DNA from: Nocardiopsis halotolerans DSM 44410
GTDB taxonomy: Bacteria > Actinomycetota > Actinomycetes > Streptosporangiales > Streptosporangiaceae
Length of the DNA stretch: 49,766 bases
Direction: 5' to 3'
NCBI RefSeq assembly: GCF_000341065.1
Contig: NZ_ANAX01000233.1
Span: 13,034 to 62,799 of the forward strand
A program made the position numbers and the translations under genes. Within the stretch, counting starts at the first letter, position 1. Each line of letters starts with the position of its first letter. The notes beneath the pieces were generated by a model, which searched no databases, was not told the DNA's origin, and saw only the letters and a program-made list of their open reading frames with translations. Positions 1 through 49,766 of the stretch are shown here, one piece after another.

Positions 1-15
1 ACCGGGCCCCGGCCG

Positions 16-2322
16 CTACGCGCCCGGCAGGTCGGCGCGCACCCTCCGGGCCGCCTCCACCATGTTGCGCAGGGCCTGCTCGACCTCGGCGTAACCGCGC
101 GTCTTGAGACCGCAGTCGGGGTTCACCCACAGGTTCCCGGCGTCGACGTGCGCGACCATCAGGCGCAGCGCCCCCTCGATCTCCTCCACCGGGGGCACCC
201 TCGGGGAGTGGATGTCGTACACGCCGGGGCCGATGCCGCGTCCGCGGCCACGGCCGCCCAGGTCGCGCACCAGCTCCATCCGGGAGCGTGCGGCCTCCAC
301 ACTGGTGACGTCGGCGTCCAGGGCATCGATCCCGCCGACGATCAGCCCGAACTCCGAGTAGCACATGTGCGTGTGGATGACCGTGGACGGCGACACCCCG
401 GAGGTGGCCAGGCGGAAGGCGCTCACCGCCCAGTCCAGGTACTCCCCGCGCCGTTCCTCGCGCAGCGGCAGCAGCTCGCGCAGGGCCGCCTCGTCCACCT
501 GGACGTGGCGGATACCGGCGCGCTCCAGGTCGGCGACCTCGTCGCGCAGCGCGAGGCCCACCTGGCGGGCGGTCTCGCCCAACGGCTGGTCGGTACGCAC
601 GAACGACCAGGCGAGCATGGTGACCGGCCCGGTCAGCATGCCCTTGACCGGCCTGTCGGTACGCGACTGGGCGTAGGCGGTCCACTCGACCGTCATCGGC
701 CCGGGACGCGAGACGTCACCGAACAGGATCGGCGGACGCACGCACCGCGAACCGTAGGACTGCACCCACCCGTTCTCGGTGGTGGCGTAGCCCTCCAGCC
801 GCTCGGCGAAGTACTGGACCATGTCGTTGCGCTCGGGCTCGCCGTGCACGAGCACGTCCAGGCCGATCTCCTCCTGGAGCGCGACGACCCGGTCGATCTC
901 CTCGCGGAGCATCCCCTCGTAGGCGTCCTCGGCCAGCTCTCCCCTGCGGTACGCGGCACGGGCGCGGCGCAGTTCGCTCGTCTGCGGGAAGGAACCGATG
1001 GTGGTCGTGGTGAGCGGGGTGTCCGTGGGGAGGCCGCGCTCCTGGGGCCGTTCGTAGGCGCCCGGTCCCAGGGCGTCGAGGCGGGCTCGCACCCGCGCGT
1101 CGGTGAAGGCGGGGCCTCGCGCACCGCCGTTCCGGTCGGCGTACTCGGCCTCGACCCCCTCGGAGAGCACGCGGGCGAGCAGGGCCACCTCCTCGGCCTT
1201 CTGCCTGGCGAAGGCCAGGGACCCGTGCAGTTCGGGCGCCAGGGAGGTCTCGGCGTCCAGGTCCAGGGGCACGTGCAGCAGGGAGCAGGAGGTGCTCACG
1301 GTGAGCTCGTCGGCGAGGGCGAGCAGGGTGCCGAGCCCGGCCACGGCGGCGGGGACGTCGGCGCGCCAGACGTTGCGTCCGTCCACCACACCCGCCACCA
1401 GGCGGGTGCCGCCCAGCCCGGAGACCTTCACCAGGTCGTCCACGCCCTCATCGTCGGTGACCAGGTCCAGGCCCACGGCCTCGACCGGGGAGTCCTTGAG
1501 GACGCGCAGGGCGGCGGCGCCGACGGAGCCGAAGTAGGTGGAAACCAGCAGGGAGGGGCGCTCGGTGAGCGAGCCCAGGCGCTGGTAGACGCGTTCCAGG
1601 TGGCCGACCGCGGCGCGCCCCTCGTCGGTGGCCAGGATCGGCTCGTCCAACTGGACCTCGGTGGCGCCCGCGGCCCGGAGGTCGCCGAGGAGCTGGGCGT
1701 AGGCGTCCAGGAGCTGGTCGAGCAGCTGGAGGGGTTCCCATCCCCCGGGGGCCTCGTCGGCGGCCTTGGACAGCAGAAGGAAGGTGAGCGGTCCGAGCAG
1801 GACCGGTCGGGTGGGGAAACCGGCCGCGGCGGCCTCGCGGAACTCGGCTACGGGCTTGTCCCCGACCAGGCGGGGACGGGTGCTGGGCGACAGTTCGGGG
1901 ACCAGGTAGTGGTAGTTCGTGTCGAACCACTTGGTCATCTCCAGCGGCGGGGCTCCCTGGTCGCCGCGGGCGAGCGCGAAGTAGCGGCGCAGCTCCTCGT
2001 CACGGTCCCCCGCCGCGGCGGGCGGGGCGAAACGGGAGGGGACCAGGTCGAACAGGACCGCGGTGTCCAGGACGTGGTCGTAGTAGGAGAACGTGTTGGA
2101 CGGGATGTCGTCGATCCCGGCCTCGCGCAGCTGGGCGTACACGCCCCGGCGCAGGTCCGCGGCGACCGCGTCCAGCTCCCGGGCGGTGGTCGCGCCCCTC
2201 CAGTAGGACTCGCTGGCGCGCTTGAGCTCGCGGTCGGGACCGATCCGCGGGTAGCCGTGCACGGTGGAGCGCACGGAGGACCGGGACGCCCCTGGGGACG
2301 TGGCGGGCGTGGGGGTGGACAT
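16..2322 (-). CDS. metE: Cobalamin-independent methionine synthase MetE
   Basis: Transfers the methyl group of 5-methyltetrahydrofolate (polyglutamate) to homocysteine, the last step of methionine synthesis, in the cytoplasm without B12. The 768-aa product has the usual MetE length. The N-terminal half opens with the family-typical VHGYPRIGPDRELK, and the C-terminal barrel carries the zinc/homocysteine site: HTHMCYSEF near residue 650 and NPDCGLKTRGY near residue 733. I chose the ATG at 2322 (MSTPTPATS) because GGGAGAG lies just upstream; the open frame continues to 2460, but that stretch is riboswitch leader and not MetE-like. It is preceded by a cobalamin riboswitch, so expression should fall when B12 is plentiful, which implies the genome also carries B12-dependent MetH (inference). 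Confidence 0.97.
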   Translation of the reverse strand: MSTPTPATSPGASRSSVRSTVHGYPRIGPDRELKRASESYWRGATTARELDAVAADLRRGVYAQLREAGIDDIPSNTFSYYDHVLDTAVLFDLVPSRFAPPAAAGDRDEELRRYFALARGDQGAPPLEMTKWFDTNYHYLVPELSPSTRPRLVGDKPVAEFREAAAAGFPTRPVLLGPLTFLLLSKAADEAPGGWEPLQLLDQLLDAYAQLLGDLRAAGATEVQLDEPILATDEGRAAVGHLERVYQRLGSLTERPSLLVSTYFGSVGAAALRVLKDSPVEAVGLDLVTDDEGVDDLVKVSGLGGTRLVAGVVDGRNVWRADVPAAVAGLGTLLALADELTVSTSCSLLHVPLDLDAETSLAPELHGSLAFARQKAEEVALLARVLSEGVEAEYADRNGGARGPAFTDARVRARLDALGPGAYERPQERGLPTDTPLTTTTIGSFPQTSELRRARAAYRRGELAEDAYEGMLREEIDRVVALQEEIGLDVLVHGEPERNDMVQYFAERLEGYATTENGWVQSYGSRCVRPPILFGDVSRPGPMTVEWTAYAQSRTDRPVKGMLTGPVTMLAWSFVRTDQPLGETARQVGLALRDEVADLERAGIRHVQVDEAALRELLPLREERRGEYLDWAVSAFRLATSGVSPSTVIHTHMCYSEFGLIVGGIDALDADVTSVEAARSRMELVRDLGGRGRGRGIGPGVYDIHSPRVPPVEEIEGALRLMVAHVDAGNLWVNPDCGLKTRGYAEVEQALRNMVEAARRVRADLPGA

Positions 2323-2469
2323 GAAGCTTCTCTCCCTCGTCGAAAGCCGGGTACCGGCCACGAGGCGGGTGAGAGCGGGCACACCGACGGACGCGCCGTG
2401 GGCGCGCACACCTGCCACCGCCCCCGGCCCTCCCTCGGGGCGCGGGACCACCGGCGGCACCGGTGCACC

Positions 2470-2712
2470 GCCGGGTGGAGGCAGGTCTTCGGACTCGGGG
2501 GCGCGGACGGTGCGGACACCGTTCCTGCCTACTGGCCGCCGCTTCCCGGTTTCCGACCCTTCCGACCGGATGACCAGTGCCTATGGCGACGTTCGTTCCC
2601 CCATACCGCTGCGGGGCAGTCCCGGATTCGCACCGGGTTCCCTCTTGCGACACGCTCCCGCCGCTCCGGGCGGGGCCCGGACCACGGGGTGGAGCATGTA
2701 CCTTCCACGCCT
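2470..2712 (-). promoter_or_regulatory. Cobalamin riboswitch in the metE leader
   Basis: On the minus strand, reading toward metE, the leader holds the conserved cobalamin aptamer parts in order. A GGGAAcccGGTGcgAATCC block followed by GGGACTGCCCCGCAGC lies at about 2607-2650. The B12 box, GAGTCCGAAGACCTGCC, is at 2480-2496. About 150 nt remain between the aptamer and the metE ATG, enough for an expression platform; GC-rich hairpins are possible there but I could not define a terminator. A TATACT hexamer at 2716-2721 (minus) could be the -10 box, without a clear -35. Outer boundaries are approximate. Confidence 0.93.
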
Positions 2713-2892
2713 GCGAGTATAGGGAGAGCCCCCTTTCGCCCCTGCATCCGGCATGCGGCTCCATGCGCCTGGCCGCGACAGGCGAACTCCTGTCCCCTGA
2801 CCGGCGTCACACCCGAATGAAGCGTTACGTGGGTGAGCTCCCCCTGGCTCCCCGCGGACGTTCGTCTGATCGATGAACGTGGAGAATCCCTG

Positions 2893-4503
2893 GTGAAGAA
2901 GCGCCCTGACCCCACCATGCGAGCGGACCACCCCCTGATCACCACCGTGGTGGCGCTGGTGGTCGTGGCGGGTCTGGTGTTGTTGGCGACCCGCTCGTCC
3001 GGCGAGGCCCCGCAGTCGGGTGGTGCCCCGGCCCCCGTGGAGGAGTCGCCGCCCCCGGCCTCCGGTGAGCCCCACGGGCTGACCGTGGTGGACGCGGCGG
3101 ACGTGGTGGGCGTCGAGGAGGCCGAACTCGCCTACGACGGGGGAATCGACGTCTCGGTGACCTACCCGGTCATCCCCAACGCCGCGCCGCTGACCGACTT
3201 CCTCGAGCGCGAGCTCACCGACGAGGTGCACGCCTTCGAGGCCGCCAACCCCGGCGCGGCCTCCTTCGAGGCGGAGTGGAACCTGACCGCGGCGGGCGAC
3301 GGCCTGCTCGGGGTCCGCATGACACGGACCGAGACCGACTCCGAGGGTTCCAGGGAGGGGTACACCACCTACTGGTACGACACCGCGACCGCGGCGCACC
3401 ATCCCTCCAGCGCCCTGGTCGCCGGGCAGCGGGAACTGGAGGAGCTCAACGGCCTGGTGCGCGAGAGCGTCGGAAACGGGGACGGTGACGGGAGCGCCGC
3501 GAACCCCGACACCATCCACCCGATCAGCTCCCTGTACGACTCGGTGGGCTTCAACCCGGACGGGGACCTGGTGGTGGAGTTCGACGCCGGACAGGTCGCC
3601 CCGGCGGGCGAGGGCCGCATGTACGCGGTGATCGACGCCGAGGAGGCCGAGGGGCTGCTGTCCGACCTGGGACGGCACGTGCGCGACGTCGCGACCGTGG
3701 GCGTCGAGGACTTCGCCATCGCCGCCCCGCCCGAGGCCGACAAGGACGGCCAGGACGAGGGCGGCCCCGTGCCGGGTGGACCGACCGCGGTGAACGAGGA
3801 CGTCGACTGCTCCGCCCCCGAGACCAGGTGCGTGGCCCTGACCTACGACGACGGCCCCGGCGCGCGCACCCCCGAGCTGTTGGACGCCCTGGCCGAGTAC
3901 GACGCGCGGGCCACCTTCTTCGTCACCGGCCGCCCCGTCATGGAGCACCCGCACACCGTGCGGCGCGCCTACGCCGAGGGGCACGAGATCGCCAACCACA
4001 CCCTGGACCACTCCGACCTGGCCGGTCTGGGCGAGGGCGGCGTGCGCCACGAACTGGACGTGGTGCAGGCGCTGGTGTACCGCGAGACGGGGCACACCAT
4101 GAACCTGATGCGACCGCCGTACGGCTCCACCGACGAGGGCGTGGCGTCGGTGACCGCGAACATGGGCCTGGCGCAGATCCTGTGGAGCGTGGACCCCCTG
4201 GACTGGAAGGACCGTGACGCCTCGGTCGTCCACGACCGGGTGATGGCGGGCGCCTCGGAGGGGGCGATCATCCTCATGCACGACATCCACGGGACGACCA
4301 TCGACGCCTCCCGCACGATCATCCGTGAACTGGACGCGCGCGGGTACACCATGGTCACGGTGTCCCAGCTGCTCGGAACCACGACACCCGGTGAGGTCTA
4401 CGTCGACGGGGTCCCCGACGACGCCCCCGAGGAGGGCACGGAGCCGTCCGAGGACGACGAACCCTCCGGCACGCCCTCCGACGAGGCTTCCGAGGAGGCC
4501 TGA
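2893..4503 (+). CDS. PdaC-like membrane-anchored polysaccharide deacetylase (copy 1)
   Basis: Probably removes acetyl groups from a cell-wall polysaccharide such as peptidoglycan. From the GTG at 2893 (GGAG about 10 nt upstream) the protein has 536 aa: a single N-terminal membrane segment (about residues 15-35), a low-complexity linker, a DUF3298/RsiV-like domain (about 60-270), and a NodB deacetylase domain (about 308-500). NodB motifs are present: TYDDGPG near 316 (catalytic Asp and metal Asp), NHTLDHSDL with the metal histidines, RPPYGS, and LMHDIHGTT near the end. The C-terminus is an acidic Glu/Asp/Ser/Pro tail. This domain order matches B. subtilis PdaC. The frame stays open to a GTG at 2833, but that start lacks support. 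A paralogue follows in tandem. Confidence 0.88.
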   Translation: MKKRPDPTMRADHPLITTVVALVVVAGLVLLATRSSGEAPQSGGAPAPVEESPPPASGEPHGLTVVDAADVVGVEEAELAYDGGIDVSVTYPVIPNAAPLTDFLERELTDEVHAFEAANPGAASFEAEWNLTAAGDGLLGVRMTRTETDSEGSREGYTTYWYDTATAAHHPSSALVAGQRELEELNGLVRESVGNGDGDGSAANPDTIHPISSLYDSVGFNPDGDLVVEFDAGQVAPAGEGRMYAVIDAEEAEGLLSDLGRHVRDVATVGVEDFAIAAPPEADKDGQDEGGPVPGGPTAVNEDVDCSAPETRCVALTYDDGPGARTPELLDALAEYDARATFFVTGRPVMEHPHTVRRAYAEGHEIANHTLDHSDLAGLGEGGVRHELDVVQALVYRETGHTMNLMRPPYGSTDEGVASVTANMGLAQILWSVDPLDWKDRDASVVHDRVMAGASEGAIILMHDIHGTTIDASRTIIRELDARGYTMVTVSQLLGTTTPGEVYVDGVPDDAPEEGTEPSEDDEPSGTPSDEASEEA

Positions 4504-4579
4504 GGGCGCGGCGTCCCGGCGGTGTCGACCGGCCTGGAGGAGAATGTCGCCGGGAGCGCGTCGGAACCGATCCCGGGCA

Positions 4580-4635
4580 CGTTCCCCGTCCCGTGACGGT
4601 GACCACATGTGGTCACCGTCACGGGACGGGGAACG
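4580..4635. repeat. Perfect 56-bp palindrome between the two deacetylase genes
   Basis: The sequence is perfectly self-complementary from 4580 to 4635, with 28-nt arms meeting at CACATGTG (centre between 4607 and 4608). There is no mismatch and no spacer; I checked each pair. It starts 76 nt after the stop of deacetylase copy 1 and ends 62 nt before the start of copy 2. As RNA it would form a hairpin of about 26 bp with a CAUG loop, so it could end transcription of copy 1. It could equally be a dimeric protein-binding site in the promoter region of copy 2. No T-run follows. Confidence 0.95.
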
Positions 4636-4697
4636 GCGTCCTCTATGTTGCTCCCAGCAGCAGCCGCGTCAGCTGTACTGAGGGATGAGGGAGCCCG

Positions 4698-6269
4698 GTG
4701 TTGTCGTCGACTCGAATCCACCCGAGCAGGACCGTCCCCGCCCCGGGCGGTGGGACACGTCGGCCGTGGAGAGGCGGACCGTGGTGGCCGGGAGCCGCAC
4801 TGGTGGCGCTCGTCCTGTCCCTGACCGCGTGCGGCGACGAGGGGATCGTCGGGATGGGCGAGGACCAGACGCTCATGACGGTGGTCCTGGAGCAGCCGGG
4901 CGACGGGGTCACCGAGTGGCGCGGTGACGCGGGCGACTTCGAGGACCATCCGTACCAGCCCGAGGGCCTGCGGATCGACGCGGGCTACCCGGTGTTCGAG
5001 GGGGCCGACGCCTTCGCGGAGGAGCTCGCCGCCCAGGTGGACCAGGAGGTGCGGGACTACCGGGGGGCCAGCCGCGAACCGGTGAACCTGAGCATCGACT
5101 GGCAGGTGGTCGCCGCGGGGAACGGGGTGCTGGGCGTGCGCCTGGTGCGTACCGAGGAGGACTTCCAGGGACTGCGCCAGGCCTACGGGACGTACTGGTA
5201 CGACGTGTCCACCGGCCACACCGCCTACTCCACGGAGCTGCTGGCCGACGACGCGGCGTTGGAGGAACTCGACGGGATCGTCCGCGAGGAGTTCGCCGAC
5301 GACGAGCAGGTGGACGTGCGGGGCCTGCACCCGGTGATGCGCACGTACGACTCGATGGGGTTCAACACCGACGGGGACCTGGTGGTGGAGTTCGACGACG
5401 GACACCTGTCCCCGACCGTGGAGGGCCATCCTCCCTCGTCCGAGCCGGGCCGCAAGGTCGCGGTGGTCCCCGCCGAGGAGGCCGCCCCGCTGCTGTCCGA
5501 CCTGGGCGAGCGGGCGCGGGAGGCGGCCCTGGCGGAGGAGCCCGTACTGGCGGTGGAGGAACCCGCCACCGAACCCGAGACCACGCCCGAACCCGCACCG
5601 GAGGTGCCCGGGGTGGTCGAGGCCGGCGACCCGGAACTGGACTGTTCCGAGGACAGGTGCGTCGCGCTGACCTTCGACGACGGCCCGAACGAGACGACAC
5701 CGGCGCTGCTGGACCTGCTGGCCGAGGAGGAGGTGTCGGCCACCTTCTTCCTCAACGGCCATCCGACCCTGACCCGGCCCGGCGTGCTGCGGCGCGCCTA
5801 CGCCGAGGGGCACGAGATCGGCAGCCACAACCACCTGCACGAGCACATGCCGAAGAAGTTCGACGAGAAGGAGCTGGTCCACCAGGTGGCCGCGGTGAGC
5901 GCGATGGTGCGCCGCCAGACGGGGCACACCGTGGAACTGTTCCGGCCGCCGTTCGGCGACAGCTCCCCGGAGGTGCTGGCGGAGATCGGCAGGCAGGGCA
6001 TGGCCGAGATCCTGTGGAGCCAGGACAGCGAGGACTGGACCGGCCTGAGCCGCGACGAGATCGTGGAAAGCGTGGTGGAGCAGGCCGAGCCGGGCGCGGT
6101 GGTGCTGCTGCACGACACCATGGCACCGACCCTGGAGGCGGTTCCGGAGATCATCGAGCGGTTGCGCGAGGACGGGTACGCGTTCGCGACCGTCAGCCAG
6201 GTCTACGACGGCCCGGAGCCCGGCGAGAGCTACCCGCCCGAGGGGCTGACCTCACCCGTCGGCTCCTGA
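4698..6269 (+). CDS. PdaC-like polysaccharide deacetylase lipoprotein (copy 2)
   Basis: A 523-aa paralogue of the preceding deacetylase. It starts at GTG 4698 with GGGAG 4 nt upstream. An Arg-rich N-terminus is followed by a hydrophobic stretch ending in the lipobox LSLTAC (Cys45), so it is probably a lipoprotein rather than a transmembrane anchor. A DUF3298/RsiV-like domain follows (about 60-280), then a NodB domain from about residue 320: TFDDGPN (325), GSHNHLHEHM with metal histidines, RPPFGD, and LLHDTMAP. YGTYWYDVSTG and GFNTDGDLVVEFDDGH also occur, slightly altered, in copy 1, pointing to tandem duplication. The different anchors suggest the two enzymes sit differently in the envelope or act on different polymers (inference). 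Confidence 0.88.
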   Translation: MLSSTRIHPSRTVPAPGGGTRRPWRGGPWWPGAALVALVLSLTACGDEGIVGMGEDQTLMTVVLEQPGDGVTEWRGDAGDFEDHPYQPEGLRIDAGYPVFEGADAFAEELAAQVDQEVRDYRGASREPVNLSIDWQVVAAGNGVLGVRLVRTEEDFQGLRQAYGTYWYDVSTGHTAYSTELLADDAALEELDGIVREEFADDEQVDVRGLHPVMRTYDSMGFNTDGDLVVEFDDGHLSPTVEGHPPSSEPGRKVAVVPAEEAAPLLSDLGERAREAALAEEPVLAVEEPATEPETTPEPAPEVPGVVEAGDPELDCSEDRCVALTFDDGPNETTPALLDLLAEEEVSATFFLNGHPTLTRPGVLRRAYAEGHEIGSHNHLHEHMPKKFDEKELVHQVAAVSAMVRRQTGHTVELFRPPFGDSSPEVLAEIGRQGMAEILWSQDSEDWTGLSRDEIVESVVEQAEPGAVVLLHDTMAPTLEAVPEIIERLREDGYAFATVSQVYDGPEPGESYPPEGLTSPVGS

Positions 6270-6320
6270 GGCCACGGGGCCCGGCTAAGACCGCGGGCCG
6301 CTGGTGGCCCGGCACACGCG

Positions 6321-6356
6321 TCGGCGCCCGGCGGGGGCGTCCCCGCCCGGCGCCGA
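6321..6356. terminator. Hairpin terminator between convergent deacetylase and pyrD
   Basis: A 16-bp GC-rich inverted repeat with one mismatch (C6329/C6348) and a 4-nt loop lies between the stop of the second deacetylase (plus) and the stop of pyrD (minus). Its place between convergent genes fits a bidirectional terminator. No U-tract follows, which is usual in high-GC actinobacteria. Confidence 0.7.
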
Positions 6357-6363
6357 ACCGGTC

Positions 6364-7511
<1,148 letters not shown>

Positions 7512-7515
<4 letters not shown>

Positions 7516-8438
7516 CCGTTTCCGTCGCCCTCGCGCTCTGCGAGGAAGCGTTCGAGTTCCGCGCCGAGCTCGTCGGCGGTGGGCAGTTGGGCGTCGTCGT
7601 CGGCCAGCGGGAGCGTGGGACGTTCCTGGGGATCGGTCCGCGAGGACATGATGTCGTCGTACTGGCGCTCCAGGTTGGCCACGACACGCTGGACCTCCTC
7701 GGAGGAGGCGACCTGCTCGGCGATGTCGACGTCGGTGGTCGCGGCGACCTCCTCCAGCTCCCGGGTGGGCAGGGCCAGGCCGGTGGCCCCGGCCACGTAC
7801 TCGACGGCGGCGATGGCCGCGCGCGGGTACTGGGACTGGGCCAGGTAGCTGGGCACGTGGATGGCGTAGCCCACGAAGTCGTGGCCGCTCTCCCCCAGCC
7901 GGTACTCCAGCAGCGAGGTGGCGCTGCCGGGCACCTCGACGCGGCCGATCCACGGAGTGTGGCCCTCCACCAGTTCGGGCCGTGTGGAGTGCGGGGTGAC
8001 CGTGACCGGCCGGGTGTGCGGAACGGCCATGGGGATGCCGTGGGTGCTGATGGACAGCGTGACGGAGAAGTGGTCGACGAGACGGCCCACCGCGGCCGCG
8101 AAGGCCTCCCACTCGCGGTCCGGCTCCTGCCCGTGCAGGACCAGGAAGGGGGCGCCCTCCTCGTCGTGCATCCGGTACAGGGCGATCCTGGGCGCGTCGT
8201 AAGCGGTCCAGGTGTTCTCGACGAACGTCATCGTCGGGCGGCGCGACCGGTAGTCCACGAGGCGGTCGGCGTCGAAGGTCGCGACCTCCTCGGCGGGGAA
8301 CCGGTCGAACAGCGAGGTGACCATCTGGCGTCCGGCGTGTCCGGCGTCCACGAAGCCGTCCAGACAGACCAGCATCGCCAGCCCGGCGACATCCTCGAAA
8401 CCTGGGTGGAGTTCGTACAGATCTGCGGGGTCACGCAC
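7512..8438 (-). CDS. PAC2 family protein
   Basis: A 308-aa member of the PAC2 family, named after a eukaryotic proteasome-assembly chaperone. The bacterial members are common in actinobacteria and their role is not settled. Recognisable features are the N-terminal [18 protein letters not shown] and [17 protein letters not shown], the central [16 protein letters not shown], and [11 protein letters not shown]. The C-terminal 100 residues are charged and probably helical. The start is GTG 8438 with GGAG about 11 nt upstream. The stop overlaps the pyrD start, so the pair is one transcript. Why a PAC2 protein sits ahead of a pyrimidine gene is not explained by the sequence. Confidence 0.88.
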
Positions 8439-8761
8439 CGGGTTCTCGTCTCCAAAGCTGGTCGGGGCGCAGGGGCGTTCACGCGGCTGTCCAGCCGCCG
8501 GGGTACGGCCGGAACGGTCCGGAACCGCACCACCTGGGACGCTGTGTCCTGCTTATCCACAATACCGACCGGAGCTCCTGGGGCTGAGCCGAGAGGGCGC
8601 AACGTCCCCCACACCCCGCCGGAAGCCCCTCGCGGCCGGCGGCCCGCAAACCGGACCATGGGAGCACAGCATCCTCGCCCCGCCAGAAATTCCTCCCGTC
8701 CGGTGCCCCGGGGAGCGGCTCCGGCCGCGGCGGTCGCGCCGCCGCGGCCGTGACCGGGGAC
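8439..8761. other. Intergenic region upstream of the PAC2-pyrD pair
   Basis: This 323-bp gap lies between the start of the PAC2 gene and the stop of the ABC-class ATPase, both on the minus strand. I see no convincing gene. It should hold the PAC2-pyrD promoter. One exact match to the DnaA box consensus TTATCCACA lies at 8553-8561, alone. Confidence 0.5.
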
Positions 8762-10537
8762 TCAGCGCAGGTCGTCCACCCTCAGGGAGCGCAGCCGGTT
8801 GAGGACGGCGGCGATCTCGAACCGGCGCGGCAGGACGTAGTCACCGCCGAAGTCGGCGCCGAGCAGGGTGACGCCCCTTCTGTCCAGGGCCTCCTCCAGG
8901 GAGTCGAGCGCCTCGGCGAGGGTGCGGGTGCCGTCCAGGTGGCGTCCACCGACGAGCTCGCGCAGGGCGAGTCCGGCGCCGGTGATCTGCCCGGGGTCGG
9001 CGAACTGCTCGATCGCGCGCACGTCGACGTCGTTCTCGCCGTACACCAGCACGTCCATGTCGCGGCGCTTGATCCGGCCCCTGCCCCGCGCGGTGTCGTC
9101 CACGGAGGCGGGTGCCACCACCCGGGCGCGCGGCAGGGTGAAGTCGGCGTCGACGCGCTCGTGGGCCAGCGCGCGTGCCTTCTCGGTGACGTCGTGCGGA
9201 TGGTAGGCGTCGAGCATGATGACCTGGTCGGCGACGTCGAAGTAGTCGCCGCTGCCGCCCATGACCAGGACCGTGGAAACCCCGTGGTCGCGGTACAGGG
9301 GCCGGACGAGGTCGATGAAGGGGACCAGGGGCTCCCGGTCACCGTGCACGAGGGCCTGCATGCGCTCGTCCCGGATCATCAGGTTGGTGGCGGTGGAGTC
9401 CTCGTCCACCAGCAGCGTGTGCGATCCCGCCTCCACGGCCTCGCAGATGTTGGCCGCCTGCGAGGTGGATCCGGAGGCGTTCTCGGTGCGGAAGTCGCTC
9501 GTGTCGGCGCCGGTGGGCAGGTTGCGCACGAACGGGCTCACGTCCACGCGCTCGACCCCGCGCCCCTCCTCCGCACGGATCTTGACGGCGTCGTCCCTGG
9601 TCACCACGAGTTCGCGGCCGTCGCCGGGCACGTGGTCGTAGACACCGCGCTCCAGGGCGTGCAGCAGGGTGGACTTGCCGTGGAAGCCACCGCCGACGAT
9701 GAGGGTGATGCCCTCGGGAACGCCCATGCCGCTCACCGTGCCGCGGTGCGGCAGGTCCACGCTGACCCGCAGGCTCTCGGGCGCCTCGAAGGGCACCGCG
9801 CCCCGGGCCATCGGCTCGTCGCTGACACCACTGCGCCGGGGCAGGACGGCGCCGTCGGCGACGAAGGCGACCAGCCGCCTCTCCTCCAGTTGGGAGCGCA
9901 GGGCGACCGTGTCCGCGACGGTGTCGGCGAAGGCGGTGGCCTCCTCGGTGTCGATCTCCTCCCAGTCCAGGTCGTCGACCAGGTCGGGCAGGGTCCGGCA
10001 CAGCTCGCGCTCGGCGGTGCGCCCGTCGATGCGGCGGCCGTGACCGGGCAGGTCGATACCGATGCGCAGGTCGATACCGCCGTCGGTGAGCTGGCAGGAG
10101 GAGCGCTCGATGACCTCCTGGCCGCCGGTGTCGATCTTGAGCAGCGATCCCCGCAGGAGTCTGCGGGCGCGTCGCCCCAGGTAGTCGGCGGTGGCGCGGC
10201 GGCGCACCGGATCGCCCCAGGCGCTCTTGGGGATACCGGTGTCAGGGACGAGCACGCGCACGCGCGAGGGCGGGGCGAAGGGGTCGGACTGGACGCGCTG
10301 CACGGTCAGGGTGAAGTCGCCGAAGTCCCAGTCGCCCTTGAGGGACTTGTAGCGCCCGTAGGACGCGCCGTCCATGCGCAGGAGTTCGTCGGAGAGCCGG
10401 GCGTCGTCGCGGACGCCGCGGATCGGCTCGGGCTCGGGCCTGCGACCGCCGCCCCCGCGGCCGCCCCCGCGGCCGCCACCGTGTCCGCCGCCCCCGCCGT
10501 GCCGGCGTCCCTGGCCGCCGCCGTACCGTCCGGTCAT
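8762..10537 (-). CDS. Predicted ATPase of the ABC class (PF09818/COG3044-like)
   Basis: A 591-aa P-loop ATPase of the stand-alone ABC-class family that includes the trypanosome RNA-editing factor MRB1590; cellular role in bacteria is unknown. The first 35 residues are a Gly/Arg/His-rich stretch (repeated GGRGGG), possibly RNA-binding. Visible motifs are Walker A GGGFHGKST near residue 283, a signature-like SGSTSQAANICEAVE near 353, and Walker B HTLLVDEDSTATN near 375, then VLVMGGSGDYFDVADQVIMLD. No transmembrane segment or transporter partner is present, so this is not an import/export ATPase. ATG 10537 follows CAGGGGGCAGCG, a good ribosome site. The upstream region of 500 bp has no gene. Confidence 0.87.
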   Translation of the reverse strand: MTGRYGGGQGRRHGGGGGHGGGRGGGRGGGGRRPEPEPIRGVRDDARLSDELLRMDGASYGRYKSLKGDWDFGDFTLTVQRVQSDPFAPPSRVRVLVPDTGIPKSAWGDPVRRRATADYLGRRARRLLRGSLLKIDTGGQEVIERSSCQLTDGGIDLRIGIDLPGHGRRIDGRTAERELCRTLPDLVDDLDWEEIDTEEATAFADTVADTVALRSQLEERRLVAFVADGAVLPRRSGVSDEPMARGAVPFEAPESLRVSVDLPHRGTVSGMGVPEGITLIVGGGFHGKSTLLHALERGVYDHVPGDGRELVVTRDDAVKIRAEEGRGVERVDVSPFVRNLPTGADTSDFRTENASGSTSQAANICEAVEAGSHTLLVDEDSTATNLMIRDERMQALVHGDREPLVPFIDLVRPLYRDHGVSTVLVMGGSGDYFDVADQVIMLDAYHPHDVTEKARALAHERVDADFTLPRARVVAPASVDDTARGRGRIKRRDMDVLVYGENDVDVRAIEQFADPGQITGAGLALRELVGGRHLDGTRTLAEALDSLEEALDRRGVTLLGADFGGDYVLPRRFEIAAVLNRLRSLRVDDLR

Positions 10538-11042
10538 CGCTGCCCCCTGGGTGTGGCTTCTACTGCTACTCCGGCCAGGTTAGGTGTTTCGCGGACCCGT
10601 CGCAGAGGCCTGTGGACACGCGTCCGGGGCGCGCCGCCCTCCGGCGCCGGGCGTACGTCCTCCAGGCACAACGACATGGAGGCCCCGGAGTCGGTCCGCC
10701 TCCGCCAGGAGAACCCGCACCGGATCGACGAGCCGCGCGCGGTCTCCCGCTGGGGCGCGACGGGACCGCCCGCGGGGGGAACGGCCAGGCTCCGCGCTTC
10801 CGGGGGACGCCCGCCACGGCCGGTACGGCCGGTACGGGAAGGGTGCCGCGGCCCCCGATACCAAGGGGGCGCGCCGGGGGGCCGCGGCGGGCACCTCCCC
10901 GGGAGGGGTGGGGAGGTGCCTCAATCTCTGTTCTACCGGAACCGGGGGCGCGCTGAGGGGGAAACCCGGATTCCGCCACCAGTGCGTTCGCGGAAGGGCC
11001 GGGGAGGCCCGGCTCAGCCCGTCCCGGTCCGGTCCCGCGGAC
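10538..11042. other. 505-bp gap without a supported gene
   Basis: Between the ATPase start and the small protein gene (both minus). Several frames are open on both strands because of the GC content, but none has a plausible start site with a family-like sequence. Several short GC-rich inverted repeats occur around 10810-10920 (for example the GGTACGGCCGGTACG area and two copies of a GGGCACCTCCCC-like motif facing each other). A TAACCT hexamer near the ATPase start could be its -10 box. I see no RNA gene. Confidence 0.4.
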
Positions 11043-11204
11043 TCACCGCTCCGGGGCGGCGCGCAGAGCGCGGTCGTGGTCGTCGACGGGGTCGTCGGCC
11101 AGATCGCCGACGAACACCGCGACGAGCCGCCGCCAGCCCGGGTGTTCGACCACCAGTCGCTCACGGACCGCGATGATCTCCTCCTTGGCGGCCCACTGTT
11201 CCAC
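11043..11204 (-). CDS. Small 53-aa hypothetical protein
   Basis: Not recognised. I place the start at GTG 11204 because a strong ribosome site, AAAGGAG, lies 6 nt upstream; the longer reading from a TTG at 11234 has no such site. The product begins MEQWAAKEEIIAVRERLV and is rich in charged residues and Trp/Leu, predicted mostly helical (the EEIIAVRERLVVEHPGWRRL part). It has no signal peptide or Cys cluster. It lies just downstream of the alpha/beta hydrolase start side on the same strand, 72 nt after the hydrolase stop, so it may be co-transcribed with it. Confidence 0.55.
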   Translation of the reverse strand: MEQWAAKEEIIAVRERLVVEHPGWRRLVAVFVGDLADDPVDDHDRALRAAPER

Positions 11205-11276
11205 GGCGGTGCTCCTTTCGACGGTGGTGACCAACCCAGCGCCGTGTCGGGGAACCCCTCCCGTGCCGTTGGCCCG

Positions 11277-12260
11277 TCACGGAGACGGCACCTCTCCGGC
11301 CTCCCTGGACTCGACCCGTCCCAGCGGGGCGGGCCCGGCCGCCAGCGCGTCGCGGGCCGTCCGCCAGGCGGGGTCCCCCGGATGGAGCGCGGTGCGGAGG
11401 TAGGCCCAGGTGAGCCGCTGCACCACGGACACCCGTTCGGGGCTCTCGTCCGTGGTCTCGGCGACGTCGTATCCCGAGACCCCGCCGAGTCCGTGCTCCG
11501 CGCCGAACAGGGTGAGCAGGGACTTGGGGCCCGGGGAGAGGAAGTACGGGTCGGCGTGCCAGTCCGGGCCCCGCACCGTCAGGTGGGCGGAGTCGTCCTT
11601 CTCCCCCGCGACCACGAGCGCGGGCGTCGTCATCGTGGAGAAGTCCGTGGTCAGGAAGAAGGGCCAGTCCCGGGCCACGGACTCGGTGAGGGCGTCGCCG
11701 CCCCTGCCGGGCGCGGCGAGCAGCACACCCGCCGTGATGCGGGGATCGGCCAGGTTCACCTCCGTTCCGTCGTCGGGGTCGGTGAGCCGTGCGCCCAGCA
11801 GCAGGCTCGCGGTGTGTCCGCCCATCGAGTGCCCGGCCACGGCGACCCTGCCGCGGTCCAGGCGCCCGCGGAGCTGGGGGACGGCGGCCTCGATGTCGTC
11901 GAACCGGTCGAGGACGCGTGACATGTCCTCGGCCCGCGACCGCCAGTACAGCGGTGCTTCCGGAGTGCTGGGGTCCAGGTCGAGCGTCCGCGAACTCAGG
12001 TGGGTGGGCTGGATCACGGCGAAGCCGTGCGCCGCCCAGTAGTTGGCGAGGGGCGCGTAGCCGTTCAGCGAGGAGAGGTGGTTGGAGTAGCCCTGGCCGT
12101 GCGAGAGGAGGATGACCGGCAGGTCGTCCCCGGTCACGGGCGCGGAGACCCGCACCTCCAGGTCCACGGCGCGGCCGGGAGCGGGCAGCACCACCGGGCT
12201 GACCGAGAGGACGGGGGCGGGCGGGCCGGGGGTGTGGGCCGTGCGGGTGGGTTCACTCAT
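11277..12260 (-). CDS. Alpha/beta hydrolase (esterase/lipase-like)
   Basis: A 327-aa cytoplasmic hydrolase of unknown substrate, resembling the PAF-acetylhydrolase/chlorophyllase-like branch. The oxyanion region is VILLSHGQGYSNHLS, the nucleophile elbow is GHSMGG (Ser near residue 143), a likely acid is in VVAGEKDDSAH (near 215), and the base is His in GAEHGLGG (near 254). ATG 12260 is supported by AAGGGAAAGCACC directly upstream. It is transcribed divergently from a TetR regulator, and two matching inverted repeats lie between them, so the TetR protein very probably represses it. No signal peptide. Confidence 0.88.
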   Translation of the reverse strand: MSEPTRTAHTPGPPAPVLSVSPVVLPAPGRAVDLEVRVSAPVTGDDLPVILLSHGQGYSNHLSSLNGYAPLANYWAAHGFAVIQPTHLSSRTLDLDPSTPEAPLYWRSRAEDMSRVLDRFDDIEAAVPQLRGRLDRGRVAVAGHSMGGHTASLLLGARLTDPDDGTEVNLADPRITAGVLLAAPGRGGDALTESVARDWPFFLTTDFSTMTTPALVVAGEKDDSAHLTVRGPDWHADPYFLSPGPKSLLTLFGAEHGLGGVSGYDVAETTDESPERVSVVQRLTWAYLRTALHPGDPAWRTARDALAAGPAPLGRVESREAGEVPSP

Positions 12261-12366
12261 GGTGCTTTCCCTTCGATGGCCTCCGCCGCCGGTCGCGCCC
12301 GGCTGACGGCGGGCGGAACAGGCATGCGGACATGCGGACGGGAGCGTCCGGCTTCGGATACGCTGA

Positions 12367-12408
12367 AAGCGGATCAGCGCTCCGCTTAATATACGGAGCA
12401 CTGTTCCG
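12367..12408. promoter_or_regulatory. Two CGGA-N7-TCCG operators in the hydrolase/TetR divergent promoter
   Basis: Two copies of CGGA-N7-TCCG lie 24 bp apart: 12370-12384 (within the longer perfect arms AAGCGGA...TCCGCTT, 12367-12387) and 12394-12408. The stretch between and around them (TTAATATA) is the AT-richest part of the intergenic space and probably holds the -10 boxes. Paired 15-bp dyads about two helical turns apart are typical for TetR proteins that bind as two dimers. I infer that they bind the adjacent TetR regulator. Confidence 0.75.
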
Positions 12409-12438
12409 CTTTGTCAAAGACCAGGGAAGGGGAGTGCG

Positions 12439-13038
12439 GTGCCCACCACAGGCGGGTCCGGAGAGGGGCCGACCCGGAGCAAGCGGGCTGACGCGCGGCG
12501 CAACCAGCGGAAGCTGCTCGACGCCGCGGCGGCGGTGTTCGTCACCTCCGGCGTCGACGCGCCGATCCGTGAGATCGCGGCGGAGGCGGGCGTGGGGATG
12601 GGAACGATCTACCGCCACTTCCCCACCCGGGCGGACCTCGTCGTCGCCGTCTACCGCCACCAGGTCGAGGCCTGCGCCGAGGCCGGGCCGACCCTGCTGG
12701 CCGGCGCCGACTCCCCGTTCTCGGCGCTCCGGCAGTGGGTCGACCTCTTCGTCGACTTCCTGGTGACGAAACACGGGCTCGCCGACGCGATGCGGTCGGA
12801 CGGCGGTGGCTTCGAAGCCCTGCACGCCTACTTCCTCGACCGCCTGGTGCCCGTCTGCGAGCGGTTGCTCGACGCCGCGGTGGACGCTGGCGAGACCGAG
12901 CCGGGCACGCACGCCTACGAACTGATGCGCGGCATCGGCAACCTCTGCGTCGTCGGGCATGACGGCGATCCCCGCTACGACCCCCGCCGACTGGTCGAAC
13001 TGCTCCTTCAGGGGCTACGGCGGCCCCGGCCGTCCTGA
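12439..13038 (+). CDS. TetR/AcrR family transcriptional regulator
   Basis: 199-aa one-component repressor. The N-terminal HTH is classic: KLLDAAAAVFVTSG...IREIAAEAGVGMGTIYRHFPTRADL (about residues 25-70). The remainder is a helical ligand domain ending in PRRLVELLLQGLRRP. GTG 12439 follows GGGGAG. It is divergent from the alpha/beta hydrolase, with two matching operators in the shared promoter, so it likely controls itself and the hydrolase. The inducer is unknown. Confidence 0.92.
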   Translation: MPTTGGSGEGPTRSKRADARRNQRKLLDAAAAVFVTSGVDAPIREIAAEAGVGMGTIYRHFPTRADLVVAVYRHQVEACAEAGPTLLAGADSPFSALRQWVDLFVDFLVTKHGLADAMRSDGGGFEALHAYFLDRLVPVCERLLDAAVDAGETEPGTHAYELMRGIGNLCVVGHDGDPRYDPRRLVELLLQGLRRPRPS

Positions 13039-13200
13039 TGCCGGTGGTCGCCCGTGCGGGGCGGGGCGTGCGGGCGGCGCCGTGTCGTCGGACCGTCCGA
13101 CGCGGCCCGGAGTCCGTTCCCGGGCCCGGCCCTCGGCACGGCGGTTCGGGCGTCCGGGGCCCCGTTCCTCGGACGCCCCGCCGAGGGCCGGAGGCACCGC

Positions 13201-13989
13201 CTAGAGGCGAAGGTCCCCGGTGGCCACGGTGACCGCCTCTCCGCCGATCAGGACGCGCTCGCCCCGGTCCTCGACGAGCAGGTCGCCTCCGCGCGCGGAG
13301 GCCTGGTGGGCGGTCAGTCCGGCGCGGTCCAGGCGCTCGGCCCAGAACGGGGTGAGCACGGTGTGGGCCCTGCCGGTCACCGGGTCCTCGGGCACACCGA
13401 CACGGGGACCGAAGACGCGGGAGACGAAGTCGTACCCCTCGTCGGCCCGGGCGGTGACGATCACCAGGTGGTACGGGAGGCGGGCGAGCGCGGCGACGTC
13501 GGGCGCCAGCTCCCGCACGGCGGCCTCGTCGGCGAGTTCGACCAGCAGGTCGTCACCGCCGCCCAGGCCCACCCACCGGGGCTCGGCGCCGAGCGCCCCG
13601 GCCAGACCCTCGGGTGCCTCCACGGGCGCCGGGCGCTTGGCGGGGAAATCCATCCACAGGCGCCCGTCCCGCTGCTCGACGGTGAGGACCCCGCTGCGGG
13701 TGGTGAAGCGGTAGGGCCCGGGGACGCCGAGTTCGGTGAGCGCGTGCGCGGTGGCCAGCGTGGCGTGTCCGCACAGGTCGATCTCCACTGTGGGCGTGAA
13801 CCAACGCAGCTCGTAGGAGGCTCCCTCCCCGTCCACCGGACGGGCGAAGGCGGTCTCGGACAGGTTGAACTCCGCTGCCACCCCCTGCGCCCAGTCATCG
13901 GGGTAGGCCTCGTCCAGGACCAGGACGGCGGCGGGGTTTCCGGCCAGGGGCCGGTCGGTGAAGGCGTCGACCACGCGGTACTCAGGCAT
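13201..13989 (-). CDS. PhzF-family isomerase-like protein
   Basis: A 262-aa protein with the two-lobed diaminopimelate-epimerase-like fold of the PhzF family. Motifs: VVDAFTDRPLAGNPAAV at the N-terminus, the catalytic glutamate in FNLSETAF (near residue 43), CGHATLATAHAL, and GVPEDPVTGRAH in the second lobe. PhzF itself makes phenazines, but most members, including the yeast and E. coli ones, have no known substrate, and no other phenazine genes are nearby. ATG 13989 lacks an obvious ribosome site. The next gene upstream on the same strand is the Lrp regulator, 65 bp away, so co-transcription is possible. Confidence 0.9.
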   Translation of the reverse strand: MPEYRVVDAFTDRPLAGNPAAVLVLDEAYPDDWAQGVAAEFNLSETAFARPVDGEGASYELRWFTPTVEIDLCGHATLATAHALTELGVPGPYRFTTRSGVLTVEQRDGRLWMDFPAKRPAPVEAPEGLAGALGAEPRWVGLGGGDDLLVELADEAAVRELAPDVAALARLPYHLVIVTARADEGYDFVSRVFGPRVGVPEDPVTGRAHTVLTPFWAERLDRAGLTAHQASARGGDLLVEDRGERVLIGGEAVTVATGDLRL

Positions 13990-14054
13990 GGCGCACAGCC
14001 TAGAAGCGCCCCGGCGGCTGCCCAAGGTCCACTCGCGGGCACGGTGGACCCTCC

Positions 14055-14492
14055 CTAGAGGGGCGGCTCGTCGAGGATGAACATGGTCTGCGTGCTCTTG
14101 ACCTCGGGCAGGCGCTGGAGGCGTTCGAGCACGAAGGTGCGCAGGGCCGCGGCGTCGGTGACGCGGACCAGCAGGAGCAGGTCGACGTCACCGGAGACCA
14201 GGGCGGCGTGATCCACCTCGGGGATGTCGCGCAGGTAACCGCGGAAGCGTTCCCAGGAGTGCTGCTCGATGCGCACGGACACGTAGGCGGACAGGGCCGT
14301 GCCGTACTTCTCCGGGTCGATGACGGCGGTGAACCCGCGGATGACGCCCTCACCCCGGAGGCGCTCCAGGCGCGAGTAGGCGTTGGCACGGGAGATGTGC
14401 GCCTGCTCGGCGACCGCACGGATGGACATGCGTCCGTCGCCGCAGAGCAGGGAGATGATGCGACGGTCGGTGTCGTCCAACTGCACGGCCAT
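14055..14492 (-). CDS. Lrp/AsnC family regulator, BkdR-like
   Basis: 145-aa regulator: an N-terminal winged HTH (DDTDRRIISLLCGDGRMS...ISRANAYSRLERLRGEGVI, residues 6-52) and a C-terminal RAM effector domain (VSVRIEQHSWERF to MFILDEPPL). In streptomycetes and relatives a protein of this type (BkdR) is divergent from the branched-chain 2-oxoacid dehydrogenase genes. Here it also faces an E1-alpha gene, but that gene is broken, so the regulator has lost its usual neighbour target or now acts elsewhere. The intergenic space is AT-rich and carries GTGTCTT/AAGACAC arms at 14493-14499 and 14622-14628, and ACCTCAT twice. Confidence 0.9.
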   Translation of the reverse strand: MAVQLDDTDRRIISLLCGDGRMSIRAVAEQAHISRANAYSRLERLRGEGVIRGFTAVIDPEKYGTALSAYVSVRIEQHSWERFRGYLRDIPEVDHAALVSGDVDLLLLVRVTDAAALRTFVLERLQRLPEVKSTQTMFILDEPPL

Positions 14493-14639
14493 GTGTCTTA
14501 CCTCATACCGGTCGCACGATGATCACATGAGAACATCCGGAACCTCACGGACCGATACCGGGCAGTTCGTCCAGCATCAACGCGAGGTTATCGACAATAT
14601 GGGGTAATTCACCTCATATTCAAGACACGAAGCACACCG

Positions 14640-15568
14640 ATGAGCGTTCTCGTCAGGCTCCTCCGCTCCCCTCGGCGGAGCCGGCGCGTCTCGTGGACCG
14701 GCACGGCCGGCGTGTGGAGCATCCGCTGTTCACCGCTCCCGACCACACCCTGCTCGCCGACCTCCACCGCGTCATGGTCATCGGCCGCCGCTTCAACCAG
14801 GTCGGAACGGGACTGGCTGTTCCCCAGCCACCGGCCTTGTCCGAGAGTGCTCCTGCCTTCAGGCCAGAGGTGAATCGGCCCTGGTGTGCACAGTGTGTTG
14901 GCGCTCCCGTGCTTTGAGTGTTGTCGGCAGGTGGGAATCACACCCGTCGATGTGTCGCCGCCGGGCTGGCGGAGAAGTCGAACGCCTGCGGAGGCAGGGT
15001 AAGACCACCACCTTCTGGGTGGGGCACCAGCCAGCGAAACAGGAACCGCGCGCGTCGTGAGGCGCGAGCACCACCCGCCCACGAGGGCGGGTCGGAATCC
15101 CCGTCAGTTCACGGCGGGGAGGATGTCAACGGGACAGCGTCGCCCTCGTCACCGGGGGCGTCGATCCGACGCGGGCCCTGACCCCGTTCCGTGGGGGCTG
15201 GCACCCCGGGTACGGCCCCCCACCGTCAGCGGTGCGCACCCCGGTGCACCCCGCTGGCCACGAACGCCTCCCACACCCGGGCCGGGGACGGCCCCGCCAT
15301 GGTCGAGACGGTCACCCACCGGGTGGAGGCGGGCGGTTCCGACACCCCGCGCCACCACGGGGAGGGATCCGAGGCCGTGTACTGGACCGCGCGCGACCCC
15401 CTGCTGCGCACGGAGGCCCTGCTGCGCGCGGAGGGCGCGTTCGGAACCCCGGAGGAGGCGGACGGGGTCCCGGCCTCCTCCGACGCCGGAGCGGAGGGGG
15501 TCGCGTCCCTCGTACGCGGTCACACGGCCGCCGGTGACCAGCGCCGCCCCCTGTCCACCGCCACGTAG
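14640..15568 (+). pseudogene. Decayed branched-chain 2-oxoacid dehydrogenase E1-alpha (bkdA-like), interrupted by an IS605-type remnant
   Basis: The N-terminal fragment starts at ATG 14640 (MSVLVRLLRSP), then needs a one-base shift to read AEPARLVDRHGRRVEHPLF and HRVMVIGRRFNQVGTGL, which is the E1-alpha start as in BkdA/PdhA. Homology stops near 14815. The C-terminal fragment resumes after 15130 (a DSVALVT stretch similar to the TPP-binding region) and is clear from about 15280: RAGDGPAMVETVTHRVEA and ARDPLLRTEALLRAEGAFG. The whole ThDP-binding middle, about 150 residues, is missing or scrambled, and a TnpB tail sits in the gap. No E1-beta or E2 gene follows. Intact enzymes use branched-chain 2-oxoacids to make acyl-CoA primers. 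Confidence 0.82.
14900..15130 (+). mobile_element. Remnant of an IS605/IS1341-type element: TnpB C-terminus and right end
   Basis: The frame 14918-15145 reads CVAAGLAEKSNACGGRVRP and SGWGTSQRNRNRARREARAP, which resembles the poorly conserved tail of actinobacterial TnpB proteins after the last zinc knuckle. The DNA ends with GGAATCCCCG...CGGGGAGGATGTCAA (15094-15129), the typical right-end hairpin and terminal motif of these elements. Nothing of the RuvC core or left end remains. This kept segment, about 230 nt, corresponds to the part that encodes the omega RNA scaffold in active TnpB systems. It sits within the broken E1-alpha gene. Left boundary uncertain. Confidence 0.78.
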
Positions 15569-15629
15569 GGGCGCCCCGGCGGGGCCGCCTCGCGTCCGCG
15601 GGCCCCGCCGGGTCCGGCCTGCTCGCCGC

Positions 15630-16538
15630 CTACTTGCGGCGCAGCCCGTCGACCACGGAACCCAGGCGCGAGCCCAGGCTGTGGCGGCCGGTGCTCCGAG
15701 CGATCAGGCTTCCGCCCCCGCCCCTGGCACCGGCGTGCGCACCGTTCAGGCGGCGGGTTCCGGCGAAGAGCATGGCGATCAGCACGGCCGGGATGAGGAC
15801 CAGGGCCAGCAGCCCGGCGCCCCCGACAACGCCGTCGGCGCCCATGAGCTGGAAGCCGGAGAGGTCGTTGGCGGCGGTCTCGGCGCTCACCCCGCCGTCG
15901 TCGCCCCCGTCCCCGCCGCCGGAGGCGCCCTCCTCGGACTTGCCCTCCTCGGCGTCACCGGAGTCGCCCTCGGCCTTGGTCGGAGCCGGCTCCTCGGCCC
16001 CGTCCTCCTCGTCCTTCCCGGCGCTCTCCTCCGGCTTCTCCTCGGGCTTCTCCTCCGGTTCCTCCTCGGAGTCACCCCCGGAGGCGACCTCCTCGGGGAT
16101 CGGGGAGACCGCGTCCTCGCACTTGTCGCCGGGCTGCTGGAAGGGGTGCGGCGCGCCCTCGGTGCCGTGACCGTCGCCCCACTCGGTGATGTAGTACTCC
16201 ACCTCGAGGTGGCCGTTGCCGCCGCTGACGGTGTAGTTGCTGTCGTTCCACGTCTCGCCGGTGATCTCGGCGAAGGTCTTGCCGTCGATGTCGAGCAGCA
16301 CGTCGCAGCCCTGGGAGGGGGCGCCCGGGCCCCGGTCGCCGATGAAGAACTCGGCTTTCCTGCCCTCGTAGACGATGTAGCCCTCGGTTCCGAGAGGCCA
16401 GCTGGGACTGGAGAAGAGGCCCTTCTGCATGGGTTCTCCGCTCGCGGGAGCCCCCGTGTCCCCGTTGATGCCGGAACCGTCGTCCCAGAAGTAGGTCGCG
16501 GTGACTTCGCCGTGCTGAATGGGAGTTTCGTTGCTCAT
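15630..16538 (-). CDS. Putative surface protein with DPBB/expansin-like domain and C-terminal membrane anchor
   Basis: 302 aa from ATG 16538. Residues 8-125 read HGEVTATYFWDDGSGING, then FFIGDRGPGAPSQGCDVLLD and IDGKTFAEITGETW, which fits the double-psi beta-barrel pattern of RlpA/expansin-like proteins (the Asp of DRGPG at the catalytic position). That assignment is mine and tentative. A 90-residue Glu/Ser/Gly-rich, acidic linker follows, then a membrane segment GGAGLLALVLIPAVLIAMLF and a basic tail. No signal peptide is visible in frame, although the topology calls for one, and the ATG has no clear ribosome site; the same frame is open to 17051. Either the start is wrong, or export is unusual, or there is a frameshift upstream. 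Confidence 0.6.
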   Translation of the reverse strand: MSNETPIQHGEVTATYFWDDGSGINGDTGAPASGEPMQKGLFSSPSWPLGTEGYIVYEGRKAEFFIGDRGPGAPSQGCDVLLDIDGKTFAEITGETWNDSNYTVSGGNGHLEVEYYITEWGDGHGTEGAPHPFQQPGDKCEDAVSPIPEEVASGGDSEEEPEEKPEEKPEESAGKDEEDGAEEPAPTKAEGDSGDAEEGKSEEGASGGGDGGDDGGVSAETAANDLSGFQLMGADGVVGGAGLLALVLIPAVLIAMLFAGTRRLNGAHAGARGGGGSLIARSTGRHSLGSRLGSVVDGLRRK

Positions 16539-17088
16539 GAAAGGAAAGCCCGGTTGACGACAGGGCCGAGAAGACCACGGGCATGGCTCACCGCAACGCG
16601 GGCACACGTGGCGCGCGCCCCGCGAGGGCGTGTCATGGCAGGGTTCTCCCGCGTCGCTGGCGGCGAGTGGCGGGCGGGAACGGGAGGTGTCTCCGCTGGC
16701 TCGGGCGCGTGGGTCGCGCGGCCCTGTTCCCCGGAAGAGGTCTCGACTCCCTTGCGGCCCGCGGCCGGTCAAGGGCTCGGCATCGGTCCGCCAAAAGGCA
16801 ATAACGAACCGATCACGAGGGACCCTAACCCACGTTTGGGCAAAGAGCGCAAGCCCGTGGGGTAAAATGACGTTGCGTGTCACTCGCAATACGGTGCGAA
16901 GCAGGGCATTCGAGGGGCCGAAAAGGCGAAAAGGCCCTGCTGCAAAAGGGTTTACGGACCTGCCCGGGGGCGACAGGCAGGCCCGTGGGGTGTCCCTCGC
17001 CACAACCCCGGCCCTCCGTGACCCGACAGCGAGGGACAAACCCGGACGCACGTGGTCAAGAACACGTCATCCGGACACCGTGTGCCGG
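16539..17088. other. 550-bp gap between surface protein and kynU
   Basis: Both flanking genes are on the minus strand. The 16790-16960 part is less GC-rich than its surroundings and probably holds the surface-protein promoter (a TTGCGC...TAGGGT pair on the minus strand around 16825-16855, spacer long at 19 nt). I looked for a c-di-AMP (ydaO) riboswitch, which often precedes actinobacterial cell-wall genes, and did not find its conserved blocks. No RNA gene or family-like ORF was seen. Confidence 0.4.
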
Positions 17089-18327
17089 TCAGGTCACCTG
17101 GCCGCGCCGGGAGAAGCGCTCCTGACGCCACTCACCGCTCTCCACGACCTCCGTCAGGGCCTCCGCGGCGTCCCACACGTCCACGTAACGCAGGTAGAGC
17201 GGGGTGAAACCGAACCGCATGACGTCGGGGGCACGGAAGTCGCCGATCACGCCGCGCGCGATGAGCGCCTGCACGATCGGGTACCCGGCCCCCTCCTCCG
17301 GCTGCACCAGGGCCACCTGGCTGCCGCGCCGCCCGTGCTCCGCCGGGGTGATCGAGGAGATCCCCACCTTGGCCGCGCGCTCCAGGAACAGGTCGGTCAT
17401 CGCCAGGCTCTTGGCGCGCACCTGGTCCAGATCCGCCCGAGCCCACACGTCCAGGCTCGCCTCCAGGGCGGCGTCGGCCACCAGCGGCTGCGAACCGCTC
17501 AGGAAGCGCGACACCCCCGGCGCTGGCTCGTAGTCGGCGGTGAAGTCGAAGGGGCGGGCGTGCCCGTGCCAACCGCTGAGCGGCTGGTCGGCCACCGCGT
17601 GGTGGCGGCGGGCGGCGTACAGGAACGCCGGTGCGCCCGGTCCCGCGTTGAGGTACTTGTAGGTGCACCCCACCGCGAAGTCGGCGCCGCCGCCCGACAG
17701 GTCGACGGGCACCGCGCCCACGCTGTGGCACAGGTCCCACACCACCAGGGCGCCGTGCTCGTGGGCCAGGCGGGTGATCCCCGGCATGTCGCGCAGGGTG
17801 CCGCCGCGGTAGTCCACGTGGCTGAGCAGCAGAACCGCGACGTCGCCCGTGGCCAGGGCCTCGGCGAGCCCGGGTCCGTCGGGGTCCACCCGCCGCTGGG
17901 TGGCGCCCAGCAGCGAGGTCGCGCCCTCGGTGACGTAGAGGTCGGTGGGGAAGTTCCCCGCCTCGCCCAGCACGACCGAGCGGTCGGACATGCGCAGTGC
18001 CGCGACCAGGGTCTTGAACAGGTTGGCCGAGGTGCCGTCACCGACGACGACCTCGTCGGGGGCCGCGCCGACCAGCGGCGCGACCTTGGCCCCCAGGGTG
18101 CGCGGCTTGTCCCACCATCCGGCGTCGTTCCAGCTGCGGATGAGGTCGCGACCCCACTCGCGCTCGATCATGTCGGCGACACGGCCTGGGGTGGATCGCG
18201 GCAGGGCTCCCAGGGAGTTGCCGTCCAGGTAGACCACACCCTCGGGGAGGACGAACTCCTCCCGGAACGCGGCGAGGGGGTCGGCCGCGTCGAGCGCGAG
18301 GCAGTCCTCACGGGTGGTGGGGATCAT
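17089..18327 (-). CDS. kynU: Kynureninase
   Basis: PLP enzyme that cleaves kynurenine to anthranilate and alanine (or 3-hydroxykynurenine to 3-hydroxyanthranilate) in tryptophan breakdown. 412 aa, normal length. Features: VYLDGNSLGALPRSTP at the N-terminus, VVGDGTSANLFKTL, LLLSHVDYRGGTL, VVWDLCHSVGAVPVDL, the PLP lysine in GCTYKYLNAGPGAP (near residue 224), and the C-terminal APDVMRFGFTPLYLRYVDVWDA. ATG 18327 is supported by AGGAAGCAGGAACC upstream. It lies 32 nt after the kynA stop on the same strand, so kynA-kynU form an operon. A formamidase gene (kynB) for the step between them is not in the window. Confidence 0.96.
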   Translation of the reverse strand: MIPTTREDCLALDAADPLAAFREEFVLPEGVVYLDGNSLGALPRSTPGRVADMIEREWGRDLIRSWNDAGWWDKPRTLGAKVAPLVGAAPDEVVVGDGTSANLFKTLVAALRMSDRSVVLGEAGNFPTDLYVTEGATSLLGATQRRVDPDGPGLAEALATGDVAVLLLSHVDYRGGTLRDMPGITRLAHEHGALVVWDLCHSVGAVPVDLSGGGADFAVGCTYKYLNAGPGAPAFLYAARRHHAVADQPLSGWHGHARPFDFTADYEPAPGVSRFLSGSQPLVADAALEASLDVWARADLDQVRAKSLAMTDLFLERAAKVGISSITPAEHGRRGSQVALVQPEEGAGYPIVQALIARGVIGDFRAPDVMRFGFTPLYLRYVDVWDAAEALTEVVESGEWRQERFSRRGQVT

Positions 18328-18359
18328 CGGTTCCTGCTTCCTGATGGGACGTGGGTGGA

Positions 18360-19247
18360 TCAGACGGTGCTGCGGAGCGACCACAGTTCGGGGAAGACGT
18401 CCTGCTCGGCGTTGCGCGCCAGCCACCTCAGGCCGTTGGAGCCGCCGCTGCCGGGCCTGCCGCCCAGGGTGCGCTTGACGGCCACGAGGTGGCGGTGGCG
18501 CCACCGGGTCACCCGCTCGGCGACGTCGAGCAGCGCCTCGGCCAGCAGGAACAGCTCGTTGCCGGGGGTGTCGTCGGCGTAGACGGTCAGCCACGCCTTC
18601 TCGACCTCGGCGCTGGCCTCGTAGGACCGGGTCCAGTCGCGGTCGACCCGGTCCTGCGGGACCGGCAGCCCGCGGCGGTGCAGCAGGCGCAGCGCGGCGT
18701 CGTAGAGGCCCGGACGCTCCAACAGGTCGGTGAGCTCCTTGGCGACGTCGCTCATGCCCTTGTGCGGGCGGATCATCGCGGCGGACTTGTTCCCGAGCAG
18801 GAACTCCAGCTTGCGGTAACCGTGGGACTGGAAGCCCGAGGCCTCACCGAAGGAGTCACGGAAGCGGTTGAACTCGGTGGGCGTCATGTCGGCGAGCAGG
18901 CCCCAGGAGTCGTTGAGCACGTCCTGAGCGTTGCACGCCCGGCGCAGCCAGGCCAGCGCTCCGGGCACGTCGTCGGCCTCCAGCGCGTCGCGGGCCGCCT
19001 CCCAGCGTTCCTGGACCAGGGCGAACAACAGCTCCATGACCTGGGTGGCGATGATGAACGACGACTCGGCGGGCTCGTCGGTGCGCGGCCTCTGAAGGCT
19101 CAGGAGGGTGTCGATGCCGACGTAGTCGACGTAGGGGGTGTTGCGCTCGAAGGACAGGGTCGGACTCCCGTCCTCGCCCGTCCGGGCCGCCTCGGCCCCG
19201 CCGGCGTCCCCGGCGTACGGACACTGCTGGGCGGTGGTGGAGAGCAT
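18360..19247 (-). CDS. kynA: Tryptophan 2,3-dioxygenase
   Basis: Heme dioxygenase that opens the indole ring of tryptophan to N-formylkynurenine. 295 aa. Typical features: TPYVDYVGIDTLLSLQ, SSFIIATQVMELLFALV, GFQSHGYRKLEFLLGNK, and the C-terminal RWRHRHLVAVKRTLGGRPGS, which includes the proximal heme histidine and the substrate-loop GTGGS-like stretch (here GSGGS). ATG 19247 has AAGGGG upstream. It is first in the kynA-kynU operon and divergent from an Lrp-type regulator that probably senses tryptophan or a product (inference). Confidence 0.96.
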   Translation of the reverse strand: MLSTTAQQCPYAGDAGGAEAARTGEDGSPTLSFERNTPYVDYVGIDTLLSLQRPRTDEPAESSFIIATQVMELLFALVQERWEAARDALEADDVPGALAWLRRACNAQDVLNDSWGLLADMTPTEFNRFRDSFGEASGFQSHGYRKLEFLLGNKSAAMIRPHKGMSDVAKELTDLLERPGLYDAALRLLHRRGLPVPQDRVDRDWTRSYEASAEVEKAWLTVYADDTPGNELFLLAEALLDVAERVTRWRHRHLVAVKRTLGGRPGSGGSNGLRWLARNAEQDVFPELWSLRSTV

Positions 19248-19400
19248 GGGAACCCCTTGTCGGACTCGCGTGTACGTCTGCGCGCCCACGGGCCGCCGCG
19301 GGGAGGGATCACCTCCGCGGACGGCACCACGAGCGTGAGGTCACATCATCGGACACGCGCGCCGCCGACAGGAAGGGTCGCCGGACACGCGAAGGGGACA

Positions 19401-19428
19401 TTGACCTAACATCCGTAAGAGGTAGTGA
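19401..19428 (+). promoter_or_regulatory. Probable promoter of the kyn-linked Lrp gene
   Basis: TTGACC (19401-19406) and TAGTGA (19423-19428) are separated by 16 nt on the plus strand and lie 24 nt before the ATG of the Lrp-type gene. The region is the only AT-richer stretch in the divergent space and probably also contains the regulator's binding site. Confidence 0.5.
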
Positions 19429-19452
19429 CTCTCGACTTTGGGAACGCAAGGC

Positions 19453-19926
19453 ATGGCCTCACGACTGGCTACCCCGTTGGACGGCGTTGACCAGCGCATC
19501 CTCGCCGAACTCCAGCAGGACGGGCGTCTGTCCTTCAACGAACTGTCCCGCCGGGTGAACCTGTCGGCGCCCGCCGTCGCCGACCGCGTGCGCCGCCTCA
19601 CCGACCGCGGGGTGATCACCGGCTACCACGCACACGTGGACCCGGCCGCCGCAGGACTGCCCGTGACCGCGCTGGTGCGTATGGAGTGCTTCGGCGCGCA
19701 CTGCCTGCTGCGCGACCGGGCGTCGCTGGAACTGCCGGAGATCCTCCAGGTGCACCGGGTGACCGGTGACGACTGCTGTGTCCTGCTCATCGCGGTGCGC
19801 TCCATGGAGCACTTCGAGGAGGTCATCGACAAGCTCGCCGAACACGGACGCCCCTCCAGCACCATGGTCATGTCCAGCCCGGTGCCCTGGCGCCCGGTGG
19901 CCGCACCAGTGACGCGCCCCCGCTGA
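19453..19926 (+). CDS. Lrp/AsnC family regulator linked to the kyn operon
   Basis: 157 aa from ATG 19453 (a TTG at 19438 would add five residues). N-terminal HTH: LDGVDQRILAELQQDGRLSF, LSRRVNLSAPAVADRVRRL (about residues 10-55). The RAM effector domain follows (VTALVRMECFGAHCLLRD to MVMSSPVPW). Divergent from kynA with about 200 bp between starts. Family knowledge: such pairs commonly autoregulate and respond to an amino acid ligand; tryptophan or kynurenine is a reasonable guess here. Confidence 0.92.
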   Translation: MASRLATPLDGVDQRILAELQQDGRLSFNELSRRVNLSAPAVADRVRRLTDRGVITGYHAHVDPAAAGLPVTALVRMECFGAHCLLRDRASLELPEILQVHRVTGDDCCVLLIAVRSMEHFEEVIDKLAEHGRPSSTMVMSSPVPWRPVAAPVTRPR

Positions 19927-20088
19927 CCGGACGGCCCGGGCCGGACACGTGTCCGCCGAGCACGCCCCAGGACTCGTCGCATGTGGGTTCTCGACGGCCT
20001 GGCCGCGTGTCGGTGGTGGGACCGCTGGTGCCGGGCGAGGCCGCCGATGGCTGCGTCGACCATGGGATGGCCTCCTGGCCAGCCGCGG

Positions 20089-20940
20089 CTAACGCGGACA
20101 AACGCCGGCCTCGGCTCCAAGGACGTTCAGAAGGGCCAGGGCCTCGGCGCCAGGGGATCCCGGCGGCGCGCTGTAGAGCACGAGGTGCTGGTCGCGGTCC
20201 GTGATCGCGAGCGCATCGCAGTCGACGGTGATCTCCCCGACCACCGGGTGTCGGAAGGTCTTCGTGAGCATCGGCGCGGCCTGCACGTCGTGTCGCTCCC
20301 AGAGCCGGACGAAGTCGGGGCTGGCATCGCGAAGCTCGTCGACGAGGCCGGTCACCGCGGGGTCGCTCGGGTAGCGAGCGAGGGTGGCACGAAGCTCCAT
20401 GACCACCTGGTGCCGGAAGTCGGCGGCGTCGGCGAGCCCGTACAGCGCCATGTCCGGTCGCGTCGGTCCGAGGAACGCCCGGCGCGCGAGGTTGCGGTCC
20501 ATCGGGGTGAGCCCGGCGAAGCCCCCCATGAGCGCGGCCGCGAGGTCGTTCCACACGAGCACCTCGAACATGGCGGACATCACGAAACCGGCCGTCGACG
20601 GCAGTCGTTCGAGGAGCGCGAGGACGCTGGGGCGGACATCGCGCCGATGCAGCCGATCACGGATCGGCGCGGTGCCCGCGAGAACGTGGAGGTGGGCGGA
20701 CTCGGCGTCCGTGAGCCTCAGTGCGCCCGCGATCCCGGCGAGGACCTCGCCCGACGGTCGTGGCGCCCTGGCCTGTTCGAGCCGAACGTAGTACTCCGTG
20801 GAGATGTGCGCGAGGACCGCCACCTCCTCGCGGCGAAGACCCGGTGTCCGGCGGCGCGGGCCCGAGGGGAGGCCGATGTCCAGCGGTCGGAGTCGTTCGC
20901 GGCGGCTACGGAGGAACGCTCCGAGTTCCTGTCTGTCCAT
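20089..20940 (-). CDS. XRE-family regulator with MmyB-like ligand domain
   Basis: 283 aa. The N-terminal 80 residues form an XRE-type HTH (LGAFLRSRRERLRP, RRTPGLRREEVAVLAHIS, YYVRLEQARAPRPSGEVL). The rest is the MmyB-like/MLTR ligand-binding domain with FEVLVWNDLAAALMGGF, NLARRAFLGP, and the C-terminal FRHPVVGEITVDCDAL...DQHLVLYSAPPGS. ATG 20940. Actinobacterial members usually lie divergent from a short-chain dehydrogenase or oxidoreductase that they control, as here. A 31-bp dyad lies between the two genes. Confidence 0.93.
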   Translation of the reverse strand: MDRQELGAFLRSRRERLRPLDIGLPSGPRRRTPGLRREEVAVLAHISTEYYVRLEQARAPRPSGEVLAGIAGALRLTDAESAHLHVLAGTAPIRDRLHRRDVRPSVLALLERLPSTAGFVMSAMFEVLVWNDLAAALMGGFAGLTPMDRNLARRAFLGPTRPDMALYGLADAADFRHQVVMELRATLARYPSDPAVTGLVDELRDASPDFVRLWERHDVQAAPMLTKTFRHPVVGEITVDCDALAITDRDQHLVLYSAPPGSPGAEALALLNVLGAEAGVCPR

Positions 20941-20967
20941 ACCCCGATTCTGCACGCCGTGCGGCAG

Positions 20968-20998
20968 CGGATCCTGGTACTGCCTGTACCTGTATCCG
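20968..20998. promoter_or_regulatory. Dyad operator between XRE regulator and SDR gene
   Basis: CGGAT (20968-20972) and ATCCG (20994-20998), and inside them GGTAC (20976-20980) and GTACC (20986-20990), share one centre at 20983. The element is placed 28 nt after the regulator start and 28 nt before the SDR start, where it would overlap both promoters. Likely the binding site of the MmyB-like regulator (inference from position and symmetry). Confidence 0.7.
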
Positions 20999-21026
20999 GT
21001 CCGGCAGCTGGGCTGACACTGCCAAC

Positions 21027-21809
21027 ATGACGGACAACATCGACATCTCACCCATCGGCCTGCTCACCGGCAAGGTCGTGTTCATCACCGGTGCCAGCCG
21101 AGGGATCGGGGCGGCGGCGGCCCGGCTCTTCGCACGGGAGGGCGCGGCCGTCGTGCTCGCCGCCCGCAGCACGGACACCCTCCAGCGGATCGTCGCCGAG
21201 GTTCGCGCCGACGGCGGCGACGCGGAGGCGGTGACCATGGACCTCACCGACCAGGCGAGCATCCGCGCGGCGGTCGAGCGCGTCGAGGAGCTGTACGGCC
21301 GGCTCGACGGCGCGTTCAACAACGGTGCCACGGTCCAGCGGCCCGGCCCGCTGGACACGACGAGCGACGAGGACGTCGAGGCGCAGTTCACGGTGAACTT
21401 CCGGGCGCACTGGACCGCGATGGCGGTCGAGGCCGAGCTCATGCGCCGGGGTGGTGGCGGGGCGATCGTCAACACCTCGAGCATCGGCGGCCGCCGCGCG
21501 AACCCCGCGCTCCCCGCGTACGGCGCGATGAAGCGCGCGCTCAACAGCATCACCGAGTCCGCGGCCGTGACCTGGGGGCGGCAGGGGGTCCGCGTGAACG
21601 GCATCGCCCCCGGCGGTACCGCGACGGAGATGATGGACGCGTGGGAAGCGGTGTCCCCAGGCATCATCGAGCGCAACAACGCGGCGACCCCGCTCGGCCG
21701 TATGGCCGAGCCCCGAGAGGTGGCCGAGGTGGCCGCGTGGCTCATCAGCGACCGGGCCTCGATGGTGACGGGCGCGATCGTGCCGGTGGACGGCGGTGCC
21801 GGCGCCTGA
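21027..21809 (+). CDS. Short-chain dehydrogenase/reductase (classical SDR)
   Basis: 260-aa NAD(P)-dependent oxidoreductase of unknown substrate. Rossmann motif GASRGIGA near residue 22, NNGA in the FNNGATVQ stretch, catalytic Ser in NTSSIGG and YGAMK as the YxxxK pair, and VNGIAPGGTATEMM after it. The C-terminal VTGAIVPVDGGAGA is the usual SDR end. ATG 21027 lies 86 nt from the start of the divergent MmyB-like regulator, which probably represses it until the SDR substrate or product appears. Confidence 0.93.
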   Translation: MTDNIDISPIGLLTGKVVFITGASRGIGAAAARLFAREGAAVVLAARSTDTLQRIVAEVRADGGDAEAVTMDLTDQASIRAAVERVEELYGRLDGAFNNGATVQRPGPLDTTSDEDVEAQFTVNFRAHWTAMAVEAELMRRGGGGAIVNTSSIGGRRANPALPAYGAMKRALNSITESAAVTWGRQGVRVNGIAPGGTATEMMDAWEAVSPGIIERNNAATPLGRMAEPREVAEVAAWLISDRASMVTGAIVPVDGGAGA

Positions 21810-21818
21810 GACAGAGCC

Positions 21819-21850
21819 GACGCGGTGACGCGGTGACGCGGTGACGCGGC
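21819..21850. repeat. Tandem 8-bp repeat
   Basis: Four successive units of GACGCGGT, the last ending in C, lie just after the SDR stop codon and before a hairpin terminator. It is short enough to vary by slippage. No function evident. Confidence 0.85.
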
Positions 21851-21852
21851 AC

Positions 21853-21891
21853 GAAGCGGTCCTCGCCGGCTGCGGTGGCGAGGACCGCTTC
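21853..21891 (+). terminator. Strong hairpin terminator after the SDR gene
   Basis: GAAGCGGTCCTCGCC and its exact complement GGCGAGGACCGCTTC form a 15-bp stem with a 9-nt loop, starting 44 nt after the SDR stop. Followed by CCCCG, not a T-tract. Confidence 0.8.
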
Positions 21892-21976
21892 CCCGCGCGG
21901 ACCGCAACGGGCCGCCCCACGTGCCGCTCCCCCGCACGACCGAGGACCCGAACGACAGGGGCCCTAAGGTTCTGGG

Positions 21977-22258
21977 ATGAGCGTTCTCATCGACACACCG
22001 GTCTGGCCGGGGCCGCGCGGCTGGCTGTTCGCCCATCTGGTCAGCGACCACTCCCACGACGAACTGCACGCCTTCGCCCGTGCGCTCGGGGCGTCCCCGC
22101 GCGCGTTCGACCGCGACCACTACGACATCCCCGAGCACCTGCACGCCCGGGCCCTGGAACTGGGCGCCGAACACGTCAGCGGCCGCGAGCTGGTCACCCG
22201 CCTGCGCGCGGCGGGGCTGCGGCGTCCCCGGGCCCGGCGTTCACCCGACCCGGCCTGA
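21977..22258 (+). CDS. DUF4031 domain-containing protein
   Basis: A 93-aa small protein of the actinobacterial DUF4031 family, function unknown. It begins MSVLIDTPVWPGPRGWLFAH, contains HLVSDHSHDELHAFARALG and FDRDHYDIPEHLHARALE, and ends with a basic RRPRARRS tail. Several conserved His and Asp residues could bind a metal. Only a weak ribosome site precedes ATG 21977, and TAAGGT 8 nt upstream could be a -10 box for a leaderless message. It converges on the HD-domain gene. Confidence 0.85.
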   Translation: MSVLIDTPVWPGPRGWLFAHLVSDHSHDELHAFARALGASPRAFDRDHYDIPEHLHARALELGAEHVSGRELVTRLRAAGLRRPRARRSPDPA

Positions 22259-22282
22259 GTTCCCGCCCCCGGAACGGCCGCC

Positions 22283-22981
22283 TCAGGGCGGGGGCGGCTC
22301 CACCGGGGGCGGCGCGGTCAACCGGTGGAGTTCGGCGAGCACGTTCACCCGGGCCCGCGCCTCCCAGTGCGCCCGGCCGAACCGGGTGTGGAACAGGTGC
22401 GGTGCCTCCAGCAGGGAGCGGAGCACCCCGGCCCGGCCCGCACGGAAGTCCTCGTCCGTGACGTACCGGTACTCGGCCCGTACGGCCGTCGTGTACGCCA
22501 GGTACTCGTCGACCGGCGAGGCCAGCACGGACAGGTCGGCGTCGCAGAGCACCGCGCCTCCGGTGTCCCACCTCCCCGGCCGGTGCGTCGCGGTCACGCC
22601 GACCAGGCGCGCGACCTCGCGGACCCGGGCCGCCGCCATCCCCAGCAGGGGCAGCAGCCGCTCGGCCAGCCGGGCGCTCTCCTCCTCGTCCCGCCCCGGG
22701 ACGCCCTCGTGGACGGCGTCGTGGAACCAGACCGCGTGGCGGACGAGGTCGGCGTCGCGCGGTTCCTCCTCCTGGAGCAGCGTCTCGACCGCGCGCAGCG
22801 TGGCACCCAGGTGGGCGGGCGTGTGGTAGCGGCGGTGCGGCTCGCTCCAGCGCTCCAGGAGTTCGGCGCCGACCGCCACCGCCTCGGGGCCCTCCCCGGC
22901 GAGCGCGCGCCAGGCCGCGGCCAACCGCACCGTGTCGTCCTCCGGCGGGCGCGGCCCGCCTCCGGGGTCGTCGGAGCTCAT
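22283..22981 (-). CDS. HD-domain metal-dependent phosphohydrolase-like protein
   Basis: A 232-aa protein resembling the predicted HD-superfamily hydrolases of the COG4339 type. The motifs are RRYHTPAHL (first His), VRHAVWFHDAVHEG (HD pair), VTATHRPG, and LCDADLSVLA (late Asp), in the order expected for HD enzymes. Substrate unknown; members are often assumed to act on nucleotides. Start at ATG 22981 with AAGGA nine nucleotides upstream; a longer form from 22999 is possible. The Pro-rich C-terminus is not conserved in appearance. Confidence 0.85.
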   Translation of the reverse strand: MSSDDPGGGPRPPEDDTVRLAAAWRALAGEGPEAVAVGAELLERWSEPHRRYHTPAHLGATLRAVETLLQEEEPRDADLVRHAVWFHDAVHEGVPGRDEEESARLAERLLPLLGMAAARVREVARLVGVTATHRPGRWDTGGAVLCDADLSVLASPVDEYLAYTTAVRAEYRYVTDEDFRAGRAGVLRSLLEAPHLFHTRFGRAHWEARARVNVLAELHRLTAPPPVEPPPP

Positions 22982-23025
22982 ACCACCAGTCCTTCCCATC
23001 GGCCCCCGCCCGCCCGGCACCGGGC

Positions 23026-23688
23026 TCAGGTGGCGGAGGTGTCCACGAGTCCGGCCTCGTGGGCGAGGATGGCCGCCTGCACCCTGTTACGCATCTCCAG
23101 ACGGTTGAGGATGGCGCTGACGTAACTCTTGACGGTGCCCTCCACCAGGAACAGCCGTTCGGCGATGTCGGCGTTGGACAGTCCGGCGCCCACCAGCGCC
23201 AGCACCTCGCGCTCGCGCTGGGTGAGCACCTCGATCCGTGCGGCGGCCGCCGCCTCCCGGGTGGCCCGGGCCCCGCCGAACTGGGCGATCACCTGCCGCG
23301 CCACCTGGGGTGACAGGTAGGCGCCGCCGTCGGCGACCGCGTGCACCCCGGTGATCAGCTCTCGCGGGTCTCCCGCCTTGAGCAGGAAGCCGCTCGCACC
23401 GCCGCTGAGCGCCTGGGAGATGTAGCTGTCCTCGCCGAAGGTGGTGAGGATGACCACGGCGGTGGCGGGGGCGATCCGGCGGATCTCGGTCGTGGCCGCG
23501 AGGCCGTCCATCCGGGGCATGCGGATGTCCAGCAGCGCCACGTCGGGGCGGTGGGAGAGCACCAGGTCCACGGCCTCGCGGCCGTCGGCGGCCTCGGCCA
23601 CCACCTCGATCTCCGGGTCGCTGCGCACGATCGCCCGTACCCCGGCGCGGATCATCGCCTCGTCGTCGGCGAGCAGCACCCTGATCAC
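23026..23688 (-). CDS. LuxR/NarL-family response regulator
   Basis: 220 aa from GTG 23688 with GGGGGAG upstream. Receiver domain: VLLADDEAMIRAG (acidic pair), phospho-acceptor Asp in VALLDIRMPRMDG (near 54), ILTTFGED with Thr, and LLKAG with the conserved Lys. C-terminal LuxR HTH: LTQREREVLALVGAGLSNADIAERLFLVEGTVKSY (about 150-185). It begins 41 nt after the stop of the histidine kinase on the same strand, and the two form a two-component system whose signal is unknown. Confidence 0.95.
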   Translation of the reverse strand: MIRVLLADDEAMIRAGVRAIVRSDPEIEVVAEAADGREAVDLVLSHRPDVALLDIRMPRMDGLAATTEIRRIAPATAVVILTTFGEDSYISQALSGGASGFLLKAGDPRELITGVHAVADGGAYLSPQVARQVIAQFGGARATREAAAAARIEVLTQREREVLALVGAGLSNADIAERLFLVEGTVKSYVSAILNRLEMRNRVQAAILAHEAGLVDTSAT

Positions 23689-23729
23689 GTCCGTTCTCCC
23701 CCTCTGGTGTCCGGTTCGATGGTCCGCGA

Positions 23730-25343
23730 TCAACGTAGCGGCGCCTCCCCCTTGGTCAGCAGGCGCCCCTCGGCGAAGCACAACTGGTAGAGGACCGTCT
23801 CCCCACCGAAGAACGAGGAGTCGCTGCGGTAGTAGTCGCACGTGGCGCCCGGGGGGACGGCGTCCTCCTCCAGCATCCGGGCCTCCACGGGCACCGAGGC
23901 CTCCGGCAGTACCCCCTCCACCCGGGACTGGGGGTCTCCGATCCCCAGGGAGGCGAACTCCTCGGGGGTCAACTCGGTCCGTTCCAGGTTCCTCAGGGTG
24001 GACCCGACCAGCACGAACGCGACCGTCACGACCGCCAGGACCGGCAACAGGGCCAGGGCCAGAGACCATCCGCGCACCCGGCGACGGGCGGCCGACTGGA
24101 GCTGGTCGATCTCGGTCACCTCACCGTCCTCGTCGGGACCCACCTCCGCGACGCCGTCCAGCGGCATGGTCGCGCAGACCTCCCAGCCGCCGTCGCCGTC
24201 CGGTCCGGCGGCGAAGGAGCCCCCGGTCAGGCGGACGCGCTCGCGCAGACCGATGATCCCGCGCCCGCCGCCGCTCCCCGTGTCGGGGAACGGGCCGGAA
24301 CACGCGGAGTTGGTGACCCGTGCCTCCACCCGTTCCCCGCTCGCGGTGATCCACACGGTCACCTCGGCGCCCGGGGCGTACCTGGCGGCGTTGGTCAGCG
24401 ACTCCTGGACGACGCGGTGGACCGCCCGGTCGACCATCGGCGGCAGGTCACCGGTCTCCCCCTCCCGTACCAGCGCGACCCGCATGCCGGAGTCGCGGGC
24501 GCGGTCGACCAGGGCGGGGACGCCCTCGCCGGCGGGGGACATGGGCGCGGGTTCGGCGTCGGCGCGCAGCACCCCGATGATCTCCCGCAGGTGCTGGGTG
24601 GCGGTGACGGCGGTGGCCCGCAGCTCGGCCGCCGACTGGCGGTGCTCCTCGTCCAGGTCGGGGGTGACCTCCAGGGCTCCGGCCCGGAGGGCGATGAGAC
24701 TGAGCTCGTGGCCGAGGGAGTCGTGCATGTCCTGGGCGATGCGGGACCGCTCGCGCAGTCTGGCCTGGTCGACGGTGAGCCTGTGCTCCCTCTGGAGGTG
24801 GCGGGCGTGCTCCCAGCCCGCGGTGGCCAGGGCGACGTGCTGGCGCCGGTAGACCCCGACCAGCCAGGGCAGCACGATGTTGAACACCATGGTGACCATG
24901 GTCGTGACCCACACCCCCGTCGGCCCGGTGGGCCACAGCAGCGCCACGACCAGCAGCCACAGCGCGGTGCCGGACGTGAAGAGCGTCCCCGCCGAGCGCA
25001 CGTCGGGCATACGGCGGCCGGTCAGGTAGGACACGCAGAACAGCAGGACACCGAAGCCGTACACCCAGAACGAGCCGAGCAGCGCCACGACCAGGGAGAG
25101 CAGCGGGTAGAGGCGGCTGAGCACGACGGTCAGGGCGGTCAGCACGACGGCGGCGCCCGCGGTGGTCAGCGCCTGGGCCGCGGACATCTCCCCCAGGGAC
25201 CAGCGGCCGAGCACCTCCACCAGGCACAGGGCGGTGATCACCGCGCCGAACAGCACGTCGCGCAGGACGGCGCCCCGGCTGGGCCAGCCCTCCAGCGGAC
25301 GCAGCGCCCGCCGGACGATCATGCGCGGTTCGGTGAGGTCCAT
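23730..25343 (-). CDS. Sensor histidine kinase with extra C-terminal membrane segment and extracytoplasmic domain
   Basis: 537 aa from ATG 25343. Residues about 25-170 hold four to five membrane segments. A HisKA_3 dimerisation domain follows, with the phospho-His in IAQDMHDSLGHELSLIALR (near 207), then a HATPase: VVQESLTNAARYAPGAEVTV and GGGRGIIGLRERV. This is the NarL-type kinase layout. Unusually, it then continues: a further membrane segment (WSLALALLPVLAVVTVAFVL, about 415-435) and about 100 residues predicted outside the cell. That part contains LGIGDPQSRVEGVLP and CDYYRSDSSFFGG...YQLCFAEGRL, resembling the BamE/SmpA-like fold (my assignment). The tail may sense envelope state. Confidence 0.92.
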   Translation of the reverse strand: MDLTEPRMIVRRALRPLEGWPSRGAVLRDVLFGAVITALCLVEVLGRWSLGEMSAAQALTTAGAAVVLTALTVVLSRLYPLLSLVVALLGSFWVYGFGVLLFCVSYLTGRRMPDVRSAGTLFTSGTALWLLVVALLWPTGPTGVWVTTMVTMVFNIVLPWLVGVYRRQHVALATAGWEHARHLQREHRLTVDQARLRERSRIAQDMHDSLGHELSLIALRAGALEVTPDLDEEHRQSAAELRATAVTATQHLREIIGVLRADAEPAPMSPAGEGVPALVDRARDSGMRVALVREGETGDLPPMVDRAVHRVVQESLTNAARYAPGAEVTVWITASGERVEARVTNSACSGPFPDTGSGGGRGIIGLRERVRLTGGSFAAGPDGDGGWEVCATMPLDGVAEVGPDEDGEVTEIDQLQSAARRRVRGWSLALALLPVLAVVTVAFVLVGSTLRNLERTELTPEEFASLGIGDPQSRVEGVLPEASVPVEARMLEEDAVPPGATCDYYRSDSSFFGGETVLYQLCFAEGRLLTKGEAPLR

Positions 25344-25594
25344 GCCGGTGAACCTACACATTCGTCCGGGGCGGCGGCACCGTCGAAAGTCAGGGTCGTG
25401 TCCCGTCCTCCGTCAGGGACGGGACTCCCCGCGCGGTCGCGCGACGCCACACGGTGCGGGGACGACGGGGTGGCGGGGTCCGCGGACGGCCGCCAACCAC
25501 ATCATGGGATGATTTCCGGGTCTCTGCGATCGCTCGTGCCCCACGGCCGGGCCGCGGTCCCCGGAGGCGAGGAACCACCACGGAAACGGGACCG

Positions 25595-26875
25595 ATGTCA
25601 CCGTTGGAAACGCTGCGGCGCATGCACCGCATCGCCGGATGGCCACTGCTCCTGAGTACCTTCCTGGCACGCCTGCCCATCTCCATGTCCCTGATCGGGT
25701 TGCTGACCCTGGTCACCACCACGACCGGGAGCGTGGCCGCCGCCGGTGTGGTGACCGGCGCCTTCGCGCTCGGGGAGACCGTGGGCGGCCCCGTCATCGC
25801 CCGGTTCGCCGACCGGCACGGGCAGCGGACGCCGGTCCTGGTCACCGCCGTCGTGGACGCCGTGCTCGTCACCGCGCTCGTGTCCGCGGTCCTGGCCGGG
25901 GCCCCGACCCCCGTCCTGGCGGCGCTGGCCGCCGTGGCGGGCATGTGCATGCCCCAGATCGGCCCGATGGCGCGCACCCGCTGGGTGGTGCTCATCCGGC
26001 GCGGAGCGGACCGGGGCGTGGAGCGGGAACGCTCGGTGTCGGCGGCCATGTCGGTCGAGGGCGTGCTGGACGAGGCCGCCTTCGTCCTGGGCCCCGCCCT
26101 GGTGGGCGTGCTCACGGTGACGATCTCACCGGCGGCGAGCGTGCTGGGCGCCGCCGTGCTCATCGGCGTGTTCGGGTCCGTGTTCGCCCTGCACCCCACC
26201 GCCCCGCCCGGAGCGCCGCCGGTACGCGGCGCCGAGGGCCGCATCGCCACGCCCGCGCTGCTGGTGCTGGCCGTTCCCATGTTCTGCCAGGGCCTGTTCT
26301 TCGGCGGCATGTCCACCGGTGTGACCGCCTTCGCCGCCGCCTCGGGGCACGGCGACCTGTCCGGCCTGATGTACGCGGTGATGGGCACCAGCAGCGCCGC
26401 CGCGGGCCTGCTGATGGCCTCCGTGCCCGTGGGGTTCCCGCTCACGGCGCGGACCCGGGCCGCGGCGGGGGCGCTGTTCCTGCTCACCCTGCCGCTGTAC
26501 CTGGACCACGGCGTGGTCGGTCTGGCGGTGGCCATCTTCGTGCTGGGCGCGGCGATCGGCCCGCACATCGTGAGCCTGTTCGGGCTGATCGAGCGGGCGG
26601 CCCCGGCCAGCCGCCTGTCCCAGTCGATGGCCCTCATCCTGAGCTGCCTGATCCTGGGGCAGTCGCTGGGATCGATGGTCTCGGGAGCGCTGGCCGACGC
26701 CCACGGCCACCAGGGGGCGTTCGCGCTGGCCACCCTGGGCGGGCTGGTCTCCCTCGCGGTCACCGTCCTGGTCATGCGCGCACGCTGGTACACGCGTCAG
26801 GAGGAGGGGGAGTCCCCGACCGCGGCACGGCCCGCTCCGGGTAACGGAGGAGGTCAGGGAGCACATCCTGGGTGA
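25595..26875 (+). CDS. MFS transporter
   Basis: A 426-aa polytopic membrane protein with about 12 hydrophobic segments in two halves and the loop motif ARFADRHGQRTPVL after segment 2, as in major facilitator transporters. No substrate can be told. It resembles the actinobacterial MFS proteins with a shortened central loop (HPTAPPGAPPVRGAEGR). ATG 25595 is preceded by GGAAACGGGACCG. Its start is divergent from the two-component kinase gene, 250 bp apart, so it is a candidate target of that system. Confidence 0.88.
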   Translation: MSPLETLRRMHRIAGWPLLLSTFLARLPISMSLIGLLTLVTTTTGSVAAAGVVTGAFALGETVGGPVIARFADRHGQRTPVLVTAVVDAVLVTALVSAVLAGAPTPVLAALAAVAGMCMPQIGPMARTRWVVLIRRGADRGVERERSVSAAMSVEGVLDEAAFVLGPALVGVLTVTISPAASVLGAAVLIGVFGSVFALHPTAPPGAPPVRGAEGRIATPALLVLAVPMFCQGLFFGGMSTGVTAFAAASGHGDLSGLMYAVMGTSSAAAGLLMASVPVGFPLTARTRAAAGALFLLTLPLYLDHGVVGLAVAIFVLGAAIGPHIVSLFGLIERAAPASRLSQSMALILSCLILGQSLGSMVSGALADAHGHQGAFALATLGGLVSLAVTVLVMRARWYTRQEEGESPTAARPAPGNGGGQGAHPG

Positions 26876-26998
26876 TTCGGGGAACATCGGGCGTTAAACC
26901 CGCGTTAAAGAGGCACCCAACATTCTGACTCCGACCTAGGCTCGATGATCGTGCTCGATCTACTGGCCACCATCGGCCCCCGCCGCAAAGAGGTGCCC

Positions 26999-27412
26999 GT
27001 GCCCCAGCTCAACGGGCTCGCCCGCGTCACCCTGTCGGTCCGCGACCGTGACGAGAGTGTGCGCTTCTACCGAACGGTCCTGGGTTTCCGGGTCCTCAGT
27101 AAGCGTGACCACGAGGGCACACGGCGCACCGAGTGCCAGCATCCGGCCACCGGGCTGCTGCTGGCGCTCATCCAGCACCGCGACAACTTCAAGGGCAGGT
27201 TCGACCGCAGGCACTGCGGCCTGGACCGCCTCACCCTGGGCGTCGACAACCTGGGTGAGCTGGAGGCCTGGGAGGAGCGCTTCGCGGAGATGGACGTGGA
27301 GCACTCCCCCGTGATGCACGGTGAGGAGGGCTCCACGCTGCTCTTCTACGACCCGGACGGTACCGAACTGGCCCTGTTCGCCCGCGCCGAGCTCGACGCC
27401 GGCGAGGACTGA
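26999..27412 (+). CDS. VOC/glyoxalase family protein
   Basis: 137 aa from GTG 26999, chosen because AAAGAGG lies 5 nt upstream and VOC proteins begin close to this point (PQLNGLARVTLSVRDRDESV). An in-frame ATG at 26945 would add 18 residues and cannot be excluded. The fold has paired beta-alpha-beta-beta-beta units: RFYRTVLGFRVLSKRDHEG, LALIQHRDNF, then LDRLTLGVDNLGELEAWEE and LLFYDPDGTELALF. The metal ligands of classical members are not all recognisable, and the substrate is unknown. A TAGGCT -10-like box lies just before 26945. Confidence 0.8.
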   Translation: MPQLNGLARVTLSVRDRDESVRFYRTVLGFRVLSKRDHEGTRRTECQHPATGLLLALIQHRDNFKGRFDRRHCGLDRLTLGVDNLGELEAWEERFAEMDVEHSPVMHGEEGSTLLFYDPDGTELALFARAELDAGED

Positions 27413-27589
27413 GAAACCCGTCACGAGCGCGCGCACCGCGCGCCGCGTGGTGTCTCCCCGGACCGCCGCTCCGAGGAGGGGCATCCCCGACGACGGCCTC
27501 CGGCCGCGGCCCCCTCTCCCCTTCGGGCACCCGGGGAGTGGGCGCCCGGACCGCTCCGCCGGGGCCGGGACCCTGTTCGGGGTACGGGC

Positions 27590-28360
27590 CTACTCGACCC
27601 CCACCAGGTTCAGGCGCACGTCGCGCTCGGCCAGGTCGTCCACGGCCGAACGCGGGAGCCGGTCGTCGGTGATGATCAGGTCGAACTCCTCCAGGCTCGC
27701 CACCCTGAAGGTGCCGAACTTGCCGTACTTGGTGCTGTCGACCGTGAGCACGCTCTTGGAGGCGATCCGCAGCAGCGCCTGCTTGGCGACCACCTTGGCC
27801 TCGGAGGGCGTGGTCGAGCCCCGCTCGGCGTCCCAGGAGCTGCTGGCGATGAAGGCCAGGTCGACGTTCACCTGGCGCAGGAAGTCGGCGGTGAAGCGCC
27901 CGACCGAGGAGTGGTCGGAGTGCGAGACCACCCCGCCGGTGTGGATCAGTTCGATCCCCGGGTACTCCATGAGGTGGCCCACGACGTTGAAGTCGCTGGT
28001 GATGACGGTCAGGCCGACCTTGTCGGTGAGCAGGGGGACCATCTGGAGCGTGGTCGTGCCCGCGTCCAGGTAGATGGTGAAGTTCTCGCGAACCAGGTCG
28101 GCGGCCGCCCGCGCTATGGCCCGCTTGGCGGGTACCTCCAGCTGGGCCTTGGCCAGGTAGGAGGGCTCGCTCTTGAGCCGCGCCGCGAGCCGCACCCCGC
28201 CGGTGACCGACAGCACCTTGCCGTCGTTCTCCAGCGCCTGGATGTCACGCCGGACCGTCATGTGGGACACGGACAGCATCGACGTGAGCTCGTTGATGCT
28301 CAGCACGTGGCGCTCCTGGAGGAGCTTGAGAATGTGCTCTCGTCTCTGGTCCGGAATCAT
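27590..28360 (-). CDS. DeoR-family transcriptional regulator
   Basis: 256-aa repressor of the sugar-phosphate-sensing type. HTH: RREHILKLLQERHVLSINEL and LSVSHMTVRRDIQALE (residues 5-50). Sensor domain: IYLDAGTTTLQMVPLL, ELIHTGGVVSHSDHSSVG, TPSEAKVVAKQALLRIASKSVLTVDSTKYGKF. ATG 28360. It is divergent from the GDPD-like gene, 235 bp apart. No sugar kinase or transporter is adjacent, so its target is unknown; the GDPD-like gene is the only candidate nearby. Confidence 0.93.
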   Translation of the reverse strand: MIPDQRREHILKLLQERHVLSINELTSMLSVSHMTVRRDIQALENDGKVLSVTGGVRLAARLKSEPSYLAKAQLEVPAKRAIARAAADLVRENFTIYLDAGTTTLQMVPLLTDKVGLTVITSDFNVVGHLMEYPGIELIHTGGVVSHSDHSSVGRFTADFLRQVNVDLAFIASSSWDAERGSTTPSEAKVVAKQALLRIASKSVLTVDSTKYGKFGTFRVASLEEFDLIITDDRLPRSAVDDLAERDVRLNLVGVE

Positions 28361-28595
28361 CGTTGGCCTCACACTCCAGGGACGGTCGTGGGAACGCCGT
28401 GCGGTCACGACGCCGTGTAACAAAGTTTCCCAGCTCGCGGCGCCCCGTCGGCGTCCTCACGACGTGAGTCCGCTCGCAATCGCGACGCCACGTACCGCAC
28501 ACCACCGTCCCGCGAGGAGGCCGGCACCGCTCGCCCGGTAGGCGTTTTTCCTGTTTGCCCCACGTACGACGCGAGTCTTTGCCACCCTTGGCAGC

Positions 28596-29315
28596 ATGAC
28601 GTTGTCCATCGCACTGCGCGGAGACACCGCACGCTTCCCGGGAAACACCCTCCCGGCCCTGCGTTCAGCCTCGCGTGCCGGGGCGGACCTGGTCAAGATC
28701 GACCTCCACCTCACTTCCGACGGATACCCGGTCCTGGCCGACGAACGCCTCGTGACCGCCCCGGGTTCCCCACCGCGGCCCGTGGGTGAGTTCACCCTGG
28801 CCGAACTGGCCGCCATCCGCGACGACGTGGAGCGGCGCGTACCCACCCTGATGGAGGTGCTGGCCGACTTCACCGACTCCGGTCCCCCTCCCCTGCTCGT
28901 GGACGCCAGCGAGCCGGAGGCCGCGCTCGCCGCGGACACCCTGCTGCGCGGACGCGGATTCGGCGACCAGGTGCTCTTCACCGGTTCCACCGAGACCCTC
29001 GACGCCCTGCGCGCCCGCAGTTCCGACGCACGGCTGATGCTGGCCTGGGACAAGCCGGGCCTCCCCCCGGAGGACGTGGTACGGACCCTGCGGCCCGCCG
29101 TCCTCGGCACGCACTACACGTTGCTGACCCGAGAACTGGTCATAGAAATGCACCGTTCCGGTTATTTCGTAACGGCGTGGACGGTGAATGACTTTCCGGA
29201 GATGGCGCGGGTGATCGGAATGGGGGTGGACGCTCTGGCCACGGAACGGATCGAGGACCTGGTGTCCCTGACCAGCGGACGGGAGCAGGAGGCGTCGACC
29301 GCCGGTTCGGTCTGA
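28596..29315 (+). CDS. Glycerophosphodiester phosphodiesterase-like protein, probably catalytically inactive
   Basis: 239 aa with the GDPD barrel outline: an N-terminal LRGDTARFPGNTLPALRSA, GADLVKIDLHLTSDGYPVL, and the late YFVTAWTVNDFPEMARVIGMGVDALATERIEDL. Compared with active enzymes (HRG, PENT, ExD, HD), the first catalytic His is Leu (ALRG), the Glu of PENT is Gly (PGNT), the Glu of ExD is Lys (KID), and the His of the HD motif is missing (LADE). The fold-shaping residues are kept. So it is either a pseudoenzyme with a binding or regulatory role or has another chemistry. The frame is intact and GC-rich with no sign of decay. The divergent DeoR regulator may control it. Confidence 0.85.
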   Translation: MTLSIALRGDTARFPGNTLPALRSASRAGADLVKIDLHLTSDGYPVLADERLVTAPGSPPRPVGEFTLAELAAIRDDVERRVPTLMEVLADFTDSGPPPLLVDASEPEAALAADTLLRGRGFGDQVLFTGSTETLDALRARSSDARLMLAWDKPGLPPEDVVRTLRPAVLGTHYTLLTRELVIEMHRSGYFVTAWTVNDFPEMARVIGMGVDALATERIEDLVSLTSGREQEASTAGSV

Positions 29316-29559
29316 CCACGGAGGATATCCCCACGTGGGCGGGCGCACGGACGGGTTCCGGTCCATCCGGATGCCAGCGGCCGACCCGCCCCGTCGGGGG
29401 TGCCACCACCGCCGGAGGCGGTTCGCGAACAAGGCGTTCCGGGTTCCGTCATTCTCCGCTTTCTGTCGACGTGACACGGATATCCTCAATGGTGGCAACC
29501 CCGTGCAGATCCCGCGCCCACAACCCCGAGGGCGCTCCCCGAGCGACGAGAATCCACAC

Positions 29560-30180
29560 ATGACGGCCGACACCTCCCCTCACGCGCTCCGCACCACGGC
29601 CCCCGTCCTGGACTGTGCCGCGCGGCTGTTCGCCGAGCACGGCACACGCGGCCTGGCCATGTCCGCGCTGACCCAGCGCGTCGCGGCCGAGACCGGGACC
29701 GACACCGCCTCGCTCAGACGGGCCTTCCCCACCCGGTTCGACCTGGCCTACGCCGTCGTGCTGCGCTCCGTCCGCGAGCGGGTCAACGGGCAACTGGCCG
29801 CGGACCAACCGGACCGGCCGGCGACCGAACGCATGTCGTCCCTGGTCAGGCGGCACGTGGAACTCGGGTGGAAGCACCGCTCGGCGACCGCCCTGGAGCG
29901 GGAGCTACTGCCGGTGCTGCGCGCCGTCCACCCGTCCCGCCACCGTGAGATCAGTTCCCTGACACGGGCGTACCGCGAACACGTCCGCGCGATCATCCTG
30001 GACGGAGTGGCCGCCGGGGTCTTCGGCGTGCGCGAGCCGGGCCGGGCCGCCGACGAGGTCCTGGAGACCTTCGACTCCCTGCTGTACTGGTACGACCCCG
30101 AGGGCGGCCTGAGCCTGGACGACCTCGGCGCCGTCTACGTCGACCTCGTCATCCACCACCACCTGGAGTGCCCGCGCTGA
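29560..30180 (+). CDS. TetR-family transcriptional regulator
   Basis: 206 aa from ATG 29560. HTH region: PVLDCAARLFAEHGTRGLAMSAL and DTASLRRAFPTRFDLAYAVV (residues 12-60), somewhat divergent (FPTRFDL where YxxFxxKxxL is usual). The C-terminal helical domain ends VYVDLVIHHHLECPR. No partner gene is adjacent on the divergent side; it follows the GDPD-like gene by 244 bp. That gap holds no gene. Target unknown. An open frame to 29335 lacks a better start. Confidence 0.82.
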   Translation: MTADTSPHALRTTAPVLDCAARLFAEHGTRGLAMSALTQRVAAETGTDTASLRRAFPTRFDLAYAVVLRSVRERVNGQLAADQPDRPATERMSSLVRRHVELGWKHRSATALERELLPVLRAVHPSRHREISSLTRAYREHVRAIILDGVAAGVFGVREPGRAADEVLETFDSLLYWYDPEGGLSLDDLGAVYVDLVIHHHLECPR

Positions 30181-30252
30181 GCGCCCCCGCCACGGGTTCC
30201 GGGAAATCTGGGCGTCAAAGAGTCTGTTCTTTGGAACATTCCCCCCGGAGGT

Positions 30253-30361
30253 GTGTTTCGGGCGCCGCCAGGGTTCTGCGCGACGAGGCAAGCCGCGAGC
30301 GAGGAACGAGCGGCAGGCACAGCCGAGGAGGAAGAATCCCTGGCTCCTCGGGCGCCCAAAC
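30253..30361. repeat. Long imperfect inverted repeat in a 300-bp intergenic region
   Basis: GTTTCGGGCGCC..GCCAGGGTTCT (30255-30277) pairs with AGAATCCCTGGC..GGGCGCCCAAAC (30333-30361) to give about 22 pairs with small bulges around a 55-nt loop. Within the right arm GAGGAG (30325-30330) can instead pair with CTCCTC (30344-30349), so two exclusive folds exist. Further downstream GCCCGCC/GGCGGGC (30404-30433) and GGGCC/GGCCC (30442-30464) form two more hairpins before the SGNH gene stop. Probably a transcript-end region shared by the convergent TetR and SGNH genes, or an unnamed structured RNA. Confidence 0.7.
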
Positions 30362-30478
30362 AAGGAGAGCACCGCGGCCGAAGGCTGTCGTCTGAGGGTG
30401 GTAGCCCGCCAAGGCGCGGAGCGCCCCGGCGGGCGACGGGAGGGCCGAAGCGAAGCGGAGGCCCCGAAAAACACCGTC

Positions 30479-32428
30479 CTAGCCGCCGACGAGCTGATCC
30501 AGGTCCACGGACTCGGCCAGCGCCCGCAGTCCGGCGTCCCCCGGGTGGAGGTGGTCCCCGGAGTCGTAGACGGGCAGCATGCGGGTCGGGTCCTCGGGAT
30601 CGCGCAGGACCGCGTCGAAGTCCCACACGCCGTCGAAGGGCGACCGGGGGTCGTTCACCTGCGAGCGCAGGTGGGCGTTGACCTGCTGACGGGCCTGTTC
30701 GACCTCCGCGGTGCAGCGGAGTTCTCCCCCGCACGGGGTGAGCGTGGCCACGAACACGCGCAGGTCGTACTCGCGGGCCAGCAGCGCGGTCCGCTCGATC
30801 CCGTTGATCACCGCCTCGGGCGGGGTACTCCAGCGCAGGTCGTTGATCCCGGCGAAGACGACGAGGGTGTCCACCCCGCTCTGGGCCAGCACGTCCCGGT
30901 CGACCCGGCGGGTCAGCGCCACACCGGTGAGGTTGTTCGAGACTCCCACGCCCGGGTAACCGTCCCTGACCACGTGGTTCCCGGACACACCGAGGTTGAG
31001 CACGCCCGGGTTGGGCAGGTCGGGATGCCCGGCCAGGCGGGCGCTGAGCACGTCGGGCCAGCGCGCGTGGGCGTCGGGGGTGGAGCGTATCCCGTCGGTG
31101 ATGGAGTCACCGAGGGCCACGACCGCTCCGGGGCCGCCGAGGACCTCCACCCCGGTGAGGAACGGCCACCGCTCGACGCCGCCGGTGAACGGCTCCCCGG
31201 TGGTGTCCGTGGTCAGGTCGCCGCTGCCCGGCGCGCTGGCGTAGTTGGTGTCCACCGACGCGTAGTGCACCGGTGCGGCGGTCACCTGCTCGGGGAGGTG
31301 GATGCTGACGAGCACGTCGGTCTGCGGCGGCAGGAGGATCCCGACGGGGTCGCTGAACACCTCGCCCCCGGCCGGGATCACGGTGCCGGGACGTCCGTCG
31401 AAGGTGAGCGGGACCGCGGCGCCGCGGGTGGCGGCGCCGGTTCCCCGCAACGCCAGGGAGGCCGCTCCGATGGTGACGGGCGTGGGAGCGAAGGTGTTGT
31501 CCAGGCGGATCCGGGCCGTGTGGCCGCCGGTGGTCGTACGCACCGACAACCGCAGGGTCTGGTCCTCCCAGGGGCCGACCTGCATGTAGCCGGAGGTGGC
31601 CCGGGCCCAGGTGCCGGTCCACTCCGACCCGGCTGAGCGCCCGCCCACGGAGAACAGGTGGATGCTGCCCCGCCCCTCGCCGACCCGGGGCAGCACCACG
31701 TGGGAGATCTCGCGTGTGGGGTCCACGGGCACGCTGAGGGCGTACAGGCGCACCGCGCCGAGGGTGGGGCTGGGGCCGGAGTGCTGGGCGGAGTTGGCGT
31801 AGGGCAGGGTGAGAGCGGCCTCGCTCGCGGGCCCGGCGACCCAGTGCGGGACGGACAGGACGAACTCCCGCCTCCCCCCGTCGGCGTAGACCACGCGGCC
31901 GGTGCCGTGGACGTCGGTTCCGCCGTCGTCGGTCCTGGCGGTGCCGGTTCCGGTGGTGTCGGCACGGGTCGCGGTGGCCAGGAAGGTGAGCGACCGGTAA
32001 CGCTCCTCCCGAAGCCGGAGTTCCTGGCCGTCCGAGACCAGGTGGTCAGGGCGGCCGGGGGCGTAGTCGGGCAGTGTCAGGGGCGTGCCCAGGAGGACGA
32101 TCTCGCGGCCGGGGGTCCATCCGGCGGCGGCCAGCGCCTGCGCGGACAGGCTGTGGCCCGAGCCGTCGAGGTCGACGTTGGCGACGGAGGTGTCCCGGGA
32201 GATGCCGATCTCGTCGACGAGCTCGCGGAAGGGCGTGCCGGTCACCTCTGCGGTCGGCCGATCCGCCGGTTCCGAGGGCCGGGCGTCGACGTCACGGGAG
32301 ATGGTGGTGTTGACGACGACCACGAGGACCACCGCCACGACCACGGCGGCCACGCCGCGCAGCAGGTGGGCCACAAGACCCGCGCGTTGGCGGTGCGTGC
32401 CGCACCGCCGTGTCCCGTACGCTCCCAA
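30479..32428 (-). CDS. SGNH/GDSL hydrolase with N-terminal membrane anchor
   Basis: About 649 aa. I take TTG 32428 as the start because GAAGAGG lies 6 nt upstream; GTG 32374 is the alternative, and the open frame upstream to 32635 is not protein-like. A long hydrophobic segment (GVAAVVVAVVLVVVVN, about residues 30-45) anchors it or is a signal. A 350-residue beta-rich region follows. The C-terminal esterase domain has block I ALGDSITDG (Ser), Gly in LGVSGNHV, block III FAGINDLR (Asn), and DSGDHLHPGD (Asp, His). Outward-facing enzymes of this kind remove acyl groups from polysaccharides or lipids, but the substrate here is unknown. Confidence 0.88.
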   Translation of the reverse strand: MGAYGTRRCGTHRQRAGLVAHLLRGVAAVVVAVVLVVVVNTTISRDVDARPSEPADRPTAEVTGTPFRELVDEIGISRDTSVANVDLDGSGHSLSAQALAAAGWTPGREIVLLGTPLTLPDYAPGRPDHLVSDGQELRLREERYRSLTFLATATRADTTGTGTARTDDGGTDVHGTGRVVYADGGRREFVLSVPHWVAGPASEAALTLPYANSAQHSGPSPTLGAVRLYALSVPVDPTREISHVVLPRVGEGRGSIHLFSVGGRSAGSEWTGTWARATSGYMQVGPWEDQTLRLSVRTTTGGHTARIRLDNTFAPTPVTIGAASLALRGTGAATRGAAVPLTFDGRPGTVIPAGGEVFSDPVGILLPPQTDVLVSIHLPEQVTAAPVHYASVDTNYASAPGSGDLTTDTTGEPFTGGVERWPFLTGVEVLGGPGAVVALGDSITDGIRSTPDAHARWPDVLSARLAGHPDLPNPGVLNLGVSGNHVVRDGYPGVGVSNNLTGVALTRRVDRDVLAQSGVDTLVVFAGINDLRWSTPPEAVINGIERTALLAREYDLRVFVATLTPCGGELRCTAEVEQARQQVNAHLRSQVNDPRSPFDGVWDFDAVLRDPEDPTRMLPVYDSGDHLHPGDAGLRALAESVDLDQLVGG

Positions 32429-33039
32429 CGCTCGCCTCTTCCCGGAATACGCCTGTCCACCGACTGTCGGACGCCCCGGGGCGCACGGTGGTTGTTGAGA
32501 CGTGGCACACCACACGCCCCCCTGACCGGCCGCCAGTGTAAACGAGGAGACCGCGCCGGCCCGGGAGGTTCCGGGAGGTTCCGGACCGCGGGTCGTATGG
32601 GTCGCGACCTGCACAGAACGGAAAAGGCAAGGCACCTTCGGATTCAGTGACGAGCGCCACCCATTTCATCCGATGTCAGGACGGAAAAACGGGCACCCAT
32701 TAATCGGATAGAACGGGGCGAACCACTGCACAGGGGAAGAAAGCACCAGATAACTGATAACCCAACGAATCCACACCAGACACCGCACCTCCGCGGCCCG
32801 CTCCACCGCCGTCGCCCCGGCCCCGTGGAACGCGGTGGGTCCGCGAAGCACCCGCACGGGGACGTGCGGGCGTGCGCCCGGCTCCGGCCGACCACCCGCG
32901 TCGGTTCTCCGACGTGCCGTGACCGGAGAACACCGTCGCGGCCGTCGTTCCGGCACGCTCCGCACACGTCCGCGGGGTGAGGAAAGCACCGCCGACACGC
33001 GCCCGGGACCAGGGGGCGCCTTTTCGTGCGTGAGAGGGG
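32429..33039. other. 610-bp region between the SGNH gene and tRNA-Ile
   Basis: No supported gene. The 32650-32790 stretch is visibly less GC-rich than the rest and contains the SGNH promoter side; no family-like protein was found in any frame. Open frames near 32700-33000 have no credible start or similarity. No RNA motif recognised. Confidence 0.4.
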
Positions 33040-33113
33040 TAGGCCGGGCAGGACTCGAACCCGCGACCCAGGGATTATGAGTCCCCTGCTCTAACCAACT
33101 GAGCTACCGGCCC
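33040..33113 (-). tRNA. tRNA-Ile (CAU anticodon, lysidine type)
   Basis: A 74-nt cloverleaf read on the minus strand: GGGCCGG acceptor, D-loop AGCTCAGTTGGTTAGAGC, anticodon loop CTCATAA with anticodon CAT, T-arm GGGTTCGAGTCC, and 3' end CCGGCCTA. Anticodon CAT can mean Met or Ile2. The stem-loop GGGGACTCATAATCCC resembles E. coli tRNA-Ile2, whose C34 becomes lysidine, more than elongator tRNA-Met. CCA is not encoded. Confidence 0.9.
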
Positions 33114-33340
33114 GCCGTTATCGGCAAACGCCATCCTAACAGGGTGGGTCCGACGTTTCCCCGCCCAGAATCCGTTAACGGACAGGGCCTCGCGCCCACC
33201 CGGGGCGGAGCCCACGGGGACACGTACTCCGTACCTGCGTCACGGTCCGCGAGAGCGCGCGGTCTAGGGTGGTGAGGTGCGGCGCGCGCCTGGACGGCCC
33301 CCAGCGCCCGGTACCGACGCCGCGTCGGACCCGTTGCTAG

Positions 33341-34369
<1,029 letters not shown>

Positions 34370-34392
34370 CGGGCACCGACCGCCGACGGCAC

Positions 34393-34422
34393 ACGGGCGC
34401 GTTCCGCACGGGACGCGCCCGT
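34393..34422 (+). terminator. Hairpin terminator after mdh
   Basis: ACGGGCGCGT and ACGCGCCCGT form a perfect 10-bp stem with a 10-nt loop, 23 nt after the mdh stop. No T-tract. Separates mdh from the helicase. Confidence 0.65.
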
Positions 34423-34498
34423 CGTCGTCTCCGGGTGCGGAGCGGGCGAGGTGTGCGGCCGTCCCGAGAGGGTTCGCGAAGCAGGCAGTATAGAGACC

Positions 34499-37006
34499 GT
34501 GAGTCTCATCGATGTGCTTCCGGCCGAACCAGAACCCGACTCCCTCTTCGAGGCGTTCGCTTTGTGGGCCGAGGAACGGGGCCTCACCCTCTACCCGCAC
34601 CAGGAGGAGGCCCTCATCGAGGTCGTCTCCGGGTCCAACGTCATCCTCAACACCCCCACCGGTTCGGGTAAGAGCATGGTGGCCACGGGCGCGCTCTTCG
34701 CCGCCCTGGCCCGCGACGAGTGCGCGTTCTACACCGCTCCCATCAAGGCCCTGGTGTCGGAGAAGTTCTTCGACCTGTGCAGGATCTTCGGCACCGAGAA
34801 CGTCGGCATGATGACCGGCGACGCCAGCGTCAACGCCGACGCGCCCATCGTGTGCTGCACGGCGGAGGTCCTGGCCCAGATCGCGCTGGCCGAGGGCGCG
34901 GACGCCGACATCAACACCGTCATCATGGACGAGTTCCACTTCTACGCCGAGCCCGACCGCGGATGGGCGTGGCAGGTGCCGCTCCTGGAGATGCCGCAGG
35001 CGCAGTTCGTGCTGATGTCGGCCACCCTGGGCGACGTCAGCCGCTTCGAGGAGGACCTGGAGAAGCGCACAGGACGTTCCACCGCCGTGGTCGCCTCCGC
35101 CGAGCGCCCCGTCCCCCTCTACTACGACTACCGGGTCACCGCGCTGCACGAGACGCTGGAGGAACTGCTCGGCAGCGGGAACGCGCCCGTGTACATCGTG
35201 CACTTCACCCAGGCGCAGGCCGTCGAGCGCGCGCAGTCGCTGACCAGCATCAACATGTGCACGAAGGAGGAGAAGGCGGCGATCGCCGCGGAGATCGGCA
35301 ACTTCCGCTTCACCACCAGGTTCGGGCGCAACCTGTCCCGGTACGTGCGGCACGGCATCGGCGTGCACCACGCGGGCATGCTGCCCAAGTACCGGCGCCT
35401 GGTCGAACGGCTGGCGCAGGCCGGACTCCTCAAGGTCATCTGCGGGACCGACACCCTGGGCGTGGGCGTGAACGTGCCCATCCGCACGGTGCTGTTCACC
35501 GCCCTGAGCAAGTACGACGGGACGCGGGTGCGCCGCCTGCGCGCCCGTGAGTTCCACCAGATCGCCGGACGGGCCGGACGCGCCGGGTTCGACACCGTCG
35601 GCAACGTGGTGGCCCAGGCGCCCGAGCACGTCATCGAGAACGAGAAGGCGCTGGCCAAGGCCGGTGACGACACCAAGAAGCGACGCAAGGTGGTGCGCAA
35701 GAAGGCACCCGAGGGGTTCGTCGCCTGGGACGAGGCGACCTTCAACAAGCTCATCGAGGCCGAGCCCGAACCCCTGACCTCCCGGTTCAGGGTGAGCAAC
35801 GCCATGCTGCTGAGCGTGATCGCCCGTCCCGGGGACTGCTTCTCGGCGATGCGGCACCTGCTCACCGAGAACCACGACGACCGCCCGACGCAGCGCCGCC
35901 ACATCCACGAGGCGATCGCCATCTACCGGTCGCTGCTGGACGGCGGGATCGTGGAGGCGCTTCCCGAGCCCGACGAGCAGGGGCGCACCGCACGGCTGAC
36001 CGTGGACCTCCAGGCCGACTTCGCGCTCAACCAGCCGCTGTCCACGTTCGCGCTGGCCGCGCTGGAACTGCTGGACAAGGAGTCGCCCACGTACGCGCTG
36101 GACGTGCTCAGCGTGGTGGAGTCCACCCTGGACGATCCCCGGCAGATCCTCGGCGCCCAGCTCAACAAGGCCCGGGGCGAGGCCGTCCAGCAGATGAAGA
36201 TGGACGGCATCGAGTACGAGGAGCGCATGGAGCGGCTGGAGGAGGTCGACTACCCCAAGCCGCTGGAGGAGCTGCTCGGCCACGCCTACGAGGTGTACCG
36301 GCGCGGCCACCCGTGGGTGGGCGACCACCCGCTCCAGCCCAAGACGGTGGCCCGCGACATGTACGAGCGGGCGATGACCTTCACCGAGTACGTGGGTTTC
36401 TACGAGCTGGCCCGCTCGGAGGGGCTGGTACTGCGCTACCTGGCCAGTGCCTACAAGGCGCTCAACCAGACGGTGCCCGACGACGCCAAGACCGAGGAGC
36501 TGCGCGACCTCATCGAGTGGCTGGGCGAGCTGGTCCGCCAGGTGGACTCCAGTCTGCTGGACGAGTGGGAGCAGCTGACCAACCCGGAGGCGGAGGCCCC
36601 GGAGGAGGAGGGCACCGCCGAGGAGAGGGTGCGGCCCGTCACCACCAACGCGCGGGCCTTCCGGGTCCTGGTGCGCAACGAGATGTTCCGCCGCGTGGAA
36701 CTGGCCGCCCGCGGCCGCTACGACGAACTGGGGAAGCTGGACGAGGGCGGGGAGTGGGACTCCGAGGCCTGGGAGGAGGCCCTGGAGGAGTACTTCGAGG
36801 AACACGACGAGATCGGGACCGGCCCGGACGCGCGCGGCCCGGCGATGCTGCTCATCGAGCAGGAGCCGGAGCTGTGGCGGGTACGGCAGATCTTCGCCGA
36901 CCCGGCGGGCGACCACGACTGGGGGATCAGCGCCGAGGTGGACCTGGCCGCGTCCGACGCCGAGGGGCGCGCGGTGGTGCACGTGGTGGACGTCAACCGG
37001 CTGTGA
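34499..37006 (+). CDS. Ski2/Mtr4-like DEAD/DEAH-box RNA helicase with DUF3516 domain
   Basis: 835 aa, the expected size for actinobacterial DUF3516 helicases. Motif I LNTPTGSGKSMVATG, Ia YTAPIKALVSEKF, DExH box IMDEFHFY (near 140), III MSATLGD, IV-V CGTDTLGVGVNVPI, VI QIAGRAGRAGFD (near 355). The C-terminal half is DUF3516. Probably unwinds RNA in decay or processing, ATP-driven and cytoplasmic; not experimentally defined here. I set GTG 34499 (MSLIDVLPAEPEPD) as start because TATAGA (34489-34494) ends 4 nt upstream, suggesting a leaderless transcript; a longer frame from 34451 lacks support. Confidence 0.92.
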   Translation: MSLIDVLPAEPEPDSLFEAFALWAEERGLTLYPHQEEALIEVVSGSNVILNTPTGSGKSMVATGALFAALARDECAFYTAPIKALVSEKFFDLCRIFGTENVGMMTGDASVNADAPIVCCTAEVLAQIALAEGADADINTVIMDEFHFYAEPDRGWAWQVPLLEMPQAQFVLMSATLGDVSRFEEDLEKRTGRSTAVVASAERPVPLYYDYRVTALHETLEELLGSGNAPVYIVHFTQAQAVERAQSLTSINMCTKEEKAAIAAEIGNFRFTTRFGRNLSRYVRHGIGVHHAGMLPKYRRLVERLAQAGLLKVICGTDTLGVGVNVPIRTVLFTALSKYDGTRVRRLRAREFHQIAGRAGRAGFDTVGNVVAQAPEHVIENEKALAKAGDDTKKRRKVVRKKAPEGFVAWDEATFNKLIEAEPEPLTSRFRVSNAMLLSVIARPGDCFSAMRHLLTENHDDRPTQRRHIHEAIAIYRSLLDGGIVEALPEPDEQGRTARLTVDLQADFALNQPLSTFALAALELLDKESPTYALDVLSVVESTLDDPRQILGAQLNKARGEAVQQMKMDGIEYEERMERLEEVDYPKPLEELLGHAYEVYRRGHPWVGDHPLQPKTVARDMYERAMTFTEYVGFYELARSEGLVLRYLASAYKALNQTVPDDAKTEELRDLIEWLGELVRQVDSSLLDEWEQLTNPEAEAPEEEGTAEERVRPVTTNARAFRVLVRNEMFRRVELAARGRYDELGKLDEGGEWDSEAWEEALEEYFEEHDEIGTGPDARGPAMLLIEQEPELWRVRQIFADPAGDHDWGISAEVDLAASDAEGRAVVHVVDVNRL

Positions 37007-37226
37007 GGCGCCTCAGGCCCGGGGACCCGCCTCCGGCTGTGGTCGCGGGGCGGGCCAGGGCCCTGCCGGGGAGTACGGCGGCGGCGGTGGCCGTGGCGTG
37101 GCCGGTTCTCGGGCACGCGGAAGCCGACCCGGGGGATGGCCCCCATATCAAGGAAACACCGCGGACACCGGGCGGCGCCACAGCCGGACGCGACCTGTGG
37201 AGAACCCGCTCAGCCCGGTGGACCGC

Positions 37227-37697
37227 TCAGCCCAGCAGGTGGGCGTTGACCTCGCGCACGCCCCCGGCCAGTCCGGGCCGCTCCACGACCGTCCGGCCCG
37301 CCGTGCGCAGGCGTTCGGCCCCGTCGCAGTCCACGAACAGGGCGGGCTCACGCCAGGCGAACACCACGCGCGGGATCGGCGTGTCCAGGATCAGGGCGGC
37401 GCAGGGCAGCGGTCGGGAGGACCGTGAGCTGCACGGTTCCAGCGACGAGTACAGGGTGGCCCCGTTCAGTCGGGGATCGTCGGCGTCCACCTCGCGCAGG
37501 GCCACCTCCTCCGCGTGGTCGTGGGGGTCCTCCCGGCGGGAGTAGCCCTCGCCGAGGACGGTGCCGTCGGCTGCGACCACGACGCAGCCCACCGAGAACG
37601 CGGTGTTCGAGGGCGGGCAGGAACGGGACAGCTCCACGGTGCGGCGCAGCCAGTGGGCGTCGGCCTCCCCGCCGGACGGCGGCGGACCGGCGCTCAC
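37227..37697 (-). CDS. RibD-like cytidine/deoxycytidylate deaminase-family protein
   Basis: 156 aa. It has the zinc deaminase motif: HAEE (DPHDHAEEVALRE) and PCSSRSSRPLPCAALIL with the Cys pair, as in the N-terminal half of RibD. In RibD the C-terminal half is a reductase; here the reductase is a separate gene directly upstream, and the GTG start of this gene overlaps the reductase stop by 4 bp (GTGA). So the two are translated as a unit. Substrate could be the riboflavin intermediate or a different pyrimidine. No other riboflavin gene is adjacent. Confidence 0.9.
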   Translation of the reverse strand: MSAGPPPSGGEADAHWLRRTVELSRSCPPSNTAFSVGCVVVAADGTVLGEGYSRREDPHDHAEEVALREVDADDPRLNGATLYSSLEPCSSRSSRPLPCAALILDTPIPRVVFAWREPALFVDCDGAERLRTAGRTVVERPGLAGGVREVNAHLLG

Positions 37698-38398
37698 GCG
37701 TCCCCCACAGGGCCCGGGCGGTAGCGCAGGACGGCCACGTCGCCGAGCGCCCTGGTCTCGACCAGCCGCATCGGCGCTTCGGGGGTCTGGGGGAAGGCGG
37801 CGGGCACGACGAAGCGCGGCGCGTCCTCCTCCCCCACGAGGAACGGGGCGATCGCCAGCCGGAGCTCGTCGACCAGCCCCGAGGCGAGGAAGAGGGTGTG
37901 GACGTGTCCGCCGCCCTCGACCAGCAGGCGGGAGACGCCCCGGCCGGCCAGGTCGGCCAGGACGGCCTCGGCCGTGGGAGGGTCCCCGGCGTCCACGACC
38001 TCGGCGGGCGGGTCGTCGGCGGGCCGCCCGGCCAGCGCGCGCCGGGCCGTGTCCGTGCCCGCACCCCCGGTGTAGACGACGGCGCCCGCGTCCCCGGTGG
38101 AGAAGAAGCGCGCGCCGGGGTCGAACCTCCCGCTGCGGGTGACCAGGACCTTGAGCAGGTTCTCGGTGCGTCCCTGCTCGCGTCGGCGCTCGCGCAGGAG
38201 CGGGGAGCGCACCAGCAGGCGGGGGTTGTCGGCGCGCAGGGTGCCCGCGCCGACGAGGATCGCGTCGCACTCCGCGCGGAGTTCGTCGATCTCGGCGAAG
38301 TCGGCGTCGTTGGACAGGCGCAGACGCTCCGGTCCGGCGTCGTCGATGCGTCCGTCGACCGACATGGCGCAGCTGAGGATGGTGTAGGGGCGGTCCAC
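37694..38398 (-). CDS. RibD C-terminal-type pyrimidine reductase (dihydrofolate reductase fold)
   Basis: 234 aa. Pattern of the RibD reductase domain: YTILSCAMSVDGRIDD at the N-terminus, ILVGAGTLRADNPRLLVR (NADPH loop), VTRSGRFDPGARFF, and the C-terminal LLVEGGGHVHTLFLASGLVDEL and APFLVGEEDAPRF. It lies first in a pair with the deaminase gene, so domains that are fused as deaminase-reductase in RibD are here separate and in reversed order. TACAAT lies 6-7 nt before GTG 38398, suggesting a leaderless transcript. The substrate is inferred only from the fold. Confidence 0.9.
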   Translation of the reverse strand: MDRPYTILSCAMSVDGRIDDAGPERLRLSNDADFAEIDELRAECDAILVGAGTLRADNPRLLVRSPLLRERRREQGRTENLLKVLVTRSGRFDPGARFFSTGDAGAVVYTGGAGTDTARRALAGRPADDPPAEVVDAGDPPTAEAVLADLAGRGVSRLLVEGGGHVHTLFLASGLVDELRLAIAPFLVGEEDAPRFVVPAAFPQTPEAPMRLVETRALGDVAVLRYRPGPVGDA

Positions 38399-38904
38399 GC
38401 GCCGATTGTACCGAGGACGCGCGGCTCCGGGCGGGAACGGCCAATCGGGTACCGGGCGCGGGGCCGGGAGCCACGGCGCCGAACGGAGCGGGATTTCTTC
38501 GGCCGCCGTGTCGCATTCCGTGACGGGAGGGAATTGTCGCTCGATATGCGTCGAGGGGCCTTTTTCACCTGGCCACGCACGAGAACGCCCCCCGCCCCGA
38601 GCTGCCCGTGACGGCTACCCCCAGGGGCCACCACAGTCACACGGGAGCACACCCGGAACGCACGAAGCCCGCCCCCGTGGGCCTGTGACCTCGGCACCGC
38701 AGTCCCAATTCCTCGCATAATGGACATTCGGCATATAAGTCCTAGCCAACCCAGGGGCGCCCTCTCGCACACCGCACAGTACTTCCCGGACACACCCTGA
38801 GGAGGAATTTTTGACCTGTATCTGTGACTCGGTTAACAACACCGCTCATGAGGAATACAATCCAGTGATCGGTCACACTTCCCCACCTCAGACAGAGGAC
38901 GGCG
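38399..38904. other. 506-bp divergent region between reductase and methyltransferase
   Basis: No gene supported. It contains a good promoter for the methyltransferase at 38833-38861 (listed separately). Around 38700-38760 is an AT-richer stretch with TAATGG and CATATAAG that looks promoter-like but has no gene attached. A GAGGAGG at 38801 precedes a TTG-started frame that I rejected. Confidence 0.4.
38833..38861 (+). promoter_or_regulatory. Sigma-70 type promoter of the DUF574 methyltransferase gene
   Basis: TTAACA (38833-38838) and TACAAT (38856-38861) with the ideal 17-bp spacer, 43 nt before ATG 38905. One of the best consensus matches in this GC-rich window. Confidence 0.75.
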
Positions 38905-39792
38905 ATGTCTCGATTCACCTCCCCCGATTTCCTGAGGCAGGCGGGGGGCAAACACCTCCGGGCCCATCCCCCGCCCGCCGTCGACCTCACCAGGCCCAGC
39001 CTGGCGCGGCTCCACTCCTTCCACCTCAAGGGCAAGGACCACTTCGAGGTGGACCGGGACCTGGCCACCCGGGCGGAACGGGCCGCACCGGGGTTCCAGG
39101 ACCTCGTCCTGGGCGAGCGCGCCTTCCTCCAACGCGCCGTCCGCCACCTGGGCACCGAACTCGGCATCCGGCAGTTCGTCCAGCTCGGCGCGGGTCTGCC
39201 CGCTCCGGGAGACCCGCACGAGATCGCACACGAGAGCGATCCCGAGGCGCGCGTGGTCTACGCCACCGACGACCCGGTGGTCCTGACCCACCACCTCGCC
39301 CTGATCCGCGACCGGCGCACCACCACGTCGGTGCGGGCCTCGCTCACGGAGCCGAACAAGCTCCTGGACGACCCCGAGGTCCGGGGATTCATCGATCTGG
39401 GGCAGCCCGTGGGACTGCTGCTCACCGGCGTGGTCGCGCACACCGGCGACGATGAGGACCCGGGCGGGCACATCGCGGCCCTGCGCGACGCCCTCGCCCC
39501 CGGCAGCCACATGGTCCTCAGCCACTACTGCCGCCCCGACCCGGCCGCATTCCCCAAGGACGCGGCGCGGGCCGAGCAGCTGGAGCAGGTGTTCGACGAG
39601 CAGCTGGGATCCGGCCGCTGGCGTTCCCGGAAGACCATCGAGACCTTCTTCGAGGGCTGGCGGGTGTCCGAGCCCGGTGTGATCGAGGTCCAGCGCTGGC
39701 GCACGCTGCCCGTGGCCCCGCCCGTGCCCGGCTGCTACCAGATGCCGCAGCGCAACCGACGGCTGCTCCTCGGCGGTATCGGCGGGCTCTGA
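38905..39792 (+). CDS. SAM-dependent methyltransferase, DUF574/PF04672 family
   Basis: 295 aa. Actinobacterial family of predicted S-adenosylmethionine methyltransferases, often present in many copies; targets unknown. Typical blocks: HLRAHPPPAVDLTRPSLARL, DLATRAERAAPGFQDLVLGE, RAFLQRAVRHLGTELGIRQF (family signature), VQLGAGLPAPGDPHEIA (SAM loop with an atypical AGLPAPGDP), VVYATDDPVVLTHH, and LLLTGVVAHTGD. ATG 38905 follows AGAGGACGGCG. It stands alone with its own promoter; in many genomes such genes sit beside XRE regulators, but none is here. Confidence 0.92.
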   Translation: MSRFTSPDFLRQAGGKHLRAHPPPAVDLTRPSLARLHSFHLKGKDHFEVDRDLATRAERAAPGFQDLVLGERAFLQRAVRHLGTELGIRQFVQLGAGLPAPGDPHEIAHESDPEARVVYATDDPVVLTHHLALIRDRRTTTSVRASLTEPNKLLDDPEVRGFIDLGQPVGLLLTGVVAHTGDDEDPGGHIAALRDALAPGSHMVLSHYCRPDPAAFPKDAARAEQLEQVFDEQLGSGRWRSRKTIETFFEGWRVSEPGVIEVQRWRTLPVAPPVPGCYQMPQRNRRLLLGGIGGL

Positions 39793-40118
39793 CCCTCCCC
39801 CGTTCCCTCTCCCCCGCGTCGGAGCCGTTCCGGACCGGCAGCGGGCGAGGGCCGCCCACCCGGATGGGTCCGCCGGAGCCTTCCAGCGGGTCCGGGACCG
39901 CCACCACGGGTGGTGGACGTTCGACCAGGGGATCCCTTCGACACTGGACGGCCAGGCCTCCGCGCCCGGCCGCACGTTCCCCACCACGCCGCCTCCGTCG
40001 TCGCCCGGTGCGACCTCCCGGACGATCCGCCCGGTCGTCCGGTTCCCAGGCCCGGAAGGACCCGGGACACAACGACGACAGGGCCCCTCCCCTGCGGGGA
40101 GAAGCCCTGTCCACCGTG
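39793..40118. other. Gap between methyltransferase and tRNA-Asn
   Basis: About 325 bp, GC-rich, with no supported gene. Its right end holds the terminator of the first tRNA-Asn. Nothing else recognised. Confidence 0.4.
40077..40111 (-). terminator. Terminator of the first tRNA-Asn
   Basis: An 8-bp outer stem (GACAGGGC with GCCCTGTC) encloses an inner CTCCCC/GGGGAG stem, beginning 8 nt after the tRNA 3' end on the minus strand. Confidence 0.8.
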
Positions 40119-40191
40119 CTCCCGCGACTGGACTCGAACCAGTAACCTGCCGGTTAACAGCCGGCTGCTCTGCCGATTGAGCTACGCGGGA
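40119..40191 (-). tRNA. tRNA-Asn (GTT), copy 1
   Basis: 73 nt read on the minus strand. Acceptor TCCCGCG pairs with CGCGGGA, discriminator G, D-arm AGCTCAATCGGCAGAGC, anticodon loop CTGTTAA (anticodon GTT), T-arm CTGGTTCGAGTCCAG. CCA is not encoded. Identical to the copy 234 bp away. Confidence 0.97.
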
Positions 40192-40317
40192 TGGTCTGCC
40201 TCCGCTGGCTCCGGGCCGCGGCGACGCCCCCAGCCTAGCGCCTTCCGGAGGGTGCTCGCGACGTGTTTTCCCGTCACCCGCCGGGTTCCGCACGCGCCAG
40301 GAGGATGGGGACACGCG

Positions 40318-40345
40318 GGGCCCGCCGAACACCGTCAGCGGGCCC
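40318..40345 (-). terminator. Terminator of the second tRNA-Asn
   Basis: GGGCCCGC and GCGGGCCC form a perfect 8-bp stem with a 12-nt loop, 7 nt past the tRNA 3' end. Its sequence differs from the terminator of the other copy. Confidence 0.75.
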
Positions 40346-40352
40346 TCAGGCG

Positions 40353-40425
40353 CTCCCGCGACTGGACTCGAACCAGTAACCTGCCGGTTAACAGCCGGCT
40401 GCTCTGCCGATTGAGCTACGCGGGA
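40353..40425 (-). tRNA. tRNA-Asn (GTT), copy 2
   Basis: Same 73-nt sequence as copy 1. The flank upstream of the 5' end (TGGTCTGCCTCCGCTG, and GGGCCGCGGCGAC beyond it) also matches the flank of copy 1, indicating that the promoter and tRNA were duplicated together while the 3' flank diverged. Confidence 0.97.
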
Positions 40426-40581
40426 TGGTCTGCCTCCGCTGACCCTGGGCCGCGGCGACACATCTAGAGTAGCGCCCTCCGGGAGTGCTCGTGACCGGTG
40501 TCGGCATGTGTGCCGGGGTCCCGACGGGGTAACGTCGAGCACGGATCACGCCGATCGTCTCCAAGGGTGAAGAGGTACACC

Positions 40582-40923
40582 ATGCGTTACCGGATCACGT
40601 TCGCCGCCGGACTCGCCATCGGTTACGTCCTGGGCACACGGGCGGGCAGGGCCCGCTACGAACAGCTCGCCCGCACCGCCCGCAAGGTGGCGGACAGCCC
40701 CGTCGTCCAGGAGGTCGCCGGACTCGTCGGCGCCCAGGTCAGCAGCGCGGGCCGCACCGTCTACGACAAGGCCGTGCACAAGGTGCCGGTCACGTCCCTG
40801 CGCGACTTCCTCGCACGGCCCACGGACGAGGAGATCGAACTCGTCGAGTGGGAGACCCACCGGTCCAACGGCACCCAGCCGCCGGGGGAGAACGGCTCTC
40901 CGGGCACCGGCGAGGACCGCTAG
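40582..40923 (+). CDS. YtxH-like small membrane-associated protein
   Basis: 113 aa from ATG 40582 (AAGAGG 6 nt upstream). The N-terminus ITFAAGLAIGYVLGTRAGRARYEQLA has the short glycine-rich hydrophobic segment and the GTRAGRxRYE motif common in actinobacterial YtxH-like proteins, followed by a helical part and a polar C-terminal tail. Function unknown; probably peripheral to the membrane. Its TAG stop overlaps the GTG start of the next gene (TAGTG), so the two are coupled. Confidence 0.85.
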   Translation: MRYRITFAAGLAIGYVLGTRAGRARYEQLARTARKVADSPVVQEVAGLVGAQVSSAGRTVYDKAVHKVPVTSLRDFLARPTDEEIELVEWETHRSNGTQPPGENGSPGTGEDR

Positions 40924-41444
40924 TGTCCCTGTTCTCCAAGGGCGTGCCCGCCGCGCTGCGCACACGGCTGGAGCGCGGCGAGCGCGTGCTCGCGCACGCG
41001 CCCGTCGCCTCCCTGCCAGGGGAGGACCGGCCCGTCCTGGCCGCCACCACACGCGCCCTGCACCTGCCCGACGGCCGCGCCGTGCCCTGGCAGGACATCG
41101 ACCAGGCCAGCTGGAGCCCCGACGCCTTCACGTTCCTGGAGGAGGGCGCGGGCGAGCACACCGTCCGGCTGCGTTCGGACCCCGACACCGACGGCGTGGA
41201 CTACCGCCGTCTGGCCGAGGCCGTCTCCGAGCGCGTCACCGCGTCCATCCTGGTCAACCGCTTCGTGGCCTTCCCCGAGGCGGACTCCTCCACGGGGTTC
41301 CGGCTGGTGGCGCGCCGCCCTCCGGGAGGCACCGACGTGGCCTGGCGCATCCACCTGGGCGAGGGGGTGGACCCGCGCGACCCGCGCCTGTCCGACGCCG
41401 TCTCCCGGGCCCTGGACGCCCTCCACGACCAGATGGGCGTCTGA
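40923..41444 (+). CDS. Hypothetical protein coupled to the YtxH-like gene
   Basis: 173 aa from GTG 40923. No recognised domain beyond general similarity to conserved actinobacterial proteins: it begins MSLFSKGVPAALRTRLERGE, then VLAATTRALHLPDGRAVPWQDIDQASW, which has the look of a PH-like beta structure (strand, turn and WxxI pattern). SERVTASILVNRFV and VAWRIHLGEGVDPRDPRL follow. Cytoplasmic, no Cys cluster. The one-base overlap with the preceding stop means shared translation. Confidence 0.75.
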   Translation: MSLFSKGVPAALRTRLERGERVLAHAPVASLPGEDRPVLAATTRALHLPDGRAVPWQDIDQASWSPDAFTFLEEGAGEHTVRLRSDPDTDGVDYRRLAEAVSERVTASILVNRFVAFPEADSSTGFRLVARRPPGGTDVAWRIHLGEGVDPRDPRLSDAVSRALDALHDQMGV

Positions 41445-41569
41445 TGAGCTGACCGGACGCGTCGCCGGTGTGGCCGAAGTGCTCCGGCCCCGGACCGGTG
41501 AACCCTGACGGCTGCGGCACTTCCCGTGTCGGGCGTCCGGAGGACGAACGCCCGAACACCCCCGCTCCC

Positions 41570-44518
41570 CTACGGCTTCAACCCCCGCGCGAGGACCTCG
41601 GCCAGGTGCAGCGCCCTACGGCCCGCCCCCTGTTCGATCTGGGTGCGGCAGCTGTAGCCGTCGGCGAGCACCAGCGTGTCCTGGGAGGCTCCCCGCACAC
41701 GGGGCAGCAGCTCGCGTTCGCCGATGGCCTCGGACACCTCGTAGTGGCCCTCGGTGAACCCGAAGTCGCCCGCCAGCCCGCAGCAGCCCGAGTCCAGCAC
41801 CTCGCCGTCGATCCCCGCCCGGGAGATCAGCTCGCGGTCGGCGTCGAAGCCGATCACCGCGTGCTGGTGGCAGTGCACCTGGGCCAGGGCCGAGGCGTCG
41901 ATCCGAGGCGGACGCCAGTCGGGCGCGTACTCGTTGAGGAAACCCGCCAGGGTGTGCACGGCCCCGGCCACCCGCTCGCTCCCGGGCCCCGGCAGCACCT
42001 CCACCAGGTCGTGGCGCAGAGCCGCGGTGCAGCTGGGCTCCAGGCCCACCACGGGCAGCCCCTCCTCGACCAGCGGCGCCAGGGCGCGCACCGCGCGGCG
42101 CATCACCGTACGGGCCACGTCCAGCTGCCCGGTGGACACCCACGTCAGGCCACAGCACACCTGTCCCCGGGGCAGCACCACGGTGAACCCGGCGTCCTCC
42201 AGCACCCGCACGGCCGCCGCGGGCACGTTCGGGTTGAGGTGGTTGCCGAAGGTGTCCGGCCACAGCACCACCCTCGGCCCGTCGACGCGGGCCCCGCCGC
42301 GCGCGGCACGCCGCCGGAACGCCCGGGTGAAGGTGGTTCGGGCGAACGACGGCAGGTCGCGCTGGGCGGCCACCCCCGCGACCTTCTTGGCCAGGCGCGA
42401 CACCCCCGGAATCCGGGTCGCGCGGTTGGCCTCGGCCGGGGCGAGCGAGGCCAGGCGCGCCCAGAGCGGCAGCCAGCCCATCGAGTAGTGGGCGGCCGGG
42501 CGCACCCTGCCCCGGTAGTGCTGGTGCAGGAACTCGGACTTGTAGCTGGCCATGTCCACGTTGACCGGGCAGTCGCTCAGACAGCCCTTGCAGGACAGGC
42601 ACAGGTCCAGGCTCTCGCGCACCTCCTCCGAGCGCCAGCCGTCGGTGATGACCTCCCCGTTGGCCATCTCGAACAGCAGGTGGGCGCGTCCGCGGGTGGA
42701 GTGCTTCTCCTCCTGGGTGACCTGGTAGCTGGGGCACATGACGCCGGGTCCGTCCTGGCGCCGGCACTTGCCGACCCCCGAACAGCGGCGCAGCGCCTTG
42801 GCGAGGTCGCCGTCGTCCTCCCGGTAGGCCAGCGTGGCCTCCGACAGCAGCGGCAGCGCCCGGGCTCCGTGGGGGGCGGCGGGCGGGCCGTCGGGGGCCA
42901 CGGACGGGAGGGCGGCCACGCGGACGTCGGCGTCGAGCGGGAGCGGGTCGACGATGATGCCGGGGTTCATGAGGTTCTCGGGGTCCCAGATCCGCTTGAA
43001 CTCACCGAAGGCGCGGATGAGGCCCTCCGGGTACATGCGGGCCAGGAGTTCGGAGCGCGCCTGGCCGTCGCCGTGCTCGCCCGACAGGGAACCGCCGTGT
43101 TCGACCACGAGGGCGGCGGCCTCCTCCATGAACTCCCGGTACTCGCGGCGGCCCCGCTCGGAGGTGAGCTCGAAGTCGATGCGCACGTGCAGGCAGCCGT
43201 CCCCGAAGTGGCCGTAGACCACGCCGAAGCGGCCGTGGCGGTCCATGAGCCGCTCGAAGTCGCGCAGGTAACCGCCCAGGTTCTCGGGCGGCACGGCGGC
43301 GTCCTCCCAGCCCGACCAGGCCTCGGCTCCGGTGGGCGTGCGCTGGGTGAGCCCGGCGCCCTCCTCCCGGATGCGCCAGAGCGCCTTCTGGTGGGCCGGG
43401 TCGGAGACGACGAGCGCGTCCCGGGGGCGGGAGGAACCGGTGAGCTCCGCGAGCATGCGCTCGGCCGCGTCGGCGGCGTCGGCGGGGTCCTGCCCGGCGA
43501 TCTCCACCAGGAGCCAGGCGCCGCCCTCGGGCAGCGGCACGCGGGCCCCGGAGCCGAACTGGTCCAGGGCGGCGACCATGCGGTGGTTGATGCCCTCCAC
43601 GGTGAGCGGCTGGTGGCCGAGGAGGTCGGGGACGGAGTCGGCGGCCGCGGGGGCGTCGGGGTAGCCGAGGACGGCCAGGGCGCGTGCGGGCGGCGACTCG
43701 ACCAGGCGCACGGTGGCGCCGAGGACGAACGCGCAGGTGCCCTCGGTGCCCACGAGGGCGGCGGCGACGTTGCGTCCCTTCTCCGGAAGCAGCCGGTCGA
43801 GGGAGTACCCGGACACGCGGCGGCGGAAGTCGGGCATGGCGGTGCGCAGCTCGGCGCGGTGGGCGTCCACGAGGCGGGCGAGGGCCGCGTGGATCTCGCC
43901 CTCGCGTCCGGGGCGCCGGGCCAGTGCGCGAACCTCCTCGTCGCTGTCGTGGGAGCCGACGGTGAGCCGGGTGCCGTCGCTGAGCAGCAGGTCGAGGGAG
44001 ACGATGTTGTCGGCGGTGGTGCCCCAGGCGACCGAGTGGGACCCGCAGGCGTTGTTACCGACCATGCCGCCCACGGTGCAGCGGCTGTGGGTGGAGGGGT
44101 CGGGGGCGAAGGTGAGCCCGTGTTCGGCGGCCGCCGCGCGCAGGTCGTCGAGGATGACGCCGGGTTGCACGGTGGCGGTGCGCGCCGCGGGGTCGATGCT
44201 CTCGATGGCGCGCAGGTGGCGTGAGGTGTCGATGACCACGCCGGTGCCGATGGAGTTGCCCGCGATGGAGGTGCCGCCGCCCCGGGGGACGATCGCCACG
44301 CCGTGCTCGGCGCAGGCGCGGACCGCCGCCACGCAGTCCTCGACGGTCTCGGGGACGACCACGGCGAGCGGCACACGGCGGTAGTTGGAGGCGTCGGAGG
44401 TGTAGAGGGCGAGTGTCCCCGCGTCGAAGGCGACCGTGCCCCGGACACGGCTCTCCAGGTCGCGGCGCAGGGCGGCTACGTCGGTTCGGTCTGCGGTGCT
44501 GCTGTGCGGGTCGGCCAT
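41570..44518 (-). CDS. FAD-binding and Fe-S-binding oxidoreductase (YdiJ-like, 2-hydroxyacid dehydrogenase family)
   Basis: 982 aa, a fusion of an FAD-linked oxidase and an Fe-S/CCG subunit as in E. coli YdiJ, which oxidises D-2-hydroxyglutarate or related D-2-hydroxyacids. FAD domain: VAIVPRGGGTSIAGNSIG and GMVGNNACGSHS (PCMH type), then SLSGEHGDGQARSELL at its C-terminal part. Fe-S part: CSGVGKCRRQDGPGVMCPSYQ and LDLCLSCKGCLSDCPVNVDM (two 4Fe-4S clusters), then CCG motifs VCCGLTWVSTGQL and GCCGLAGDFG. ATG 44518. The electron acceptor is not evident from the sequence. It stands alone. Confidence 0.93.
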   Translation of the reverse strand: MADPHSSTADRTDVAALRRDLESRVRGTVAFDAGTLALYTSDASNYRRVPLAVVVPETVEDCVAAVRACAEHGVAIVPRGGGTSIAGNSIGTGVVIDTSRHLRAIESIDPAARTATVQPGVILDDLRAAAAEHGLTFAPDPSTHSRCTVGGMVGNNACGSHSVAWGTTADNIVSLDLLLSDGTRLTVGSHDSDEEVRALARRPGREGEIHAALARLVDAHRAELRTAMPDFRRRVSGYSLDRLLPEKGRNVAAALVGTEGTCAFVLGATVRLVESPPARALAVLGYPDAPAAADSVPDLLGHQPLTVEGINHRMVAALDQFGSGARVPLPEGGAWLLVEIAGQDPADAADAAERMLAELTGSSRPRDALVVSDPAHQKALWRIREEGAGLTQRTPTGAEAWSGWEDAAVPPENLGGYLRDFERLMDRHGRFGVVYGHFGDGCLHVRIDFELTSERGRREYREFMEEAAALVVEHGGSLSGEHGDGQARSELLARMYPEGLIRAFGEFKRIWDPENLMNPGIIVDPLPLDADVRVAALPSVAPDGPPAAPHGARALPLLSEATLAYREDDGDLAKALRRCSGVGKCRRQDGPGVMCPSYQVTQEEKHSTRGRAHLLFEMANGEVITDGWRSEEVRESLDLCLSCKGCLSDCPVNVDMASYKSEFLHQHYRGRVRPAAHYSMGWLPLWARLASLAPAEANRATRIPGVSRLAKKVAGVAAQRDLPSFARTTFTRAFRRRAARGGARVDGPRVVLWPDTFGNHLNPNVPAAAVRVLEDAGFTVVLPRGQVCCGLTWVSTGQLDVARTVMRRAVRALAPLVEEGLPVVGLEPSCTAALRHDLVEVLPGPGSERVAGAVHTLAGFLNEYAPDWRPPRIDASALAQVHCHQHAVIGFDADRELISRAGIDGEVLDSGCCGLAGDFGFTEGHYEVSEAIGERELLPRVRGASQDTLVLADGYSCRTQIEQGAGRRALHLAEVLARGLKP

Positions 44519-44632
44519 GCTGCACAGCGTGGCGGCTGCGGCCGTGGCGCCGCAAGCGTGCCGCGCGGCCGGTTTCGGCGGACCTCGCCCACCCGCGCGG
44601 TAGCCGGGTTCCGCCGCCCCGCACGCGCGCGG

Positions 44633-45952
44633 TCAGCCGCCGAGGGACTCGTCCATGGCCTGGACGAGCGCGCCGTCGGGGTCCATGTCCAGGTTCCACA
44701 CCATGAGCCCGCCCAGGCCCTGTTCGAGCACGTACCGGCCCTTGAGCCGGACCACGTCGGGGTTGTCGTAGGTCCACCACTCGTCGCCGTCGAGGACCCA
44801 GTAGGCGCCCGCCTCCTCGTCCAGGGAGCGGGGACCCTCGACCTCCTGGAGCTGGGAGAAGGCCATGGTCGGCCCGTCGTAGTGGTCCTCGGCGGGTCCC
44901 GCGGCGGGTTCGCCCGGTCCGGGTTCGGAGGGGTCCGCGAGCCGCCAGCCGCGTCCGAAGGCCGGGACGCCCATCACCAGCTTCTCCCGGGGCGCGCCCA
45001 GGTCCACGTAGCGCTGGACGGCCCGGGCGACGCTGTTGGTGTCCGGGGAGGTCGCGTACAGGTTCGAGTGGTAGGCGGTCTCCTCGTTCCACGGGCCGGC
45101 GAAGTCGTAGCCCTGGACGGTGGCGAAGTCCAGGTGGTCGAAGATCTCCTCGTCGTAGGCCTCGCCGTCCTCGGCCCCGCCGGGCATGGACACGGACAGG
45201 ACGTAGTCCTCACCGGTCTCCTCGGACAGCGCGTCGAGCTGGCGGCGGAACTCGGCCACCAGAAGGGTGAGGTTGGCCGCGTCGTCGGGGTGCTCCACGT
45301 TGTCCGGGTGGCCTCCCGGGCCGGGCCACTCCCAGTCCAGGTCGATACCGTCGAAGATCCCGGCGGCCGCTCCCTCGCCGCCCTGCGGTTCACCGTCGAG
45401 CACCGGCAGGTCTCCGCGCAGCCACAGGTCGACGCAGGAGGACACGAACGCCTCCCTCGACTCCTGGGTGCGTGCGGCGACGGAGAAGTACGTGGACCAG
45501 TTCCAGCCGCCCAGGGACACGCTGGCCCGCAGGTGGGGGTACTTCTCCTGGAGCTGGCGCAGTTGGTTGAGGCTGCCCGCGAGTTCCTGTTCGTACTCGT
45601 CGGCCACCCCGCTGACGCTCTCGTCCGCCTCGTAGCGGCGCTGGTACAGCTCCCAGGGTTGGGCGTGGTTTCCGGGGATGTGGCACAGCCCCTCGGCGCT
45701 GATGTCGCCGAACGCCCACATCAGGCGGGTCAGGTGCTCGGGGGCGCCGCTCTCGTCCAGTTCCCCGATGGTGTAGCCGCGGTTGGCCACGTTCCAGTCG
45801 GCGAAGTACCCGATGCGCTCGGGGTTCCTTCCGCTCACGGCCACGAAGACCCCCGTGATCAGTACGACGGCGGCCACGACCGCGCCCAGGGCGAGCAGGG
45901 GGCGACGCCGGAAGGGCGTTCCGGTGCCCGGCGGAGCTGGTGTGGCATTCAC
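44633..45952 (-). CDS. Membrane-anchored glycoside hydrolase family 18 (chitinase-like) protein
   Basis: 439 aa. An N-terminal cytoplasmic basic stretch (FRRRPLL) and a hydrophobic segment ALGAVVAAVVLITGVFVAV (about residues 20-40) act as anchor or signal. The catalytic barrel starts at RIGYFADWNVANRGYT, has ASVSLGGWNWSTYFS and the acid motif DGIDLDWEWP (DxxDxDxE complete), VQGYDFAGPW, and VMGVPAFGRGW, and ends LGGLMVWNLDMDPDGALV. So it should be active on chitin or another GlcNAc polymer. No chitin-binding module. GTG 45952 sits immediately after GGAGGG, unusually close; a leaderless start is possible. Confidence 0.92.
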   Translation of the reverse strand: MNATPAPPGTGTPFRRRPLLALGAVVAAVVLITGVFVAVSGRNPERIGYFADWNVANRGYTIGELDESGAPEHLTRLMWAFGDISAEGLCHIPGNHAQPWELYQRRYEADESVSGVADEYEQELAGSLNQLRQLQEKYPHLRASVSLGGWNWSTYFSVAARTQESREAFVSSCVDLWLRGDLPVLDGEPQGGEGAAAGIFDGIDLDWEWPGPGGHPDNVEHPDDAANLTLLVAEFRRQLDALSEETGEDYVLSVSMPGGAEDGEAYDEEIFDHLDFATVQGYDFAGPWNEETAYHSNLYATSPDTNSVARAVQRYVDLGAPREKLVMGVPAFGRGWRLADPSEPGPGEPAAGPAEDHYDGPTMAFSQLQEVEGPRSLDEEAGAYWVLDGDEWWTYDNPDVVRLKGRYVLEQGLGGLMVWNLDMDPDGALVQAMDESLGG

Positions 45953-46097
45953 CCCTCCGACGGTAGACGCCGCACGTCGCGGATGCTCGGGTTACCGGTG
46001 GATCGGCCACATGAGGCCGTCCGCTCCCCCGCGGGAACCCGTGGGGAGGCCCGCACGTTGGTGGTGGACCCCGCGCGCACCGGACCGGTGGAGCGGG

Positions 46098-47225
46098 TCA
46101 CTCGGTCCTGATGAAGTCGCGCAGGCTTCCGGCCCGCGAGGGATGGCGGAGCTTGGCCAGGGTCTTGGCCTCGATCTGACGGATGCGCTCGCGGGTCACC
46201 CCGAACTCGCGCCCCACCTCCTCCAGGGTGCGCGGGTGGCCGTCGACCATTCCGAAGCGCAGCCGGATGACGCGCCGCTCGCGGTCGGACAGACCGCCGA
46301 GGATGGACCCCAGCTGTTCCTGGAGAAGGGTGAAGGACACCGCCTCGACCGGGAGCACCGCGTCGGAGTCCTCGATGAAGTCGCCGAAGTCGGACTCCTC
46401 GTCGCCGATGGGCGACTGCAACGACACGGGTTCCCGGGCGATGCGCTGGATCTCCAGGACGCGTTCACCGCCGAATCCGGCGGCCGAGGAAATCTCCTCC
46501 GTACTGGGTTCGCGGCCGAGTTGCTGGTGCAGTTGGTGCCGGATCCGGACGAGTTTGTTGATCGTCTCGACCATGTGCACGGGAACACGGATCGTACGCG
46601 CCTGGTCCGCGATCGCCCGCGTGATGGCCTGTCTGATCCACCATGTCGCGTAGGTGGAGAATTTGAAGCCCTTGCGGTAATCGAACTTCTCGACGGCGCG
46701 GATCAGGCCGAGGTTGCCCTCCTGTATGAGGTCGAGGAAAAGCAGACCCCGCCCCATATACCTTTTGGCGATGGACACGACGAGGCGCAGGTTGGATTCG
46801 ATCAGCCGCCGCTTGGCCCTCCCGCCCTCCTCGACGAGGGCGGAGAGCTCCTCCTCGCGTACGTCCCCGGCGGGTTCGCGGTGCTGCGCGTACAGGCCGA
46901 CCTCGATCGCCTTGGCCAGCTCCACCTCCTGCTCGGCGGTGAGCAGCGGAACCCGGCCGATCTCGCGCAGGTAGAGCCGGACCAGGTCGGATCCCGAGCG
47001 TCTGCCGCCGTCGGTTGCGGCACCGGCCTCCTCGGGGTCGAAGACGTCCACACCGATCCGCGCGAGGTGGGCGACCGCCTGGTCGAGGTGGCCGGGGGGC
47101 GCGTCCAGCCGCTCCAGGGCCGAGGCGACCTCGTCGCGGCTGACGGCGCCCCGGCCCGTGTCGGGGAGCAGCCGGGCCACCTGTCGAACGGACGGCGTTT
47201 CGTTGGTCACAACCGTGGAAGCCAC
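46098..47225 (-). CDS. Sigma-70 family RNA polymerase sigma factor (group 1/2)
   Basis: 375 aa. Region 1.2 [17 protein letters not shown] (about 78-95), region 2 with [31 protein letters not shown] and [18 protein letters not shown], region 3 [14 protein letters not shown], region 4 [21 protein letters not shown]. It lacks the long N-terminal extension of the main actinobacterial housekeeping factors, so it may be a group 2 (HrdB-like but not essential) factor. It lies 59 bp after dnaG on the same strand, the order of the macromolecular synthesis operon. GTG 47225 has GGAGGG directly before it; a GTG at residue 6 is an alternative, and a CACAAT box suggests its own promoter. Confidence 0.94.
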
Positions 47226-47284
47226 CCCTCCATTGTGCCCTTTCGGGTACCTCGGAAGGGAGAACTATTATTGTCACCCCGGTG

Positions 47285-49156
47285 CTACATGCTGCCCGCC
47301 TGCTCCTCCAGGAGAGCACGTTTTTGCTGCTGGAGCGCCATGAGTTCGGTCAGGAGACGCTGTTGTTCGTCCACCTGGGAAGTTCCTTCGAGTCGGGAGA
47401 GCTCCGATCTCAGGTTTGACTCACGCCGGTTGATGGAATGAGTCCTGATTGTGCCCAGTATTTGTCGGGCGTAATGCTCGTCGAGTTCTCCATAGAACTC
47501 CAGCTGTTCGACCGCCAAACGTGTGAGGAAATCACGCTGCGTGTCATTGGGAGCGGCCTCGCGCAACCCGTTGACCCACGCGGCGGGATCGTGTGCGGCC
47601 GCCACTCCTCCCCGTTCGTTGACGAGCCGCAGGACCGCCCGGTGCTGGGGGACGGTGAAGTCCTCCTCGGTGAACGCGTCGAAGCCGACGGCCAGCCAGG
47701 GGTACTGCACGGCGATCTTGAGGGCCTGGCGCTCACGCTGCACGGAGGGGTCGCCCAGGTCGTAGGGGGCCTCCCGGGCGTCCGGGGTGGGTGCGGGCCG
47801 GGCGGGCTCCTGCGGGCGGGCGCTCCGGCGCATGTGCTGGTTGACCCGGCGCAGTACGAAGGCCTCGTCCAGGATGCCGATCCAGCGGTCGAGTTTCTGT
47901 CCGTAGTTGCGCCGCACCCCCTCGTCCCGGATGCTCGCGACGATCGGCGCCGCCGCGTCCAGGGCGGCCATCCGGCCCTCCGGGGAGGAGAGGTCGTAGC
48001 CCTCCATGACGTTGCGGATCATGAACTCGTACAGCCGGACGGCGTCCTCGACGAGGTCGACCACGGCCTGCGGTCCCTGCTGGAAGCGCAGGTCGCAGGG
48101 GTCCAGACCGTCGGACTGCACGGCGACGTAGGTCTCGGCGGTGAAGCCGTGCTCCTCGGCGAAGGCGCGCACGGCCGCCTTCTGACCCGCCTTGTCGCCG
48201 TCGAAGGTGAAGACGACCCTGCCGCCCTGGTTGGTGCGTCCGAGCAGCATCCGGCGCAGGATCTTGACGTGGTCCTCGCCGAAGGAGGTGCCGCAGGTGG
48301 CCACGGCGGTGGTCACCCCGGCGTCGTGGCAGGCCATCACGTCGGTGTAGCCCTCGACGACGACCGCCTTGCCCTCCCGGGAGATGTCCCGCTTGGCCAG
48401 GTCGAGCCCGTAGAGCAGTCGTCCCTTGTGGAAGATGGGGCTCTCGGGCGAGTTGAGGTACTTGGGTCCGTCCTCACTGGGGTCGAGCTTGCGGGCGCCG
48501 AAGCCGACCACCTCGCCGGTGACCTCGCGGATGGGCCACAGCAGCCGGTTGCGGAAGCGGTCGTAGGCGCCGCGCCGCCCCTGGGTGGCCAGGCCGCCCT
48601 CGATCAGTTCCTGGTCGGTGAACCCCCTGCGCCGCAGGTGGCCGGTGAGGTTCTCCCACCCGGCGGGGGCGTAACCGAGGCCGAAGCGCTCGGCGTGTGT
48701 CCGGTTGAACCCGCGTTCGTCCAGGAAGCGGCGGGCGGTGACCGCTCCCGGAGTCAGGAGCTGTTCGGCGTAGAACTCGGCGGCGGCCCGGTGGGCGTCG
48801 AGCAGGCGCTGGCGTTTGCCCGAGTCGTGCCTGGCGGTGCTGCGCCCACCCTCCTCGTAACGCAGGGTGATGCCTACCTGACGGGCGAGCGTCTCGACGG
48901 CCTCGGTGAAGCTGAGGCTGTCGATCCTCTGGAGGAAGGAGATCGTGTCCCCGCCCTCGGCGCAGCCGAAGCAGTACCAGAGGTTCTTGGAGGGGGTGAC
49001 GTTGAAGGACGGGGACTTCTCGTCGTGGAAGGGGCACAGTCCCTTCAACGAGCCGCCTCCGGCGTTACGGAGCTGGAGGTACTCGCCGACCACGTCGGCG
49101 ATGGGCGCGCGCTCGCGCACGAGTGCGATGTCTTCGTCTCTGATCCGGCCTGCCAC
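47285..49156 (-). CDS. dnaG: DNA primase DnaG
   Basis: Makes RNA primers at the replication fork. 623 aa from GTG 49156 (GGAG 5 nt upstream; MAGRIRDEDIALVRERAPIA is the family start). N-terminal zinc-binding domain: GLCPFHDEKSPSF...WYCFGCAEGGD (CHC2 type). Catalytic core with Toprim: VVVEGYTDVMACH (Glu), VFTFDGDKAGQKAA (Asp pair). The C-terminal helicase-binding part runs from about residue 450. The open frame to 49720 on this strand is antisense to another gene. The final 50 codons are less GC-rich than the rest. A sigma factor gene follows. Confidence 0.97.
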   Translation of the reverse strand: MAGRIRDEDIALVRERAPIADVVGEYLQLRNAGGGSLKGLCPFHDEKSPSFNVTPSKNLWYCFGCAEGGDTISFLQRIDSLSFTEAVETLARQVGITLRYEEGGRSTARHDSGKRQRLLDAHRAAAEFYAEQLLTPGAVTARRFLDERGFNRTHAERFGLGYAPAGWENLTGHLRRRGFTDQELIEGGLATQGRRGAYDRFRNRLLWPIREVTGEVVGFGARKLDPSEDGPKYLNSPESPIFHKGRLLYGLDLAKRDISREGKAVVVEGYTDVMACHDAGVTTAVATCGTSFGEDHVKILRRMLLGRTNQGGRVVFTFDGDKAGQKAAVRAFAEEHGFTAETYVAVQSDGLDPCDLRFQQGPQAVVDLVEDAVRLYEFMIRNVMEGYDLSSPEGRMAALDAAAPIVASIRDEGVRRNYGQKLDRWIGILDEAFVLRRVNQHMRRSARPQEPARPAPTPDAREAPYDLGDPSVQRERQALKIAVQYPWLAVGFDAFTEEDFTVPQHRAVLRLVNERGGVAAAHDPAAWVNGLREAAPNDTQRDFLTRLAVEQLEFYGELDEHYARQILGTIRTHSINRRESNLRSELSRLEGTSQVDEQQRLLTELMALQQQKRALLEEQAGSM

Positions 49157-49361
49157 GGTCTCCAGGGTAGTTCTCCCCACGGACCTTCCGACCGCCGTCC
49201 ACAGGCCCGGTTCCGCCCCCGCTCCCCGGCGCCGCGGGACCCGCGCCGCTCCCGTACTTTCCCGACGCGCCACCACCCGGCCACCTTCTGGCCGGCTCCG
49301 TGCCGACGGGATCTGGAACCCTGGGGCCTCCACTGGACGGTTCCCGAGGAGGATCGGCGAG

Positions 49362-49766
49362 GTGCGTGGACTTCCCCCCAGGTCCGACCGTGGCGCGTTC
49401 TGGTTCGTGGTGGCCGCGTCGGCCCTCGCGGTGGTCCTGGCGGTGGCGCTCGGTTTCGTCGTCGTCAACCGCCTGACCGGCCACGGCCTGGTGCTGGCGG
49501 AGGGCGTGGTCGGCTCGGAGAAGGTCGCCCTGTTCGACGACGAGCGGGTCGGGGAACGGTTCGCCGAGCTCGGGTACGAGGTGCGGGTGCGCCCCCGGGG
49601 CTCCCGGCTGATGGCGGAGGACGTCGACGGCGCCGACTTCGTCTCCCCCGGTTCGGGTCCGGCCTCGGAGCACGTGCGGGAGCTACACGGGATCTCCACC
49701 GAGTACCGGCCCTTCAGCACACCGATGGTCCTGCTCGGCTACCAGCCGATGGTGGACGCGCTGGAG
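49362..49766 (+). CDS. Membrane-anchored protein with substrate-binding-like domain (partial, runs off the window)
   Basis: 135 codons are visible from GTG 49362 (AGGAGG 9 nt upstream), divergent from dnaG. A hydrophobic segment (FWFVVAASALAVVLAVALGFVVV, about 13-36, quoted only to its limits) is followed by VVGSEKVALFDDERVGERFAELGYEVRV, GSRLMAEDVDGADFVSPG, and STEYRPFSTPMVLLGY. This pattern recalls the actinobacterial membrane proteins that carry a periplasmic-binding-like domain outside the membrane, often followed by a von Willebrand factor A domain. The rest of the gene is outside the window. Confidence 0.8.
   Translation, partial: MRGLPPRSDRGAFWFVVAASALAVVLAVALGFVVVNRLTGHGLVLAEGVVGSEKVALFDDERVGERFAELGYEVRVRPRGSRLMAEDVDGADFVSPGSGPASEHVRELHGISTEYRPFSTPMVLLGYQPMVDALE

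Follow-up and report, generated by a model that had tools for sequence, protein, structure and literature searches.

Several described systems bear on the locus analyzed here. Among the operators of dimeric regulators, CRP-like proteins have the site TGTGA-N6-TCACA and response regulators of the NarL/LuxR type have 16-bp sites, as exemplified by the MacR site TGAGTAC-N2-GTACTCA. Hairpin terminators rich in GC and poor in U are usual in high-GC actinobacteria. Outside Dietzia, sites of the cell-wall regulator MtrA are direct repeats. For Dietzia, a section of one report gives a 21-nt TCG-rich consensus (PMC9599347). Concerning Streptomyces, passages of two reports describe transcript ends carrying long, stable, U-poor hairpins (PMC12207403, PMC8914203), and those of the first mention covariation in the hairpins as well. 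Finally, template switching is proposed, in the relevant part of another report, as a process that creates and maintains perfect stems (PMC8794818).

We analyzed a stretch of 49,766 bases from Nocardiopsis halotolerans (72% GC; hereafter, the window) in which two paralogous polysaccharide deacetylase genes, about 40% identical to each other, follow one another in the same direction and are separated by a 194-bp gap. A perfect palindrome lies in this gap. The features of the locus are the following:

2833..4503, plus strand: gene 1, polysaccharide deacetylase (PF01522)
4580..4635, no strand: the entire palindrome, perfect and loopless, with arms of 28 nt
4580..4607 and 4608..4635: left and right halves of the palindrome, 0 nt between them (inverted-repeat search)
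4580..4599, no strand: left outer arm, optional, covaries with the right outer arm
4600..4615, no strand: putative operator core TGACCACATGTGGTCA, half-sites TGWCC-N6-GGWCA, kept in 36 of the 38 loci with gene 2
4616..4635, no strand: right outer arm, variable in sequence, with a fixed length from the core to the -10-like box
4644..4651, plus strand: invariant -10-like box TATGTT(GC) of gene 2, its first base being the 37th after the palindrome centre
4646..4659, no strand: weak second dyad TGTTG-n4-CAGCA, which was noticed in the alignment and shares bases with the -10-like box
4687..4693, plus strand: putative ribosome-binding site GAGGGAG of gene 2, identified by eye
4698..6269, plus strand: gene 2, the deacetylase paralogue (PF01522), whose N terminus looks like that of a lipoprotein (LTAC, by eye); the proposed regulated gene

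Upstream of gene 1 and in the opposite direction there is a metE-like gene (16-2460) for a cobalamin-independent methionine synthase, preceded by a cobalamin riboswitch (2483-2643, minus strand; RF00174, 66.7 bits).

A preliminary description of this DNA had reported a perfect loopless palindrome of 56 bp between paralogous deacetylases, and both counts are confirmed: by the inverted-repeat search the arms of 28 + 28 nt are 100% complementary with no loop, and PF01522 products are encoded on both sides. At the base composition of the window, 9.6e-11 loopless palindromes with an arm of at least 28 nt are expected, and the runner-up among the loopless perfect palindromes of the window has an arm of only 9 nt. 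The structure is nested in two layers, a conserved 16-bp core within labile outer arms, and the dyad GGTGACCACATGTGGTCACC is embedded in it at 4598-4617. No Rfam family was matched at the palindrome and no second copy was found in the 424-contig draft of the own genome. A mobile-element origin was ruled out by this single copy together with the synteny of the locus across the genus. The palindrome had also been held to be atypical for a terminator. This stands concerning the lack of a U tract, but not concerning exceptional length, because long loopless palindromes are a regular class in the genus, as judged by the inverted-repeat counts of the relative G008: 800 kb of its genome contain 99 perfect inverted repeats with an arm of at least 12 nt and a loop of 0 to 10 (12 loopless), and 44 with an arm of at least 15 nt (8 loopless, longest arm 24).

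The region was matched in 39 of 40 Nocardiopsis genomes, the own one included, and gene 2 is absent from one of these 39 loci (G004). Within the gap between the two genes the core reads CCACATGTGG or CCACTTGTGG / CCGCATGCGG / CCACATGCGG in 36 of the 38 loci with gene 2, so the absence from all relatives with the gene pair that the preliminary description had contemplated is not the case. Its centre is placed exactly 36 bp before an invariant TATSTTGC box in 35 of the 36 loci, and 37 bp before it in L025; the bases of the intervening stretch vary and its length is constant. The distance from the gene-1 stop to the palindrome centre, by contrast, ranges from 17 to 296 bp (L045, in which the gene-1 stop was not found, is omitted from this range). 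G004, without gene 2, shows no core and has a different hairpin behind gene 1; G025 lost the inner six bases and kept TGGCC-N6-GGTCA at unchanged spacing; and G033 lost the core and the -10-like box together (the last two by eye). Because of the fixed spacing to the box, the variable distance to gene 1 and the pattern of these three genomes, we assign the core, on sequence grounds, to the promoter of gene 2, with which it travels rather than with gene 1. Five core pairs are the same in every sequence while outer pairs show substitutions in both arms; the third core pair is A-T in some sequences and T-A in others.

Concerning the rest of this promoter, a sigma-70 consensus scan of positions 2400-6600 gave no match, and gene 2 has a poor -35 region, located in the variable arm. 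The weak second dyad at 4646-4659 is conserved as TGTTG-n4-CARCA, several relatives reading TGTTG-n4-CAACA. In one locus (L037 of G016), about 280 extra bases starting with TTGACCTCCTCCCCACGGCTGAAGCCGGGGGATTC interrupt the gene-2 leader directly after the -10-like box, that is, after CTATGTTGCTCCC; this start resembles an IS200/IS605-type end. Gene 2 itself looks genus-specific, because the family-level matches outside the genus resemble gene 1 more (20 of 30 loci examined in this comparison).

A second promoter carries the same type of site. With at most one mismatch, TGWCCACATGTGGWCA was present in 37 of the 40 genomes of the genus, and the reversed-pattern control in 4 of 40. Apart from the deacetylase site, a recurrent group of these motifs precedes a gene with a VanY product (PF02557) of the peptidoglycan carboxypeptidase type, and this VanY-type gene is present in all 40 genomes. 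Its promoter matches TGNCC-N6-GGNCR in 38 of them and narrowly fails to do so in the remaining two, and TGTAGTACGTTGC then follows the half-sites in nearly all; the site of the own genome (L236) is TGGCCGCATGTGGACA. In all 40 genomes the symmetric arm at vanY is of 8 nt or less and the long outer arms are absent. The distance from the operator to the -10-like box is 13 bp, as against 36 bp at gene 2. When the search was extended to the family, a promoter of the vanY type with at most 3 of 26 bases mismatched was found in 7 of 100 genomes, three in the genus and four in other genera (in these four the downstream genes were judged to be vanY-like by eye, on the basis of the one that was translated). 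The promoters of the other genera retain the half-sites TGTCC/GGACA or GTCC/GGAC(A/G) and differ in the middle six bases, and since the half-sites persist in this way, the recognized unit is probably TGWCC-N6-GGWCA.

The motif also occurs at other places. In a convergent era/iclR-type gap the same 18-bp core stands on a terminator-like hairpin in five genomes, and relatives have other tips. This gap contains loopless palindromes in L136-L140 (G009, G010, G013, G020 and G021) and L302-L304, with GTGACCACATGTGGTCAC at the apex in one genome group. We rejected them as a member of the regulon and attribute the match to chance or convergence, given the convergent genes and the different hairpin tips of the relatives; apparently, a terminator tip converged here on the operator sequence. 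The sequence TTTGTCCGCATGTGGYCA lies upstream of a gene for a CNNM/CBS/CorC membrane protein in L319 (G000:C142) and L332 (G008). In a scoring that covers 5 of 30 loci, the site was present in G000 and G008, had one mismatch in two loci from G012 and was absent from L345; this gene is a possible third target. A further candidate is an ORF without a Pfam match in L167 (G018) and L168 (G029), where TGACCACATGCGGTCA is found just after a promoter-like CTTTGTCTACGCT and before the ORF.

We also considered which regulator might read these sites. In the own genome a NarL/LuxR-type response regulator gene (L320, G000:C301) has TGGCCGCATGCGGTCA 139 bp upstream. This gene was found in 5 of 40 genomes (L320, L339-L343), with a site of the TGGCC-N6-GGYCA type upstream in all five, and possibly it is autoregulated through this sister motif. 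No comparable upstream site was identified for NarL/LuxR homologues at 29 other loci in four genomes, two of which have loose half-sites only. The gene of L320 was ruled out as the general regulator because only 5 of 40 genomes carry it. Another NarL-type regulator is encoded in the window at 23044-23682 on the minus strand.

The outer arms behave differently from the core. In a gap-free alignment of the 36 sequences with an exact core (the arm statistics omit three of the 39 gene-1 loci, L014, which has no gene 2, L023 and L038), 78.3% of the cells are paired, as against 67.6% after shuffling, and in 17 of the 24 pairs both members have changed. Covariation scores 0.268, as against 0.112 +/- 0.012 in shuffled and at most 0.109 in slid alignments. 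Complementarity between the two arms of one species is 0.747 at positions 9-18, 0.439 at 19-28 and 0.245, the chance level, at 29-40; the values across species at the same positions are 0.571, 0.358 and 0.251. The 28-nt arm of N. halotolerans is the longest among the 36 loci. When the loci were labelled as having long or short arms, the label required nine changes on a tree built from 38 gene-1 proteins, and the well-supported branches alone force nine. L023 and L038 are in this tree outside both label groups, and L010, L011 and L031 (the last with an arm of 15 and a mismatch at the centre) were scored as short by the labelling rule. We read the core as old and constant, and the arms as elements that come and go. 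Of the earlier proposal that the palindrome reflects recent origin or selection, the second part is supported for the core; a recent origin of the whole element is not supported, as the core is genus-wide and only the arm length is labile. The suggestion that the embedded dyad resembles an operator core has gained support from the conservation of the core, its fixed spacing and the covariation of the arms around invariant pairs.

A core-centred hairpin with an energy of -22 kcal/mol or below is predicted in 21 of the 36 loci and in none of the other 15; since these 15 manage without it, the arms seem dispensable. In N. halotolerans its predicted energy is -57.2 kcal/mol, with a mean of -12.0 in the shuffled sequences (15 shuffles each, which kept the mononucleotide content only; for L045 the end of gene 1 had to be assumed before folding). 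L018 and, more weakly, L041, both without a strong hairpin on the core, have a separate hairpin closer to gene 1, and the same is true of L038, which is without the core. A consensus scan of 2400-6600 found no canonical intrinsic terminator (a GC-rich stem followed by a T run). The stability of the hairpin and its location in gene 1's 3' region fit a U-poor terminator, yet such a terminator would be expected wherever gene 1 is present and at a spacing that depends on gene 1, and neither the 15 loci without the hairpin nor the range of 17-296 bp conforms to this.

One explanation would be that the palindrome is the gene-1 terminator and nothing else, a U-poor GC-rich hairpin in which the core is kept as a good hairpin tip. 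A strong covarying hairpin in 21 loci agrees with it, as do the abundance of perfect inverted repeats in G008, the separate hairpins of L018 and L038, where long arms on the core are missing, and the Streptomyces transcript ends, whose hairpins are, in the passages cited, the longest, the most stable and poor in U (PMC12207403, PMC8914203). Nevertheless, we consider it unlikely, because the five core pairs are invariant while the arms vary, whereas the era/iclR terminator tip does vary; because the position is tied to the -10-like box of gene 2 and not to the gene-1 stop; because 15 loci have no strong hairpin on the core; and because the core recurs, armless, in the vanY promoter. Far less credible is an assembly foldback, which the preliminary description had mentioned and for which the draft state of the own genome could be invoked. 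The same element is found at the same place, with species-specific arms, in independent genomes, including the assemblies of 1-4 contigs of G001, G006, G008, G010, G020, G030, G034 and G038, and for the element, if not for its exact arm length in this strain, this reduces an artefact to a negligible chance.

Another explanation concerns only the arms and is compatible with an operator core. They could be purely mutational, a symmetric operator seeding replication hairpins that template switching then extends and makes perfect again, with no selected function of the arms. The state changes on the tree, at least nine, and the 15 loci without a hairpin are in line with this, and in the group of L007, L008 and L010 the right arm is identical and the left arms differ, two of the three largely matching the right arm. 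The creation and maintenance of perfect stems by template switching is, moreover, what the relevant part of PMC8794818 proposes. However, the operators at vanY are just as symmetric in many genomes, and yet none of the 40 genomes has arms longer than 8 nt there; this lack of arm growth argues for a role of the place, the 3' end of gene 1, rather than of mutation alone. A purely mutational origin of the arms is possible, but we hold it to be somewhat doubtful.

The reading that we favour, and regard as probable, combines both layers: the core would be the operator of a dimeric regulator of gene 2 and vanY, and the labile arms would form a hairpin at the 3' end of gene 1. A dyad with sequence-specific conservation, a fixed place in the promoter and recurrence at promoters of genes of related function, the features of an operator, were all found. 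In this joint reading one dimeric transcription factor would bind the 16-bp dyad TGWCC-N6-GGWCA at the two promoters, and gene 2 and vanY would form a small cell-wall-remodelling regulon; from the enzyme families, the theme of the targets is likely cell-wall remodelling or envelope stress. If the box is taken as the -10 element and transcription starts near position 49 after the centre, simple arithmetic would place the centre of the gene-2 operator at about -48.5, just upstream of the poor -35 region, where a fixed spacing over variable sequence would suit a contact between the regulator and RNA polymerase, so that activation is slightly favoured. By the same arithmetic, the centre of the vanY operator would be near -25.5, in the spacer that separates the -35 from the -10 region, a position that would suit repression or a MerR-like geometry, and one regulator may both activate and repress. 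Several points speak against this joint reading: the best candidate class of regulator, the NarL/LuxR type, is represented with a similar upstream site in only 5 of 40 genomes; the distances of 36 and 13 bp fit no single activation geometry; the sequence of the core can come about as the tip of a hairpin too, as in the era/iclR gap of five genomes; and 15 of 36 loci have no strong hairpin on the core.

Around the putative operator, in the 3' region of gene 1, longer complementary arms would have repeatedly formed and decayed. With long arms, the gene-1 transcript would carry at its 3' end a highly stable hairpin poor in U that probably ends or protects it, and the arms may be kept perfect by selection on pairing, by template-switch repair of a quasi-palindrome, or by both. 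A tighter connection is conceivable, although we offer it as speculation: the same element would be the operator of gene 2 as DNA and the 3' hairpin of gene 1 as RNA, binding of the regulator would be coupled to termination or read-through of gene 1, and the operator would seed a palindrome that regrows. If this were true, the genus would record palindromes grown by template switching round a fixed symmetric seed at the deacetylase locus and not at vanY. The motif links two peptidoglycan-modifying enzymes in Nocardiopsis and provides a starting point toward a cell-wall regulator, and the 36 aligned natural alleles, with palindromes gained and lost round a constant core, offer a clean system in which to compare selection and template switching as what makes palindromes perfect.

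No published name for the operator motif was found in literature searches, in which a literal search for the half-sites gave primer noise, and as far as these searches go the motif is new. It resembles the operators of dimeric regulators, with half-sites of about 5 bp and a 6-bp spacer, in its 16-bp dyad, its fixed promoter position and its presence at more than one target promoter, and the NarL/LuxR sites in that a similar site stands upstream of a NarL-type gene in all five genomes that carry it. However, the half-site TGWCC matches none of the known dimeric operators that could be named, and in many species the operator is here the apex of a perfect palindrome with arms of 14-28 nt. The locus shares with the U-poor (I-shaped) actinobacterial terminators a stable GC-rich stem, the location in the 3' region of a gene, the lack of a T tract and covariation, and differs from them in that the palindrome is loopless at the DNA level, the 16-bp apex is invariant, the position is tied to the downstream promoter and the stem is dispensable in 15 of 36 loci. 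As in the template-switch products of quasipalindromes described in part of PMC8794818, arm changes restore perfect pairing, but the seed is here a conserved operator. Like the MtrA sites, in the portion of PMC9599347 that treats them, the motif would control genes of peptidoglycan hydrolysis and synthesis, whereas the Nocardiopsis motif is a strict dyad. An operator, a U-poor hairpin and a template-switch palindrome are each known, and it is their nesting in a single element that appears to be unusual.

Follow-up and report, generated by a model that had tools for sequence, protein, structure and literature searches.

A candidate structured RNA within the bkdC codons of Nocardiopsis that may outlive its operon

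Does a regulator still have something to regulate once the operon facing it has decayed? The question is raised by the window, a stretch of 49,766 nt on contig C233 (NZ_ANAX01000233.1) of the Nocardiopsis halotolerans DSM 44410 genome, in which an intact gene for a BkdR-like regulator faces only a remnant of bkdA, the gene encoding E1-alpha. In Streptomyces, BkdR is a member of the Lrp/AsnC family with a divergent gene order. BkdR (SCO3832) regulates the branched-chain dehydrogenase (bkd) cluster, and deleting it in S. albus has been shown to decouple polyketide supply (PMC8176718).

Alignment to the orthologues present at the same locus in relatives located the E1-alpha remnant at positions 14627-15568. 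It comprises four fragments, all of which could be aligned to intact same-site orthologues (Table 1), in agreement with an earlier note made from the sequence alone, which had read the locus as a bkdA pseudogene adjoining an intact BkdR-like regulator. The frame is open from 14627 as far as ...GRRFNQ at 14800, and the first frameshift results from a 92-nt deletion at 14800/14801. The earlier note had placed this frameshift after MSVLVRLLRSP. The latter peptide was rejected as the start of bkdA since alignment to relatives showed that the ATG at 14640 is out of the E1-alpha frame, the orthologous start being the ACG at 14627. An intact protein in the MSVLV reading was not found in the relatives, and the E1-alpha assignment stands. 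Downstream from a 298-nt insert, the E1-alpha sequence resumes with DSVALVTGGVDP..., followed by one extra base. The 303 nt missing between NASH and PAMVE correspond to the ThDP-binding middle of E1-alpha, whose absence had been correctly noted. The lesions along bkdA are thus, in sequence, an ACG start, a 92-nt deletion, a 298-nt insert, one additional nucleotide, and a 303-nt deletion. The start, the frame, and the GDG...NN segment expected of a functional BkdA have all been lost. Comparison of the locus with that of relatives also bore out the absence of E1-beta and E2 genes. The bkdA copy of the window is thus an ordinary pseudogene, belonging to an operon that is redundant. The residual bkdA start is also ACG in N. 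flavescens and CC223A (loci L129 and L131), which lack bkdA and in which the adjoining operator is intact.

Table 1. Coordinates of the features of the locus. Positions are those of the window unless a locus handle (L) is given.
Feature	Position	Strand	Basis and remarks
PhzF-family gene after the regulator, same direction	13201..13989	-	PF02567, synteny; core Nocardiopsis only
Lrp/AsnC-family BkdR-like regulator, intact	14055..14492	-	Pfam PF01037/PF13404 above cut-off
Putative palindromic operator ATATGGGGTAATTCACCTCATAT	14597..14619	.	between divergent starts; conserved also in bkd-less species
E1-alpha fragment 1 (TKHTDERSRQAPPLP...GRRFNQ)	14627..14800	+	alignment; start codon ACG, ATG in relatives
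E1-alpha fragment 2 (SERDWLFPSH)	14801..14831	+	after 92-nt deletion; its last bases, CCAC, are the element's target, which relatives have as CTAC
Non-autonomous IS605-type element, 298 nt	14832..15129	+	further copies with common ends; closes with GATGTCAA
E1-alpha fragment 3 (DSVALVTGGVDPTRALTPFRGGWHPGY ... TPLATNASH)	15130..15274	+	contains +1 nt frameshift
E1-alpha fragment 4 (RAGDGPAMVETVTHRVEAGG...)	15276..15568	+	after 303-nt deletion of the ThDP-binding middle
Expected site of the ~185-nt RNA, absent	15569..15632	.	comparison with relatives; 64 nt left before the convergent gene
Convergent surface-protein-like gene	15630..16535	-	synteny; right border in relatives
Copies of the ~185-nt element	L108:7298-7482, L112:8557-8742, L135:9599-9783	minus	20 more in alignment A4

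The gene had also been described as split by an IS605-type remnant. An IS605-type insert is indeed present, but it is complete at both ends and not a mere scrap. It consists of a left-end hairpin (~14850-14869), a remnant of the 3' end of tnpB, and an intact omega-RNA-like right end. The latter corresponds to the structured 3' end of the TnpB omega-RNA, with 13 of the 37 pairs compensated. The window genome contains a second, decayed copy (contig C378) and a longer relative that bears TnpB (contig C386), and complete copies of ~295 nt with the same ends were found in genomes G045, G008, G003, and G006. Most copies are located directly after CTA(C) and their right ends close with GTCAA; relatives display the empty site, CTAC, at the same point of E1-alpha. 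Target duplication was not seen for the ~298-nt elements. Rfam returned no match for the insert, and a search of the window genome returned no match for the Y1 transposase (PF01797). Multiple copies with common ends, a fixed target, and no target duplication identify the insert as an ordinary non-autonomous IS605-type element. The term PATE appears in PMC7290912 and PMC3119063. With non-autonomous (PATE/MITE-like) IS200/IS605 elements and the TnpB omega-RNA, the insert shares subterminal hairpins, a fixed left target, the lack of target duplication, and a right end formed by the omega-RNA 3' end; it differs in being a Nocardiopsis form of ~298 nt that retains this end, in a genome that gave no Y1 transposase match. 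A multi-copy family of ~290 nt keeping the omega-RNA end occurs in G008 (N. kunsanensis, several copies), G006, G003, and G045, and the sequence beside the right end, at the guide position, varies from copy to copy. A shorter form of ~230 nt occurs at G006:C3:386568-386800.

In outgroups of the family, the order of the genes is the regulator, the divergent bkdA-bkdB-bkdC, the convergent surface-protein gene and, where the contig extends far enough, kynureninase. Three states of the locus were found within the genus, and complete loci are interspersed on the locus tree with loci lacking bkdB and bkdC. Loss of bkdB/bkdC is polyphyletic: the E1-alpha tree requires at least four events, and the locus tree suggests about nine. 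The E1-beta tree of complete species agrees with the locus tree, as fits vertical descent, indicating that the losses were repeated. A single ancestral loss followed by regain was rejected because the E1-beta and E1-alpha trees both fit vertical descent, the E1-alpha tree allowing as few as four losses. Shredded remnants of bkdA are present in the window, N. sinuspersici, and N. alborubida. Among the other species, N. terrae is complete and N. alkaliphila has an orphan E1-alpha. The locus tree places two records deposited as Glycomyces fuscus (L112) and Streptomonospora nanhaiensis (L113) within core Nocardiopsis, and both are probably misnamed. A cobalamin riboswitch (Rfam RF00174) is located near the edge of the locus at L112:20063-20222 and L135:20328-20435.

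The operator and the regulator remain even in species devoid of any bkd gene. The regulator, composed of an AsnC-type HTH and an Lrp ligand domain (PF13404, PF01037), was found in 39 of the 40 genus genomes. Its gene is divergent from bkdABC in complete Nocardiopsis and in the outgroups of the family. Domain matches and synteny confirmed that the window copy is intact and has kept its divergent position, as the earlier note had stated. The omega value of ~0.014, obtained in every lineage class with or without bkd genes, argues for very strong purifying selection even in bkd-less lineages, and the regulator may have changed role, as the earlier note had also put forward. A frameshift is present in the regulator of L154 (N. 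eucommiae CP074402); this genome is 84% complete and the frameshift may be a sequencing error. The locus carries the palindrome in 38 of the 40 genomes, and its site there is the sole consistent one genus-wide. The promoter probably overlaps or surrounds it. Like Streptomyces BkdR, the Nocardiopsis regulator belongs to a branched-chain dehydrogenase cluster; unlike it, the regulator and its site, unique in the genome, persist after loss of all bkd genes.

A third part of the locus is also kept. Comparison of the sequences downstream from orphan E1-alpha genes, i.e. those lacking bkdB and bkdC, revealed that most species devoid of the rest of these genes retain a ~185-nt piece of bkdC. In complete species, this element is located within the codons of the bkdC interdomain linker. 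In the eight orphans that have it in full, the distance from the E1-alpha stop to the element is 14-128 nt, and where E1-alpha is missing, no more than about 260 nt separate the bkdA start from the beginning of the element. N. kunsanensis and N. alba have the element but no bkd genes. The ends of the island are near-identical in orphans, remnants, and bkd-less species. Searches of the locus by BLAST or by a covariance model (R1) built from the alignment of the element detected it in 32 of the 40 genus genomes and partially in three (G020, G044, and G006), and failed to find it in five, including the window genome, for which the covariance model gave nothing above noise with filters off. In several outgroup genera, the model also identified full-length elements in the linker of bkdC (E values of 0.0016 to 0.1), and it found elements in further bkd-less loci. 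Retention as a peptide sequence of the E2 linker was rejected since some of the indels in species other than the complete ones have lengths not divisible by three.

The consensus structure consists of a long branched hairpin (P1-P3) and of P4 and P5; the loops of P3 and P5 share the conserved sequence AACGGC. Both sides were changed in 16 of 40 pairs, versus 6.6 in shuffled alignments, and none of 500 shuffles reached any of five measures. Pairs were formed in 95% of the cells of the alignment and in 33-50% after sliding the partners. A change private to L113, which lacks bkdB and bkdC, is an example: P3 contains GGCGAC/GTCGCC versus GGCGGC/GCCGCC in others. Single sequences folded only slightly better than shuffled ones (z about -1.6), as expected at this G+C content, and it is the covariation, backing one secondary structure, that carries the case for a structured RNA. 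Rfam contains no real match for the element. Functional RNAs carried inside a host transcript are exemplified in eukaryotes by snoRNA host genes. To our knowledge, no bacterial case has been described in which a host operon decays and its internal RNA element is kept, and, within a limited literature search, a structured RNA located inside bkdC codons and outliving its operon appears undescribed. The element resembles ORF-internal or 3'-end-derived bacterial small RNAs, and snoRNA host genes, in being a candidate functional RNA within a host transcript, and differs from both in being kept as its host operon decays. Like Ms1, the 6S-like RNA of Actinobacteria, this candidate is a structured RNA of actinobacteria that can be recognised from its conserved location; Ms1 lies beside a HAD hydrolase/oxidoreductase pair (PMC9130861), whereas the present element lies in bkdC, which sets it apart from the Ms1/6S RNAs.

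We consider it fairly probable, on comparative grounds, that a structured RNA produced from a BkdR-controlled promoter outlives its host operon, and that E1-alpha collapses once the RNA is gone. In the ancestral state, a BkdR-like Lrp/AsnC regulator would have faced bkdABC across one palindromic operator. Repeated deletions would then have removed bkdB and most of bkdC, the parts kept longest being the regulator, the operator/promoter, and the ~185-nt RNA. The latter would be expressed from the bkdA promoter and have a function of its own. A BkdR-controlled promoter is suggested since the bkdA promoter/operator block is the sole upstream sequence common to all loci. The frame of orphan E1-alpha probably remains open since transcription would not get past a leader left untranslated (polarity), and probably also since the protein must still fold, though its catalytic loops are lost. 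Where E1-alpha has been removed, the RNA would lie close behind the promoter. The window would represent the terminal stage of this recurring decay, and we infer that loss of the RNA was followed by collapse of E1-alpha through loss of the start, deletions, and the IS605-type element.

Orphan E1-alpha genes were found in nine species, with open frames of 332-393 codons. Changes are concentrated at residues 201-224 and 261-280, which, judging from homologous E1 proteins of known structure, are the ThDP and lipoyl-facing loops. Sites invariant in the 19 complete genes were changed in 5.07 of the nine orphans inside these loops and in 0.89 outside. Asn 183, Gln 210, Ala 217, and Lys 219 were altered in all nine. 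An E1 fold was predicted for the most diverged orphan (pTM of 0.78), with low confidence in the ThDP/lipoyl loops among other parts. Frame and fold under selection combined with loss of catalytic residues are the marks of a pseudoenzyme, and they are found in the orphans of relatives, not in the window copy. The sequence and fold of BCKDH/PDH E1-alpha (PDB 1w85, 1um9, and 1u5b) match over nearly the full length; the window copy departs from them as a pseudogene, and the orphans in lacking E1-beta and having eroded active-site loops. Conservation of the fold with erosion of the loops would suit a pseudoenzyme with a new job, e.g. an effect on the regulator or on the activity of another E1 complex. 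The island, which has the bkd transcript on one side and the convergent surface-protein gene on the other, would then be a transcription terminator or a 3'-end stabiliser. This combination is rather unlikely, since the island is older than the loss and resides inside bkdC of complete species and outgroups, where a terminator would truncate bkdC. Moreover, the island remains after E1-alpha is gone, and E1-alpha is dispensable in many species.

The reading frames bear on a second alternative, the plain decay of a redundant paralogous operon, in which other bkd sets would perform the function, loss would be neutral, and the RNA-like island and open frames would be leftovers. Intact bkd genes elsewhere in the window genome and the shredded remnants of the three species named above are in line with such decay. 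However, all 13 indels of the orphans relative to the nearest complete orthologue were multiples of three and no stop was detected, versus ~5.8 of 8 genes expected to contain a stop under a neutral model fitted to the orphans' excess change. Omega was 0.197 on orphan branches, which as terminal branches also cover the time before the loss, versus 0.061 elsewhere, and omega = 1 was rejected (lnL of -9510.7 versus -9656.9). The orphans were picked by a long open match, introducing some survivorship bias in frame conservation. This bias is unlikely to be the whole explanation because E1-alpha intermediates with one or two frameshifts were absent among the species compared, and the bkdC remnants of the same loci carry frame-breaking indels. 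Retention of the same ~185-nt piece in some 16 genomes that lost bkdB/bkdC, and the compensatory changes of the island in such lineages, also argue against plain decay, which we regard as unlikely.

The pairs proposed for the RNA could equally form in single-stranded DNA, and a single copy at a fixed place would suit a structured recombination or replication site. Action of the element as DNA is nevertheless very unlikely, since the structure is preferred on the bkdA strand (z of -14.1) over the complement (z of -6.5) and many cells of the alignment are G-U pairs.

As to redundancy, the search for an intact bkdABC recommended by the earlier note identified sets on contigs C99 and C308, in which the E2 genes contain assembly Ns and the C99 E1-alpha gene reaches the contig end, and an E1-alpha/E1-beta pair on C243. 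Owing to these genes, the proposed effect of the loss on branched acyl-CoA supply is unlikely. Control of another intact bkd set in trans, which the same note had suggested for the regulator and with which its strong conservation and the two further sets would agree, is most improbable and was rejected, since the 23-bp palindrome is a single site in the window genome at ≤3 mismatches (the C99 bkd promoter being off-contig), as it is across the genus.

A long frame-broken E1-alpha preceding a full RNA was not seen in any species: either the frame is open as far as the RNA or E1-alpha is gone. The sole long broken E1-alpha is the window copy, with no RNA behind it. This pattern, in few lineages, would fit a requirement for translation in order for transcription to reach the RNA, combined with residual selection on the E1-alpha fold. 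The association of E1-alpha collapse with RNA loss is drawn from one genome, that of the window. N. quinghaiensis combines an open E1-alpha with an RNA reduced to its last hairpin, which is either a recent loss of the RNA or a counterexample to polarity. Against the explanation, ribosomes should translate through the element in complete species and unfold it, and part of the retention may be mutational if hairpins act as deletion endpoints. We propose only tentatively that the BkdR-controlled, ORF-embedded RNA could be the selected product of the locus, and that a catalytically dead E1-alpha upstream could be kept in frame chiefly because its translation allows transcription to get as far as the RNA.

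By itself, the window locus is ordinary, and it is the comparison with relatives that yields the less ordinary RNA element. Repeated losses of one operon provide a natural experiment on the parts that are kept, here a regulator, its operator, and a structured RNA concealed within coding sequence. The locus also offers a clear test case for translation-dependent transcription keeping dead reading frames open. If the RNA is expressed, bacteria would have an equivalent of the host genes that are retained because of the RNAs inside them, the regulator would gain a target after loss of bkd, and apparent pseudogenes or orphan subunits may be RNA carriers. The PhzF-family gene next to the regulator is restricted to core Nocardiopsis, the clade of the bkd losses, and may be a new regulatory partner.
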